DNA of 54,126 nucleotides from an uncultured Lachnospiraceae bacterium (GTDB lineage: Bacteria; Bacillota; Clostridia; Lachnospirales; Lachnospiraceae), in the NCBI GenBank assembly GCA_946615865.1, contig CAMOIJ010000014.1:1-54126 (forward strand), given 5' to 3'. The position numbers and the translations under genes were made by a program. Below, piece by piece: positions 1 through 54,126 of this stretch. Every line of letters starts with the position of its first letter. Positions within the stretch are counted from its first letter, which is position 1. The notes under the pieces were generated by a model that was not told the DNA's origin, ran no database searches, and worked only from the letters and a program-made list of their open reading frames with translations.

Positions 1-119
1 TACAGCCATAAGATGGCTCCATTGGTTAAGAGCGATCGTATCCACAGCGTTTTCGAAGAAAGGTCCTTTACGGCTGCATAGGTATTGATATCAGGCATAT
101 CCTCCGGTGCTTCTACCAT
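1..119 (-). CDS. Possible partial gene, start only
   Basis: An open frame beginning with ATG 17 bases after the GH1 stop codon runs leftward off the window edge for 39 codons (begins MVEAPEDMPDINTYAAV). No clear Shine-Dalgarno sits ahead of it. I do not recognise the protein. It could be a third cistron of the beta-glucoside operon or merely an open stretch; too little is visible to decide. Confidence 0.25.
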   Translation of the reverse strand, partial: MVEAPEDMPDINTYAAVKDLSSKTLWIRSLLTNGAILWL

Positions 120-135
120 ATTCTCACACCATGTT

Positions 136-3487
<3,352 letters not shown>

Positions 3488-3548
3488 TTTTCCCCTTTCC
3501 TTTCTCTAAAATGCAGAACGATTACTGTTGTCTTTCTACTCTGAGAAA

Positions 3549-3579
3549 AGGGTAATCCCTGTGGTAACTACAGAGTCAA
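3549..3579 (-). promoter_or_regulatory. MerR-type promoter of bglP
   Basis: On the minus strand a TTGACT -35 box is followed after 19 bp by TACCCT as -10. The spacer holds the near-palindrome CTGTAGTTACCACAG. A spacer of 19-20 bp with a dyad between the boxes is the hallmark of promoters twisted by MerR-family activators, and a MerR gene lies directly upstream. The expected transcript start is about 55 bases before bglP. The -10 match is weak, as expected for an activated promoter. Confidence 0.6.
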
Positions 3580-3587
3580 TAAGGAAA

Positions 3588-3640
3588 AACATAAAAAATA
3601 AACGTCTGCGATGGCAATATTTCATTGCCATGCAGACGTT
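3588..3640 (-). terminator. Rho-independent terminator after merR gene
   Basis: A long, nearly perfect hairpin (arms of about 17 bases, AACGTCTGC plus ATGGCAAT and complements, 5-base loop) is followed on the minus strand by TTATTTTTTATGTTTT. It sits just past the stop codon of the MerR regulator and separates it from the bglP promoter. Confidence 0.88.
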
Positions 3641-3644
3641 TGCA

Positions 3645-4541
3645 TCAACAGAATAATTCTTTAAGCGCTTCCTTTTTTTCTTCTTTATCCGGAAAACGTG
3701 CCTGTACGGGCTCCAGTCCTTTTACCGGCGCCCAGACCTCCACATACCGGACGCTTTCCTGCTCCTCCCTGACGGTTGCAACATGGACGCCTAAAATGTC
3801 GCCGTTTAGTTCATAGTCATGCTTCTTCATAAAAAGGAAAACGCCTTCCAGAAGCTGCAGCGAAAAATACTGCTTTTGTCCCAATCGGATCACGGTAAAA
3901 ACTGCGGTCGTTGCCTTTTGGTGCTCCATTTTAGGAAGAATGTTTATGTTGAGCCTGTCGGCCCACCGTTTTTTGACAGTAAATCCCCACTGTGCCTCAT
4001 ATTCTCTTGTCGGCGCCATACACCACTCTTTCCGGATTCTGTAGGCGTGTTCCACAAAGGGATAGTAATTCGTCAGCTCATCGAAGGCACCTTCTGTTTC
4101 CTTGGCGGTAGAAGTCCTAAGTCCGTCTGCGCCATGAGAACGCATATACAGCGAGTAGTTTTCCGGACGATTCATGATGTAATATTCCCCCACCAGATGC
4201 TTCGCATTGTCCAGAATAGACTGGAAATTTTTCAGTTTCAGTGCTTTCGCCTGATAGAAGTGTGCCTGATAGACAGCTTCCTTCCTCTTTGATTCCAACT
4301 GATCAATGAGGCCACTGCAATCGATGTCTTTGATCATGGCAATTGCTTCGTTGGAGGAAAAACCAATCTGACGATACTTTTTATACTCAAGAATCTGATT
4401 CGCATCCCAGACACTGTAATAGCGGTACCCGGTCATTTCATTTTTGACCGGCATAATAAAACCCTTTTGTTCAAAAAAACGTATTGTCTCCACGGGTACA
4501 TTCAACATTTTGGAAATTTCTCCTATCCGGAACAGGTCCAT
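3645..4541 (-). CDS. MerR-family regulator with GyrI-like effector domain
   Basis: A 298-residue transcription factor. Residues 1-70 are a MerR winged-helix domain (FRIGEISKMLNVPVETIRFFEQKG, written here in part: FRIGEISKMLNV, then IRFFEQKGFI, then GYRYYSVWDANQ). A coiled-coil dimer helix follows (about 75-125), and the C-terminal 150 residues resemble BmrR/GyrI effector-binding domains. BmrR-type proteins bind small ligands and activate promoters with over-long spacers. The start MDLFRIGE follows GGAGGAAAGC; upstream in-frame codons overlap a terminator. It lies between an Fe-S flavin reductase and the bgl operon on one strand. Promoters of both neighbours have 19-bp spacers with similar spacer sequence, so I infer it controls both. 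The ligand is unknown. Confidence 0.85.
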   Translation of the reverse strand: MDLFRIGEISKMLNVPVETIRFFEQKGFIMPVKNEMTGYRYYSVWDANQILEYKKYRQIGFSSNEAIAMIKDIDCSGLIDQLESKRKEAVYQAHFYQAKALKLKNFQSILDNAKHLVGEYYIMNRPENYSLYMRSHGADGLRTSTAKETEGAFDELTNYYPFVEHAYRIRKEWCMAPTREYEAQWGFTVKKRWADRLNINILPKMEHQKATTAVFTVIRLGQKQYFSLQLLEGVFLFMKKHDYELNGDILGVHVATVREEQESVRYVEVWAPVKGLEPVQARFPDKEEKKEALKELFC

Positions 4542-4556
4542 GCTTTCCTCCAATCC

Positions 4557-4584
4557 AAAAGCCCCCGCCCATTGTGGCGGGGGC
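4557..4584 (-). terminator. Terminator after flavin reductase gene
   Basis: A GC-rich hairpin (GCCCCCGCC and its complement, 6-base loop) ends in TTTT on the minus strand. It lies in the short gap between the flavin reductase and the MerR gene and overlaps the space just upstream of the MerR ribosome site, so it may only partly block read-through into the regulator. Confidence 0.75.
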
Positions 4585-4596
4585 ATCATTATTGTC

Positions 4597-6531
4597 TTAT
4601 AAAGCCAACGCAGCCTCATACCCTTCTCTGACTGCCACAAGCGCGTTGCCGGCTTTTACAGCACAGCCAACGACCTTGACATTGTCACAGTATTTTTTTG
4701 CTGCCTCTTCGAGCGGATTATATGCCTTATATCCGAATGCCGATACAACCGTCGCTGCCGGCACGCTCTGAAGATTTCCTTCGGAATCAGTATATTTAAC
4801 ACTGTCTTTTGTGATTTCGGCAACTCTGGCGCTGGTCAATACTTTGATCCTCGCTTCTCTGATGTATTCCATCAGCTGCATCTTCATCAGCGGGAACATA
4901 TCGACCAGGATGTCGTCACGCATCTCTACCAGTGTGATATCCTGGCAAACCTGCGTCAGGAAGTGGGCTGTCTCTCCGCCGACTTCACCGCCGCCACAAA
5001 CGACGACAGGACCGGGCTTTACGTCTGCCTTACCCAAAAGGACATCCTCCGCATTCACTACGTTCTCACCGTCCATGCCCTTGATTGGAAGCGAAAGCGG
5101 CTTAGCACCTGTTGCAATGATGACTGCATCCGGCTTCTCATCACGGATCATTTCCTCCGTCACCTCTACGCCCATCTTGACCGGAACTTTCAGATCGATC
5201 AGGCTCTTGCGCAGCGAAGATACGAATGTGGAGAGCTCACCTTTTCCGGGCGGGAAAGCTGCGCTGCGGAACTGACCGCCAAGCCAGGAGCCTGCCTCAA
5301 ATACAGTTACTTTGTGGCCCATCTTCGCTGCTGTCTCGGCAGCCATAAGGCCTGCGGGACCGCCGCCGATGACCATGACCTTCTTCGGGTCTGCAGTCTT
5401 GTCCATGGGATTCTCGTACTCGCGGCCGACGCGGGGATTGACCAGGCATGTCGCACAAGTGCCTGCCAGAAGTCCGGCTTCACATCCCTGAAGGCATCCG
5501 ATACAGTAGCGGATATTCTCGAACTGGCCGGCTTTTGCTTTGGCAGGAAGATAAGGATCTGCCAGGGATCCGCGTCCCATACCGATGAAATCCGCTTTCC
5601 CCATCTTTAAGATGGTGTCTGCCATCTTGGGGTCGTTGATGCGGTTTGTCACGATCACCGGACAGGAAACCAATTTTTTGACCTGTTCTGCTGTATCCAT
5701 GTTAAAAGCATGCTCGGTGTACATCGGTGCAATAATCTGACGGATCACAGGAGATGCATACATTCCGTTGGAAATGTGGATGGCATCAACACCAAGCTCA
5801 TCCAAATGGCGTACCAGTTCATAGGTATCCGCTTCTGTACGGCCGCCCAGAAGGTACTCATTCGCCGAGACTCTGACCTGTACCGGGAAATCATTGCCGA
5901 CGTTCTCGCGAATGCATGCATAAATCTCATCCAGGATGCGAGTTCTGTTCTCAAAACATCCGCCATACTCATCCACTCTCTTGTTGGTGAAGGGAGAAAG
6001 GAATTCGGAGATCAGGTAGCCGTGTGCGGCGTGGATCTCTATTCCGTCAAATCCCGCTTCCTTCACTCTTCTCGCTGTGGAGCCAAAATCCTGCACGATC
6101 TGATGAATCTCCTCAATTGTCATCTCTCTGGGAAGATCCATGCAGAAGGGATCCTTAATCGCAGAAGGGGCGATTGGCTGAACATTTCCATTCACATCAT
6201 GCTTGGACTGGCGTCCGGGATGATACATTTGGCAGAAGATCTTGGTATCGTATTTATGAACTGTTTCCGTGAGCTTCTTATTGCCTTCAATCTGCTCGTC
6301 ATTGTATAGTCCGGGAATAAACTTATAGCCTTTTGCATTCACATTGACAGCATAATCCTCTGTGATGACCATGCCCCAGCCGCCTTTGGCCTTCTCTTCA
6401 ATATATTTGATATACCTTTCCGTAATCATCCCGTCTTCTGTGCACAGGTTCATTACCATTGCGGGCACGATCAATCTGTTCGGGATCTCGCAGTTTCCGA
6501 TCTTCGCAGGTGTAAAGATTTCCGTCATCAT
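4597..6531 (-). CDS. NADH:flavin oxidoreductase / 2,4-dienoyl-CoA reductase-like Fe-S flavoenzyme
   Basis: A 644-residue enzyme of the old-yellow-enzyme plus NAD(P)/FAD fusion type. The N-terminal 330 residues form the FMN TIM barrel (EIFTPAKIGNCEIPNR start, HAAHGYLISEFLSPFTN active-site stretch). A [4Fe-4S] motif C-x2-C-x3-C-x11-C begins near residue 342 (CIGCLQGC). Two Rossmann motifs follow, MVIGGGPAGL and VVVCGGGEVGGE. Relatives include 2,4-dienoyl-CoA reductase, enoate reductases and bile-acid BaiCD/BaiH; the substrate cannot be told from sequence. The start MMTEIF is chosen because GGAGG lies 10 bases ahead. Its promoter has a MerR-type 19-bp spacer and the gene just downstream is a MerR regulator. 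Confidence 0.88.
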   Translation of the reverse strand: MMTEIFTPAKIGNCEIPNRLIVPAMVMNLCTEDGMITERYIKYIEEKAKGGWGMVITEDYAVNVNAKGYKFIPGLYNDEQIEGNKKLTETVHKYDTKIFCQMYHPGRQSKHDVNGNVQPIAPSAIKDPFCMDLPREMTIEEIHQIVQDFGSTARRVKEAGFDGIEIHAAHGYLISEFLSPFTNKRVDEYGGCFENRTRILDEIYACIRENVGNDFPVQVRVSANEYLLGGRTEADTYELVRHLDELGVDAIHISNGMYASPVIRQIIAPMYTEHAFNMDTAEQVKKLVSCPVIVTNRINDPKMADTILKMGKADFIGMGRGSLADPYLPAKAKAGQFENIRYCIGCLQGCEAGLLAGTCATCLVNPRVGREYENPMDKTADPKKVMVIGGGPAGLMAAETAAKMGHKVTVFEAGSWLGGQFRSAAFPPGKGELSTFVSSLRKSLIDLKVPVKMGVEVTEEMIRDEKPDAVIIATGAKPLSLPIKGMDGENVVNAEDVLLGKADVKPGPVVVCGGGEVGGETAHFLTQVCQDITLVEMRDDILVDMFPLMKMQLMEYIREARIKVLTSARVAEITKDSVKYTDSEGNLQSVPAATVVSAFGYKAYNPLEEAAKKYCDNVKVVGCAVKAGNALVAVREGYEAALAL

Positions 6532-6581
6532 TATCAAATTTCCTCCTCTTAGGTTATGAAAGGTGGTCATCTCTTGTGAAA

Positions 6582-6612
6582 ATAATAGCGGATGGGATAA
6601 TTCCAAGGTCAA
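6582..6612 (-). promoter_or_regulatory. MerR-type promoter of the flavin reductase
   Basis: On the minus strand TTGACC and TATTAT are separated by exactly 19 bp. The spacer starts TTGGAATTATCCCAT. Aligned from the -35 box with the bglP promoter, 9 of the first 15 spacer bases agree (including TTA and CxCA). The -10 lies about 50 bases before the start codon. This is consistent with joint control by the MerR protein encoded between the two. Confidence 0.55.
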
Positions 6613-6811
6613 TGCCAAAAAGTTGCAGCGTCATTTGGCAATTCTTCCGACATCGATCATCAGTCCCACGCCTTAATTCATCATTCCTCCATATTCCGGC
6701 CGGGGCTCTTCGCTTATATCCATCCAGACATATCAAAAAAACCTTGGAGTTCTTCCAAGGTTTGACCGCCCTTATAAGATTGGGAGAAACAGCTTTACAA
6801 TCCTCCGAAGA

Positions 6812-6871
6812 AAATCGACCTCTGGGGTAGTTTGTCCACAGATGTAGACAAACTACCCCAGAGGTCGATTT
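6812..6871. repeat. Palindromic repeat copy A
   Basis: Two perfect 25-base arms, core GACCTCTGGGGTAGTTTGTC preceded by AAATC, face each other across a 10-base loop. The copy ends 7 bases from the stop codon of the leftward phosphodiesterase gene. Its arms recur in six more places in this window. The hairpin followed by TTTTCTTC on the minus strand could end transcription of that gene. Confidence 0.9.
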
Positions 6872-6878
6872 CACTTGT

Positions 6879-7661
6879 TCAGAGCCCCATCTTGCTCATG
6901 ATCTGCTCAGCTGTCACACCCGGATGTGTAACATAAAGCCGCACGATCTGTTCTGTAAGCTCCATACTGATATTTCTGCGCGCCGCGATATCCGCTACGG
7001 TTCTATGTTTTTCCAGATCAGATCCGATCTTGATGATCAGGTCTGCCGTAACCTGACGAGAACAAACCACCCCAGAGGTCGTTTTTGCTGCATGAGGGAT
7101 ATCTATTCTCTCTACCGTAATGCCGTAAGATTTCATCGCGGAGCTGCCTCCGGCCGAATTATCTTTTGACAAACCGTCCTCAGGAACTGTCAGGACTGCC
7201 ATCGTGATTGCCTGATTGAAGCGGCGAGGGCCGCAGCTGCCCGGATTGAGATAGAGAGTTCCATCTATGTAATCCTGGGCATACCTGTGGCTGTGGCCGT
7301 ATATCACCACGTCCGCTTCTACATCAGAAGGAATGTCCTTCTTCTTATGTGTCATGAAGAACTTGCGTCCGTAAAGCTCCATGCATAAGGTATATGGAAT
7401 ATCCGACGCCCAGTCACGATCATTGTTGCCGCGGACGACGTAAATCACGCCTGGCGTACCGTCTTCTGCTGCGCTTGCGTTTAGTACGGCATCCGAGCCG
7501 AACAGGTTTCTAATCTTAACCAGCGTCTCCGGGCCGCTTATATCGCCGCCGTGAAGTATCACTTCACAGGTCTTGATTATTTCTGCCACCTCGGGCCTCA
7601 GCATATTGTGGGTGTCAGAAATCACTGCAATCCTGTGACCCGGTCTATGTTCATTGCTCAA
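6879..7661 (-). CDS. YfcE/MJ0936-type metallophosphoesterase with C-terminal extension
   Basis: A 260-residue calcineurin-like phosphodiesterase. All metal motifs are present: ISDTHN, HGGDISG, RGNNDR, MTHKK and YGHSH, followed by NPGSCGPRR, typical of the YfcE/MJ0936 group, which normally stops near 160-180 residues. About 85 residues are added here; the last 65 look like a helical, helix-turn-helix-like domain (YVTHPGVTAEQIMSKMGL). Within the extension, residues encoded by half a copy of the local palindromic repeat read KTTSGVVCSR in frame. The start codon is TTG, with AGGAGG nine bases upstream. The substrate is unknown; family members cleave phosphodiesters with Mn2+. The extension may be a later fusion. 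Confidence 0.85.
   Translation of the reverse strand: MSNEHRPGHRIAVISDTHNMLRPEVAEIIKTCEVILHGGDISGPETLVKIRNLFGSDAVLNASAAEDGTPGVIYVVRGNNDRDWASDIPYTLCMELYGRKFFMTHKKKDIPSDVEADVVIYGHSHRYAQDYIDGTLYLNPGSCGPRRFNQAITMAVLTVPEDGLSKDNSAGGSSAMKSYGITVERIDIPHAAKTTSGVVCSRQVTADLIIKIGSDLEKHRTVADIAARRNISMELTEQIVRLYVTHPGVTAEQIMSKMGL
7058..7086. repeat. Single repeat arm inside the phosphodiesterase gene
   Basis: One arm of the palindromic family (ACCCCAGAGGTCGTTTTT side, with GAACAAACC) lies wholly inside the coding region and is read in frame as KTTSGVVC. The opposite arm is missing. It shows that a piece of the repeat has become protein-coding. Confidence 0.75.
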
Positions 7662-7688
7662 TTTTGATGCCCTCCTAAAAAACAGATT

Positions 7689-7799
7689 GGGACAAGCGAC
7701 CTCTGGGGTCGTTTGTCCCCTGGGGTCGTTTGTCCCCAGATGAGGATTTTAAATGGACAAGTGGGGACAAATCACCCCAGAGGTCCAGAGTCCCCAGAG
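7689..7799. repeat. Composite palindromic repeat copy B
   Basis: A left arm GACCTCTGGGGTCGTTTGTC with an internal 19-base duplication, a middle ATTTTAAATGGACAAGTGG, and a right arm ending in AGAGGTCCAGAGTCCCCAGAG. The right end overlaps the last codons and stop of the DUF6273 gene. Apart from the extra duplication it is almost identical to the composite copy 1.4 kb to the right. Confidence 0.88.
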
Positions 7800-9001
7800 T
7801 ATCTGACTCTTATTACAGGTCGGACCCCCATGGAGCGATGCACCTCGTTTCCCATCAGATTTGCTGATTTTCCAAGAATGTAGACCGCTTCATTCTGCCT
7901 CTTTCCGGGCGATCGCAGCCACCATTCGCTGCCGCATCCTCTTAAATCGTCGCTTACGGTCTTCGACTCGGAATATGTGAACAGATAAACATTATCATCT
8001 GTATCATTTCCGCAGTCCACCTCATAGGGAGCATCATCTGCCGTAAATGTGTTGTGGGTGGCTGCGATCGCGGCTTTCTCTCCGGCAGAGAATTTGCTGT
8101 TATAGAAATCCTCGTTGAGCCATCTGCGCAGCGTGCAGTTTTCCCATGTGATATCCGTTTTTTCGTCATTATACGCCCTGTTTGCAACGCATCCCTGGCA
8201 CAGCATTGTGCAGATCCCGTCTGTTTTGTCTGTTACATACCAGGTGTATCTGCCGAACGCCACCACATCTTCGACCTCTGAATCGGCGATCGCCGCCAGC
8301 TCGGCCGTCTCCTCCGAGGGTGTTCTGTTCATAGCCGTCGGGACGGCATGGTCCGCAAAATGAAGATTCAAGGCAGGACGAACGGCACCGTAGGAATTAC
8401 CCGAAATGTCTCCGCTTGAATCAATCCTGTTCTTTCCATCGCTGTTGTTGCCGACATAGGCCGTATAGTCTTTATTGACCCCCGGCGACCTCAGCCACCA
8501 CCACTGGTTATCCATACCGTACCAGTAGCCGCATTTTAATATCTTGCTGTCAAGGGCATTTGCCTCATCCACGCTCAGCAGATAGATATAATCATCCGTA
8601 TCGCTTCCGCCGGGAGTGCCGTACTCCCTGTTGTCGGGATTGCTGTTGTGCGTCTTTGCGATCAGCGCCTTTTCCTCATCCGTGAATGTGTTGTAGAACT
8701 TTTCATTCAGCCAGGCCCGCACGGTAGATTTATCCCATGTATCGACCGTTTGATACCCTGCTTCGTTAAACGGCATCTTGATCACAGGCTTTTCGGTCAA
8801 AAGAGTGCAGCCCGTCTCTGTTTTGGCGATCACATACCACCTGATATCGCCGAACACGACGATATCCCCCAAAGATGCTTCCGACAGTTCCACCGCATCC
8901 TTAGGGGTATCACCAGACGGGCCGCCGCAAGCGGACAGAATGGATGCAAGGCCAAGCACGGCAGCCGTCGAAACAGCAAGAAACAATTCCCTCATCTTCA
9001 T
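7772..9001 (-). CDS. DUF6273 lipoprotein, two domains
   Basis: A 409-residue exported lipoprotein of unknown function. A signal peptide ends in the lipobox ILSAC. Two DUF6273 units follow (about residues 40-215 and 240-400). Each has the family pattern of WYV near its start, a RxWLNExFYN helix, an EKAxIAxTHN stretch, TDDxxYLF/YLL, WWLRSPG, and G/A-VRPxx at its end. The last eight residues, SGDSGPLG, and the TGA stop are supplied by a palindromic repeat, exactly as in the unrelated GNAT gene next to it. The native C-terminus was therefore probably replaced, losing only a few residues after the final RPVIRV strand. DUF6273 domains resemble sulfatase-modifying/fibrobacter-type lectin-like folds in pattern, but no function is assigned. 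Confidence 0.82.
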   Translation of the reverse strand: MKMRELFLAVSTAAVLGLASILSACGGPSGDTPKDAVELSEASLGDIVVFGDIRWYVIAKTETGCTLLTEKPVIKMPFNEAGYQTVDTWDKSTVRAWLNEKFYNTFTDEEKALIAKTHNSNPDNREYGTPGGSDTDDYIYLLSVDEANALDSKILKCGYWYGMDNQWWWLRSPGVNKDYTAYVGNNSDGKNRIDSSGDISGNSYGAVRPALNLHFADHAVPTAMNRTPSEETAELAAIADSEVEDVVAFGRYTWYVTDKTDGICTMLCQGCVANRAYNDEKTDITWENCTLRRWLNEDFYNSKFSAGEKAAIAATHNTFTADDAPYEVDCGNDTDDNVYLFTYSESKTVSDDLRGCGSEWWLRSPGKRQNEAVYILGKSANLMGNEVHRSMGVRPVIRVRYSGDSGPLG

Positions 9002-9070
9002 TGCGTTCTTTCCTCGTAGATCATGATCTGTATCTTGTAATTATCCCTCTCCATACTCTTCCGGTCACAC

Positions 9071-9165
9071 GGGACAAGAGACCTCTGGGGTCGTTTGTCC
9101 CCAGATGGGGATTTTAAATGGACAAGTGGGGACAAATCACCCCAGAGGTCCAGAGTCCCCAGAGA
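9071..9165. repeat. Composite palindromic repeat copy C
   Basis: The same composite arrangement as copy B without the inner duplication: left arm, ATTTTAAATGGACAAGTGG core, right arm ending in AGAGTCCCCAGAG. It overlaps the end of the GNAT gene and encodes that protein's last eight residues and its stop codon. Confidence 0.88.
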
Positions 9166-9640
9166 CCCCCGCCAAATCCAGCAGCACCTTTCCGGCTGCA
9201 CGATAAACCGTCCACTCGTCCATGGACTCGGCGCCCAGGGACTTGTAGAAATCGATGCTCGGCTGGTTCCAGTCAAGGCACGCCCACTCGAGCCGGCCGC
9301 AGCCGCGGATCACGGCGATGTGCGCCAGTTCTTTAAGCAAGGCTTTTCCATAACCCTTGCTGCGGTATGAGGGCCGCACGTACAAATCTTCCAGGTAGAT
9401 GCCCGCACGTCCGAGAAACGTCGAGAAATTGTGGAAGAACAGTGCAAAGCCCACAACCTCTTCTCCATCCATGGCGAAGATCACCTCCGCTTTCTTCTTC
9501 TCGAACAGCCACTCGCGCAGCAGTTCTTCCGTGGCGACGACTTCATCTTCCATCTTTTCATATTTTGCCAAAGACCTGATAAACTTCAGGATCAGGCGAC
9601 AATCATTTTCATTCGCAAATCTGAATCTGCAATCTGTCAT
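9137..9640 (-). CDS. GNAT N-acetyltransferase with repeat-encoded tail
   Basis: A 167-residue GNAT acetyltransferase resembling the diamine/spermidine acetyltransferase group (RFANENDCRLILKFIRSLA, IYLEDLYVRPSYRSKGYGK in parts: LEDLYVRP, then RSKGYGKALL as the acetyl-CoA loop, and CLDWNQPSIDFYKSLGA). It would transfer an acetyl group from acetyl-CoA to a small amine; the substrate is not visible. The protein ends LLDLAGV-SGDSGPLG; the last eight residues come from a palindromic repeat. AGGAGG precedes the start. The upstream reading frame is a truncated hydrolase that runs directly into this ribosome site, so the two may be co-transcribed. Confidence 0.85.
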   Translation of the reverse strand: MTDCRFRFANENDCRLILKFIRSLAKYEKMEDEVVATEELLREWLFEKKKAEVIFAMDGEEVVGFALFFHNFSTFLGRAGIYLEDLYVRPSYRSKGYGKALLKELAHIAVIRGCGRLEWACLDWNQPSIDFYKSLGAESMDEWTVYRAAGKVLLDLAGVSGDSGPLG

Positions 9641-9652
9641 TTCAGGCCTCCT

Positions 9653-9883
9653 TTACTCTAATAAAAAATCGCAAGCCAAAAGATTATATGCCGTAGTCTC
9701 ATTCCCGCCGTGAAATACAAGCAGCGGCTCCCCCTGCGGATTTCCGGTCTCGATCAGGTGCGTTCTGCCATAAGATGTATCCACATATATATCCTTATAC
9801 GGCCGTCCCAACCTCGCCAGCTGCGCGTCATACAAATCCAGGATTTCCTTTTTCCCTTTTTCTGAACGGTATATTGTATTCAT
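9653..9883 (-). pseudogene. Truncated alpha/beta hydrolase, N-terminal 76 residues
   Basis: The frame starts MNTIYRSEKGKKEILD and continues to LLVFHGGNETTAYNLLACD, the beginning of an alpha/beta hydrolase including the HGG oxyanion-type strand. It then stops at LLE. The family needs about 200 more residues for the GxSxGG nucleophile elbow, Asp and His, none of which follow. The stop codon abuts the ribosome site of the GNAT gene, so a deletion probably joined the two. I regard it as a decayed gene. Confidence 0.7.
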
Positions 9884-9930
9884 ATGTTTTCTTTTCTTAA
9901 TCGTGGGGCTTTCTTCTGAGTATATCACGG

Positions 9931-10014
9931 AAAATCAACCTCTGGGGTAGGATAAGCGACCTCTGGGGTAGTTTGTCCACAGGTGGGGACAAACTACCCC
10001 AGAGGTCGATTTTT
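9931..10014. repeat. Palindromic repeat copy D
   Basis: An extra partial left arm (CAACCTCTGGGGTAGGATAAG) precedes a complete palindrome with GACCTCTGGGGTAGTTTGTC and its complement across a loop of about 10 bases. The right flank is TTTTTCTTTATT, so in the plus direction it has the form of a terminator. It lies upstream of the truncated hydrolase, where a promoter would be expected. Confidence 0.88.
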
Positions 10015-10064
10015 CTTTATTCCTGCGTGGATTATAATTCCCACCACGTATATTGATTATGGAA

Positions 10065-10081
10065 GCTGACAAATGATCAGC
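10065..10081 (+). promoter_or_regulatory. Dyad ahead of the first GG-leader peptide
   Basis: GCTGACAAATGATCAGC is an inverted repeat (GCTGA/TCAGC). The same element, GCTGACAAATAATCAGC, precedes the second gene copy, just after its TATAAT box. Its conservation between the copies suggests an operator or a 5' hairpin. Confidence 0.4.
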
Positions 10082-10205
10082 TGCATAAGATTCAATTACA
10101 ATTTACAGGGAGCTGGGTTCAGGCGCAGGGTTCAGAATTTTGACCCGAATATATCGGCCTTTTGAAAACCGGAATTCCCAATACAGGAGGTTAATAATAA
10201 GCGAA

Positions 10206-10505
10206 ATGATGAACAACAAGATTAGTGAAGAGCAGCTTAATATGGTAGCAGGCGGAAACGACGGCAGGGGCGATGGCACCTTCAGCGTGCGTGACATTTC
10301 TCCCCGCTGGGTAAGAGTTACAGCATCCAGCCTCAACTGCAGATATTGGCCCAACGGCGATATCGCCAAGGTCTATGAGAGAGGCCACAGGCTTAAAGTC
10401 GACGGAATCACAACCGACGGCAAGTGGTACAGGCTTTGGATCTACAACCCTCAGGGCGGCGAGTGCAACGGCTACATTTACAAAGATTATACAGAATTGG
10501 ATTAA
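10206..10505 (+). CDS. GG-leader SH3b-like peptide, copy 1
   Basis: A small protein of 99 residues. The leader NNKISEEQLNMVAGG ends in a double glycine, the cleavage site used by C39-peptidase ABC exporters, followed by an 82-residue core with an SH3b-like pattern (WVRVTASSLNCRYWPNG, GKWYRLWIYN, GYIYKDYTEL). SH3b domains bind peptides or cell-wall material, so an exported effector or bacteriocin-like factor is plausible. The position matching the ATG of copy 2 is ATA here, correctly spaced from AGGAGG; the first ATG lies 15 bases from the ribosome site, so expression may be weak or may start at ATA. About 75-80% of the residues match copy 2. No C39-type exporter is in the window. Confidence 0.7.
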   Translation: MMNNKISEEQLNMVAGGNDGRGDGTFSVRDISPRWVRVTASSLNCRYWPNGDIAKVYERGHRLKVDGITTDGKWYRLWIYNPQGGECNGYIYKDYTELD

Positions 10506-10551
10506 CGCGCTTAAAACGCTTATAATAGATGTAAGCTGACAAATAATCAGC
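10497..10551 (+). promoter_or_regulatory. Promoter and dyad of the second GG-leader peptide
   Basis: TTGGAT and TATAAT lie 18 bp apart; the -35 box overlaps the final Leu-Asp codons and stop of copy 1. Eight bases after the -10 box comes GCTGACAAATAATCAGC, the dyad also seen upstream of copy 1. The second gene therefore can be transcribed on its own. Confidence 0.55.
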
Positions 10552-10651
10552 AACAGATAATTCAGTCACAATTCATAGGGATCGGGTCAAAATAGTGCCC
10601 CGGATGTACCAGCCTTTTGAGCAAAGTCTTTCCCAAAACAGGAGGTTAATA

Positions 10652-10960
10652 ATGAGCGAGATGGAAAACAACAAGATCAATGAACAGCAGCTTGAAAATG
10701 TGGCAGGCGGAAACGACGGCAGAGGCGAAGGCACTTTCAGCGCATACGATATCACTCCCCGCTGGATAAGAGTTACAGCTTCCGAGCTCAACGCCAGATA
10801 TTGGCCCAACGGAGAAGTCGCCAAGGTCTATAAGAGAGGCGACAGGCTCAAAGTCGACGGAATCACCACTGACGGCAAGTGGTACAGATTCTGGATGTAT
10901 GATCCGAAGGGCGGCGAGTGCAACGGCTACATTTTTAAAGCCTACACAGAATTAGACTAA
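10652..10960 (+). CDS. GG-leader SH3b-like peptide, copy 2
   Basis: A 102-residue paralogue of the preceding gene in direct repeat. The leader MSEMENNKINEQQLENVAGG carries the double-glycine site; the core starts NDGRGEGTFS and contains the SH3b-like strands WIRVTASELNARYWPNG, GKWYRFWMYD and GYIFKAYTEL. The cysteine present in copy 1 (LNCRYW) is Ala here, while the C in GECNGY is kept, so a disulfide is possible only in copy 1. AGGAGG lies six bases before ATG. The duplication covers promoter, dyad, leader and core. A strong terminator follows. Processing needs a C39-type exporter encoded elsewhere; the ABC-2 exporter downstream has no peptidase. Confidence 0.78.
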   Translation: MSEMENNKINEQQLENVAGGNDGRGEGTFSAYDITPRWIRVTASELNARYWPNGEVAKVYKRGDRLKVDGITTDGKWYRFWMYDPKGGECNGYIFKAYTELD

Positions 10961-10980
10961 TCAGAATTATCAAATTAATC

Positions 10981-11024
10981 CCCCCTGTCAATAGGGCTTC
11001 AGCTCTATTGACAGGGGTCTTTTT
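10981..11024 (+). terminator. Terminator after GG-leader peptide genes
   Basis: CCCCTGTCAATAG and its complement form a 13-bp stem with a loop of about 10 bases, followed by TCTTTTT. It closes the two-gene peptide unit. Confidence 0.92.
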
Positions 11025-11043
11025 ATGGGCAGGGCAAGAAGAA

Positions 11044-11124
11044 AGAGACCTCTGGGGTAGTTTGTCCACACCTGTGGACAAACTACCCCAGAGGTCGATT
11101 AACCCCCAGAGGTCGATTAACCCC
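11044..11124. repeat. Palindromic repeat copy E
   Basis: A full palindrome of two GACCTCTGGGGTAGTTTGTC-type arms is followed by a third, truncated arm (CCCCCAGAGGTCGATTAACC). It ends 3 bases from the stop codon of the leftward ABC ATPase gene. Confidence 0.88.
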
Positions 11125-11126
11125 AC

Positions 11127-12092
11127 TTACGCCCCATACGAAATTTTAATAATGTCGTCGATCCCCGCCTCCTCGATGGAGACGTCCTTGATCGTCTTTA
11201 CCTTCGAGAGGTCCGCAATGATCTCCGCGGCAGTGAGGTCATTCTTCAGGAATCTGTATTTTGCCACATTTCCGTCGTGAAGGATCATCTCGCATCGGGG
11301 GTGTTCCGGCGCAGTTTCATCGTAGTACTCGACGACAAGGGTCTTGTACGGCGCGATCCGGTCGACGATCTGGGAGAGGTTGCCGTCCTCCACCATGACG
11401 CCGTGGTTGATAATGATGATCCGCTCGCACAGCTCCTGGATATCTCCGAGGTCGTGTGTGGTCAGGATAACTGTAGTCTTTCTGACACGGTTGATCTCCT
11501 TAATGAATTTGCGAAGCGCGAATTTGGCGGAGACGTCCAGGCCGATGGTCGGCTCATCGAGAAAGAGCACCTTGGGCGAATGGAGCATGGACGCCGCAAG
11601 GTCGCCCTTCACCCGCTGCCCGAGGGACATCTGCCTTACCGGCTTGTCAATGATCTCTTTGATCCCGAGGATTTGATCCAGCTCGTCCATCGTCTTGTCA
11701 TAGTCCGCCTGATCGATCTGATAAATGTGCTTGAGGAGCTCGAAGCTCTCGCCGAGGCGCAGGTCCCAGTTGAGCTGCGTCCTCTGCCCGAACACGACGC
11801 CGATGTTCCGCACCACTTCTTTCCTGTATCTCGTGATATCCCGTCCGTCGATCAGCACACGCCCCTCTGTGGGCGTGAGGATCCCCGACATCATCTTGAT
11901 CGTCGTGCTCTTCCCCGCTCCGTTGGGCCCGATAAATCCAACGATCTCCCCTTCCCCGATGTGAAAAGACAGATCGCGCACCGCGTGCACAAGCTTGCGC
12001 TCCGGCTTCACAAGCCCTTTCAGTGCGCCCCTGAGTCCGGGGTCTTTGCGCTTTTGCACATAGTCTTTGCTGAGATTTTGAACATCTATCAT
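11127..12092 (-). CDS. ABC-2 exporter ATPase
   Basis: A 321-residue nucleotide-binding subunit of the DrrA/YxlF-like export group. Visible motifs are Walker A GPNGAGKSTT, signature MSLGQRVKGDLAASML, Walker B VLFLDEPTIGLD, and the H-loop TTHDLGD. A C-terminal extension of about 80 residues beyond the ATPase core is typical of DUF990-associated ATPases. The gene starts 2 bases after the stop codon of the second permease and is the last of a three-gene operon. The substrate cannot be predicted. Confidence 0.88.
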   Translation of the reverse strand: MIDVQNLSKDYVQKRKDPGLRGALKGLVKPERKLVHAVRDLSFHIGEGEIVGFIGPNGAGKSTTIKMMSGILTPTEGRVLIDGRDITRYRKEVVRNIGVVFGQRTQLNWDLRLGESFELLKHIYQIDQADYDKTMDELDQILGIKEIIDKPVRQMSLGQRVKGDLAASMLHSPKVLFLDEPTIGLDVSAKFALRKFIKEINRVRKTTVILTTHDLGDIQELCERIIIINHGVMVEDGNLSQIVDRIAPYKTLVVEYYDETAPEHPRCEMILHDGNVAKYRFLKNDLTAAEIIADLSKVKTIKDVSIEEAGIDDIIKISYGA

Positions 12093-12094
12093 AG

Positions 12095-12916
12095 TCAGTT
12101 CCCCGCGCTTTCATACTTTCTGAGACCAATGTCAAAATATACCCCCGCCACAATCATCACCAGAATTCCCACGACCAGCGTTATGAGCGGCACTAGCATG
12201 GCGTTATAGGCGCTGTCGATCCCCAGGAGCGCCGACACCGGGTAGAACGAGATCCATCCGACCGGGATCAGATACGTCAGAATGAACTGCATGCTCTCGG
12301 GGTACATGGACAGCGGATACATCGTTGTCTTGTCCATGATCTCCTGTGTGTACTGCCCGAAGTCCACGGCGCTGCGAGTGTGGAACGACGTGCTCCCCAG
12401 CAAAATATAGATACCCCCGCGAATAAGCGTCGCCCCGACAAGTATGACGACCACCTGCAGGATAAAGAGCAGGTTTACTGTCACCTCACACTTGACGCAT
12501 CCGTAAATGAATACGAGTATGCCCGGGATCAGGTCCGTCACTCCGAAGATATTGATATTGGTGAAGAAGAACTGGTACAGCACTCCGAGCGGCCTGGTCA
12601 GGTACCTGTCAAAATCTCCCTCGATCACGTAATATCCCATAAACCAGCCCTGCACGAAAAAGATCATGGAGAGCGCATGGGAGATCACGGAGAGCCCGTA
12701 CAGAAAGGCCAGCTGCCCGTAGTTCCACCCGTTTATCTCCCCGAAAGACTCCACGACAAACTTGATGATCGCGAATCCCATAATAAACTGGAGCGGATTC
12801 GAGATCATCCATCCGGCGATGTTGGACGGATATTCTATGATCGTCATGACTGCCATTTTGATGACCTGAGCCGTCACATCCATGTAATGGACCAGTTCCC
12901 TGAATGCTTTTCCCAT
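12095..12916 (-). CDS. ABC-2 (DUF990-type) permease
   Basis: A 273-residue membrane protein with about six hydrophobic segments. The stretch EGDFDRYLTRPLG is characteristic of the ABC-2 family permeases grouped as DUF990 and found in pairs with one ATPase. The start MGKAFRELVHYMD follows GGAGG, which overlaps the end of the preceding permease gene; the longer in-frame start lies inside that gene. It acts with the other two operon genes as an exporter of an unknown substrate. Confidence 0.83.
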   Translation of the reverse strand: MGKAFRELVHYMDVTAQVIKMAVMTIIEYPSNIAGWMISNPLQFIMGFAIIKFVVESFGEINGWNYGQLAFLYGLSVISHALSMIFFVQGWFMGYYVIEGDFDRYLTRPLGVLYQFFFTNINIFGVTDLIPGILVFIYGCVKCEVTVNLLFILQVVVILVGATLIRGGIYILLGSTSFHTRSAVDFGQYTQEIMDKTTMYPLSMYPESMQFILTYLIPVGWISFYPVSALLGIDSAYNAMLVPLITLVVGILVMIVAGVYFDIGLRKYESAGN

Positions 12917-12918
12917 CT

Positions 12919-13710
12919 TCAGCCTCCCTGCACCATGACTTTCCTTGTGACTCTGTTTTGGACAAAATAGAACACGCCCGCGAGTATCACAAGCCATAAC
13001 AGCTGGATCCGCATCTGGGCCAGATGCTGTGCGCGGTCCCCTCTCCCGATGTAAATGCTCAGAGGCAGCTGGTAAATATACACGAAGGGGAGCGATTCCA
13101 GCACGCGCGATACTCCCGCCGGGAAAAACCAGATTGGAATGATGCTTCCCGAGAGGAGTCTGAGCAGATGCTTCTTGACCTGGATCAGGGCGTCGATATT
13201 GACCGCCGTAAAAGCGATCATGCCGAACAGCGCGGCGATCAGCCAGTTGATCAAAAATGATTCTAATACCGACAGTATAAAAAGCGGCAGATCTCGAATG
13301 TCCGCCATCCGAGGGATCCCCACCATCAGCGATCCGATGACCAGGATCGGGACCATATTTTGAAATACCAGCGCAGCAATATTCCCTAGATCCTCGGCAA
13401 AATAGGACCCAAATATATTGATCGGCTTCATCATGTCCGTGGCTACCGTGCCCTTTATCACGCTCATCTGAATCCTTCTCTCGACGTTCGTGATCAGAAG
13501 CACCGACAGAGCAGACGAAATTACGACATACGTCAGCATACTGTCCGCGTCGACGCCGCCGACCATTCCCCGCCCCTTATACAGCGCCCGCCAGAAATAA
13601 GCCGAGGTGATCATGATGATAGTCTGCATGATGATGTTCCCGTAGACGTTGAACTCGTAGGTCATGCTCTTTATGATCTGTGTTTTCAGAATATACAAAT
13701 ACTTTTTCAT
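12919..13710 (-). CDS. ABC-2 (DUF990-type) permease, first gene
   Basis: A 263-residue membrane protein with about six transmembrane segments, first gene of the exporter operon. KGTVATDMMKPINIFGSYFAEDLGN is the counterpart of the EGDFDRYLTRPLG stretch of its partner (given in part: KGTVATDMMKPIN). Heterodimeric DUF990 permeases plus one ATPase are a common export layout in Firmicutes. A TATAAT box lies about 50 bases upstream, immediately next to palindromic repeat copy F. The repeat sits where the -35 box should be. Confidence 0.82.
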   Translation of the reverse strand: MKKYLYILKTQIIKSMTYEFNVYGNIIMQTIIMITSAYFWRALYKGRGMVGGVDADSMLTYVVISSALSVLLITNVERRIQMSVIKGTVATDMMKPINIFGSYFAEDLGNIAALVFQNMVPILVIGSLMVGIPRMADIRDLPLFILSVLESFLINWLIAALFGMIAFTAVNIDALIQVKKHLLRLLSGSIIPIWFFPAGVSRVLESLPFVYIYQLPLSIYIGRGDRAQHLAQMRIQLLWLVILAGVFYFVQNRVTRKVMVQGG

Positions 13711-13770
13711 GCCGGTAACCCGCTCTGATTCCTGATTCCTTTACCTTGAAGACAATCTTATTATACAGGA

Positions 13771-13871
13771 TTGATCGACCTCTGGGGTAGTTTGTCCACA
13801 CATGGGGATTGATCGACCTCTGGGGTAGTTTGTCCCCACATGGGGACAAACTACCCCAGAGGTCGATTTAC
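13771..13871. repeat. Palindromic repeat copy F, with a doubled arm
   Basis: Two left arms in tandem (GATCGACCTCTGGGGTAGTTTG twice, cited in part) are followed by one right arm ending AGAGGTCGATTTACC. It lies between the divergent exporter operon and the next rightward gene and directly abuts the TATAAT box of the exporter. Confidence 0.88.
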
Positions 13872-13947
13872 CGTTTTGACTATTTATGATTCCCGGAAAT
13901 GGTTGTATCCTATCTATTGGAAAGGGGCGCCGCCCCTCGGTTAATAC

Positions 13948-14535
13948 ATGAAAAAGAGTATAGAAATGGACAATATGCAAACTGAATTAATAAAACACCG
14001 GCACACGCTCGCGGTCGTGGGGCTGGGCGCCATAGCGTTCGGGATCTGGAGTTTGATCAAGTCGATCCTGTATTTTGTGCTGGTAGAGCCGATCTTCGAT
14101 ACTATTTCTTCAAATTATGATGATTTATCCAACTCTAAGTACGAGGCCTGGGTCTTGGTTGCCATCACTTTCGCGATCGTCGTCATGTTTGTTCTGTTCG
14201 ATATGCTGCTCCGATGGAAAGTGGGCAGGAAAGCAATGGCAGTCTCAAGGGGTGACAAAGAACCGGGGGTCGGTTTCTTCATCCTCTCCTCGATCCTCCT
14301 GCTGATGGACATGACAGAGCTTATAATGGGCGCCTTATCGATTGCAGGGATCATTCCTTCCGATGAGGATATCACTGACCAGATCTCGACGCTTCTCGTT
14401 GACTTCACTTCTGTTGTGATGCTGATCGAAATGCTTTTCGCGGCCATTATGATCAGAAAGCTCGTGAAAAAGATCTCTGAGGGGCAAAATACAGAGGGAC
14501 AAAACACAGCAGAGCACAGTTCCGGCGCAGCCTGA
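13948..14535 (+). CDS. Small membrane protein, unknown
   Basis: A 195-residue protein with about four hydrophobic segments (near residues 21-45, 68-88, 108-132 and 152-172) and a polar C-terminal tail with the short repeat EGQNTEGQNT. I do not recognise the family. No good ribosome site precedes the chosen ATG; instead the GC-rich hairpin AGGGGCGCCGCCCCT lies 10 bases upstream. A second Met six codons later is an alternative start. It precedes a DUF6765 gene by about 40 bases in the same direction and may share its transcript. Confidence 0.65.
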   Translation: MKKSIEMDNMQTELIKHRHTLAVVGLGAIAFGIWSLIKSILYFVLVEPIFDTISSNYDDLSNSKYEAWVLVAITFAIVVMFVLFDMLLRWKVGRKAMAVSRGDKEPGVGFFILSSILLLMDMTELIMGALSIAGIIPSDEDITDQISTLLVDFTSVVMLIEMLFAAIMIRKLVKKISEGQNTEGQNTAEHSSGAA

Positions 14536-14574
14536 ACAACGCTGCTGCGACAAACTCAGGGAAAGAAACACGAA

Positions 14575-15792
14575 ATGCAGATTGACTTTCATTATTATGC
14601 GACATATTGCGCGGCCTTTCTGGCAGGGTATTCCCACGAGGAGTGTCTTGCGATCTGTTACAGCGCGCAGTTTACGGACTGCTGCACGAGAACGCTGCTC
14701 TCCACGATCGGCGGGCCGGCCGAGGCGGCCACCACACAGCTGCAACTGGAGATGATGGACGCCCGCACGGACATACTCGGGCTTCAGGACATTACAAGGA
14801 TCTGGTCTTCCTTCCATTTCCTCCCCAGGGACCTCAAGGCTGACCCCGGGAAGGGCTCGCGCATCTATAAGGCAAAATATCGCCTGATCTGCGGTCCCAA
14901 CGGCGACCTTCTTATGAAAACAGTAAACCTTGCCAAAGAAAGCCTCCAGGCTGTCGGCATCGCCATGCACGTTCTGGCGGACACGTGGGCGCATCAGTAT
15001 TTTGCCGGAACGCCGTCCCAGGTCATCAACAATACGGACTATTGGTTTTTCGAACTGCTCCCGGCGGAGGCCTCCGGCGACAGCGCTAACAGCGGGGACA
15101 GCCGGGAAAGCGGAGACGCTAAAAGAGCCTTCACAGAGCGAAGGATCACTTTCCGCCACAATCCGACAGGAAAGGACGATCTTGACAAAGGCATTTATAC
15201 GAGCACGGTCTACCAGCTTGAGGAGAACTCCGTGATGAGCCTGGGCCACGGCCGCGCGGGCCACTTGCCGGATTACAGTTTCATGCGCTACAAATACCTG
15301 CCCGCATGGGGTAAATACGAGGAGGTCGTCAAGGACAATCCGTCTGATTACTATAAAGCATTCTGCCAGATGGTATATGCGATGAGATATCTGCGCGGGG
15401 ATCACGAGACCTTTGAGACGGACCGCTACGATACGGAGAAGGTATCCCCTTACGAGACGGAGATCAAAGAGATCCTCGAGAAGAGGCAGCTCGACGCCTG
15501 TGCCGACTGGAAAGCCTTCGGAGAGAAACTCTCCGGCTGCGAGATCCCGGATTTTGATGCGGACCGATACTGTGCCGAGTATAAACAGGCGTCTGTAGAC
15601 GATAAAGACGGTACTTTTCTGGGCAGTTATATCGACGCGGCCCTTGCTCAGAAGACCATGGTCACGAACCAGATCTTCCAATCGGACAATCTTTTGGCCG
15701 GCTACTCGGTAGAGTACAGCGAGAGCCGTTTCCTGGGAATCCGGGACTTCATACACTACATTGAGCATAAAAGGAAAAAGGAGAATGCATGA
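14575..15792 (+). CDS. DUF6765-family protein
   Basis: A 405-residue cytoplasmic protein with the DUF6765 opening MQIDFHYYATYCAAFLAGYS and the conserved block GIAMHVLADTWAHQYFAG. The spaced His/Asp residues (DFH, HVLADTWAHQ, YxGH-type RAGHLPDYSF) look like a metal site of the zinc phospholipase C/HD kind, but no activity is established. Residues of about 165-180 are a low-complexity SGDSANSGDSRESGD insertion not expected in the family core. The stop overlaps the start of the next gene by four bases, so the two are coupled. Confidence 0.75.
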   Translation: MQIDFHYYATYCAAFLAGYSHEECLAICYSAQFTDCCTRTLLSTIGGPAEAATTQLQLEMMDARTDILGLQDITRIWSSFHFLPRDLKADPGKGSRIYKAKYRLICGPNGDLLMKTVNLAKESLQAVGIAMHVLADTWAHQYFAGTPSQVINNTDYWFFELLPAEASGDSANSGDSRESGDAKRAFTERRITFRHNPTGKDDLDKGIYTSTVYQLEENSVMSLGHGRAGHLPDYSFMRYKYLPAWGKYEEVVKDNPSDYYKAFCQMVYAMRYLRGDHETFETDRYDTEKVSPYETEIKEILEKRQLDACADWKAFGEKLSGCEIPDFDADRYCAEYKQASVDDKDGTFLGSYIDAALAQKTMVTNQIFQSDNLLAGYSVEYSESRFLGIRDFIHYIEHKRKKENA

Positions 15793-16322
15793 GTAAGTTC
15801 CAGCGCGTTCAAAACATAGTGATCGGACTGAGCATGCTGATCAGCGCGGCGGTCCTCATTTTTCTGCCGGAAGGCGGCTGCCTCTATATCATGCTCTTTT
15901 TGGCGGCCTCCCTGATCCTCCGGGGAATCTCAGAACTGATCTATTACTTCACCATGGCAAGATACATGGTGGGAGGGAAACTGATCCTGTTCATCGGCGC
16001 CGTATTCTTTGACTTCGGCTTCTTTACGCTGACGCTTTCCGACGAGTCGAACTTATTCGTGCTCGCCTATCTGCTCGGATTTCACGCTTTTGCGGGCCTG
16101 GTCAATGTTTTGCGCGCGCTCGAGGCAAGGCGGTATAAATCGACTTCCTGGAGGATCAACATGGCCCAGGGCGTTGCGAGCATACTTACCGTCCTGATAT
16201 GCATGCTCTTCTCCCACAACGAGACCCTGCTCGTCTATTGCTACTGCGCGGGTATGATCTACTCTGCGGCGCTTCGGATCTACTCCGTGTTCAGGAGGAC
16301 AGCCGTCGTGTATGTTCAGTGA
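15789..16322 (+). CDS. HdeD/DUF308-like membrane protein
   Basis: A 177-residue protein of six short hydrophobic segments arranged in pairs, the pattern of HdeD/DUF308 proteins (RVQNIVIGLSMLISAAVLIF at the start; SLILRGISELIYYF). Its role is unknown; relatives occur in acid-stress loci. It is translationally coupled to the DUF6765 gene. Its last 32 bases overlap the end of the convergent symporter gene, with no room for a terminator between them. Confidence 0.65.
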   Translation: MSKFQRVQNIVIGLSMLISAAVLIFLPEGGCLYIMLFLAASLILRGISELIYYFTMARYMVGGKLILFIGAVFFDFGFFTLTLSDESNLFVLAYLLGFHAFAGLVNVLRALEARRYKSTSWRINMAQGVASILTVLICMLFSHNETLLVYCYCAGMIYSAALRIYSVFRRTAVVYVQ

Positions 16323-17817
16323 TGTCAAGACCTTTCTCCTGGTTTTCCCTGATCTTCTGCTGATCCTCTTGCGCGTACTTCTCAACGTCCATCCTCCACA
16401 GAAGGAAGATAGATACAATAAAGGTCAGTATATCCATTCCCAGATAGACAAAGATCAGTACATTCTCCGCAGCGACAGGCTGCTTAACAAGGGTCGCGTC
16501 ATAGCCGGTCACACCGAGCAGTCCGCTGACGATTCCTACTGCCAGCCCCAGAAGGCCCACCATAATGGAACCATAGATCGACATTGTGAAACCGTCGCTT
16601 CTAAAGCCGTTTTTGACTTCGAGGTGATCAAGGACATCAGAGATGACTGCAAGCATGACATACTGAGAGGGGACGATCCCGACTGCCTTGAGCACGACGC
16701 CCGCGCAGACCATCTTGAAATTGTGGACTCCCATGAAAGCGACGGCGCCGCCCAGTACTGAGAAGATCAGTCCTATGACGATCGCGCGCTGTTTGCCCAG
16801 CTTGTTGGCAAGGGGCCACGCAATGACCATGCCGACAGCGGAGGGAAGGCCGCCGATTAGGCCCAGCGTGCTCATCATAGCGCCGGACGCGCTCTCCGGA
16901 TCCGATGCAGTCAGAACGCTGTCAAACATCCAGCGAACGTAGAAGCTCATTGACGTATTCTTGACAAGCTGTCCCATCTGGAAGAAGAACACAAAGAGGA
17001 TGACCATCCACCAATACTTATCAGCTTTGCAGGCATTCACATGGGTCTTCATGGGAATAGCCTCAGCCGCCTGCGGAAGATCCATTGTTTCCTCAGTAAT
17101 TCTCTCTCTTGTGAAGAAGTACTCGAGGATGATACCAAACGCAGTTACCAGCGCAAAGCCGATCGAGAGCACTCTCCAGTGGGAATAGGACGCCGCGACG
17201 TCCAGAGAAGTTCCGTTGTAAGAGAACATATAGCTCTGCAGCAGGATCGGAACCACGATACTGGCGCCGACACCGGCAGCCGCCACCATGGACGCGTTGG
17301 ACATGGTAGCCAGGAGGCCTCTCTTGTCTGTGTCACGTGTGGACAGGGAGACCATCGAGCTGTGTGCTGTGTAATAGCAGGGATATGCGATCGAATAGTA
17401 CAGGTTATAGCTGACCGCGATCCAGATCATCTGCAGCGGTGATCCATTGTTGGGCGACGCGAACATCAGGATGATGGCCACTGCCATGAGCGGGATCGAG
17501 ACGAACAGGTACGGACGGGCTTTGCCAGCCGTAGTTCTGGTGTTGTCGATCCACTTTCCTACCATCAGGTTCCCGAGCACAACGAAGACGACGGAAACGA
17601 TCGGAAGGAGCGCCGCAAACGCGCCTGCCCCGAATCTGGTCCATCCCAGAACGTCCGCATAGTATCTGGTCAGATAGGCTCCGAATATCGAGTTGGCAAG
17701 CATCGCGCAGAACGGTGCCAAAAAATAGCCCAGCGCGATCTCCTGAATTTTGACCTCGTCACTTTTGATCTTTGTCCCCAGTGCAGGCTGCTCTACTGTC
17801 TTTTTCAAAAAGTCCAT
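16291..17817 (-). CDS. GPH-family sugar:cation symporter
   Basis: A 508-residue transporter with about twelve transmembrane segments of the glycoside-pentoside-hexuronide family (MelB/UidB type). The loop GKWIDNTRTTAGKARPYL is the family signature between helices 2 and 3. It would import a glycoside or uronide with H+ or Na+. The start MDFLKKTVEQ follows GGAGGGGACACA. No hydrolase is immediately downstream; a convergent gene overlaps its end. Upstream lie a transketolase scrap and a divergent two-gene unit of unknown function. Confidence 0.85.
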   Translation of the reverse strand: MDFLKKTVEQPALGTKIKSDEVKIQEIALGYFLAPFCAMLANSIFGAYLTRYYADVLGWTRFGAGAFAALLPIVSVVFVVLGNLMVGKWIDNTRTTAGKARPYLFVSIPLMAVAIILMFASPNNGSPLQMIWIAVSYNLYYSIAYPCYYTAHSSMVSLSTRDTDKRGLLATMSNASMVAAAGVGASIVVPILLQSYMFSYNGTSLDVAASYSHWRVLSIGFALVTAFGIILEYFFTRERITEETMDLPQAAEAIPMKTHVNACKADKYWWMVILFVFFFQMGQLVKNTSMSFYVRWMFDSVLTASDPESASGAMMSTLGLIGGLPSAVGMVIAWPLANKLGKQRAIVIGLIFSVLGGAVAFMGVHNFKMVCAGVVLKAVGIVPSQYVMLAVISDVLDHLEVKNGFRSDGFTMSIYGSIMVGLLGLAVGIVSGLLGVTGYDATLVKQPVAAENVLIFVYLGMDILTFIVSIFLLWRMDVEKYAQEDQQKIRENQEKGLDITEHTRRLSS

Positions 17818-17924
17818 TGTGTCCCCTCCATGCAGCAAATCGCGGGTGCATCACATCTGTGACCACACATGTCTATATTATACCCTATAAGGAGTGTTTC
17901 TTCATATAAGAACCCCCGCCGCGG

Positions 17925-18060
17925 ATCGGACTTGCCGAACTTGTCGCGCACGCCGATGCGGTACATCTTTGTCGGGCACTTCTCAGCAAGGCACTCCGCT
18001 ACTGCGCCGCCCAGGCCGCCGATGATGTTGTGCTCTTCAGCGGTTACGACCTTGCCGGGA
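17925..18060 (-). pseudogene. Fragment of a transketolase C-terminal subunit
   Basis: The minus strand reads GKVVTAEEHNIIGGLGGAVA, then ECLAEKCPTKMYRIGVRDKF, then GKS. This matches the last domain of transketolase C-subunits (TAEEH and GGLG motifs). About 45 residues are present, with no start codon or upstream domains. It lies in the gap between the symporter and a divergent gene and is a leftover of a deleted or rearranged gene. Confidence 0.7.
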
Positions 18061-18197
18061 TTGTTTTTAAAAACACAGTTTTTATTCTTTTTACTTCTTG
18101 CTTTTGATTGTTTTTGTAGGTATATGTTTGTTTGAGCGATTGTTTTTGTGATCGTTTTGAAAGGAACATCTGATTCAGATATGAAAGGACAAAAGAT

Positions 18198-19262
18198 ATG
18201 CACGTTACAAAGAAAGTTATTTCCAACTTGAACAAATGCTACGCCATGTCCGAAGTCACCGTTGAGGGCAAGCGCTGTTTTGTCGTAGCAGCAGAGAAGC
18301 ACGACCCCTGCTATCTCTTCTCCGAAGAGGGTGAACTCCTCGAGAAAGTCTGGGACGAGCCCGGCGGAGTTATGACCATGGCTCCTGTTCCCGGTGCGGA
18401 CGGCCAGTTCCTCGCGACTCACAAGTTCTACTCCCCCAACGACTCCGCTGACGCGAAGATCGTCATCGTGACCCGCAGGGCTAAAGGCGACTGGGAAGTA
18501 AGGACCCTCTGCGAGGCTCCCTTTGTTCACCGCTTCGGCATCTTCAGAAGAGCCGGCGTGAACTATCTGCTGGTCTGCTGCCTCAAGAGCGGCCATTCTT
18601 ATAAGAATGACTGGCGCTTTGCAGGCGCATGCTTCGCTGCAGAACTGCCTGCTGACCTCAGCGCGTTTGACGACGGTCATCTCCTTGAGCTCTCCCTCGT
18701 ACAGGACGGCATGCTCAGAAACCACGGTTTCTCCAGAGCAGTGTGGGGCGGACATGAAGCAGCCGTGATCGGATGCGAGCAGGGCACCTTCCTTATGGAA
18801 CCCCCGAGAGTCCGCGGCGCTCAGTGGACTGTGACAAATATTCTCCCGGTTCCCTCCAGCGATGCGGTCCTCATCGACTTCGACGGCGACGGCAAGCTCG
18901 AGCTGGGTCTGATCAGCCCCTTCCACGGCAATTCCCTCACCATCTGGCATCTGAACGAGTTCGGATATTATGTTCCCCAGTGGAAATACGGCGCTCCCGA
19001 GAAGGAGACCGAGATGCTTCACGCTACATGGGCGGACATGATCCTCGGCAAACCCACCTGGATCGTTGGCTGGCGCAAGGGAACCAAGTGCTCCATCGCG
19101 ATCACATGGGACGCGGAAGCCGGCGACTACCGCGCGGAGACCTTCGATTCCAATACCGGTATGGCAAATGCTATGCATTTCGTCAGAAGCGACGGCAAGG
19201 AGATCGTTGTAGGCACAAACCGCGAAATCGACGAAGTTGCTTACTATGAATTTGAAGAGTAA
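18198..19262 (+). CDS. Unknown beta-propeller-like protein
   Basis: A 354-residue protein without signal peptide or membrane segment. It is rich in short beta-strand repeats and has the FG-GAP/EF-like motif LIDFDGDGKLELGLISPF near residue 230, suggesting a propeller with a calcium site. I do not recognise the family. The last 17 bases overlap the start of a HAD phosphatase, so the two are translationally coupled; a role in handling a sugar or sugar phosphate is possible given the symporter next door. The 5' region is AT-rich and ends AAAGGACAAAAGAT before ATG. Confidence 0.6.
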   Translation: MHVTKKVISNLNKCYAMSEVTVEGKRCFVVAAEKHDPCYLFSEEGELLEKVWDEPGGVMTMAPVPGADGQFLATHKFYSPNDSADAKIVIVTRRAKGDWEVRTLCEAPFVHRFGIFRRAGVNYLLVCCLKSGHSYKNDWRFAGACFAAELPADLSAFDDGHLLELSLVQDGMLRNHGFSRAVWGGHEAAVIGCEQGTFLMEPPRVRGAQWTVTNILPVPSSDAVLIDFDGDGKLELGLISPFHGNSLTIWHLNEFGYYVPQWKYGAPEKETEMLHATWADMILGKPTWIVGWRKGTKCSIAITWDAEAGDYRAETFDSNTGMANAMHFVRSDGKEIVVGTNREIDEVAYYEFEE

Positions 19263-20085
19263 TCAGATCCGCCTGATCGCGTTCGATCTTGACGGAACGA
19301 CGCTAAACGCGGCCAAGGTTTTGACGCCCCGCAACAAAGCGGCGTTGGAACGCGCCGCTGAGAAGGGAATCTTGATCGTGCCTACCACAGGAAGGCTCTT
19401 TGACGCTATTCCCGATGAAATACGAGAGTTTCCTTTTCTGCGCTACGCGATCACGATCAACGGCGCCGCCGTATTCGACACAGAGACCGGCGACTATATC
19501 TACCGTGCTGAGATTCCTCTGGAGCAGGCCATAGAGATCATGACCTATCTCGACAGGTTTCCGATCATCTATGACTGCTATAAGGACAACACCGGCTGGA
19601 TGACACGGTCAATGTGGGACCAGGCGGAAGTCTTCGCTCCCAACGCTTACTATGTCTCCTCGATCCGGACCAGGCGCAAACCGGTTCCGGAACTCAAGGA
19701 ACATCTGAGGCAGCAGGGCGGGTCAGTTCAGAAGATTCAGCTGTTTTCAACGGATCCTGCGCTCCGCACAGCTCTTCTTAAGGAACTGCCCACACGCTTT
19801 TCTCATCTCGCCGTCTCATCCTCGGTCGAGCGCAACGTGGAGATCAATCATGAGGACGCCAACAAAGGTGCCTCGCTCACGGCGCTGGCTTCCCGTCTCG
19901 GACTGGATCGCAGTCAGGTGATGGCCTTTGGCGACGGACTCAATGATATCAGCATGATCCGCGAGGCAGGGATAGGCGTCGCAATGTTGAACGCCGTAGA
20001 TGAAGTCAAGGCCGCTGCCGACCTGATCACAGGAAGCTGTGAGGAGAGCGGCGTGGCGGAGGTCATCGAACAGATTTTACAGTAG
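19246..20085 (+). CDS. Cof-type HAD phosphatase
   Basis: A 279-residue HAD-superfamily IIB (Cof) hydrolase that dephosphorylates small sugar phosphates or cofactors. Motif I is AFDLDGTTLN, motif III/IV is VMAFGDGLNDISMI, with the lysine in EDANKGASL. I start at the ATG inside the end of the preceding gene; a TTG three codons earlier is also open. The overlap implies coupling to the propeller-like protein. Confidence 0.88.
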   Translation: MNLKSNQIRLIAFDLDGTTLNAAKVLTPRNKAALERAAEKGILIVPTTGRLFDAIPDEIREFPFLRYAITINGAAVFDTETGDYIYRAEIPLEQAIEIMTYLDRFPIIYDCYKDNTGWMTRSMWDQAEVFAPNAYYVSSIRTRRKPVPELKEHLRQQGGSVQKIQLFSTDPALRTALLKELPTRFSHLAVSSSVERNVEINHEDANKGASLTALASRLGLDRSQVMAFGDGLNDISMIREAGIGVAMLNAVDEVKAAADLITGSCEESGVAEVIEQILQ

Positions 20086-20116
20086 CTCAATTCAATAGGG
20101 GTATTGTTATATAATA

Positions 20117-20158
20117 AAGAAAACCGGCCACAGCTAATGCTGTGACCGGTTTCCTTAT
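20117..20158 (+). terminator. Terminator after HAD gene
   Basis: AAACCGGCCACAGC and GCTGTGACCGGTTT pair around a TAAT loop, followed by CCTTATT and preceded by AATAAAGA. It can work in both directions, closing the HAD gene and, less clearly, the convergent lipoprotein gene. Confidence 0.88.
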
Positions 20159-20219
20159 TGGGAGAGTTTACGTAAGATGAACTCAGTAAACCTTAGTTAT
20201 GGGATCTGACCGGTGATGG

Positions 20220-20504
20220 TCAGTGGTTCATGTCCTCGTCCATGTCACCGTTGTGCCAGAACGTCGTTCCGCCGGTCTGAATGACAAAGCGGATCCGGTC
20301 ATCAGCGGTGGCCTTGTCGACCTGCATGAAGAGACCTTTGGACTCTTTCGACTCTTTGGAGTTGGCGCTATCACTGCCGCCAGCTGAGCCGCTCTCTCCC
20401 TGGACAGTCTCGGTATTCACCGGTTCATCGTCGGAGCAGCCGGTCAGGCCGACTGTGCCGGCAAGCAGCGTCGCGATCATCAGCCAAATCATTATACGTT
20501 TCAT
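20220..20504 (-). CDS. Small lipoprotein
   Basis: A 94-residue protein with a signal peptide MKRIMIWLMIATLLAGTVG and lipobox LTGC. A Ser/Gly/Glu/Lys-rich spacer (NSKESKESKG) follows, then about 40 residues ending in TTFWHNGDMDEDMNH. I do not recognise the C-terminal domain. AAAGGA precedes the chosen ATG. It lies just downstream of peptidase E on the same strand. Confidence 0.65.
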   Translation of the reverse strand: MKRIMIWLMIATLLAGTVGLTGCSDDEPVNTETVQGESGSAGGSDSANSKESKESKGLFMQVDKATADDRIRFVIQTGGTTFWHNGDMDEDMNH

Positions 20505-20549
20505 AATGTGTCCTTTTCTGAATCCGGGCACCTGCCGTTTTCGGCAGAA

Positions 20550-21326
20550 TTAGTCTGTATTTCCTGAATTAATACGGCGCATTTCCCCCGCCCCGCAAAT
20601 CTTCCGAATAGCACCATTGGCGATCCGGTACGCTTCGCCGTGAATCTCCTTCCTGTCTTTCGTCTGCAGCACATAACTGCCGTCGACGATCGCATAGAAA
20701 GTCCTGCCGGCGCTGTCCGGATACGTGATCTCCTCCATCAGCCGCAGGCCGTCGACCCGGTCATCTTTCACCGCCTGATAGTGCGGCAAAACATTGACGT
20801 CCGTAAGCCCCAGCCCCCGGATGAATTTCTGATAAGACGGATCAAGGGCCTCTCCGGGCATCTCCGGCTGCGCGTAGACCACATCGGCGCAGTTCATGCT
20901 CCCTGCGCTGATCCCCATCACAATTCCGTCCCAGCCCCTCAAGGCCTCCCGCAATCCAATCTCGTCAAAAAACCTCTTCTGGGTGGGCACATGTCCGCCT
21001 CCGAGGATCACCATATCGTAGAGCGGCAGCTGTGCTATGATCTCCTTGCCGCTGCGCAGGTCGCATAGGTCCATGCACTTCACAGACAGGCCGGTCTCTC
21101 TGAAAATCCTCTCAAAATCAGCTCTCATCCCGTCGTTCAGACCAAATGCGTCAGGAAACGCCGAAATGAGAAGGCAGCGTGAGTCCTCTCTCCAATATGA
21201 CTTCAACTCTTCGACCATCCCGTTGGCCGGGTTGATCCCCTTAAAAGACGGCGCTTCAGTACTTCTGTATGCCCCCATCGGGCTGCTTGTCATAAAAAGC
21301 TTTATCTCACTCGCCATGGAACGCAT
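20550..21326 (-). CDS. Peptidase E-like serine peptidase, family S51
   Basis: A 258-residue protein with the S51 nucleophile elbow MGISAGSMNCADV (Ser140), the preceding ILGGGHVPTQ glycine-rich strand and NVLPHYQAV with the likely catalytic His. Family members cleave N-terminal aspartyl dipeptides or cyanophycin-type bonds in the cytoplasm. GGGGAG lies four bases before the first ATG; the Met three codons later would have a more distant ribosome site. An 18-bp tandem repeat occupies the space just upstream. Confidence 0.82.
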   Translation of the reverse strand: MRSMASEIKLFMTSSPMGAYRSTEAPSFKGINPANGMVEELKSYWREDSRCLLISAFPDAFGLNDGMRADFERIFRETGLSVKCMDLCDLRSGKEIIAQLPLYDMVILGGGHVPTQKRFFDEIGLREALRGWDGIVMGISAGSMNCADVVYAQPEMPGEALDPSYQKFIRGLGLTDVNVLPHYQAVKDDRVDGLRLMEEITYPDSAGRTFYAIVDGSYVLQTKDRKEIHGEAYRIANGAIRKICGAGEMRRINSGNTD

Positions 21327-21343
21327 TTATCTCCCCGCTCAGT

Positions 21344-21415
21344 CTGTCAATACATCAGATCCTGTCAATGTACCTGATCCTTTCAATGTATCAAATTCTG
21401 TCAATGCATCAAATC
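21344..21415. repeat. Four copies of an 18-bp tandem repeat
   Basis: Units start CTGTCAATACATCAGATC, CTGTCAATGTACCTGATC, CTTTCAATGTATCAAATT and CTGTCAATGCATCAAATC, with exactly 18-base spacing. The array fills the gap between the GH32 stop codon and the peptidase E start. Read on the minus strand each unit carries TTGACA or a close variant, so it could hold repeated -35-like boxes or an operator array for peptidase E. Confidence 0.85.
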
Positions 21416-21416
21416 C

Positions 21417-22898
21417 TCAGATCAAAAACTGCTCTTTTACCGCTCTCTTCAGCGTCCACATCCTGTTGAAGGTATCCCCCTCGATCCGGAAGAAGCGCTC
21501 CGCCTCCGTGGGGAATATCCTCGATGTAAAGACCGCGTCGCCGTCGTTGACGAAGATCTCGATGGAGCTGCTGTCCACAAAGATCCGAAGGTGCGACAGG
21601 CCGTTCTCGAGCGGCCTCGTGCGGCTCTCTCCCTCCTTCTCATTGAAGCGGATCTGCATGCCGCTGCGGTCCACAGTGATTTCCTTGCGTTCCTCGCTGT
21701 AGCAGATCGAGAGCCCGCCCTTTCCGGCTTCGTCCGTGAACATGTACATATTGACGTCGCCTTTGCGGCAGTCCAGCTCGACTTCCGCCGCGCGCGGCAG
21801 CGCGAAGCATCCCGCCTCATTGGCCTCGAACGGAAGCTTTTCATCCCTGAGCTTCTTGAGCTCCGGTAGCGGCTGCTGGATCAGACGTCTTCCTCTGACC
21901 GTCAGCTCTCTCGGAAGCGTCAGGCATCCCGCCCAGTCCTCTTCATCTGTCGGATAGGACACGTCCGGCACTCCCATCCACGCGATCAGGATCGCCTTGT
22001 CCGCGTCCTGCAGGTTGTTGGCGCAAGCCGCCGCATAGGAATCGAAGCCAAAATCCAGTACATGGAACTGTCCGTCAGGCGTAAAAGTCAATGTCTCCCA
22101 ATCCATATTGCCGATGATATAGCCGTTGTGATTCTGGCTCTGTCCTCTGCCCGGTATAGTCAGATGCTGCGGGCACAGAAGCAGCACATCCCTGCCTCCG
22201 ATGTGCTCCACCGACGGGCACTCCCACATATCGCCAAAAGATTCAAAGCCCGGCACTTTCATTTCTCCCAGGAAGGTCCAGCCGTGCTGCAGGTCCTCTG
22301 AGGAGTAGATCAGAGCACAGCCCCTCTTGTCTTTTGTCTGAGCGCCGATGATCATATAATAGGTGTCGCTTCCCGGAATCTTTATGATCTTGGGGTCTCT
22401 CTGGTGCTCTGTGTAGTCAGGATTCGCTCCGAACAGCGGCAGAGGGTATTTCTCCGGCCAGCCGTCGTTCCCGAGCCTGGCAAGGCATGTATAAGCGTGG
22501 CGGGTCCAGTCCGCGTCGCGGTGGTTGCCCGTGTAATAAAGGTATATTTTGTCATCGATAGGCATGGCGGATCCGGAGTAGACGCCCTTGTTGTCATACC
22601 CGTCCTCCTGGTCGGGAAGAAGGCAGACGCCCAAATTCTTCCAGGTCACCAGATCCTTCGAAATGATGTGGTACCAGTGCTTGAGTCCGTGCACAGCGCC
22701 CCACGGGCACCACTGATAGAATAAGTGCCAGCGGTTGTCATGCCACACGAATCCGTTCGGATCGTTCATCAGGCCTGTCACCGCCTGGTTGTGAAAAGTC
22801 TGGCGATATCCGGATTTCGAGATCCTGTCATACAGTTCCTTGAGTTCCTGCGGATCTTTCAAATAGCGATACTTCTCTTCTCTTGTCCATTCCCTCAT
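21417..22898 (-). CDS. scrB: GH32 sucrose-6-phosphate hydrolase / fructosidase
   Basis: A 493-residue GH32 enzyme, with a five-bladed propeller (about 30-340) and a C-terminal beta-sandwich (about 350-493). The three catalytic motifs are LMNDPNG (nucleophile D46), QRDPKI (transition-state D168) and MWECPS (acid/base E226). It has no signal peptide, so it acts in the cytoplasm on sucrose-6-P, sucrose or short fructans. AGGAGGG precedes ATG. No PTS or regulator for sucrose is adjacent; the sugar must enter by a transporter elsewhere or the GPH symporter. Confidence 0.88.
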   Translation of the reverse strand: MREWTREEKYRYLKDPQELKELYDRISKSGYRQTFHNQAVTGLMNDPNGFVWHDNRWHLFYQWCPWGAVHGLKHWYHIISKDLVTWKNLGVCLLPDQEDGYDNKGVYSGSAMPIDDKIYLYYTGNHRDADWTRHAYTCLARLGNDGWPEKYPLPLFGANPDYTEHQRDPKIIKIPGSDTYYMIIGAQTKDKRGCALIYSSEDLQHGWTFLGEMKVPGFESFGDMWECPSVEHIGGRDVLLLCPQHLTIPGRGQSQNHNGYIIGNMDWETLTFTPDGQFHVLDFGFDSYAAACANNLQDADKAILIAWMGVPDVSYPTDEEDWAGCLTLPRELTVRGRRLIQQPLPELKKLRDEKLPFEANEAGCFALPRAAEVELDCRKGDVNMYMFTDEAGKGGLSICYSEERKEITVDRSGMQIRFNEKEGESRTRPLENGLSHLRIFVDSSSIEIFVNDGDAVFTSRIFPTEAERFFRIEGDTFNRMWTLKRAVKEQFLI

Positions 22899-23135
22899 TC
22901 TATTACCCTCCTGAATCTATCCCATTAACGTTCTCCCCTGATGTCATTTCTAAGATGTGATTCCATTTTACTATACTTTCAGTGTTTAATACTATTCATC
23001 ATGCTTTTTTTGCCTTCGGCTAATACGGTGGGGTTGGAATTTCTGGCTGGCGCTTGGCTGGTGCTGGCCTGGCGCTGGCCTTGTGCTTGGCTGGTGCTTG
23101 GCTGGTGCTGGCCTGGTGCTTGGCTGGCACTTGCT

Positions 23136-23560
23136 CTCCATCTATCTGCGGTTTCAGCATAATCCGATGGTACGCGAAAAGCTTGTTTAGCACTTGCTCT
23201 CCATCCATCCTGGCGTGTCGCCTAATCGGATGGGGCTTGAATTTCCTGTCTGACACAAACTCTCCATCCAACTTCAGGCTTCAGCCAACTCCGATGGTTC
23301 GCGAAAAAGCTTGTTTGGCACTTGCCTACATCCATCTACAGTTTCAGCATAATCCGATGGTACGCGAAAGTTGAACAGAGTCCAGACAGACCATCCGAAT
23401 TTTAATTCTGGACCAGGAGGATGGGCCATTTTAGCTAAACCGCCTCTAAGCACACCATCCTATTTATAACTCGGGCCAAAAGGATGGGCCATTTTAGCCA
23501 AACTGCCTCTAAACACACCATCCGATTTATAGCCTGAGCCAGAAGGATGGACGGGGTCCC
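23136..23560. repeat. Array 1 of about 63-bp hairpin repeats, orientation flips
   Basis: Seven degenerate units follow at 63-64-base spacing. Each starts CCATC and has an ATCCGATGG-type partner about 30 bases later, so each can form a hairpin. The first four units read left to right (CCATC...ATCCGATGG...GCTTG...GCACTTG). The last three match the same consensus on the other strand (GGATGG, then GGCC). A GCTTGGCTGGTGCTGGCCTG low-complexity stretch of about 90 bases leads into the array. The whole gap from the GH32 start to the next terminator contains no credible gene. Confidence 0.82.
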
Positions 23561-23581
23561 ATTAATTCACTCAGAAATAAA

Positions 23582-23627
23582 AGAAGGCGCTCCCTTGCTG
23601 ACCAAAATCAGCAAGGGCAGCGCCCTT
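23582..23627 (-). terminator. Terminator after radical SAM gene
   Basis: GGGCGCTGCCCTTGCTGA and TCAGCAAGGGAGCGCC pair around TTTTGG, followed on the minus strand by TTCTTTTATTT. It closes the radical SAM/lipoprotein operon. Confidence 0.88.
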
Positions 23628-23635
23628 CACTCAAA

Positions 23636-24259
23636 TCATCCCTTAACCTTAGTCCTGTACTCAAACAGATCCAGTTTCTTCACGCCCATTTCGCGAAGTA
23701 TCTCCGCGCTCTTCTTCTGATCCTCCGCTGTGTTGTAACCGGGGATCAGCGGTACCCGGACCAGAATATTCTCCGCGTCTTTTCTCTGCAGGAGGAACTG
23801 AAGGTTTTCTTCCATCACGAAGAGGTCCTCTCCGGTGTATTTCCTGTAGATATCCTCGTTCATGTCCTTGCAGTCGACGACAAAGAGATCCACCGCATCG
23901 ATCACCTGTGCAAGATAATTTCTCGGGACAAAAAGGCTCGTCTCCACGGTGATCTTCCATTCTTCCGGGCAGATCTCCCGGAACTCTTTGATGAAATCTG
24001 CCTGCAGCAGGGGTTCTCCCCCGCCAAAAGTGATCCCGCCCCCCGTCGCGCGAAAATACAGATCATCAACCCTGACCCGTTCAAAAAATTCTTCCGGGGT
24101 TACGTCTACCGCCTTCGATTTACTGAGCAGATCTCTGTTGATGCACCACCGGCAGTGCAGCGGGCAGCCGGCTGCGGCAGCCAGTGTCGTGATCCCGACG
24201 CCGTCTGTGCCCATCCGGTGCCTTGCCAGACCCAGAAGGGGAAATAATGCGCTGCTCAT
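23636..24259 (-). CDS. Radical SAM enzyme, PflA-like
   Basis: A 207-residue radical SAM protein. The cluster motif is C-x3-C-x2-C (CPLHCRWC) and the SAM motif is GGGITFGGGEPLLQ, as in pyruvate formate-lyase activases. It is shorter than PflA (about 245) and lacks the extra ferredoxin domain of glycyl-radical activases of the second type. No glycyl-radical enzyme is nearby. Instead its ATG overlaps the stop codon of a Cys-rich lipoprotein-like gene, so the two are made together and the lipoprotein may be its substrate. Radical SAM enzymes paired with putative lipoproteins are known in Bacteroidetes; this pair looks similar in outline. Confidence 0.82.
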   Translation of the reverse strand: MSSALFPLLGLARHRMGTDGVGITTLAAAAGCPLHCRWCINRDLLSKSKAVDVTPEEFFERVRVDDLYFRATGGGITFGGGEPLLQADFIKEFREICPEEWKITVETSLFVPRNYLAQVIDAVDLFVVDCKDMNEDIYRKYTGEDLFVMEENLQFLLQRKDAENILVRVPLIPGYNTAEDQKKSAEILREMGVKKLDLFEYRTKVKG

Positions 24260-24825
24260 GGCGCAACATCCTCTTCGAAGTACGCGACGTCTCCCGTGAG
24301 TTCAATTTCTTCAGGAACTTCCTTCCCGGAAGTGCTTCCCTGACCGGAAACATCTTCCTTCCCGGAGGTATTTCCCTGACAAGAGACATCTTCCTTTCCG
24401 GTGGAGCCTTCCTGACTGGTGCTGCCTCCCTGACTAGTGGAACCTCCCTGCCCTTCTTCTCCGGTATCTTCCGGGGGCGCGACTTCCCCTGTGGTCACAT
24501 AGACTTCATCCGGTTCGTCCATCATTCCTGCAAGGTCTTCCGTGCCGCTCTTGTCTCCACCTTTATCATTTGCAAAAGGGGATGCACATCCGGCCATGCT
24601 GAAGGTCATGCCTGCGCAGAGTGCCGCGATCGCGATCCGCTTTCCGGCCGCAGCGCGGGCGGCCAACTGCTTTTCCAGATATTTGAGCTCGCTCTCGCAG
24701 CGCGGGCAGGTGCCTTTGCACTCGCCCTGGAACTTGCATTCATGTGTCACATATGGGATATCATTCTCATCTGCTATCTTCTGACGGATCTCCTTAAGGA
24801 TCCTGCACTTTTTCTTACCCAGCAT
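24256..24825 (-). CDS. Cys-rich putative lipoprotein partner of radical SAM enzyme
   Basis: A 189-residue protein of unusual layout. Residues 1-60 are a soluble domain with C7, and C30-x5-C36-x3-C40-x2-C43 (HECKFQGECKGTCPRCESEL), which could bind a metal or Fe-S centre. A hydrophobic helix (62-79) ends in a lipobox-like FSMAGC with C80, far from the N-terminus. The rest is acidic, then a Gly/Ser/Thr/Gln-rich repeat tail (GGSTSQEGSTGKEDVS units) with one Cys (C149), and a short end domain PEEIELTGDVAYFEED. An internal lipobox means either the N-domain stays in the cytoplasm on a plain membrane anchor, or the apparent lipobox is chance. I infer it is the radical SAM partner or substrate. Its stop codon overlaps the radical SAM start. 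Confidence 0.7.
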   Translation of the reverse strand: MLGKKKCRILKEIRQKIADENDIPYVTHECKFQGECKGTCPRCESELKYLEKQLAARAAAGKRIAIAALCAGMTFSMAGCASPFANDKGGDKSGTEDLAGMMDEPDEVYVTTGEVAPPEDTGEEGQGGSTSQGGSTSQEGSTGKEDVSCQGNTSGKEDVSGQGSTSGKEVPEEIELTGDVAYFEEDVAP

Positions 24826-24963
24826 AACGTCCTCCCGAAAACTGATGAGAGACAGATAAATGTCCTTCCATCTCTATCGAAAAGAGACAGAGAACTGTCC
24901 CCTGCCTCCGAATTTTGCTTTCAAAAGATATCACGGAAAATCCTATCCGGTCTTACGCCAACG

Positions 24964-25082
24964 GCCGTCTTACATTCGCCCGAATAGTAGCTCATCGGCG
25001 AACGGTAGTGCCTTACATCTGTTCGCGTAACAATTCATCACTGATCACTGTTGTCCTGCATCTGTTCGCGCAGCAGCTCATC
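24964..25082. repeat. 43-bp degenerate tandem repeat at a gene end
   Basis: The last codons of the C_GCAxxG_C_C gene (minus strand GATGAGCTGCTGCGCGAACA, then GATGCAG) recur twice downstream with a period of 43 bases, as GATGAATTGTTACGCGAACA and GATGAGCTACTATTCGGGCG. The copies get more divergent with distance. It looks like repeated slippage or partial duplication of the 3' end. Confidence 0.65.
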
Positions 25083-25505
25083 GACGATCGCGGCCGCTTC
25101 GCCTACATGGCGCAGGCAGGGCCTGGAGGCGTAATATTCCGGTGTCCTCGCTTCCGGCTCGTTTCCGGGCTTTGTCTTTACTCCGCTGAGGAGCTCTCTG
25201 CAGATGATTGTCCCGTTGATCTCCTTAAAACGCCGGGCGAATTCCTGTACCAGGTGGTAATGGTCTATTTTGGCCTGCGGGTCTTTGGGGTCCGAGTATC
25301 CGCAGAGCTGCCCCAGTACGAGCAGTGCACCGCTCACTGTGCCGCAGACTTCTCTCATGCGGCCCATACCTCCGCCAAATGAAGAGGCAAGGCGCGCGGA
25401 GGTCTCCCGGTCGAGCCCGGTCAGGTCATCGAATGCGCACATTACTGCCTGCGCGCAGTTATAGCCTTCCAGGAACAGAGCCCTGGCTTTTTCTACATGG
25501 TCCAT
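25038..25505 (-). CDS. C_GCAxxG_C_C family protein
   Basis: A 155-residue protein with the family's cysteine pattern: YNCAQAVMCAF near the N-terminus, FGGGMGRMREVCGTVSGALL (the GxxGxxxxxCGxxxGA stretch), TIICRELL and RPCLRHV. These proteins are thought to bind a metal or redox cofactor and often sit near redox enzymes or transporters in anaerobes; no reaction is established. The C-terminal tail LLREQMQDNSDQ is the first unit of a 43-bp tandem repeat. It is flanked by the radical SAM pair and hairpin-repeat array 2. Confidence 0.82.
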   Translation of the reverse strand: MDHVEKARALFLEGYNCAQAVMCAFDDLTGLDRETSARLASSFGGGMGRMREVCGTVSGALLVLGQLCGYSDPKDPQAKIDHYHLVQEFARRFKEINGTIICRELLSGVKTKPGNEPEARTPEYYASRPCLRHVGEAAAIVDELLREQMQDNSDQ

Positions 25506-25535
25506 TTATTTATCCTTTTTATGAATTCTACCGAG

Positions 25536-26100
25536 CACCATCCGATATGAACAGAACTAAAAATGGATGTAGCCCGTTTTGGCATTTTCGAGCTTGCTCT
25601 ACATCGGATTTGGCTGATAGCCAGACTTGGATGTAGCATTTTTGAGCATTTCTTGTCGAGAGCCCATCGAATTTGGTCGAAGCCGAAGATGGATGTATGA
25701 TTTATGCCAAGCAAACTTTTCGAACACCATCGGATTCGGCTCAAGCCGAAGATGGTTGGATGATTTGTGCCAGTCCGGCATTTCAAGCACCATCGGATTT
25801 GACGGCAACCCGGAATCGATGGATGATTTGTGCCAGTCTGGCATTCAAGCACCATCGGATTTGACGGCAACCCGGAATCGATGGATGATTTGTGCCAGTC
25901 TGGCATTCAAGCACCATCGGATTTAACGGCAACCCGGAATCGATGGATGATTTGTACCAGTCCGGCATTCAAGCACCATCGGATTTGACGGCAAGTCAAG
26001 AGCGATGGAAAAATTGTGCAAGTTAGGCTTTTCAAACACCATCGGATTTGACAGAAAGCCAGAGGCGATGGAAAATCGTGCCAGCCAGTCACTGCGACCA
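25536..26100. repeat. Array 2 of 62-63-bp hairpin repeats
   Basis: Nine units start CACCATCGGAT or close variants at spacings of 63, 63, 63, 63, 62, 62, 62 and 63 bases. The three central units are nearly identical (GACGGCAACCCGGAATCGAT core). CCATCG at the start pairs with CGATGG about 25 bases later. The unit consensus is the reverse complement of the first four units of array 1, so the two arrays face each other across the radical SAM and C_GCAxxG_C_C genes. Because the period is not a multiple of three, protein-like readings across it shift frame and are not genes. The gap from 25506 to 26130 holds nothing else I can support. Confidence 0.88.
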
Positions 26101-26130
26101 TTAAAGGGGCCAAACACCACAAAACAACTT

Positions 26131-26165
26131 AAAAAAGGGGCCTGCCGCTAATGCGGCAGCCCCTT
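26131..26165 (-). terminator. Terminator after GGGtGRT gene
   Basis: GGGGCTGCCGC and GCGGCAGGCCCC pair around ATTA and are followed by TTTTTT on the minus strand. A single unpaired base interrupts the stem. Confidence 0.92.
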
Positions 26166-26179
26166 CCTGATACCGTAGA

Positions 26180-27199
26180 TTATTTGGACATTGCCTCCTG
26201 AACAGCAACAGCGACTGCTACAGTCATGCCGACCATAGGGTTGTTGCCTGCGCCGAGGAAGCCCATCATCTCAACGTGCGCGGGAACGGAGGAGGATCCT
26301 GCGAACTGCGCATCGGAGTGCATGCGGCCCATGGTATCTGTCATACCATAGGAAGCGGGACCTGCAGCCATGTTATCGGGATGCAGTGTACGGCCTGTGC
26401 CGCCGCCGGAAGCAACTGAGAAATACTTCTTGCCTGCTTCCCAACGCTCTTTCTTATAGGTTCCTGCTACAGGGTGCTGGAAACGTGTGGGGTTGGTGGA
26501 GTTACCGGTAATGGAAACATCCGCGCCTTCATGCCACATGATCGCAACGCCTTCACGAACATCGTCTGCGCCGTAGCAGTTGACCTTTGCGCGATCGCCT
26601 GTGGAATAAGCGGTCTTGTTGACAATGGTCAGAGCGTGATCTTCCTTGACATCTGCGGACAGATAATCATATTTGGTCTGTACATATGTGAAACCGTTAA
26701 TGCGGCTGATGATCATAGCTGCATCTTTGCCAAGTCCGTTCAGGATGACGCGGAGCGGTTTCGTACGAACCTTGTTTGCGTTAAGAGCGATCTTGATCGC
26801 GCCTTCAGCAGCTGCGAAGGACTCGTGTCCTGCAAGGAATGCGAAACATTCGGTCTCTTCGTCGAGAAGCATTGCGCCCAGATTGCCGTGGCCGATACCG
26901 ACCTGACGCTGATCTGCAACAGATCCGGGAATGCAGAATGCCTGCAGTCCTACGCCGATCCACTTAGCAGCGTCGGCAGCCTTTGTAGCGCCTTCCTTCA
27001 TAGCGATCGCTGCGCCGAGCTCATAAGCCCATTTTACGTTCTCAAAGCAAATCGGCTGTGTGCTCTCTACGATGCTGTAAGCATCAACACCCTTGCCGTT
27101 TGTAAAAGCCTTTACATCCTCAAAGCTCTTGAAGCCGTACTTGTCAAGAACGGGCTGCAGCTGAGGCATACGTCCTTCATAGTTTTCAAACAAAGCCAT
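26180..27199 (-). CDS. GGGtGRT protein
   Basis: A 339-residue cytoplasmic protein identified by its name-giving motif in SVASGGGTGRTLHPDNMAAG. Other conserved-looking stretches are FLAGHESFAAAEGAIK and FLGAGNNPMVGMTVAVAVAVQEAMSK (ending in part: FLGAGNNPMVGMTV). Such proteins are widespread and well conserved in anaerobic Firmicutes but have no known activity. They are usually encoded with a NifU-like scaffold protein, as here, 15 bases upstream. The codon use looks strongly biased, suggesting high expression. A shared promoter lies ahead of the partner gene. Confidence 0.9.
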   Translation of the reverse strand: MALFENYEGRMPQLQPVLDKYGFKSFEDVKAFTNGKGVDAYSIVESTQPICFENVKWAYELGAAIAMKEGATKAADAAKWIGVGLQAFCIPGSVADQRQVGIGHGNLGAMLLDEETECFAFLAGHESFAAAEGAIKIALNANKVRTKPLRVILNGLGKDAAMIISRINGFTYVQTKYDYLSADVKEDHALTIVNKTAYSTGDRAKVNCYGADDVREGVAIMWHEGADVSITGNSTNPTRFQHPVAGTYKKERWEAGKKYFSVASGGGTGRTLHPDNMAAGPASYGMTDTMGRMHSDAQFAGSSSVPAHVEMMGFLGAGNNPMVGMTVAVAVAVQEAMSK

Positions 27200-27214
27200 A
27201 ACTGCACCTCCTTC

Positions 27215-27916
27215 TTATTCTTTGCGCGGATCGATCCACTTGACCGCTCCGTCCTCTGCTTTAAAGCGTCCATATGTGCCCAGATTCTTCTCGTAAGCTT
27301 CGTTCGGGGACATGCCGCCCTTGATCGCATCCATCATCTTGCCAAGGCTCAGGAACTGATAGCCGCAAACCTGGTCATCTTTGTCGAGGGCCATCTTTAC
27401 AACATAGCCTTCTGTCATCTCAAGATAACGGGTTCCCTTTGCCTTTGTGCCGTACATTGTTCCTACCATGGATCTGAGTCCCTTGCCGAGATCTTCCATG
27501 CCGGCGCCGATACGCAGACCGTCATCGGAGAATGCGGACTGTGTGCGGCCGTATGCGATCTGCAGGAACAGCTCGCGCATAGCGGTGTTGATAGCATCGC
27601 ATACCAGGTCGGTATTCAGCGCTTCCAGGATGGTCTTTCCGGGAAGGATCTCACTCGCCATAGCTGCCGAGTGGGTCATGCCTGAACATCCAATTGTCTC
27701 TACCAGGGCTTCCTCGATCACGCCTTCCTTAACATTAAGGCTGAGTTTGCAAGCTCCCTGCTGAGGAGCGCACCAGCCGATGCCGTGCGTGTAACCGGAA
27801 ATGTCCTTAACCTCTTTCGCCTGGACCCATTTTCCCTCTTCAGGAATCGGAGCAGGACCATGATTCGGGCCTTTCGCGACGCAAATCATGTCTTCTACTT
27901 CTTTTGTGTATTGCAT
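27215..27916 (-). CDS. NifU-like scaffold-type partner of GGGtGRT
   Basis: A 233-residue protein with NifU/IscU-like sequence features. The stretch LVETIGCSGMTHSAAMASEIL corresponds to the scaffold CxxxTxxAS region (cited in part: GCSGMTHSAAMASEIL). Other cysteines lie in GIGWCAPQQGAC. It is annotated in this group as an iron-sulfur cluster assembly scaffold-like protein, but classical scaffold ligands are not all present, so a cofactor-handling role is inference. It is first in a two-gene unit with GGGtGRT and has a good ribosome site (AAGGAGGATAAG). Confidence 0.82.
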   Translation of the reverse strand: MQYTKEVEDMICVAKGPNHGPAPIPEEGKWVQAKEVKDISGYTHGIGWCAPQQGACKLSLNVKEGVIEEALVETIGCSGMTHSAAMASEILPGKTILEALNTDLVCDAINTAMRELFLQIAYGRTQSAFSDDGLRIGAGMEDLGKGLRSMVGTMYGTKAKGTRYLEMTEGYVVKMALDKDDQVCGYQFLSLGKMMDAIKGGMSPNEAYEKNLGTYGRFKAEDGAVKWIDPRKE

Positions 27917-27955
27917 ATGACACTTATCCTCCTTTTATAAGTTTGGACTTCGGTA

Positions 27956-27994
27956 CGTGTAATCATTCTACCATACACGTCTGTATATTTCCAA
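27956..27994 (-). promoter_or_regulatory. Promoter and dyad of the NifU-like/GGGtGRT operon
   Basis: On the minus strand TTGGAA and TAGAAT are 18 bp apart. CGTGTA and TACACG flank the -10 box with 12 bases between them, an inverted repeat that a dimeric repressor could occupy. Confidence 0.5.
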
Positions 27995-28053
27995 TGTTTA
28001 TGAAGCATTAACAAAAAAAGTTATAAAAATGTTATATTTGTTATTTGGATTTA

Positions 28054-28335
28054 CTAATCACAGTCGAAGATCGCTTTCTTCGCGATTCTATCAGCATATT
28101 CACTTTTCCATCTCAGATGCGGCTCAGACGCGGCATAGGCGGGGAGCGCCTCTTTGTCCATGTCGAAAACGATCATAAGGTCGTAACGGTTCGCAATGTC
28201 CGAGTTGGAAACATGCAGATCCAGTGTATGGATTCCGGGAATCTCCAGAGTCTTCTCGAAGATCGCACGCACAGGTTCTACCAGCGCTTTGACATCTGTC
28301 CCTTCCGTAAACTTGACAATGATATAGTGTTTCAT
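28054..28335 (-). CDS. Dabb (stress-responsive A/B barrel) protein
   Basis: A 93-residue protein that fits the dimeric alpha/beta-barrel Dabb family: MKHYIIVKFTEGTDVKALVE start, GIHTLDLHVSN middle, and RYDLMIVFDMDKEALPAYAA with HLRWKSEYADRI near the end. Functions in the family are mostly unknown; some act as small enzymes. It lies 65 bases downstream of the GH28 gene on the same strand and may be co-transcribed with it. Confidence 0.85.
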   Translation of the reverse strand: MKHYIIVKFTEGTDVKALVEPVRAIFEKTLEIPGIHTLDLHVSNSDIANRYDLMIVFDMDKEALPAYAASEPHLRWKSEYADRIAKKAIFDCD

Positions 28336-28400
28336 TATATTGTTACTCCTTTCTTAGCTTAAGCTGTTCCTTCATCGTCCTTGAAAAACTTCCTGGCAAA

Positions 28401-29717
28401 TCATTTCTTTACTCCCAGCTCACAATCAATAATTCGGATATCCTGAATCGTTTCGGGATATCCGCTCATCGGCTGTATGACGTAGTAAGCGTCCTCGTCC
28501 CGACAAATGCAGTTCTTGAGTTCAATATTGCGGAAAGTCGGAATGTCTTGAGGATCTGTACTCTGAACAACGGGATGATCACCGCTGACAGTGTTGAGAA
28601 CATAATTCATGGTCATGGTGAGGCTTTCCTTCTTGATACCGATCATGAGGATGTTCTCAAGGTAGATATCCTCCACGACACCGCCGCGGCCCATGGCACT
28701 CTTGAAACGGATGCCGACGTCGGAATCGATAAAGGTGCAGTCCTTCACGAGGACATTGCGGACGCCGCGGGACATCTCACTTCCGATGACGAATCCGCCG
28801 TGGCTCATGCCGACTTTGCAGTCGTGGATGTACACATCTTCGCAGGGCTTTAGAAGCTTTCTTGCTTCGCGGTCCTTGCCGGATTTCAGACAAATTCCGT
28901 CGTCCCCGGTCTGGAATTCACTGTGATGGATATGGACATACCTGCAGGATTCCACATCGATGCCGTCGCCGTTCTGCGCATAGGCGGGATTTATGATCCT
29001 GACGCCGCGCACAGTCAGGTGCTCGCAGAAATAAGGGTGCACATTCCAGGCCGGCGAGTCCTGCAGAGTAACATCTTCGATCAGGATATTCCTACAGTGG
29101 CGCAGGCTCACCATCACCGGTCTGTAGAAGTCATAGTGGGGAGAGGCAGCTGCCAGAGCTTCTTCAAAGGTGTCATAGTCGCCGGGGTGGATCTCTCCCG
29201 TGATGGCAGTATCGAACATATTCCGGGCGGGGAACCAGATCCCGCCTTCTTTAGACTCGATCACATAAGGGGACTTTCCCAGCAGTTCTTTCCATTGTCT
29301 GGCAGTCATCTTAAATTCTTTGACCGGACGCCACAAATGACCGTTTCCATTGATGATGCCGTGTCCGGTAATAGCAATATTCTCGACGTTTTCCGCGTAG
29401 ATCGGAGACTTCGTGCGGATCCTGGTGATCCCTTCGAAGTCAGTCACGACCAGGGGATATTCCTCCGGATTCTTGTCGAACAATATCACGGCGTTATCCT
29501 GCAGATGGAGTTCCACATTGGAATAGAGCCTGATCGGACCTGTGAGCCAGATCCCGTTCGGGACAATGACTTTTCCGCCTTCTTCTGCCGCCGCTTCTAT
29601 AGCTTTCCGGAACGCATCGGTGTTGGAAGTGCGCCCGTCTCCGATGGCGCCGTAAGCTCGCAGATCAAATTCCTTCTCGGGGATTGTCGGGATATTTACA
29701 GAAAAAGATTGAAACAT
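28401..29717 (-). CDS. GH28 polygalacturonase-type glycosidase
   Basis: A 438-residue right-handed beta-helix enzyme. The GH28 motifs are NGDGIDVES, FQTGDDGICLKSG (the catalytic Asp pair), SHGGFVIGSE (the His) and IRFKS (Arg-x-Lys). No signal peptide is visible, so it would act on imported oligogalacturonides or related glycosides, in line with exo-acting cytoplasmic GH28s of gut Firmicutes. The N-terminal block FDLRAYGAIGDGRTSNTDAF is typical. A Dabb gene follows. No uronate pathway genes are adjacent. Confidence 0.9.
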   Translation of the reverse strand: MFQSFSVNIPTIPEKEFDLRAYGAIGDGRTSNTDAFRKAIEAAAEEGGKVIVPNGIWLTGPIRLYSNVELHLQDNAVILFDKNPEEYPLVVTDFEGITRIRTKSPIYAENVENIAITGHGIINGNGHLWRPVKEFKMTARQWKELLGKSPYVIESKEGGIWFPARNMFDTAITGEIHPGDYDTFEEALAAASPHYDFYRPVMVSLRHCRNILIEDVTLQDSPAWNVHPYFCEHLTVRGVRIINPAYAQNGDGIDVESCRYVHIHHSEFQTGDDGICLKSGKDREARKLLKPCEDVYIHDCKVGMSHGGFVIGSEMSRGVRNVLVKDCTFIDSDVGIRFKSAMGRGGVVEDIYLENILMIGIKKESLTMTMNYVLNTVSGDHPVVQSTDPQDIPTFRNIELKNCICRDEDAYYVIQPMSGYPETIQDIRIIDCELGVKK

Positions 29718-29858
29718 AACGATACCTCACTGTTAAATAGCAGATAACAATTACAATACTATTATCACCCATAGAACTAAATTTAACCACCGTAATTGCA
29801 CAGACGCGATGGAGCTTTCACATTAAGTGTGAATGGGATCCTTGCTCATTTCTCTCTT

Positions 29859-30200
29859 TCGGCACAGAAGCCTTTTTTTCTTGTTTTCTCGTCCCTGCAG
29901 GACAGTTCTGATTGATTTGTTCTTGCCGGTCAAAAGCTTATCCTCACAATTTTCGGCACAGAAGCATCGAAATCTTAAAGTTGCGTCCATGAAATTTCTT
30001 GTTTTCAACTTTTCTTTGACATCTTCCGAGAAATCTTGTTACATCTTCCAGAAAATCTTGCTTTTGTGGGACGAGAATATGTTCAAATAAGGCTTCTGTA
30101 CCGAATTCTTTGCCGCCCGACCCACAAGATTGATTGCTGCACATCGTTCTTCCCATCTTCCAAGGACGATAAATCTTCGAAAAATCCCTTCTGTACCGAA
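29859..30200. repeat. Degenerate about 94-bp repeats, two in each orientation
   Basis: TCGGCACAGAAGC occurs twice, 94 bases apart, and its reverse complement form GCTTCTGTACCGA occurs twice, 95 bases apart, further right. Between them lies AT-rich sequence with loosely repeated TCTTGTT and CATCTTCC words. The gap between the divergent GH28 and suf genes holds no credible gene; this decayed, inverted repeat group fills its middle. Confidence 0.55.
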
Positions 30201-30210
30201 TTTCTTCCTC

Positions 30211-30292
30211 CGAATGCCTCAATCATCCAGTCGCGGCAGCCAGCAGCCGGACGAATGCCTCAATCATCCAGTCGCGGCAGCCTGCAGCCACG
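30211..30292. repeat. Two 41-bp direct repeats
   Basis: CGAATGCCTCAATCATCCAG followed by TCGCGGCAGCC occurs twice in tandem with a 41-base period; the copies differ at only a few bases near their right ends. Confidence 0.85.
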
Positions 30293-30357
30293 CGATTGCC
30301 ACAGCTAGCAGCAAGCGAAAACCGCTGCCGAACCCACAGTCCGAATTTATTCACCTA

Positions 30358-30386
30358 TTGACTTGGTGGGTAAATAGGCTTATAAT
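30358..30386 (+). promoter_or_regulatory. sigma-A promoter of the suf operon
   Basis: TTGACT and a perfect TATAAT lie 17 bp apart, with the start of transcription expected about 45 bases before sufC. AAGGAG precedes the sufC start. No clear Rrf2/IscR-type palindrome was identified around it. Confidence 0.85.
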
Positions 30387-30436
30387 CCATATACCTGACA
30401 AAAGCAATATTTTGACCATATATACAAGGAGCGAAC

Positions 30437-31186
30437 ATGGCACAGGATTTATTAAAAGTTGAACATCTTGCGGCTTCCGTGGAGGACGCCGAAATTCTTA
30501 AGGACGTAAGTCTCAGGATCGGGCGAGGCGAGACCCACGTGATCATGGGTCCCAACGGCGCCGGCAAATCGACGCTGGCAGGCGTCCTGATGGGGAATCC
30601 CGCCTATACAGTGACCGGCGGAAGCGCCCTCTGGGAGGGAGAAGATCTTCTGGAACTTTCCGTGAGCGAGCGGGCCAGGAAGGGCCTGTTTCTCTCTTTC
30701 CAGAATCCGGTCGAGGTACCCGGCATCTCGCTGGAGAACTTTGTGAGGAGCGCCATCTCCCAGAAGACCGGCAAGCCTGTACGCGTATGGAGTTTTAGAA
30801 AGGAAGTGAAAGCAGCTCTTGAGACGCTGGACATGGATCCGTCCTACGCGGAGCGCGACCTCAATGTCGGCTTTTCCGGGGGCGAGAAGAAAAAGGCGGA
30901 GATCCTGCAGCTTCTGCTGCTTAAGCCCTCACTCGCCATTCTCGACGAGACCGACTCCGGTCTCGATGTGGACGCGGTGCGCACCGTTTCCAAAGGAATC
31001 GAAGCATTCCAGGCGGACAAATCCGCCTCACTCCTGATAATAACCCACAACGCGGCGATCCTCTCCGCCCTCAAAGTGGACGCGGTCCACATCCTTGCGG
31101 GCGGAAAGATCGTGGCGGAAGGAGGACCGGAACTGGTCGACAAGATCACGAAGGAAGGCTTCGCCGCCTATGAAGGGGAGGCATGA
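30437..31186 (+). CDS. sufC: SufC, Fe-S assembly ATPase
   Basis: A 249-residue ABC-type ATPase that drives the SufBCD scaffold. Motifs: Walker A GPNGAGKSTL, signature NVGFSGGEKKKAEIL, Walker B LAILDETDSGLD, and H-loop ITHNA. The GFSGGEKKR/K form and DETDSGLD are specific to SufC. It is the first gene of sufCBDSU, the standard order in Firmicutes; its stop overlaps the sufB start by four bases. Confidence 0.97.
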   Translation: MAQDLLKVEHLAASVEDAEILKDVSLRIGRGETHVIMGPNGAGKSTLAGVLMGNPAYTVTGGSALWEGEDLLELSVSERARKGLFLSFQNPVEVPGISLENFVRSAISQKTGKPVRVWSFRKEVKAALETLDMDPSYAERDLNVGFSGGEKKKAEILQLLLLKPSLAILDETDSGLDVDAVRTVSKGIEAFQADKSASLLIITHNAAILSALKVDAVHILAGGKIVAEGGPELVDKITKEGFAAYEGEA

Positions 31187-32598
31187 TGAAAGAGAACAAG
31201 ACTTATGTCGAGGAGGGAGACCGCTCTTTCTACGACTTTCGGTATGAAGACAAGGACAGTTACAAGGTTGCCAGCGGTCTGACGCCGGACATCATCCGGC
31301 AGATCTCCCGCGAGAAGAAGGACCCGGACTGGATGCTGGAATTCCGGCTGCGGTCCCTGGATATATTTGCCAAAACAGAGATGCCCAATTGGGGCCCCTC
31401 CATTGAAGGCCTCAACATGGACAACATAGTCACCTATGTTCGGCCCAACACCGAGCGCATGCACACGGATTGGAACGATGTGCCGGAAGATATCAAGAAC
31501 ACTTTCGAGCGGCTTGGGATCCCCCAGTCCGAGCGGGAGTCCCTTGCAGGCGTCGGCGCCCAGTATGACTCCGAGCTTGTCTACCACAACGTCCGCAAGG
31601 AAGTCGCCGAACAGGGCGTCATCTATACGGATCTCGAGAGCGCACTGCGCGGGGAGTATGCGGATATGATCCGCTCCCATTTCATGAAACTGGTGCCGCC
31701 CGAGGACCACAAATTCGCGGCTCTGCACGGCGCGGTATGGTCCGGCGGATCCTTCGTCTATGTACCTCCGGGAGCTGACGTCGAGATCCCGCTGCAGTCC
31801 TATTTCCGCCTCAACGCGCCCGGCGCAGGCCAGTTCGAGCACACGCTGATCATCGTCGATAAGGGCGCCAGGCTCCACTTTATCGAGGGCTGCTCCGCCC
31901 CCAAGTACAATGTGGCCAATCTCCACGCGGGATGTGTGGAGCTGTTCGTCGGCGAAGACGCGACGCTCCGCTACTCCACCATCGAGAACTGGTCCAAGAA
32001 CATGTACAATCTCAACACCAAGCGCGCCAAAGTAGAGAAAGGCGGCAAGATCGAGTGGGTCTCAGGCTCCTTCGGATCCCATGTCTCCTACCTCTATCCC
32101 ATGAGCGTGCTGGCCGGAAAAGGGGCGCGCTGCGAATTTACAGGCGTGACTTTTGCCGGAGCAGGTCAAAATCTTGACACCGGCTGCAAAGTCGTTCACA
32201 ACGCGCCGGACACAAGCAGTTATGTAAACACCCGCTCGATCTCTAAGAGCGGCGGGATCAGCACTTTCCGAAGCGCCGTAGTCGTGAATAGCAAGGCGCA
32301 CGGGAGCAAGTCCTCCGTGTCCTGCGAGTCGCTGATGCTGGATTCCGAGTCCCGCTCAGATACGATCCCGGCTATGGACATCCGCACCAATAAAGCCGAC
32401 GTCGGCCATGAGGCCAAGATCGGGCGCATCTCGGATGAGGCCGTCTTCTACCTGATGAGCAGAGGACTCTCTGAAGAGGAGGCCAAGGCGCTGATCGTCA
32501 GCGGCTTCGCGGAAAACGTCTCCAAGGAGCTGCCCCTGGAATACGCCGTAGAGATGAACAACCTGATCCGCATTGAAATGAAGGGAGCGATCGGCTGA
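31183..32598 (+). CDS. sufB: SufB scaffold protein
   Basis: A 471-residue beta-helix scaffold on which Fe-S clusters are built with SufC and SufD. The middle shows VYVPPGADVEIPLQSYFR, HFIEGCSAPKY and the C-terminal SCESLMLDSESRSDTIP (the conserved Cys of the core) and ISDEAVFYLMSRGLSEEEA. Full family length. It overlaps sufC and shares one base with the sufD start. Confidence 0.97.
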   Translation: MMKENKTYVEEGDRSFYDFRYEDKDSYKVASGLTPDIIRQISREKKDPDWMLEFRLRSLDIFAKTEMPNWGPSIEGLNMDNIVTYVRPNTERMHTDWNDVPEDIKNTFERLGIPQSERESLAGVGAQYDSELVYHNVRKEVAEQGVIYTDLESALRGEYADMIRSHFMKLVPPEDHKFAALHGAVWSGGSFVYVPPGADVEIPLQSYFRLNAPGAGQFEHTLIIVDKGARLHFIEGCSAPKYNVANLHAGCVELFVGEDATLRYSTIENWSKNMYNLNTKRAKVEKGGKIEWVSGSFGSHVSYLYPMSVLAGKGARCEFTGVTFAGAGQNLDTGCKVVHNAPDTSSYVNTRSISKSGGISTFRSAVVVNSKAHGSKSSVSCESLMLDSESRSDTIPAMDIRTNKADVGHEAKIGRISDEAVFYLMSRGLSEEEAKALIVSGFAENVSKELPLEYAVEMNNLIRIEMKGAIG

Positions 32599-33431
32599 TG
32601 GAAATCACAGTAAATAAGCCGCTGGCAGAGACCTTCGGCTGGCTGCAGGCGGGCGCCAAGCGCATCGACCTGCAGGACAAAATACAGAATATAAGTTACG
32701 TCCTTGGACCCGGAGAGAGCCGCGTTCTCTTTCTGGAAGATCCGGGCGCTTCAGAATACGAGATCACCCTCGGAGAGGGCGCACGCATGGACCTGGTCCA
32801 GCTCCGGGAGGCATCCGGAAAAGTGCTGTCCTACAACAATGTCCGGGTGAAGTGTGGTGATAAGGCATATTTTGGCTGGTACAGAGTTGTACTGGGAGGC
32901 TCTGAGAGCTACGACAACTGCTCCGTAACCCTGGCAGGCAAAGAGAGCTCCTTCTCAGCAAATGTCTGCTATCGCCTTGACGGCACAGAAAAGTACGATC
33001 TCAACTGCGAGGCTGTCCACACCGGAAAGCGCACACAGAGCGCCATCTCGGCTTCCGGAGTTCTCGCGGACAATGCGTCCAAGCTTATGCGCGGAACTAT
33101 TGATTTCCGCACGGGCTGCTCGGGTTCCGTCGGAAATGAGACTGAAGATGTGCTTCTCCTGAGTGAAGAAGTGCGGAACCAGAGCGTGCCGGTGATCCTG
33201 TGCAGCGAGGAAGATGTGGTCGGCAACCACGGCGCATCCATAGGCAGGCCCGATGAGGATATGCTCTTTTACATGGAAACGCGGGGCGTCGACGAGGAGA
33301 CCGCCTGCGAGATGCTGGCGCGGGCCAAGATCGATTCGGTGATCCGCAAGATCCCGGATGAGTTGGTACAGGAAAAGATCCGGGATAAGATTCAAGGAAA
33401 GACCCGGTCGAGAATACTGGGAGGAGAATGA
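32598..33431 (+). CDS. sufD: SufD-like scaffold subunit, short form
   Basis: A 277-residue SufD. The usual length is 330-430, so the N-terminal helical region is reduced, as in several clostridia. The shared SufB/SufD beta-helix is visible, with GTIDFRTGCSGSVGNETEDVLLLSE and NHGASIGRPDEDMLFYMETRGVDEE (cited in part: GTIDFRTGCSGS, HGASIGRPDEDMLFYMETRG). It pairs with SufB and SufC2 in the scaffold. The start codon overlaps the sufB stop. Confidence 0.93.
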   Translation: MEITVNKPLAETFGWLQAGAKRIDLQDKIQNISYVLGPGESRVLFLEDPGASEYEITLGEGARMDLVQLREASGKVLSYNNVRVKCGDKAYFGWYRVVLGGSESYDNCSVTLAGKESSFSANVCYRLDGTEKYDLNCEAVHTGKRTQSAISASGVLADNASKLMRGTIDFRTGCSGSVGNETEDVLLLSEEVRNQSVPVILCSEEDVVGNHGASIGRPDEDMLFYMETRGVDEETACEMLARAKIDSVIRKIPDELVQEKIRDKIQGKTRSRILGGE

Positions 33432-33432
33432 C

Positions 33433-34650
33433 ATGGCAGAAATAAATATCAGGGAGGATTTCCCTATTTTCAGAGATAACCCCTCTCTGGTTTATCTGGA
33501 CAATGCCGCGACTACCCAGAAGCCTTCCTGTGTGATCGAGGCAGTCCGCCATTTTTATGAGCGCGACAACGCCAATCCTCTGCGCGGCCTCTACGACCTC
33601 GCCCAGCGGGCAACGGCAGTTTATGAGGATTCGCGGGAGGCTGTGGCTGAATTCATCGGCGCGGCCGGCCCGGAGGAGATCGTCTTCACCCGAAACGCAT
33701 CGGAAAGCCTGAATCTGGTGGCTTACAGTTACGGGACCTTCCTTAAAGAAGGCGATGAGATCCTGCTCAGCGTCATGGAGCACCACAGCAATCTCATCCC
33801 CTGGCAGCAGCTGGCGGTGAGAAGCGGCGCTGTTCTGAAGTTTATCGAGTGCGGCGTGGACGGCCGGATCACGGAAGAAGCTTTTCGCTCTGCCCTGTCT
33901 TCCCGGACGAAGATCGTGTCCATGACCCAGATCTCCAACGTTCTGGGCGTCCGGAATGACATCAGGACCTTTGCCCGCCTGGCCCATGAAGCGGGCGCGG
34001 TCTTTGTCTGTGACGGCGCCCAGAGCGTCCCCCATATTCCTGTTGACGTGCAGGATCTGGACGTCGATTTTCTGGCCTTTTCCGGCCACAAGATGCTGGC
34101 GCCCATGGGCATCGGCGTGTTATATGGCAAAAAAGCGCTGCTTGAAAAGATGCCCCCTTTCCTGACGGGCGGCGAGATGATCGAATATGTTACCCGGGAA
34201 GGCGCGACCTGGGCGGAACTGCCCCACAAATTTGAGGCGGGAACTGTCAACGCGGCCGGAGCTGTCGGCCTTAAGACAGCCATTGAGTATTACCGGAAAG
34301 TTGGCTTTGACGCCATTCAGAAGCGGGAGGAAGAATTGAGCGAACAGGCTTTTGACGTTCTCTCCACGATCCCCCATCTGCATATCATGGGCGGAAATAC
34401 GGCAAAAGAGCACAACGGCATCTTCTCTTTCTCCCTTGACGGCGTGCATCCCCACGACATCGCGGAGATCCTGAACGCTGACGGCGTATGTATCCGGGCC
34501 GGCCATCACTGCGCGCAGGTCCTTATGCAGCACATGAATGTGCCGTCCACGGTGCGGGCGAGCCTCGCCTTTTACAACCGCGAGGAGGACATCCTGCGCC
34601 TTGCTCAGAGCCTTAGTACAGTGAGAAGGAGGATGGGCTATGTCGAATAG
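33433..34650 (+). CDS. sufS: SufS cysteine desulfurase
   Basis: A 405-residue PLP enzyme that takes sulfur from cysteine to a protein persulfide, releasing alanine. Visible: YLDNAATTQKP near the start, MEHHSNLIPWQ, FVCDGAQSVPH (PLP-binding Asp), SGHKMLAPMGIG (Schiff-base Lys) and RAGHHCAQ (persulfide Cys). The start MAEINIRED follows AGGAGAATGAC; a longer frame runs back into sufD and is not the start. The last 11 bases overlap sufU, its sulfur acceptor. Confidence 0.97.
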   Translation: MAEINIREDFPIFRDNPSLVYLDNAATTQKPSCVIEAVRHFYERDNANPLRGLYDLAQRATAVYEDSREAVAEFIGAAGPEEIVFTRNASESLNLVAYSYGTFLKEGDEILLSVMEHHSNLIPWQQLAVRSGAVLKFIECGVDGRITEEAFRSALSSRTKIVSMTQISNVLGVRNDIRTFARLAHEAGAVFVCDGAQSVPHIPVDVQDLDVDFLAFSGHKMLAPMGIGVLYGKKALLEKMPPFLTGGEMIEYVTREGATWAELPHKFEAGTVNAAGAVGLKTAIEYYRKVGFDAIQKREEELSEQAFDVLSTIPHLHIMGGNTAKEHNGIFSFSLDGVHPHDIAEILNADGVCIRAGHHCAQVLMQHMNVPSTVRASLAFYNREEDILRLAQSLSTVRRRMGYVE

Positions 34651-35068
34651 TTTCTACCGGGAGATCATAAATGAACACAACCTGCGGCCGATCCACAAGC
34701 ACATACTTCCCCGCGCGGGTCTCTCCCACCGCGGGATCAACCCCAGCTGCGGAGATGACATCACACTTCAGCTGACCATTAAAGACGGCGTGATCGCGGA
34801 AGGCGCCTACGTCGGAGACGGCTGCGCCATATCACAGGCGTCCGCCGATATGATGCTGGACCTGATCATAGGAAGGACGCCTGAAGAAGCTCTGCATCTG
34901 GCCGATATTTTCCTTCGGATGATCAAGGGGAAAGTTACAGACGAGGAACTTGAAGAACTGGAGGAGGCGGGAAGCCTGCAGGATATCTCGCATATGCCTG
35001 CCCGGGTCAAATGTGCCGTGCTGGCGTGGCATACTCTTGAGAAAATATTAGAAGCGGAAGTCCTGTAA
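34640..35068 (+). CDS. sufU: SufU sulfur-transfer protein
   Basis: A 142-residue zinc-dependent sulfurtransferase that relays sulfur from SufS to SufBCD. The zinc/acceptor residues are in NPSCGDD, GDGCAISQAS and RVKCAVLAW. The long helical insert after the second Cys (EEALHLADIFLRMIKGK) marks SufU rather than IscU. It is the last gene of the operon; a terminator hairpin overlaps its final codons. Confidence 0.95.
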   Translation: MSNSFYREIINEHNLRPIHKHILPRAGLSHRGINPSCGDDITLQLTIKDGVIAEGAYVGDGCAISQASADMMLDLIIGRTPEEALHLADIFLRMIKGKVTDEELEELEEAGSLQDISHMPARVKCAVLAWHTLEKILEAEVL

Positions 35069-35086
35069 CGGTCTTCCGCTTTTCTT
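35053..35086 (+). terminator. suf operon terminator
   Basis: AGCGGAAG and CTTCCGCT pair around a 12-base loop that contains the sufU stop codon; TTTTCTTATC follows. Confidence 0.8.
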
Positions 35087-35117
35087 ATCATGTTGATTAT
35101 TAAAATGCTTTGTAATT

Positions 35118-35151
35118 AATATCATACCGCATATAGTTGTGTTATGATATT
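35118..35151 (+). promoter_or_regulatory. Inverted repeat upstream of mnmA
   Basis: AATATCATA and TATGATATT lie 16 bases apart, 40-75 bases before mnmA. They could form an operator; TTATGATATTG with TTAATATCAT also resembles overlapping -10 sequences. The promoter itself is not clear. Confidence 0.35.
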
Positions 35152-35192
35152 GTATCTGTAAATTCAAATTCAGAAAAAGGAAGTCTGAACTC

Positions 35193-36260
35193 ATGAAAGC
35201 TTTGATTGCCATGAGCGGCGGCGTTGACAGCAGCGTGGCGGCTCAGATCATGGCGTCGCGCGGCTACGAGTGCGTAGGCTGCACGATGCGTCTGTATGAA
35301 AATGACGTTATAGGCAAGGACCTTCTGGACACCTGCTGTTCCCTTGAGAACACGCAGGACGCCCGCAGCGTCTCCGAGAAGATCGGCATCCCTTATCATA
35401 TCGTCCATTACGAGAATCTTTTTACGAAAGAAGTCATCGAGCCCTTTATCGATGAGTACCTGCACGGCCGCACGCCCAATCCCTGCATCGAGTGCAACCG
35501 CTGCCTCAAGTTTGAGCATCTCTTCTCCAAGATGAAGGAACTGGGCTGCGATGTTCTGGCGACCGGGCACTACGCGAGGACAAAATATGATCCTGAGCGG
35601 GGCCGCTACCTCCTTCTGAAAGCGCTCGACCCGGCCAAGGATCAGAGTTATGTGCTCTATGTTTTGACGCAGGAGCAGCTGGCTCACGTTCAGTTCCCGC
35701 TCGGCGGCCAGGATAAGAACAAGACCCGGGAGATCGCCTCGGAGAGCGGTTTTAGTAATGCCCAAAAGCACGACAGCCAGGATATCTGCTTTGTTCCGGA
35801 CGGCGACTATGCCGGCTTCATCGAGCGCTACAGCGGCGTTAAGTGCCCGCCGGGCGATTTTGTGGATGCGCAGGGCAATGTCCTGGGGCGCCACAAGGGC
35901 ATCATTCACTACACGCTCGGCCAGCGCCGCGGGCTCGGTATTCCGGCAGCGCACCGCTGCTACGTCACAAAGATCGATCCCGGGACCAACACTGTCACAC
36001 TCGGAACCAATGACGATCTGATGAAGCGGACGCTCTATGCAAACAGAGTCAATCTGATCACCGTGGACCGCATCGAGAGCCCTCTCCGATGCAGCGCCAA
36101 GATACGCTATCGCCACAAAGAACAGCCCTGTACCGTTACGCAGCCCGAGGATGACCTTCTCAAGGTCGAATTTGATGAACCGCAGCGCGCCATCACGCCC
36201 GGACAGTCCGTCGTCCTTTACGACGGAGATGTCGTGATCGGGGGAGGAGTGATCAAGTGA
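35193..36260 (+). CDS. mnmA: MnmA tRNA 2-thiouridylase
   Basis: A 355-residue enzyme that thiolates U34 of tRNA-Glu, -Gln and -Lys in the cytoplasm. The PP-loop is MSGGVDSSVAA, the first catalytic Cys lies in NPCIECNRCLKF and the second in SQDICFVPDGDY; GHYAR and the C-terminal RNA-binding barrel are present. It directly follows the suf operon, so sulfur mobilisation by SufS and its use in tRNA are side by side, although a terminator separates the two. Confidence 0.96.
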   Translation: MKALIAMSGGVDSSVAAQIMASRGYECVGCTMRLYENDVIGKDLLDTCCSLENTQDARSVSEKIGIPYHIVHYENLFTKEVIEPFIDEYLHGRTPNPCIECNRCLKFEHLFSKMKELGCDVLATGHYARTKYDPERGRYLLLKALDPAKDQSYVLYVLTQEQLAHVQFPLGGQDKNKTREIASESGFSNAQKHDSQDICFVPDGDYAGFIERYSGVKCPPGDFVDAQGNVLGRHKGIIHYTLGQRRGLGIPAAHRCYVTKIDPGTNTVTLGTNDDLMKRTLYANRVNLITVDRIESPLRCSAKIRYRHKEQPCTVTQPEDDLLKVEFDEPQRAITPGQSVVLYDGDVVIGGGVIK

Positions 36261-36263
36261 AAA

Positions 36264-36310
36264 AAGGTGTTGCCTTTGCTGAATGATCAGCAGAGGCAGC
36301 ACCTTCTTTA
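36264..36310 (+). terminator. mnmA terminator
   Basis: GGTGTTGCCTTTGCTGA and TCAGCAGAGGCAGCACC pair around ATGA and are followed by TTCTTTATTAT. AAAAAA on the left side allows function in both directions. Confidence 0.92.
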
Positions 36311-36359
36311 TTATATAGTCGACAGGTAAGCCTTGTGGATTGATTGGATTTCTATGAAG

Positions 36360-36531
36360 GAGCCCTTAGAGGGGGCTCTAAGGGCTCGGTTTGGTCAATA
36401 GGTATAGGCTCTGGTTTTACTTGCTCTGATAGAGCCCTTAGAGGGGGCTCTAAGGGCTCGGTTTGGTCAATAGGTATAGGCTCTGGTTTTACTTGCTCTG
36501 ATAGAGCCCTTAGAGGGGGCTCTAAGGGCTC
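36360..36531. repeat. Three 28-bp palindromes in a 72-bp tandem array
   Basis: GAGCCCTTAGAG and CTCTAAGGGCTC pair around GGGG. The hairpin occurs three times with an exact 72-base period; the 44 bases between copies (CGGTTTGGTCAATAGGTATA and so on) are also repeated without change. It lies between the mnmA terminator and the end of the TIR-lectin gene. The period is a multiple of three, so both strands stay open, but there is no ribosome site, and I do not call a gene. Confidence 0.92.
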
Positions 36532-36580
36532 GGTTTGGTCAGATAGGAAGATGCGACACCCTCTCTTCTTTGTTTGTGTT

Positions 36581-37873
36581 TCATCGATCCCACTCACAGA
36601 TATACGTATAGAGATTCTTGTAAGCGTCTCCATCCGGCGTATATGTCTTGGTGCCGAATTTGGCATCGTTCCAATGTCCATCCTGCATATTGGCGTCGAA
36701 CTCGACGTGGTACTCCCATCCTTCCGCGTTATTGGGCTCTGCTACGCCTTCACTGTTGTATCCCCAGTCTCTGAAATCGGAAGTATCTCCGTCCAGATAT
36801 ACCCAGTCGTCATTGGTGTTGCTGTAAATGAGTCCGAAAAACGCCTGGTCGTAACCCATGGCAGTCATGTACTTGTAAAGCGTCTCATTTTCCTCTTCGT
36901 CATTGACGACCGCCATGTATCCGCCGCGGTCCCTGCAGTTGGATGCCGCAGTTTCCCAGTTGGACTTGACATCATTGTAGATGTAATAATGATGGCCCTT
37001 GTAACTGAGAGCATTTTCCGGAATCATGACAAGGGGTTCATCCTTAGCTGCCGGCTCAGGCTCGGTCGCCGGCTGGTCTGCTGCCGGTGCCTCCGGCTCC
37101 GCAGCTTGTTCAGCCGGAACTTGCTCCGCCTCTTCTGCAGCTGTTTCCTGCATTGCCGCCTCTGCTTCCGCAGCGGCCGGCTCTTCTTGCTTCACTTCTT
37201 CTGCCGCAGGCTCCTCAGCGGCCTGTTCCACCGCGCTTGCCTCCGGTTCAGCATCTTTACTTTTCTTTCCGCCTCCTGACAGCGCAAAAGCACCGACGCC
37301 GATAGCCAGCGCGGCAACCGCAAATCCGATCACGATCCCTGTCTTTACGGAAGACCCGCCTGCACTGCCGGTCTGACCCGAAGGCTGTGCCCCTCTTGAG
37401 CCGGCAGCTGCTCCGGCTGAAGGAATGCCGGCGGCTGCCGCCATACTGCCGGCAGTCTCATCAATGTCCAGCAGTGCGATGATCTGTTTGCGCAGAGTTT
37501 CAATATTATGACTCAGGGGCTGTGAGACTGCGTCCAGCCAATGTACACTGCTCAGGTAGTACTGCAGCGTGTCGTTCATATCGGATCCTGACAGGCGGAA
37601 GGGGATTATGATCTTTCCGCCGTTGACCGCCAGCGTCACCTCATTTGTAACCTGATGCGATCGGTTGGATTCGTCAGTGAATACGAGGACGAATATCTTC
37701 GTAGAGCTGATCGCGTTATTGATCGCTCCCGCCCAGTCTTCTCCCGATAAGATGTCCCGCGGTGCGTACCAGCACTTAATGCCATTCTGTTCAAGATCAG
37801 CGACAATAGCATCTGCGATGTTCTTATTCTTGGATGAGTAACTTATGAAAACGTCATGATTCCGGTCTTTCAT
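36581..37873 (-). CDS. TIR - transmembrane - C-type lectin protein
   Basis: A 430-residue protein with three parts. Residues 5-135 are a TIR domain (HDVFISYSSKNKNIADAIVA start, WYAPRDILSGEDW, then NEVTLAVNGGKIIIPFRL with E78 at the place of the NADase glutamate). Residues 179-199 form one transmembrane helix. Residues 203-280 are an Ala/Glu/Pro-rich spacer. Residues 288-430 are a C-type lectin domain with SYKGHHYYIYN, C313 and C426, the mannose-type EPN motif (379-381) and WND (401-403), and the closing YICEWDR. With no signal peptide, the TIR should be cytoplasmic and the lectin outside, though KKSK just after the helix slightly argues against this. TIR domains often cleave NAD+ in immunity; here the design resembles a glycan receptor. 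The start MKDRNHD follows GAGGG. No partner effector gene is adjacent. Confidence 0.82.
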   Translation of the reverse strand: MKDRNHDVFISYSSKNKNIADAIVADLEQNGIKCWYAPRDILSGEDWAGAINNAISSTKIFVLVFTDESNRSHQVTNEVTLAVNGGKIIIPFRLSGSDMNDTLQYYLSSVHWLDAVSQPLSHNIETLRKQIIALLDIDETAGSMAAAAGIPSAGAAAGSRGAQPSGQTGSAGGSSVKTGIVIGFAVAALAIGVGAFALSGGGKKSKDAEPEASAVEQAAEEPAAEEVKQEEPAAAEAEAAMQETAAEEAEQVPAEQAAEPEAPAADQPATEPEPAAKDEPLVMIPENALSYKGHHYYIYNDVKSNWETAASNCRDRGGYMAVVNDEEENETLYKYMTAMGYDQAFFGLIYSNTNDDWVYLDGDTSDFRDWGYNSEGVAEPNNAEGWEYHVEFDANMQDGHWNDAKFGTKTYTPDGDAYKNLYTYICEWDR

Positions 37874-37942
37874 TTTTTTTGCCCTCAAAAACCTGTTCGT
37901 GGAACATCTTAATGATATCATAATTCGCCGGATTTCAACGCC

Positions 37943-37981
37943 AAAAAAACGGGCGTGTCATACCAAACGTATGACGCGCCC
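37943..37981 (-). terminator. thrS terminator
   Basis: GGGCGCGTCATAC and GTATGACACGCCC pair around GTTTG and are followed by GTTTTTTTGG on the minus strand, 15 bases after the thrS stop codon. Confidence 0.92.
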
Positions 37982-37995
37982 ATTCATATTCTGCT

Positions 37996-39786
37996 TTATT
38001 CGACGGAATCGATCAGTTCGATCGAGTGCTCCATGTTCAGCTTCATGCACATATCAATGAACTTGTCCAGCGGGACATCGTTGATCTGCTTGTTGGAGCC
38101 GCGCATGTTGATGGAAACTGTTCCGTTCTCCGCTTCCTTGTCACCCAGGACCAGAATGTAGGGATCCTTGTAGTTCTTGAACTTCTTGATCTTCTGCTTC
38201 ATGTTGTTGTCGGAGTAATCAGCCTCAACACGGATGCGCAGGGCTTTCAGTCTCTGCACAACTTTCTTCGCATAGTCATTGTGCTCAGTGCGGATCGGGA
38301 CTACAGCGACCTGATAAGGGGACATCCAGAAGGGGAATACGCCCTTGAAGTTCTCGATGATGATACCGAGGAAACGCTCGATGGATCCGAAGATCGCGCG
38401 GTGAATGACGACCGGCACCTTCTCAGAACCATCCTGAGCGGTGTACTTGAGGTCAAAGTTTCTGGGCAGCTGGAAGTCAAGCTGGATCGTGCCGCACTGC
38501 CACTCTCTTCCAAGCGCGTCCTTGATCTGCAGGTCGATCTTAGGGCCGTAGAAAGCGCCGTCGCCTTCGTTGATCTCATATCCACCCTCGCCGTATTTCT
38601 TGTCGAGGATCTTCTTCAGAACTGCTTCCGCGTCGTTCCAGAGCTCGATATCGCCCATGAAGTCCTCGGGTCTTGTGGAGAACTCCGCTCTGTAAGTGAT
38701 GCCGAAGGTCTTGTAGATCTCGTCCGCGATGCTGAGGATATCGTCGATCTCGGCCTCGATCATGTCCTCTGTGACAAAGGTGTGATCGTCGTCCTGACGG
38801 AATTCCTGCACTCTGAGAAGTCCGTTCAGCTGGCCGGTCTTCTCCTTTCTGTGGAGCACGTCATACTCGGAATAGCGGATCGGCAGTTCCTTGTAGGAGC
38901 GGGGCTTTCTGCCGAATTCCATCATCGCGTTAGGGCAGTTCATAGGCTTGGCTGCCATGGTGTCTACAGACTCGACGGTGTATTTCTCGTCCTCGTCCTT
39001 GCCGGGGATGATGAACATGTTGTTTACATAATGTGCCCAGTGACCGCTGATGATCCAGAGCTTATTGTTGTTGATGACCGGTGCGGAGATCTCCTGGTAC
39101 TCGTGCAGATCCTGCACGTCTCTGGAGTACTGCATAAGTGCCTGATACAGTTTCCATCCGCGGGGCAGCCAGTAAGGCATACCCTGAGCGGTCTCATTGA
39201 ACATGAACAGTTCCAGCTGCGGGCCGAGTTTCTTGTGGTCGCGCTCCATAGCTTCCTTGATCATCTTCAGGTGCTCTTTGAGCTGCTTCTGATCCGGGAA
39301 AGCATACAGATATACTCTCTGCATCTGGTCTCTGTGCTCATCGCCTCTCCAGTAAGCGCCGGAAACTGATTTGACCTGGAAAGCGACGTTCATAAGAAGC
39401 TGGGAATTATCGATGTGAGGTCCGCGGCAGAGATCCACGAAATCGTCTCCTGTGTAGTAGACGGTGATCTTCTCGTCCTCGGGAAGGTCGCAGATAAGCT
39501 CGGTCTTGAACTTCTGATCCTTAAAGATCTCAAGGGCTTTCTCTTTGGAGACCTCTTCCATTGTCCAGGTCTCTCTTCTCTTAATGATCTCGCGCATCTT
39601 GTTCTCGATCGCCGGGAAATCCCCTTCCGTGAGCGCGGCGGGAAGCACAAAATCATAATAGCAGCCGTCCGCGATCTGAGGACCGATTGCATACTGCACT
39701 TCTTTGCCATAGATCTCGATAACTGCCTTAGCCAGAATATGCGCAAGGGAATGGCGGTAAACTTCCAGGAACTGTTCTTTTTCCAT
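37996..39786 (-). CDS. thrS: Threonyl-tRNA synthetase without TGS domain
   Basis: A 596-residue class II synthetase that charges tRNA-Thr. The editing domain starts almost at once (YRHSLAHILAKAV, the HxxxH motif, and DLCRGPHIDNS). The catalytic core has PMNCPNAMM (zinc Cys), QEFRQDDDHTF (zinc His; usually QDDAHIF) and VVIHRAIFGSIERF, followed by the anticodon-binding domain. The usual N-terminal TGS domain of about 60 residues is missing; upstream sequence offers no in-frame replacement and a good promoter lies right there. No T-box leader precedes it, unlike many Firmicute thrS genes. Confidence 0.96.
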   Translation of the reverse strand: MEKEQFLEVYRHSLAHILAKAVIEIYGKEVQYAIGPQIADGCYYDFVLPAALTEGDFPAIENKMREIIKRRETWTMEEVSKEKALEIFKDQKFKTELICDLPEDEKITVYYTGDDFVDLCRGPHIDNSQLLMNVAFQVKSVSGAYWRGDEHRDQMQRVYLYAFPDQKQLKEHLKMIKEAMERDHKKLGPQLELFMFNETAQGMPYWLPRGWKLYQALMQYSRDVQDLHEYQEISAPVINNNKLWIISGHWAHYVNNMFIIPGKDEDEKYTVESVDTMAAKPMNCPNAMMEFGRKPRSYKELPIRYSEYDVLHRKEKTGQLNGLLRVQEFRQDDDHTFVTEDMIEAEIDDILSIADEIYKTFGITYRAEFSTRPEDFMGDIELWNDAEAVLKKILDKKYGEGGYEINEGDGAFYGPKIDLQIKDALGREWQCGTIQLDFQLPRNFDLKYTAQDGSEKVPVVIHRAIFGSIERFLGIIIENFKGVFPFWMSPYQVAVVPIRTEHNDYAKKVVQRLKALRIRVEADYSDNNMKQKIKKFKNYKDPYILVLGDKEAENGTVSINMRGSNKQINDVPLDKFIDMCMKLNMEHSIELIDSVE

Positions 39787-39851
39787 GATCTGAATCTCTC
39801 CTATGTCTGATGAATTGATCTCGAATATATCTATACAATACTCGAACTATT

Positions 39852-39880
39852 ATTATAGCATAGTTCTCCTGTCCGCTCAA
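39852..39880 (-). promoter_or_regulatory. thrS promoter
   Basis: On the minus strand TTGAGC and TATAAT lie 17 bp apart, giving a leader of about 58 bases before thrS. That is too short for a T-box, and no T-box sequence (AGGGTGGNACCGCG) is present. Confidence 0.75.
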
Positions 39881-39934
39881 ATGAAGTAAGCAAAATATCC
39901 GCTGAAAGCCTTGAAATACGCATTACCGCAGAAT

Positions 39935-40060
39935 GCTGTCGTGAACTACCCACCGCCTACGCATAATCGCTAAGAGGCGGGAGCCTTCGTGCCCTCCGGA
40001 GCAATCGTCTCTACTGCCTCCGATATGGCAAAATATGCCCTCTTCCACCTCAGAGGAGGA
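39935..40060 (+). mobile_element. Possible IS200/IS605-type element end (remnant)
   Basis: The stretch GTGAACTACCCACCGCCTAC, then AAGAGGCGGGAGCCTTCGTG, then GAGCAATCG and TTTACTGCCTCC-like words has the look of the structured right end of IS605/TnpB elements, where a CCGCCT/AGGCGG hairpin follows GAACTACCCACC. No tnpA or tnpB reading frame is near; thrS lies where tnpB would be. Recognition is from memory of the motif only, so this is tentative. Confidence 0.3.
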
Positions 40061-40109
40061 ATTACAGCCGGATTTTTTATTGCTCAAAATTGAGCATTTG
40101 GCAATATTT

Positions 40110-40157
40110 ATATTGTAATATTGCTGTTTTATGGCTATGATATTACTATTACAATAT
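40110..40157 (+). promoter_or_regulatory. Operator pair upstream of HTH-Uma2 gene
   Basis: ATATTGTAATA and TATTACAATAT form a perfect 11-bp inverted repeat with 26 bases between the arms. Just upstream lies a second palindrome, TGCTCAAAATTGAGCA. The downstream protein begins with a helix-turn-helix, so self-regulation through this site is likely. Confidence 0.55.
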
Positions 40158-40177
40158 TAGAACAGGAGGCATAGGCA

Positions 40178-41053
40178 ATGACGATTGAAGAATTAAAGAC
40201 CAAAAAGACCACTCTCGGCCTCACAAATGAAATGATCGCAGCCTCAGCAGGCATTCCGTTAAGTACAGTCCAGAAGATCATGAGCGGCGCTACCAAAGCG
40301 CCGAGAAAATCCACACTGGTAGCAATCGAAACAGTTCTCTCCGCCGAGGAGCGTCGGAGAAATAATATGGCTGGAATGGGCCCAGGCAGAAGTCAAAGCT
40401 ATACCAACGAGGATCTGCCTGAAACATACGGTACAGTAAAGGAATCCACTGTTGGTTACAATCTTGCACCTGAAAAGAAGAAAAAAGACGGGGAATACAC
40501 CTTGGACGACTATTATGCTCTCCCCGACGAGCGCAGAGTCGAACTGATCGACGGCGTGTTCTACGATATGTCTGCGCCGGCTGTCATTCATCAGAAGATT
40601 CTGGGGGAGCTGTTCATCCTTTTCCGGGAGTGTATGGATGCCCACGAAGGGGAATGTGAAGTCTATCTGTCCCCCTGTGACGTCAGGCTTGACTGCGACA
40701 ACAAGACTATGGTGCAGCCGGATCTTCTCGTGATCTGCGGTCCCTATGATCTGGGTGCGAAACGCTTTGAAGGCGCGCCGGATCTCGCGCTGGAAATTCT
40801 CTCCCCTTCCACCCGCTCCAAGGATATGCTTCTCAAACTATACAAGTATCAGAATGCCGGCGTGAAGGAGTACTGGATCGTAGATCCGGACCGCGAAACG
40901 GTCATGGTCTATGATTTTCGCGACGACAATTTCTACCCGGAGAAATATGATTTTGACTCCGTAATTCCGATCCACATATCAGATGGACAGTGTTCCATTG
41001 ATTTTTCCAGGGTCAACCGGGCGCTCAGGAAGGTTCGCTCTGCCGGAATATAA
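40178..41053 (+). CDS. HTH - Uma2 (DUF820) nuclease-fold fusion
   Basis: A 291-residue protein. Residues 1-60 are an XRE-type helix-turn-helix (NEMIAASAGIPLSTVQKIMSG). After a polar linker, residues 105-285 are a Uma2/DUF820 domain of the PD-(D/E)XK nuclease fold: YALPDERRVELIDGVFYDM, VQPDLLVICG (Asp) and DLALEILSPSTRSKDMLLKL (Glu and Lys), then EYWIVDP. Uma2 proteins are common in cyanobacteria and some anaerobes; no role is proven. AGGAGG precedes ATG. The fusion to a DNA-binding domain and the perfect inverted repeat upstream suggest a self-regulated element, perhaps defence- or toxin-like. Confidence 0.82.
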   Translation: MTIEELKTKKTTLGLTNEMIAASAGIPLSTVQKIMSGATKAPRKSTLVAIETVLSAEERRRNNMAGMGPGRSQSYTNEDLPETYGTVKESTVGYNLAPEKKKKDGEYTLDDYYALPDERRVELIDGVFYDMSAPAVIHQKILGELFILFRECMDAHEGECEVYLSPCDVRLDCDNKTMVQPDLLVICGPYDLGAKRFEGAPDLALEILSPSTRSKDMLLKLYKYQNAGVKEYWIVDPDRETVMVYDFRDDNFYPEKYDFDSVIPIHISDGQCSIDFSRVNRALRKVRSAGI

Positions 41054-41060
41054 TAAAGAT

Positions 41061-41100
41061 AAGATCGTCCCCACGGCTTCGCCGATGGGGACGATCTTTT
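41061..41100 (+). terminator. Terminator after HTH-Uma2 gene
   Basis: AAGATCGTCCCCA and TGGGGACGATCTT pair around CGGCTTCGCCGA (itself able to pair); TTTTACTTG follows. Confidence 0.92.
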
Positions 41101-41158
41101 ACTTGTCATTTAAAAAGGCGGATGGATAGACGATCAGTCTCCCGAACCAAACCTTAAA

Positions 41159-42820
41159 TTATTTCTGATGCTCCAGAGCCAGAGTCTTGGTAGTAGCATC
41201 GCAGACTTCTGCAGGTCCATAGTACTGAATAGCACCAGGATAAAGGAAGCATGTCTCAACTGCCCATTTAGCTCTGTTGGCTTCGAAGAATTTGAAAGGT
41301 GCGCCGTCAAGCTCAACGAGTGCCTTTCTGATAACGGGCTTGTCCTCGCCGTTTCTGCGCTCAATGTTCATCATCTTGGTGATCGGCATGCCACCTGCTA
41401 CCCACTCTTCTGCCGGTGCAGAGAGGTTGGAAACCTTGGACAGATAGCCTGTAAAGCCATACTGGATCAGCATGAATGCATTGTAGCCAAGGGAGTAGCA
41501 ATAGTCACTGTCGAAGTTTGAAGGGAATGCGCATCTTCCTTCATAGCCGAAGAAGTGTGTCAGGGTTGAGAATTTGCCCTTGTAAGTTCCGGCTGCCTTG
41601 CGCTCTGCCAGTTTGTTCTTAACCAGCTCCGCGAACAGTTTCTCGGACTCGATCAGGGAAACCTGTACGTTGCCGTGAGGATCTCTCTCGAGGAAGAGCT
41701 GCTGCTGAATGCCCACAGGAAGGATTGCGAATACAGCCATGGACTCCTTAGTGAGGCCTTTCTCGATGAAGGCATACTTGTCTGCCCATGTGGGAAGCGC
41801 ATTAAACTCTGCTGTCTTCTCGCCGGCAAGAAGTTCATTGATCTCGGCGATCAGCTTGGAGAACTCAGGGACAAACTCAACGATTCCTTCCGGAATGATC
41901 GCGACGCCGAAGTTATCGCCTCTATTTCCACGAGCTTCAACTGAATCTGCGATCTGGTCAGCGATCTCGGAGAGAGACTGCTTCTTTGCTGCGACTTCCT
42001 CGCCGATCAGGCAGATGTTGGGCTGTGTCTGCAGTGCGCACTCCAGTGCGACGTGGGAGGCGCTGCGGCCCATGACCTTGATGAAATGCCAGTACTTCTT
42101 GGCGGAATTGGCGTCGCGCTCGATATTACCGATCACTTCGCTGTAGGTCTTGGTAGCTGTATCGAAACCGAAGGAAGTCTCAATATCCTCGTTCTTGAGG
42201 TCGCCGTCGATGGTCTTGGGGCATCCGATGACCTGTACACCGGTATTGTGAGCTGCCATATACTCAGCAAGGACTGCTGCGTTTGTGTTGGAATCGTCGC
42301 CGCCGATGATCACAATCGCGGTAAGGCCGTGCTTCTTGGCAACTTCTACTACGACCTCAAACTGAGCCGTTGTCTCGAGTTTGGTTCTGCCGGAGCCGAT
42401 GATATCGAATCCGCCGGTGTTTCTGTACTGATCGATAAAATCGTCAGTCATCTCGATATAGTCGTCATCGATCAGTCCGCTGGGGCCGCCCTTGAAGCCG
42501 AGAAGAACGTTGTCTTTGTCGGTCGCTTTCAGTGCGTCATAAAGACCGCAGATAACGTTGTGTCCGCCGGGAGCCTGTCCGCCGGAAAGGATCACGCCGA
42601 CAACCTGCTTCTTAGGTGCTGAGGTGTTAGCCCCCTTCTGGAAGGTGATCTCATTCTTGCCGTACGTATTAGGGAACAGGGCTTTGATCTTCTCCTGGTC
42701 CGCAACGCTCTCTGTAGGTGCGCCGTCTTTAACGCAGATCTCGGAAATGCCGTTTCTGAGCATTCCGGGAAGCTTAGGGTTGTAGCTGTATCTAGCTTTC
42801 TGAAGGTTTGAAATAGCCAT
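41159..42820 (-). CDS. pfp: PPi-dependent 6-phosphofructokinase, long form
   Basis: A 553-residue enzyme interconverting fructose-6-P and fructose-1,6-bisphosphate with pyrophosphate, a reversible glycolytic step in anaerobes. Motifs are [27 protein letters not shown] (the D in place of Gly marks PPi use), [10 protein letters not shown] (catalytic TIDGD with the PPi-specific Lys) and [12 protein letters not shown]. The length fits the long, plant-beta-like clade. The start [11 protein letters not shown] has GGAG nine bases upstream; an earlier Met overlaps that site. Confidence 0.94.
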
Positions 42821-42874
42821 GGCACTCATCTCCTTTTTAAATTTTAAAAAGTGCAGTCTTGTCATTACCCTTCT

Positions 42875-42902
42875 ATAATAAGATATCTTGGGCAGAATTC
42901 AA
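42875..42902 (-). promoter_or_regulatory. pfp promoter
   Basis: On the minus strand TTGAAT and TATTAT are separated by 16 bp, giving a leader of about 48 bases. Confidence 0.6.
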
Positions 42903-42936
42903 ATCCTTTTTGGGAAGAAATGGAAGCAGAATGCGT

Positions 42937-43242
42937 TCAGAAACTGGGATGATCCCGCAGTAGTGCCATAGTCTGCTCAAGGAGTTCCGGACTGATGCCG
43001 TTTACCAGAACAGCTTTCTTTATGCCGGGCACGCGCGCGGTCAGTTCTCTGTTGATCAGATCTTCGCTGGTCTGGTCGGCCGCGGCGCATCCCGCGCATC
43101 GCCCGGTCAGGTTGAAGAACACGACGCCTCCTTCCACGCCCGCCACTTTCAGGTCTCCGCCGTGTGCGGCGAGGTAGGGGCGCACGTGCTCCTCCAATAC
43201 GGCTTCCACTTCAGAAGTGATATTCCTGTCGTCAGTTTCCAT
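42937..43242 (-). CDS. NifU C-terminal-domain (Nfu-type) protein
   Basis: A 101-residue protein consisting only of the Nfu domain: EEHVRPYLAAHGGDLKVAGV and the cluster-binding CxxC in GRCAGCAAAD. Such proteins carry [4Fe-4S] clusters to target enzymes. It complements the suf operon 8 kb away but is a separate unit, located between the DUF975 gene and pfp. Confidence 0.9.
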   Translation of the reverse strand: METDDRNITSEVEAVLEEHVRPYLAAHGGDLKVAGVEGGVVFFNLTGRCAGCAAADQTSEDLINRELTARVPGIKKAVLVNGISPELLEQTMALLRDHPSF

Positions 43243-43304
43243 AGTAAACTCCTTTTTTCACAATATATTTTTTGACTCTTTTTTAATCTTTCCGGAACCA
43301 TAAA

Positions 43305-44009
43305 TCAGTTCCTTTGTTCCCTGTTCAGTTCAAGATACAGCGCCGCCATAGTGTTTTCATAATAAGGGAGCGTCCACAGAACATTGACAATTCCAAAGGT
43401 GACGATTCCCAATATAGTCCATCCCAAAAAGGTCATGTCCAACAGGAATGTACGCCATTTGTTCCCCTCCATCATCTTGCGTGAAAGTGTGATCACCTCG
43501 ATCTCAGACAGGTCTGGATACTCTTTCACTATATAGGGGACCATCCTGTAGGAATAACTCTTTACCAGTCCCGGAAAAATCAACAGGCAGAACCAAAGGC
43601 CTTTAAAAACATCTCTGAGAAGAAGAGCAGCGAAAACGTGCGCGTAATCGGAAAAGCCTTCCCTGATCAGTACAAGCTCTGCCGATCCCTTTTCTGCGTT
43701 GTTCCTGAAGAACAGGCAGCCTCCCGCCTCTAAAGCGTTGGCGAAAATGATCTTTATCAGTACCGCGGACACAATGATGGACATATATCCCACAACAACG
43801 ATGCCTGCTATGATCAGGAGTTCATTCGGCGCCATTTCATGAAGCGGTTCAAAACCGACGTTCTGCAATATGCTCTCTCTTCTGATCTGGGTCAGCGCCG
43901 ATGTCACGGTGGCCAAAAGGAACATAAGCGCCGCAACAACAACACTTCTCCAGTAATTCTTTTTTAAGGCGGACTTGCCCTTCTTCTTAATGTCTCTTAC
44001 AGACCACAT
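43305..44009 (-). CDS. DUF975 membrane protein
   Basis: A 234-residue protein with about five or six transmembrane segments and the DUF975 pattern: KKKGKSALKKNYWRSVVVAAL start, GFSDYAHVFAALLLRDVFKGLW middle and YSYRMVPYIVKEYPDLSEIE (in part: KSYSYRMVPYIVKEYPD), which is the most conserved region. No function is established. It lies 11 bases downstream of the PP2C phosphatase gene and may be co-transcribed. Confidence 0.88.
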   Translation of the reverse strand: MWSVRDIKKKGKSALKKNYWRSVVVAALMFLLATVTSALTQIRRESILQNVGFEPLHEMAPNELLIIAGIVVVGYMSIIVSAVLIKIIFANALEAGGCLFFRNNAEKGSAELVLIREGFSDYAHVFAALLLRDVFKGLWFCLLIFPGLVKSYSYRMVPYIVKEYPDLSEIEVITLSRKMMEGNKWRTFLLDMTFLGWTILGIVTFGIVNVLWTLPYYENTMAALYLELNREQRN

Positions 44010-44020
44010 GCTATACCTTC

Positions 44021-45088
44021 TTATTTATCGTCTTTTTGGGGTCCCTTATACTCCAGGCAGAGCATGGTCAGGTCATCGAACTGCTCCGCTTCTCTCACAA
44101 ATCTGCTTACTGACCCGCGCACATTCCCCAGGATCTGCTCGGGGGAGGCATCCGGATCTTCATTCAGCGCATTGATCATCCTCTCCATCTGGAACATGTT
44201 CCCATCCGGATCCTGGGCCTCGGGCACGCCATCCGTGTAGACGAACAGCTTATCCCCCGGCTCAAGCCGGATCTCGTACTCTTTGTACTTCATGCCTTCC
44301 TGTCCGCCAAGCACAAAACTATGCTTGTCTTTAAAGATCGCAAACCCGCTGCCCGCCTTTTTGAGCGCCGGATATTCGTGTCCGGCATTTGCGGCGGAAA
44401 GTTTCCCGGTAGAGATCTCAAGAATTCCGATCCAAACCGTTACGAACATTTCCAGTTTATTGTTCGCGCAGATTGCGTTATTTGAATCGTACAGAATTTC
44501 CGAAGGAGATTTCTCCATTATGGCATTATCCGCAAGGATGATCTTGGAGGCCATCATGAACAGCGCGGCCGGCACGCCCTTTCCTGACACGTCCGCGATC
44601 ACGAGGCACAGGTGATCGTCGTCGATAAGAAAGAAATCGTAAAAATCGCCGCCGATCTCTTTGGCCGGCTCCATGGAAGCGTATAGCTCGAATTCCTGTC
44701 TGTCCGGAAAAGCGGGGAAGCTGTCAGGCAGCGCGCCCTTCTGGATCTGCGATGCCATGTCCAGTTCTGTCCGTACACGCACTTCTTCCTTTGTAGCTCT
44801 GGTGAGATCTTCCATGTAGACAGACAGGTCTTTCTCCATCTGTGCCATCACAAGATTCAGGTGCTCCACCTCGTCCCCTGTCCGGATATGAAGGGAGGAG
44901 AAATGCTCCATGCGCGTATTGCCGGATTTTCTGTCCTCGACGTAGTTTTGCGCAGCCGTTGCGATGGCATTGATCGGTTTTACCGTCGTCCTTTCCATAA
45001 GCCGGGCTATGATAAATCCCATAAAAGCAGTAACGGCAATAGTCGCGATAAGATAACGGATCAGAAAAGCCAGCATGTCATGCGTCAT
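44021..45088 (-). CDS. SpoIIE/PP2C-type phosphatase, membrane part truncated
   Basis: A 355-residue protein: a transmembrane helix (about 8-28), a HAMP-like region with a coiled coil (30-105), and a PP2C/SpoIIE phosphatase domain (about 115-345) with IGGDFYDFF, VIADVSGKGVPAAL, NAGHEYPAL and LFVYTDGVPEAQD metal motifs. RsbU-type enzymes of this form dephosphorylate anti-anti-sigma factors. The frame continues upstream of the ATG as GYILADFTLDE, which is typical of the end of an extracellular sensor; the matching N-terminal half is in a different frame in the next entry. The original gene thus appears to have lost its sensor domain by deletion. The ATGA overlap may still allow translation. Confidence 0.8.
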   Translation of the reverse strand: MTHDMLAFLIRYLIATIAVTAFMGFIIARLMERTTVKPINAIATAAQNYVEDRKSGNTRMEHFSSLHIRTGDEVEHLNLVMAQMEKDLSVYMEDLTRATKEEVRVRTELDMASQIQKGALPDSFPAFPDRQEFELYASMEPAKEIGGDFYDFFLIDDDHLCLVIADVSGKGVPAALFMMASKIILADNAIMEKSPSEILYDSNNAICANNKLEMFVTVWIGILEISTGKLSAANAGHEYPALKKAGSGFAIFKDKHSFVLGGQEGMKYKEYEIRLEPGDKLFVYTDGVPEAQDPDGNMFQMERMINALNEDPDASPEQILGNVRGSVSRFVREAEQFDDLTMLCLEYKGPQKDDK

Positions 45089-45342
45089 TTCATCCAGCGT
45101 AAAATCTGCCAGGATGTAGCCTCCGGCTCCGCAAAATTTGACGACACAAGCCTGGCGGTCCCCGTAAGTTCGAACGTATCATTGACGAACTTATCGAACA
45201 GGTTTCCCGCGTATATATACAGCCCGACGATCAGTCCGACAAATCCTATCGTCAGGGCTCCCGCAACGGACATGATCGTTACCTTTTCAGCCAGCGACTG
45301 TTTTTTCTCGCTTTTCCATTTTTTGCTCGTCTTTTCTGACAT
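45085..45342 (-). pseudogene. N-terminal piece of the phosphatase, sensor deleted
   Basis: An 85-residue frame: basic N-terminus (MSEKTSKKWKSEKKQS), one transmembrane helix VTIMSVAGALTIGFVGLIVG and the first 20 residues of an outside sensor (NLFDKFVNDTFELTGTARLV). It then leaves the protein-like frame after SNFAEP and stops within the start of the phosphatase gene. In the full-length family the two membrane helices flank a sensor of roughly 150-250 residues, which is missing here. GGAGTGG precedes the start. It is either a broken gene or a two-gene split with translational coupling. Confidence 0.7.
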
Positions 45343-45478
45343 ATGTCCACTCCACATCCTGCTGGGAACATGCAATCTTAATCGGATTAATTATACATTA
45401 CTTTCGCAATACGGCGCCGCATCTCCTTCGGACTGACTAGATAAATTCCGCATATTATATTCTTTATCTTCGTTTCTA

Positions 45479-45519
45479 TTTTACTCTATAATGAATGGGA
45501 ATGGATTTCTGAATCAGAA
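45479..45519 (+). promoter_or_regulatory. Shared promoter/operator element, MATE copy
   Basis: TTTTACTCTATAATGAATGG followed by GAATGGATTTCTGAATCAGAA. It contains a TATAAT box and, 16 bases further, the perfect palindrome TTCTGAATCAGAA. Of 41 bases, 37 match the element upstream of the flavin reductase gene 8.4 kb away, at almost the same distance from the start codon. The -35 region is poor. Confidence 0.7.
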
Positions 45520-45539
45520 TAAAAGCCGGCAGAATAATT

Positions 45540-46934
45540 ATGAGACAAGTAGATTATAAAAACGGAAAAATTTTCAGCAACGTCATGCAAAGCATGCTCC
45601 CCATGTTGGTGGCGCAGGTCCTGAGCCTCCTCTACAGCATTGTGGATCGCATTTACATAGGCAGGATTCCAGGCGAGGGCACTTCCGCGCTGGGCGGCGT
45701 CGGACTTTGCTTTCCGATCATCATCATGGTCACCGCCTTCACTAACCTGTTCGGGCTGGGCGGCGCGCCGCTCTGCTCTATCGCCCGCGGCCAAGGCAAC
45801 CTCAGGAGAGCTTCCGAGGTCATGAACACGGCATTTTCCATGCTCGTTCTGACGGGAGTAGTTATCACAGCAGCCGGCGAATTGTTTGCTACCCCTCTCC
45901 TTCGCCTGTTCGGAGCCACGGACGGCAATCTCCCTCATGCCCTGGCTTATCTTCACATCTATTTGCTGGGCACTATTTTCACCATGCTGGCAACCGGGCT
46001 CAATCCCTACATCAACGCGCAGGGATTCGCTTCCACCGGCATGTTCACCGTTGTGATCGGCGCGGTGACAAATATTCTCCTGGACCCGCTGTTCATTTTC
46101 GTCTTCGGACTGGGGGTACGCGGTGCCGCTCTGGCCACTGTTTTGTCCCAGATCCTCTCGGCACTCTTCGTACTGCGTTTTCTGACCGGCGATAAAGCCG
46201 AACTGCGTCTGACTCCTTTAAAGGACTTGCAGGAACTTCCCGCAGAACTTGCGGGAAATGATCCCGATGACAGATTCCGCTCCACAGTTCTGGACATCGC
46301 AGGGCTCGGAGCCGCCGCGTTCGTCATGCAGTTCACTAACAGCCTCGTCAGCATCGTCTGCAACAGCACTCTGTCAAAATATGGCGGAGAGGTCATGATA
46401 TCGGTATATACCATTATCAATTCCGTCCGGCAGGTCCTGGAAACGCCGGTCATCGCGATCGGCGAGGGCACCTCTCCCGTGATCAGCTACAATTACGGCG
46501 CGCGCAGGCCCGGGCATGTCCGGAAGGCGATGCTCCTTATGGGCTGTCTCGGAATTGGCTACACACTGATCGTCTGGATCCTGATCGAACGTTTCCCGGC
46601 CTTTTTCATCTCCATGTTCAGCACTGACGCCGCCCTGATGAAAGATGCGATCCCGGCGCTCCATCTTTACTTCTTCGCATTTGTATTTCAGTCCCTGCAA
46701 TACACCGGTCAGACCACTTTTAAAGCGCTGGGCAAGAAAAAGCAGGCCATCTTTTTCTCCCTCTTCCGCAAAGTGGTGATGGTCGTGCCGCTCACACTCC
46801 TACTTCCGGGTGTCTTCCACTTCGGATCCGACGGCGTGTTTATAGCGGAGCCCGTCTCCAATGTCATTGGCGGCACCGCCTGCATGGTCACAATGCTTTT
46901 GATGGTGCTGCCGGAGCTGAGGAAGATGGAGTAA
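45540..46934 (+). CDS. MATE-family exporter
   Basis: A 464-residue membrane protein with twelve predicted helices of the MATE family, which expels drugs or metabolites against H+ or Na+. Typical stretches are SMLPMLVAQVLSLLYSIVDR, LGLGGAP-type GLGGAPLCSIARGQG, YINAQGFASTGMFTVVIGA and the second-half repeat ETPVIAIGEGTSPVISYNYG. The ribosome site is weak (GCCGGCAG). The promoter region is shared with a flavin reductase gene at the right edge, which suggests a common regulator, perhaps one that senses a toxic redox-active compound. Confidence 0.9.
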   Translation: MRQVDYKNGKIFSNVMQSMLPMLVAQVLSLLYSIVDRIYIGRIPGEGTSALGGVGLCFPIIIMVTAFTNLFGLGGAPLCSIARGQGNLRRASEVMNTAFSMLVLTGVVITAAGELFATPLLRLFGATDGNLPHALAYLHIYLLGTIFTMLATGLNPYINAQGFASTGMFTVVIGAVTNILLDPLFIFVFGLGVRGAALATVLSQILSALFVLRFLTGDKAELRLTPLKDLQELPAELAGNDPDDRFRSTVLDIAGLGAAAFVMQFTNSLVSIVCNSTLSKYGGEVMISVYTIINSVRQVLETPVIAIGEGTSPVISYNYGARRPGHVRKAMLLMGCLGIGYTLIVWILIERFPAFFISMFSTDAALMKDAIPALHLYFFAFVFQSLQYTGQTTFKALGKKKQAIFFSLFRKVVMVVPLTLLLPGVFHFGSDGVFIAEPVSNVIGGTACMVTMLLMVLPELRKME

Positions 46935-47104
46935 ACAGATTCACTCTAAAACCGTATTACGGAGAGCGCAAAAACAATACTACGGTAATCTCGACAAAGG
47001 CATCACGTTTGAGGAAGCGAAATACACTCTCGTTAGGTACAGATCAGTGATTTCTGAACACTGTACACAACGAAAATCATCCAAAAACGGTGGCAATTAT
47101 CAGA
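46935..47104 (+). other. Gap with a short protein-like open stretch
   Basis: Just after the MATE stop the plus strand reads KTVLRRAQKQYYGNLDKGIT, then FEEAKYTLVRYRSVISEHC in one frame. It has protein-like composition but no start codon, ribosome site or recognisable family. It may be a scrap of a lost gene. No clear terminator for either convergent gene is present. Confidence 0.2.
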
Positions 47105-47863
47105 TTATGAATCTTTTTCTACTTTCTCAAAGGTAAACGTATTCAGAAACCGCCGGGCCCTCTCCGTGCGGGGATGTTCGAAGAATTCATCCGGGCTTCC
47201 CTCTTCTACGATGTTTCCTTCGTCAATGAAGATCACCCGGTCCGCGACCGCTTTGGCAAAGGACATCTCGTGTGTGACGATCACCATGGTCATTCCCTGC
47301 CTGGCCAGCGTCAGCATGACATCCAGCACTTCTCTGACCATCTCGGGATCCAGTGCCGCCGTTACCTCATCAAACAGCAGAACTTCCGGGTGCATGCACA
47401 GTGCCCGCACGATCGCCACGCGCTGCTTCTGCCCGCCCGAGAGCTGTCTGGGATAGCTGTCTTTTTTGTCGGAAAGGCCAACTCGCTCCAACAGCTGCAG
47501 AGCCTCCGATTCCACTTCTCCCCAGCTGCGCTTCTGCACAAGAAGGGGCGAAAGCATAATGTTCTCCAGGATCGTCTTGTGAGGGAACAGCTCATAATTC
47601 TGAAAAACCATGCCCACTTTCTGCCTGATAGAAGCGATGGAGCGGGCACTCCCGTCCACCTTTTCACCCCTGAAAGTGATCTCTCCGCCCTGAATGGGCT
47701 CCAGTCCGTTGATGCACCGCAGAAGTGTGCTCTTGCCGCATCCGGATGGGCCGACAATGACAACGACTTCCCCTTCCCTTACTTCCAGTGATAGGCCGTT
47801 CAGAACAATGTTGTCGTCAAACTGTTTGGTGATATTCTCTATTTTGACAAGCACCTGCTTCAT
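47105..47863 (-). CDS. Amino-acid ABC importer ATPase
   Basis: A 252-residue GlnQ/TcyC-type ATPase. Walker A is [10 protein letters not shown], the Q-loop [11 protein letters not shown], the signature [16 protein letters not shown], Walker [12 protein letters not shown] and the H-loop [13 protein letters not shown] (Val-Thr instead of Pro-Thr/Pro-Ser) is a small departure seen in some polar amino-acid ATPases. The ATG shares a base with the stop of the preceding permease. It is the last gene of the importer operon. Confidence 0.93.
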
Positions 47864-48537
47864 CAGTTCCACTTCCTTTCCAGATACTTAGAGAACATGC
47901 TGATCGGCCAGCATGCGGCAAAATACAGCACAAAGACACACGCGTACACCCCAAACGCCGCGTTCGGCGAAGATTTGCGGTTTGCCTCGATGATCTGCTG
48001 CCCCACCTTGAGCACCTCCACTACGCCGATCATCATAGCAAGACTCGTGGTCTTGATCATTCGGGTGACCAGATTGATGGAGAGCGGGATCAGGCGCCGG
48101 AGCGTCTGCGGAATGATTATGTGCCGGTAGATCTGCCCCTCTTCCATTCCCAGCGCCGCAGCGCTCTCGTACTGGTGCTTGGGAATACTGATCAGCGCGC
48201 CGCGCACAAGGTCCGCCATCTCCGCTGTTCCCCAGAAGGTGAATACTATGATGGAAGCGATCTCAGCCTCGATGTTCCATCCAAACACCCTTGTTGTCCC
48301 GAAAAAGACGATGAAGAGGAGGACCATCTGCGGCATCACGCGCACGATCTCCAGATAGACGCGGGTGACAGCCTTGATCACCGGATTGTCCCCGGCCATC
48401 AGAACGCCGACGATCAGCCCCAGCACGATGCTGAATGCCACCGCGATCAGACTGATCCGCAGCGAGATCCACAGGCCGCCCAGAAGGCGCTGCATATTGA
48501 TCCCCTTGAAGAGCACGTCAATCCCCAAAGCCTGCAT
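47863..48537 (-). CDS. Amino-acid ABC importer permease 2
   Basis: A 224-residue permease of the HisM/TcyL type. The segment [20 protein letters not shown] opens the first helices and the EAA loop reads [39 protein letters not shown]. The start [10 protein letters not shown] follows GGAGG; the longer frame overlaps the first permease by more. The 20-base overlap with the first permease indicates tight coupling. It forms a heterodimer with permease 1 for a polar or sulfur amino acid. Confidence 0.9.
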
Positions 48538-49186
48538 ACCGAAGCCTCCTTTCCAAGAAACTTCCGAGCGCGGAGACCGGAAGCAGAATGATGAGATAGA
48601 AAACCACAAGAAGCGTCAGGCATTCCAGTGTCTTGTAGTAAAGGCCGATCAGGTCTTTGGCAGTGAACATCAGATCCATCAGGCTGATGGCGGAGAAGAC
48701 GCTGGTCTCCTTGAGCAGGAAGATCACGTTGGCCACAAATGCCGGCACACTGATCGAAACCGCCTGCGGCAGTATGACGTGCAGAACCGCCTGCTGCCTG
48801 GTCATCCCCAGCGACAGCGCGCTCTCCATCTGGATCGGCTCGATCGCCTCAAGGCCGCTCCGGAAAGTCTCCGCCATGTAGGCGCCGCCCAAAAGGGCCA
48901 GTCCCAGAACGCCGCAGGGCTCCGCCGGTATCTCCAGCCCTATCTTCGGCAGGCCAAAATACAGAAAGAACAGCTGCACAAGCAGCGGTGTGTTCCTGAA
49001 CAGTTCGATGTAGATGCCGACGATATTTTGCAGGATCGGGACCCTGAAATGCCGGATCAGCGCACACATAAAGCCCAGCCCGACAGCGGCAAAAATGCCC
49101 GCCCAGCCGATCCGCAGCGTCAGAAACATCGCGTCCCGGTAGAGGGGCAGGTAAGATACTATGACGTCCCAGTGCAGTAGTTCCAT
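48518..49186 (-). CDS. Amino-acid ABC importer permease 1
   Basis: A 222-residue permease of the same family: AMFLTLRIGWAGIFAAVGLG start, IELFRNTPLLVQLFFLYFGL (the conserved FRNTPLLVQ), and the EAA loop YMAETFRSGLEAIEPIQMES. AAGGAG lies 12 bases before this ATG; a closer ATG in another frame gives no protein-like product. It follows the binding-protein gene, separated by a stable hairpin. Confidence 0.9.
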   Translation of the reverse strand: MELLHWDVIVSYLPLYRDAMFLTLRIGWAGIFAAVGLGFMCALIRHFRVPILQNIVGIYIELFRNTPLLVQLFFLYFGLPKIGLEIPAEPCGVLGLALLGGAYMAETFRSGLEAIEPIQMESALSLGMTRQQAVLHVILPQAVSISVPAFVANVIFLLKETSVFSAISLMDLMFTAKDLIGLYYKTLECLTLLVVFYLIILLPVSALGSFLERRLRYAGFGD

Positions 49187-49214
49187 AGTTGTTCATGTCT
49201 CCTTTTTACGCAGA

Positions 49215-49247
49215 GTATCCTCAGGCGGGGGAAAGGCCTGAGGATAC
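49215..49247 (-). promoter_or_regulatory. Intergenic mRNA hairpin in importer operon
   Basis: GTATCCTCAGG and CCTGAGGATAC pair perfectly around an 11-base loop, with outer bases ACGCA/TGCGT adding to the stem. No U-run follows, so it is not a terminator. Such hairpins after a binding-protein gene usually protect the upstream message and keep the receptor more abundant than the permease. Confidence 0.65.
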
Positions 49248-49319
49248 TGTATCTGTGCGTGAAATTTCCACTATTCCTGTCACAGATTCCAAGTCAGTCT
49301 TGAATTACCGGGTCGGGAG

Positions 49320-50987
49320 TCAGTCCTCAAACGGAATGACCGCACCGTCATATTTATCATTGATAAATTTTTTGATCTCATCGGATTTCAGGACCTTCAC
49401 CAGTGCCTGAATGCCTTCATTGTTCTCGTTTCCTTCCTTGACGGCGACTATGTTGACATAGGTCTTTGCCGCTTCAGAATCGGAGGCCTCATAGGTGATC
49501 GCGTCCCTTCCGGCTGTAAGTCCCGCTTCCAGCGCGTAGTTGCCGTTGAGAACTACTGCCGCGACTTCCTGGCGGACTCTGGAGACCTGTGCGGCTTCCA
49601 GTTCCACGATGTCGAGATTGAGCGGATTGGATTCGATATCCAGAACCGTTGCGGTGAGCCCGGCGCCTTCTTTAAGTTTGATCACCCCGTTGTCCTGCAG
49701 AAGAAGCAGCGCTCTGGCTTCGTTTGTCGTATCATTGGGGATCGCGATCGCGTCTCCCTCCTGAAGCTCCTCCAGGGAAGCTCTGGTTCCGGCGTAGATT
49801 CCGAAAGGCTCGTAATGGATGCCTCCCGCGTTGACAAGGTGTGTCTTGTTCTCTTCATTAAAACTCTCCAGATAAGGAATATGCTGGAAATAATTCGCGT
49901 CCAGATCTCCGCTCTCAACTACAAGGTTGGGCTGCACATAATCTTCAAATACGACAACCTCCAGCTTCCATCCTTCCGCCGCCAATATTTTGCCCGCTTC
50001 TTCAAGGATCTCCGCATGAGGAATGGGAGAAGCCGCCACTTTGATCGTACCTTTTTCCTCTGTCTGCGCGGGCGCTGCCGCCTGGCCGCCGCCCTCAATG
50101 ACAAGGGTGTCCTCAAATTCAATGCCGTATGTATCTACAAGTGTGGCCTCATAGTCCGCGTGGAAGAACTTCTCTTCCCCGAGCTTAACGATCTCTTCAT
50201 TGAGCCAGTTCAGAAGGCTCTCATTTCCCTTGGTCACCGCCGGAGCAATTGTGTCAGCGCTGCCCAGTGAATCAATTCCTACCGTGTATCCTTCGTTCTC
50301 TGCCGCAAACGCGATGACTTCGGTGTTGTCATTGGCCCACGCGACGCCTGTTCCATTCTCGAAAGCGCTCTTTGCAGCCGCATAGGTGTCAAACTTCTGC
50401 AGCTTGATCTCCGGGTTGTTCTTGGTCAGATAAGTCTCCGCCGTCGTTCCGGAAATGACAATGACCTGATCGTCTGCGCCCACCTGCGAGAGATCCGTGA
50501 TCACTCTGTCGTTGTGGGAGACAACGCCCAGCGCCACATTCATGTAAGGCAGCGCGAAATCAACTTCTTCCGCTCTCTCGGGCGTCACTGTGAAGTTCGC
50601 CAGAATGATATCGACCTTTCCTGTCTGCAGATATTCGATTCTGCTGGCAGCCTCGGTCGAGACATATTCAAGTTCCACGCCCAGATCCTGCGCGATCCTG
50701 TTGCCAAAATATACATCATATCCCTGATATTCGCCGTTCTCATCCACATAGCCGAAGGGGCTCTTGTCGGAGAACACGCCGATCGTGACCTTTCCACTCG
50801 CCTGGATCTCTTCCAGAGTTCTGTATCCCGCGCTTTCATTTTCCGCGGTTTCTGTCTCCTGCGCCTGAGGCTCATCCGCGCCCTGCGCCGTCTGGGCTGA
50901 TCCGGAGCCGCATCCTGCCAGCAGAGATCCTGTAAGGATCAGTCCTAATACTGCCGCGCCTGCTTTCTTAATCCAATTCTTTCTCAT
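49320..50987 (-). CDS. Fused binding lipoprotein: SBP_bac_3 plus NlpA/MetQ
   Basis: A 555-residue lipoprotein (lipobox LLAGC, C26). Residues 60-300 are an SBP_bac_3 amino-acid receptor (GKVTIGVFSDKSPFGYVDEN, DIILANFTVTPERAEEVDFA, VISGTTAETYL). After the linker GGGQAAAPAQTEEKG, residues 313-555 are an NlpA/MetQ methionine-type receptor (VAASPIPHAEILEEAGKILA, DLDANYFQHIPYLESFN, IAIPNDTTNEARALLLLQDN). The second half has no signal peptide of its own, so this is a true fusion: two receptors feeding one permease pair. The downstream permeases belong to the first receptor's family. Together with the Met/Cys leader peptide upstream this points to uptake of methionine and/or cystine. Confidence 0.9.
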   Translation of the reverse strand: MRKNWIKKAGAAVLGLILTGSLLAGCGSGSAQTAQGADEPQAQETETAENESAGYRTLEEIQASGKVTIGVFSDKSPFGYVDENGEYQGYDVYFGNRIAQDLGVELEYVSTEAASRIEYLQTGKVDIILANFTVTPERAEEVDFALPYMNVALGVVSHNDRVITDLSQVGADDQVIVISGTTAETYLTKNNPEIKLQKFDTYAAAKSAFENGTGVAWANDNTEVIAFAAENEGYTVGIDSLGSADTIAPAVTKGNESLLNWLNEEIVKLGEEKFFHADYEATLVDTYGIEFEDTLVIEGGGQAAAPAQTEEKGTIKVAASPIPHAEILEEAGKILAAEGWKLEVVVFEDYVQPNLVVESGDLDANYFQHIPYLESFNEENKTHLVNAGGIHYEPFGIYAGTRASLEELQEGDAIAIPNDTTNEARALLLLQDNGVIKLKEGAGLTATVLDIESNPLNLDIVELEAAQVSRVRQEVAAVVLNGNYALEAGLTAGRDAITYEASDSEAAKTYVNIVAVKEGNENNEGIQALVKVLKSDEIKKFINDKYDGAVIPFED

Positions 50988-51117
50988 AACTTCCTCCTTA
51001 TATATAAATTACCCCAGAGGTTCCTTGTTCTGTTCTTTTCCCTCGGGGTTGGGAGCTGTAGTTTTCTGCCCCGTCTCTTCGCTGCCCGGAGCATCGGGAA
51101 ATCGACCGAATCTGAGC

Positions 51118-51155
51118 AAATGTAAAAGCCCGGAAGCTTTTATAAACTCCCGGGC
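51118..51155 (-). terminator. Attenuator terminator of importer operon
   Basis: On the minus strand GCCCGGGAGTTT pairs with AAGCTTCCGGGC in a stem of about 12 bp with a 4-base loop, followed by TTTTACATTT. It lies 130 bases before the binding-protein start and after a leader peptide, so it would end transcription early unless its 5' arm is taken up by another partner. Confidence 0.82.
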
Positions 51156-51269
51156 GTCTGGCGAATCGTTTCTCTCTTGATTCAATGTACTTCGATCCTT
51201 TATCAGGCGTACTGATCAACTAAATGAAAGCATGTCAATGCGCCTGGCCATATTATAAGCCCGGGAGTT
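51145..51269 (-). promoter_or_regulatory. Antiterminator pairing of the attenuator
   Basis: AACTCCCGGGC (51259-51269, within leader codons 17-21) is exactly complementary over 11 bases to GCCCGGGAGTT (51145-51155), the 5' arm of the terminator. If a ribosome stalls on the Met/Cys codons just upstream, this segment is free to pair and blocks the terminator; if it moves on, it covers the segment and the terminator forms. The geometry matches a classical amino-acid attenuator. Confidence 0.75.
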
Positions 51270-51320
51270 CAGCATTCGCATACACATCATGCAGTTGTTT
51301 GCCCTTCCGGTACTGAACAT
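51216..51320 (-). CDS. Met/Cys-rich leader peptide (34 aa)
   Basis: A short frame MFSTGRANNCMMCMRMLNSR, then AYNMARRIDMLSFS and TGA. It has seven Met and two Cys in 34 residues; residues 10-16 read CMMCMRM. AAAGGAG lies six bases before ATG, as good as at real genes. It sits between a consensus promoter and the attenuator stem. The product probably has no function of its own; translation of its Met/Cys codons reports the charging of tRNA-Met and tRNA-Cys. This frame was chosen rather than a longer one because the longer one begins upstream of the predicted transcript start. Confidence 0.78.
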   Translation of the reverse strand: MFSTGRANNCMMCMRMLNSRAYNMARRIDMLSFS

Positions 51321-51329
51321 GGCTTTCTC

Positions 51330-51385
51330 CTTTCGCAGTGTCCTGAATCCTTTCGGATCAGGCTTCTTCGTCCCTATGGGACTGC
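51330..51385 (-). ncRNA. Structured 5' leader hairpins
   Basis: Two hairpins precede the leader peptide: GTCCC-ATA-GGGAC, and CCTGATCC-GAAA-GGATTCAGG with a GNRA tetraloop and one bulged base. They could protect the 5' end or tune leader-peptide translation. I do not recognise a SAM riboswitch or T-box in them. Confidence 0.45.
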
Positions 51386-51403
51386 TCAGATGATCTGATT
51401 TGG

Positions 51404-51432
51404 ATAGTAGCACCATTTACATAGTATGTCAA
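51404..51432 (-). promoter_or_regulatory. sigma-A promoter of importer operon
   Basis: On the minus strand a perfect TTGACA is followed after 17 bp by TACTAT. Transcription would start near 51397, giving a leader of about 410 bases that contains the hairpins, the leader peptide and the attenuator. Confidence 0.85.
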
Positions 51433-51477
51433 TAGGTTGATTAAGAACTTTTTTTGCCGTGCATATCTGTTTTACTT

Positions 51478-51528
51478 TATAATAATTTATCGTAATATAT
51501 TGCTTAAGATTCATCGTAATGCTACGAT
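51478..51528 (+). promoter_or_regulatory. Promoter and operator of the toxin-antitoxin pair
   Basis: CTGTTTTACTTTATAAT supplies a TATAAT box (weak TTGCCG at -35, 18 bp). Downstream are ATCGTAATATA and the perfect palindrome ATCGTA-ATGC-TACGAT, 30 bases before the antitoxin start region. Phd/YefM antitoxins repress their own promoters through such repeated sites. Confidence 0.6.
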
Positions 51529-51559
51529 TATTAAAAAGCATGATAAGGGAGGTTAACTT

Positions 51560-51823
51560 ATGGCTACAATAAATCCGGTATCAGATCTCCGTAATTATAA
51601 TACAGTATTGGAAAAGGTCTCTTATGGATCGCCCGTTTATCTTACTGTAAACGGAAGAGGCAAATACACAATCCGCGATATTGCCGAAGATGATGAATTT
51701 GAGAAGACAAAGGCGATGCTGCGTCTTATGTGCGAACTAAATGAAGGCAGACGTTCCGGGGAAGAAGAAGGATATATCTCATCTGAGGATGTACGGGCAT
51801 ATTTCCGCGGCAAGCGTTCATGA
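51560..51823 (+). CDS. Phd/YefM-type antitoxin
   Basis: An 87-residue protein: IKPVSDLRNYN-type start (INPVSDLRNYNTVLEKVSYG), SPVYLTVNGRGKYTIRDIAE as the second strand, then a helical acidic C-terminus that would wrap the toxin. It binds DNA by its N-domain and neutralises the downstream toxin. GGGAGG precedes ATG. The stop overlaps the toxin start by four bases. Confidence 0.88.
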   Translation: MATINPVSDLRNYNTVLEKVSYGSPVYLTVNGRGKYTIRDIAEDDEFEKTKAMLRLMCELNEGRRSGEEEGYISSEDVRAYFRGKRS

Positions 51824-52140
51824 AATACTCTGTTGAGTATTCCAAGGCTGCGGTCCGTGACCTTGACAGAGTTTGGTCAGAAGTGTTCAGGGCATCTCGA
51901 AGTTATGATATCACCGAAAGATATTTGAATGACTTGATGGATATAGTCGAGTCAAAATCAGAATATCCCCTGTCCGGTGCCCCGCTTTATTACGAGGACC
52001 GTTTTACAGGATATTACTATGTTGTTTTTAAAGAGTATCTTGCCTTTTATCGTCTGGAAAGCAAACGAATTCTTGTCGACAGAGTCTTGTTCGGAAGAAG
52101 CGACTATATACGGATTCTGCAGTTAGGCACAGATCAATAA
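51820..52140 (+). CDS. RelE/ParE-type toxin
   Basis: A 106-residue protein with the RelE/ParE fold pattern: YSVEYSKAAVRDLDRVWSEV, SKSEYPLSGAPLYY, and GYYYVVFKEYLAFYRLESKR with a final strand VLFGRSDYIRIL. It acts in the cytoplasm on ribosome-bound mRNA (RelE-like) or gyrase (ParE-like); the sequence does not settle which. Translationally coupled to the antitoxin. A good terminator follows 4 bases after the stop. Confidence 0.88.
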   Translation: MKYSVEYSKAAVRDLDRVWSEVFRASRSYDITERYLNDLMDIVESKSEYPLSGAPLYYEDRFTGYYYVVFKEYLAFYRLESKRILVDRVLFGRSDYIRILQLGTDQ

Positions 52141-52143
52141 AAA

Positions 52144-52175
52144 GACACACCAGCTGATTGGTGTGTCTATTTTTA
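52144..52175 (+). terminator. Terminator after toxin gene
   Basis: GACACACCA and TGGTGTGTC pair around GCTGAT; TATTTTTAC follows. It overlaps the stop of the convergent HAD gene. Confidence 0.9.
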
Positions 52176-52814
52176 CAAATATTCCATGACCCGCTCGATC
52201 CTGTCCGCCACCCGGCACATCCGACGCAGCTCATCGGTCGGTCCGGTCAGGTCCGGCACCATGACCACTTTTACTCCCGCGCTATACGCGCTCCTGACCC
52301 CGTTAGGCGAATCCTCGATCGCCAGGCACTCGCCGGGATCCAGCTCCAGCTTGCGACAGGCGAAAAGATAGACATCAGGAAAGGGCTTGCCCCGCTTCAC
52401 CTCTTTTACCGACACAAAGCTGTCAAAATACTGCCCGATCCCCAGGCTCTCCAGCGCCGGCTTTTTTTCTTCCGGAGTCGAGGATGTCACGATCACTTTC
52501 CTGACCGGGAGCTTTCTGATCTTTTCAAGAAAATCTTTTACACCGGGTTTGAGGTCGAAGGAGTGCTCTGACAAAAACTCCTTCATCAGTATTTTGCGCC
52601 GTGCCCGGATCCGGTCATAAGCGCCCGTTTCGTCTGCGGCTTCATCAACGATCTTACGGGCGATTGAGGAGTCGCAGCTTCTGAGCTGAAGAACGACGTC
52701 CTCCTTTAGCGGCAGACCAAGTTCTTGTGCCGCCTGCAGCCAGAACCGCCTGTATTCTTTCTCCGAGTCCAAAATGACCCCGTCAAGGTCAAACAAGATT
52801 GCCTTTGTCTGCAT
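52173..52814 (-). CDS. HAD phosphatase, beta-phosphoglucomutase-like
   Basis: A 213-residue HAD subfamily IA protein: motif I LFDLDGVILDSE, motif II VIVTSSTPEE, motif III/IV RGKPFPDVYLFA and IEDSPNGVRSAYSAG. Enzymes of this type act on sugar phosphates such as beta-glucose-1-P, 2-deoxyglucose-6-P or phosphoglycolate; a mutase would need Thr/Arg cap residues I cannot verify. It lies 42 bases downstream of a class II aldolase, so a role in sugar phosphate metabolism is likely. Confidence 0.87.
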   Translation of the reverse strand: MQTKAILFDLDGVILDSEKEYRRFWLQAAQELGLPLKEDVVLQLRSCDSSIARKIVDEAADETGAYDRIRARRKILMKEFLSEHSFDLKPGVKDFLEKIRKLPVRKVIVTSSTPEEKKPALESLGIGQYFDSFVSVKEVKRGKPFPDVYLFACRKLELDPGECLAIEDSPNGVRSAYSAGVKVVMVPDLTGPTDELRRMCRVADRIERVMEYL

Positions 52815-52856
52815 TGTTCTCCATCTTAAATCACTCAGACTCTTTTGTCTGATTTC

Positions 52857-53696
52857 TCATCCTTTGGGAGCCATAAACACAATCATCGCCTTCTCCGCAT
52901 CCGCCTGCATTGCTTTCTGCGCCGCAAATGCGAGATCGTGGAAGAAAGTCACATCTTCCTTTGCGAGAAGTTCCCGGACCGCCCGGCTTCCCGCAGTGGA
53001 CATGTAGGTGTAATAATTGATCTTGCGGATGCCTGCCTTGATCGCTCTGCGGAAATCATCCTCTGAAACGCCGCTCCCGCCGTGCATGACAAGGGGCAGG
53101 CCTGTCTTCTCCGAAATAATACGTACCCTTTCAAAGTCAAGCATTGGTTTTGCTTTGTAGATGCCGTGTGCAGTGCCAAAGCTGGGTGCAAGCGCATCGA
53201 TCCCTGTCTCCCGGCAAAACTTCTCCGCCTGTGCCGGATCGGTATATACAGGTCCTGATGCCGCCTCTACTCCCTCGCGGGAGGGCATCGCTCCAAGCTC
53301 CGCCTCGACGCCGGCATTGAAGCTCCGGGCCATTGCCACTGCCTTCTTTGTATTCATGAGATTCTCTTCATAAGGAAGAAGGCTGCCGTCGTACATAATA
53401 CCGGTAAACCCGATCTCCAGTGACCTCTCGATATAATCGAGAGTCTCGCCGTGATCGAGCTGCACACAAACCGGAACGCCGGCTTTCTCTGCCGCCTGTA
53501 CCATTACGGGACCAATCTTTTCGAGCGGAGAAATGTTCTCGTGCAGCTCCGCATGGGAGATGATCACGGGTGTACCGAGTTTCTCCGCCGCGTCGATCAC
53601 TGCGATCAGACATTCCAAATTTGGTGTATTGAAAGCACCGACCGCACATTTTCTTTCTTCCGCGATCGCAAGGATCTCTTTCAGGTTAACAAGCAT
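52857..53696 (-). CDS. Class II ketose-bisphosphate aldolase
   Basis: A 279-residue zinc aldolase of the fructose/tagatose-bisphosphate family, which splits ketose bisphosphates to dihydroxyacetone phosphate and an aldehyde. The catalytic Asp and first zinc His are in CVQLDHGET, further metal residues in GVEAELGA (Glu), SFGTAHGIY (His) and LVMHGGSGVS (His), and the phosphate site in RKINYYTYMS. The sequence QLDH and TAHGIYK with the replaced residues suggests specialisation (KbaY/GatY-like or a deoxy-gluconate type) rather than the main glycolytic enzyme. Followed by a HAD phosphatase. Confidence 0.88.
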   Translation of the reverse strand: MLVNLKEILAIAEERKCAVGAFNTPNLECLIAVIDAAEKLGTPVIISHAELHENISPLEKIGPVMVQAAEKAGVPVCVQLDHGETLDYIERSLEIGFTGIMYDGSLLPYEENLMNTKKAVAMARSFNAGVEAELGAMPSREGVEAASGPVYTDPAQAEKFCRETGIDALAPSFGTAHGIYKAKPMLDFERVRIISEKTGLPLVMHGGSGVSEDDFRRAIKAGIRKINYYTYMSTAGSRAVRELLAKEDVTFFHDLAFAAQKAMQADAEKAMIVFMAPKG

Positions 53697-53846
53697 TTAT
53701 GAACCTCCTTCTCCTTTACGATTGATTTCCTTAAGCTTTGGCTTATCGGAAACAGTCAATATACCTGCGTTCATGATACCATGTTTAGCGCCTGTTTGTA
53801 CTGTGGTGATACGAAAAACCAAAGAAGCCGGTTCTGGTATCTTCTG

Positions 53847-53887
53847 TTTTACTTTATAATGAATGCGTATGGATTTTTGAATCAGAA
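53847..53887 (+). promoter_or_regulatory. Shared promoter/operator element, flavin reductase copy
   Basis: TTTTACTTTATAATGAATGC followed by GTATGGATTTTTGAATCAGAA. It matches the MATE-gene element at 37 of 41 bases, including TATAAT and the dyad TTxTGAATCAGAA, and lies 19 bases before the start codon (20 in the MATE gene). Confidence 0.7.
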
Positions 53888-53906
53888 AATATGACAGGAG
53901 GAAGAA

Positions 53907-54126
53907 ATGAAACTTACAACCGATATTTTTTCAGAGTTCGATCAGGTGTGGGCCCTGGTGACCGCAGGCACTCCCGACAACTTCAACACAATGACGATCA
54001 GTTGGGGCGGTATGGGCACCCTTTGGGGCAAGCCGGTTGTCACAGTTTATATAAGGACATCCAGATATACTCACGAATTCGTCGATGCCAATGAATACTT
54101 TACCATCAGCTTCTACCCTGAGGAGT
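53907..54126 (+). CDS. Flavin reductase-like (flavoredoxin) protein, partial
   Basis: The first 73 residues of an FMN-binding split-barrel protein, cut by the window end. It opens FDQVWALVTAGTPDNFNTMT, with ISWGGMGTLWGKPVVTVYIR, YTHEFVDANEYFTISFYPEE (the typical ISWGxxGxxWxKP and FTISFYPEE pattern). Such proteins carry FMN and transfer electrons or reduce flavins. AGGAGG precedes ATG by five bases. The upstream element is shared with the MATE exporter. Confidence 0.85.
   Translation, partial: MKLTTDIFSEFDQVWALVTAGTPDNFNTMTISWGGMGTLWGKPVVTVYIRTSRYTHEFVDANEYFTISFYPEE

Follow-up and report, generated by a model that had tools for sequence, protein, structure and literature searches.

The DNA stretch analysed here (the window; 54,126 nt of contig CAMOIJ010000014.1, from an uncultured Lachnospiraceae bacterium) carries on its minus strand a four-gene importer operon, and between the promoter and the first gene of this operon lies a leader with a short reading frame and an intrinsic terminator (Table 1). 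A preliminary description had read this leader as a leader-peptide attenuator, and on checking the minus-strand letters we found its promoter, its ribosome site, its 34-codon frame and the motif CMMCMRM (codons 10 to 16) all in place. Equally visible in the letters is the 11-nt in-frame segment said to be exactly complementary to the terminator 5' arm: AACTCCCGGGC (51269-51259) is the exact reverse complement of GCCCGGGAGTT (51155-51145). The U-tailed terminator is present too, with a 12-bp hairpin (51155-51128, -19.5 kcal/mol) and a tail, TTTTACATTTG, that is a weak T-run. The two small hairpins described before the ribosome site are kept in close relatives only, the 5' leaders of other members being shorter and different by eye. 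The first gene of the operon, described as a receptor with a MetQ-like domain, has both an SBP_bac_3 and an NlpA/MetQ domain. Divergent from the leader, at 51560-52140, we observed a small plus-strand gene pair with the look of a toxin-antitoxin module (Phd/YefM- and RelE/ParE-like by eye).

Table 1. Features of the leader, the operon behind it and the Rrf2-family gene; coordinates are those of the window unless a contig is named.
Feature	Coordinates	Strand	Remark
Operator-like site CCTATTGACATACTATGTAAATG	51414..51436	-	overlaps -35 box; family consensus CCTATTGACATAGTAGGTnAATnG, partly palindromic by eye
Promoter TTGACA-17-TACTAT	51404..51432	-	TTGACA 51432-51427, 17-nt spacer, TACTAT 51409-51404
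5' strand ATCTGAGC	51384..51391	-	complementary to 51110-51117
Ribosome-binding site AAAGGAG	51327..51333	-	
Leader ORF MFSTGRANNCMMCMRMLNSRAYNMARRIDMLSFS	51216..51320	-	34 codons and stop; ATG at 51320, TGA 51218-51216
Control codons TGC ATG ATG TGT	51282..51293	-	Cys10 to Cys13
CGAATG	51273..51278	-	5' strand of proposed sequestering hairpin in most members; weak in window
Segment 2, antiterminator 5' arm AACTCCCGGGC	51259..51269	-	inside leader ORF
ATGGC	51247..51251	-	lengthens antiterminator; partner GCCA 51159-51162
Segment 2' CAGGCG	51241..51246	-	
Segment 2'' CGCCTG	51204..51209	-	pairs with 2'; starts 9 nt after first base of stop codon
GCCA	51159..51162	-	partner of ATGGC
Segment 3 GCCCGGGAGTT	51145..51155	-	antiterminator 3' arm and terminator 5' arm
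Intrinsic terminator	51117..51155	-	hairpin 51128-51155 and T-rich tail
3' strand GCTCAGAT	51110..51117	-	just past terminator; complementary to 51384-51391
Controlled gene 1	49320..50987	-	lipoprotein with SBP_bac_3 and NlpA/MetQ domains
Controlled gene 2	48518..49186	-	ABC permease, polar amino-acid type
Controlled gene 3	47863..48609	-	ABC permease
Controlled gene 4	47105..47872	-	ABC ATPase; best NCBIfam match TcyN (L-cystine), below cut-off
Rrf2-family gene	G000:C1:36788-37180 (L252 1498-1896)	-	

Is this leader peculiar to the window? A DNA search of 99 genomes returned long matches in the same genus and a second copy in the window's own genome, which precedes a gene scoring above the cut-off of the O-acetylhomoserine sulfhydrylase family TIGR01326. 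A pattern that fixes only CGAATG, CTCCCGGGC and GCCCGGGAG at set spacing, and does not ask for Cys, matched at least 118 stretches in named genomes (L027-L144), and the labels among the 80 matches listed include Lachnospiraceae, Ruminococcaceae, Oscillospiraceae, Saccharofermentans and Christensenella. Pattern stretches and DNA-search loci together make at least 140 loci, of which at least 129 are distinct; weak DNA-search matches, namely L010, which lies in a long ORF, and L015-L017, do not count among the members. With the 104 matches of a covariance model, which partly overlap the 129 pattern loci and share the peptide in 12 cases, they form a large leader family, and frame, Cys codons, both arms and terminator are all retained in the window's relatives. 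Searched against the window's genome, the model hit two places, at E 7e-31 and E 5e-19; another three matches, none better than E 0.013, were left uncounted. It was positive in 48/397 genomes drawn from the family, 25/392 from the order, 13/391 from the class and 5/398 from the phylum, four draws that overlap and each include the window's own genome; the positives of the phylum draw include two families outside class Clostridia. Spread by phages was considered and rejected, with 0 exact pattern matches in viral contigs. The frames of the 129 pattern-found leaders start with ATG (124), GTG (4) or TTG (1), and a ribosome-site match of at least 4 nt precedes the start in 126 of them, although the script chose the start partly for that match. 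The 34-aa frame of the window itself had no NCBIfam or Pfam match, and membership of a known leader-peptide family was rejected.

The genes behind these leaders belong largely to sulphur metabolism. For 193 of 216 distinct leaders, the first downstream gene encodes a Cys/Met enzyme or a predicted importer like that of the window, namely a MetY-like protein (108), a MetQ and/or SBP3 receptor (54), an importer permease or ATPase (13), a cystathionine gamma-synthase/lyase-like protein (11), MetN (4), CysK (2) or a glutamate-cysteine ligase-like protein (1). The remainder comprises M20 peptidases (5), GST-like proteins (2), a LysR protein (1), unassigned genes (8) and leaders with no gene (7). These classes derive from BLAST against reference proteins named from recall and were then checked by profile search; 7 of the 129 pattern-found leaders lack a downstream ORF, and that of L097 is masked and unusable. 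The preliminary description had taken the leader to control an importer, and an importer operon does lie downstream in the window, but the leader is not special to importers, since the regulon is led by O-acetylhomoserine sulfhydrylase genes. The leader also stands before one gene class at L225 and L238; the L238 member carries a C-terminal GST domain, a hint that thiol chemistry may be controlled in the same way.

Across the family the codon that is fixed in position is Cys, and Met is variable. In the 129 pattern-found leaders, Cys accounts for 248/644 residues at positions -5 to -1 before the conserved Arg, compared with 12/1084 in the N-terminal part; after the switch it is also fairly common (209/2220). 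The last 8 codons before CGA hold 255 Cys codons in frame, against 20 and 131 in the other two frames. As the preliminary description had expected of homologous leaders, an in-frame Cys codon lies upstream of the pairing segment, within 8 codons before CGA, in 129/129 pattern-found leaders, and the start of the nearest one is 14 nt from segment 2 in 100, 17 nt in 28 and 20 nt in 1. The core peptide is M-C-C-R-M, with Cys at -1 in 100/129 and at -2 in 98/129, and TGT is swapped for TGC at these two positions in 6 and 15 cases, respectively. Of the 216 peptides, 208 could be placed on an Arg-Met anchor; L220, scored as lacking Cys owing to its misplacement there, holds CC, and one leader of the 216, L237, has no Cys in the frame chosen by the script. 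A ribosome covers about 12-13 nt beyond the first A-site base. Given this footprint and the observed spacing, a ribosome waiting at the Cys codon would leave segment 2 just free. The leader peptide also often ends in Cys before the stop, with TGT as last codon in 44/129 (e.g. L020), and this might serve to check Cys once more where the frame ends.

The combined Met/Cys signal of the preliminary description is corrected in that Cys is the position-fixed codon and Met the variable one. We also considered that the window's leader may sense methionine instead of cysteine, or both equally. CMMCMRM contains four Met and only two Cys, the controlled receptor has a MetQ domain, and Met-rich leaders precede three of four metN genes elsewhere. 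On the other hand, a Cys codon lies 14 or 17 nt from segment 2 in 128/129 leaders, no internal Met occurs upstream of CGA in 15/129 (the ATG after CGA is imposed by the pattern), and, by geometry, a ribosome at Met16 would cover part of segment 2. On this balance we regard methionine sensing, alone or on an equal footing, as rather unlikely. The nearest Cys codon of the window is 17 nt from CTCCCGGGC, with Met between, and as the window belongs to a sub-lineage with CMMCMRM, a contribution of Met is possible there.

The alternative pairings of the leader were examined in a MAFFT alignment (A1; 90 of 91 picked sequences, L070 being left out), in which CGAATG and both arms are invariant because the pattern imposed them. 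The helices of the ON state are paired in 88.4% of its cells and in at most 51.9% when slid. For the ATGGC:GCCAT extension together with the 2':2'' hairpin, we counted 47 cells with two-sided changes, compared with 21.6 in column shuffles, and 0/500 shuffles reached 47; a control slid by -1 gave 57, more than the structure itself, though with far fewer paired cells. In 90 model hits the count rose to 123, compared with 29.6 in shuffles and at most 48 when slid, and segments 2 and 3 were paired in 98.6% of cells, in an alignment built to fit the structure. On A1, RNAalifold run without guidance gave the segment 2:3 helix and one flanking pair but no inner helices. Within the segment 2:3 helix, 26/104 model hits show a two-sided change, mostly from G-C to A-U at two places; this count, in an alignment fitted to the model, is pinned to the helix columns and replaces one of the string anywhere in the row (19 usable rows). 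A terminator was found in 124/127 leaders. The homologues passed the refutation test set in the preliminary description, which asked for leaders lacking the Met/Cys run or the complementary arms. The competing 2:2' hairpin, TCCCGG:CCGGGG plus CGAATG:CGTTCG, has 83.4% of its cells paired, one side being fixed by the pattern, and 77.6% in model hits, with few two-sided changes (10 compared with 6.3). That the letters of the arms change so little may be because segment 2 must fit both 2' and 3, and segment 3 must also fit segment 4.

Folding calculations gave the right direction of change but, at equilibrium, no clean switch. The antiterminator is the minimum-energy fold of the window RNA 51281-51128, which at -50.5 kcal/mol folds better than 200/200 dinucleotide shuffles (z -3.3). 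When the 129 leaders were folded up to the end of segment 3, the probability of segment 2:3 pairing was 0.96 without a ribosome, 0.99 with a ribosome at Cys and 0.93 with a ribosome at the stop; with the terminator included these values became 0.78, 0.91 and 0.63. The window's leader behaves best: with the terminator included, segment 2:3 pairing was 0.97 with the mask at Cys, 0.55 at the stop and 0.99 unmasked, and the terminator reached 0.03, 0.44 and 0.01 in the same order. Expected 2':2'' pairs amounted to 7.9 with a ribosome at Cys, 2.1 at the stop and 3.3 unmasked, a rise from stop to Cys that is partly built in, as 2'' lies under the stop mask. Segment 2:2' pairing ahead of the synthesis of segment 3 shifted only a little (0.41 at Cys, 0.53 at the stop, 0.51 unmasked). 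A tuned overlap of the ribosome at the stop codon with 2'' was rejected, as it occurs in 101/129 leaders and not above the 96.0 (sd 3.7) of shuffled stops; in the window the stop is 60 nt from segment 3, with a family median of 29. A full equilibrium switch was thus not obtained, segment 2:3 being favoured in every state and also without a ribosome, which would mean that termination has to depend on timing and the bulk of the ribosome.

Taken together, these data make the reading of the window's element as a leader-peptide attenuator well supported, and four of six defining attenuator features were found (an ORF with a ribosome site, Cys codons, a terminator and a covarying antiterminator). 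We assign a probability of about 0.88 to a ribosome-mediated transcription attenuator that senses charged tRNA-Cys and, in some members and possibly in the window, also tRNA-Met. Stalling, read-through, their timing and the step at the stop codon we infer as follows. When charged tRNA-Cys is scarce, the ribosome would stall with the Cys codon in the A site and its front edge just short of segment 2, which could then pair with segment 3 ahead of the synthesis of segment 4, the intervening 2':2'' hairpin favouring this; the terminator would be blocked and the importer operon transcribed. When cysteine is plentiful, the ribosome would reach the stop codon and sit over or near 2'', between segments 2 and 3, so that segment 2 could fold on 2' and segment 3 with segment 4, and transcription would stop. 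Through such stalling the leader probably lets the cell read its cysteine supply before sulphur amino-acid genes are transcribed.

The conserved core M-C-C-R-M-x-x-S-R-A could also suggest a nascent-chain arrest peptide, which would stall the ribosome together with a small effector. However, S-R-A and Arg-Met follow from the pairing bases CTCCCGGGC and CGAATG that the pattern imposed, and the Arg is missing in some model-found leaders (L194, L228, L251). The N-terminal part moreover varies in sequence and length, the number of Cys varies and TGC replaces TGT in places, and we consider such an arrest peptide very improbable. Slightly less probable still is a metabolite riboswitch or a T-box-like RNA with an incidental ORF. 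The strong conservation of the primary sequence, itself partly pattern-imposed, would fit such an RNA, but the Cys codons lie outside the proposed helices and are nevertheless kept in one frame, a ribosome site precedes the start, and no Rfam family matched the leader at gathering score, so that riboswitch or T-box identity was rejected; with E up to 5, only two Rfam matches appeared there, far below threshold and on the other strand. No T-box or SAM covariance model matched at the window leader. The window's genome gave two T-box matches (E 2e-17 and 5e-15, both below the gathering score) and no SAM riboswitch match at E 0.001. A Cys/Met-rich peptide that binds metal and regulates a metal gene is hardly credible, for although CMMC may resemble a metal ligand set and a copper-linked uORF has been reported (PMC9426467), no metal transporter or resistance gene occurs among the gene classes found (8/216 unassigned).

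Beyond the proposed attenuator, a conserved promoter site suggests a second layer of control that the preliminary description had not included. The sequence AACCTATTGACATAGTAGGTnAATnG over the -35 box is common to the upstream regions, as a consensus of the 120/125 leaders with a promoter score of at least 9, a few of which lack the operator-like site. An 18-nt operator core was found within 4 mismatches in 76/98 model hits with enough upstream DNA and in 0/98 shuffled controls. In the window's genome, which is 88% complete, CCTATTGACATNNTAKG occurs exactly only at the two leaders, and the sole Rrf2 match at E 1e-5 in this genome is divergent to the metY leader. A second operator-like sequence was seen by eye between the Rrf2 gene and the metY leader. 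The protein scores over the cut-off of the Rrf2 superfamily and below both curated cut-offs for IscR and CymR, and it matches solved IscR and CymR chains. The conserved, partly palindromic site is perhaps an Rrf2/CymR-type operator, and an Rrf2-type protein may repress the leader promoters. CymR and IscR, both of the Rrf2 family, control cysteine and Fe-S genes (PMC3828012), and in both cases sulphur promoters bear a conserved site and an Rrf2-family gene is present; unlike there, the candidate site in the Clostridial leaders is combined with a downstream attenuator.

Could the same switch serve different amino acids? Of the two cysK leaders one could be placed, and the 8 codons ahead of its Arg include 4 for Cys and 1 for Met. 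Three metN leaders, related to each other, carry on average 1 Cys and 4 Met there and a fourth carries 3 Cys and 2 Met, all small numbers. We tentatively raise the possibility, to which we give somewhat less credence than to its negation, of a codon-programmable Clostridia sulphur regulon, in which a near-invariant switch, CGAATG-n5-CTCCCGGGC ... GCCCGGGAG, is reused, mostly behind an Rrf2-type operator, and the codons ahead of it set the signal. Such a regulon would be Cys-rich before cysK, Met-rich before three of four metN and mixed before the window's Cys/Met importer, and, if true, both initiation and elongation would be tied to sulphur status.

Ribosome attenuation is a known kind of control, and attenuators of the trp/his/leu type occur in Proteobacteria. 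The Clostridial leader resembles them in its control-codon leader peptide and its alternative antiterminator and terminator; unlike in theirs, its reading frame contains, behind the control codons, both the antiterminator arm and the proposed competing hairpin, and its stop lies well past the arm (CGA to stop, family median 78 nt). Amino-acid genes of Firmicutes are known chiefly for T-box and S-box control. Similar in logic is the uORFC-8-2 motif upstream of cysS in Rhodobacterales, with a terminator, Cys-tRNA logic and a leader peptide whose tandem Cys codons usually occupy positions 14 and 15, but in another phylum, before another gene and with a first stem that contains the Cys codons (PMC8632094). 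Leader peptides with runs of Cys codons also precede cysteine genes in Mycobacterium, Propionibacterium and Bifidobacterium, where, in contrast, the runs lie near the stop codon and no conserved terminator hairpin was found (PMC1262725). In bacilli, two hisS paralogs are preceded by histidine leader peptides, an example of amino-acid leader-peptide attenuation in Firmicutes with a different amino acid, genes and class (PMC2965389). In Clostridium perfringens, cysteine genes are under Cys T-box and S-box control, where premature termination at sulphur genes is likewise set by cysteine or SAM supply but sensed without translation; where no Cys T-box precedes cysK, clostridia may rely on some other mechanism (PMC2940859). 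A Cys leader family that is widespread and linked, in Clostridia of rumen and gut, with sulphide-assimilating enzymes of the MetY type and importers of the Cys/Met type gives this question an answer that can be tested, and it also supplies a covariance model for annotation. In the open-licence literature we found no description of a Clostridial Cys leader-peptide attenuator, which indicates its absence only weakly; the words 'cysteine' and 'homoserine' are absent from the main text of two motif surveys (PMC11109978, PMC8040213).

One further pairing spans the whole leader. Close to the transcript start, the strand ATCTGAGC has its complement, GCTCAGAT, directly behind the terminator, so that this helix could form only after read-through. 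A similar pairing, partly with changed bases, was observed in 20 of the 30 best-scoring of 116 leaders.
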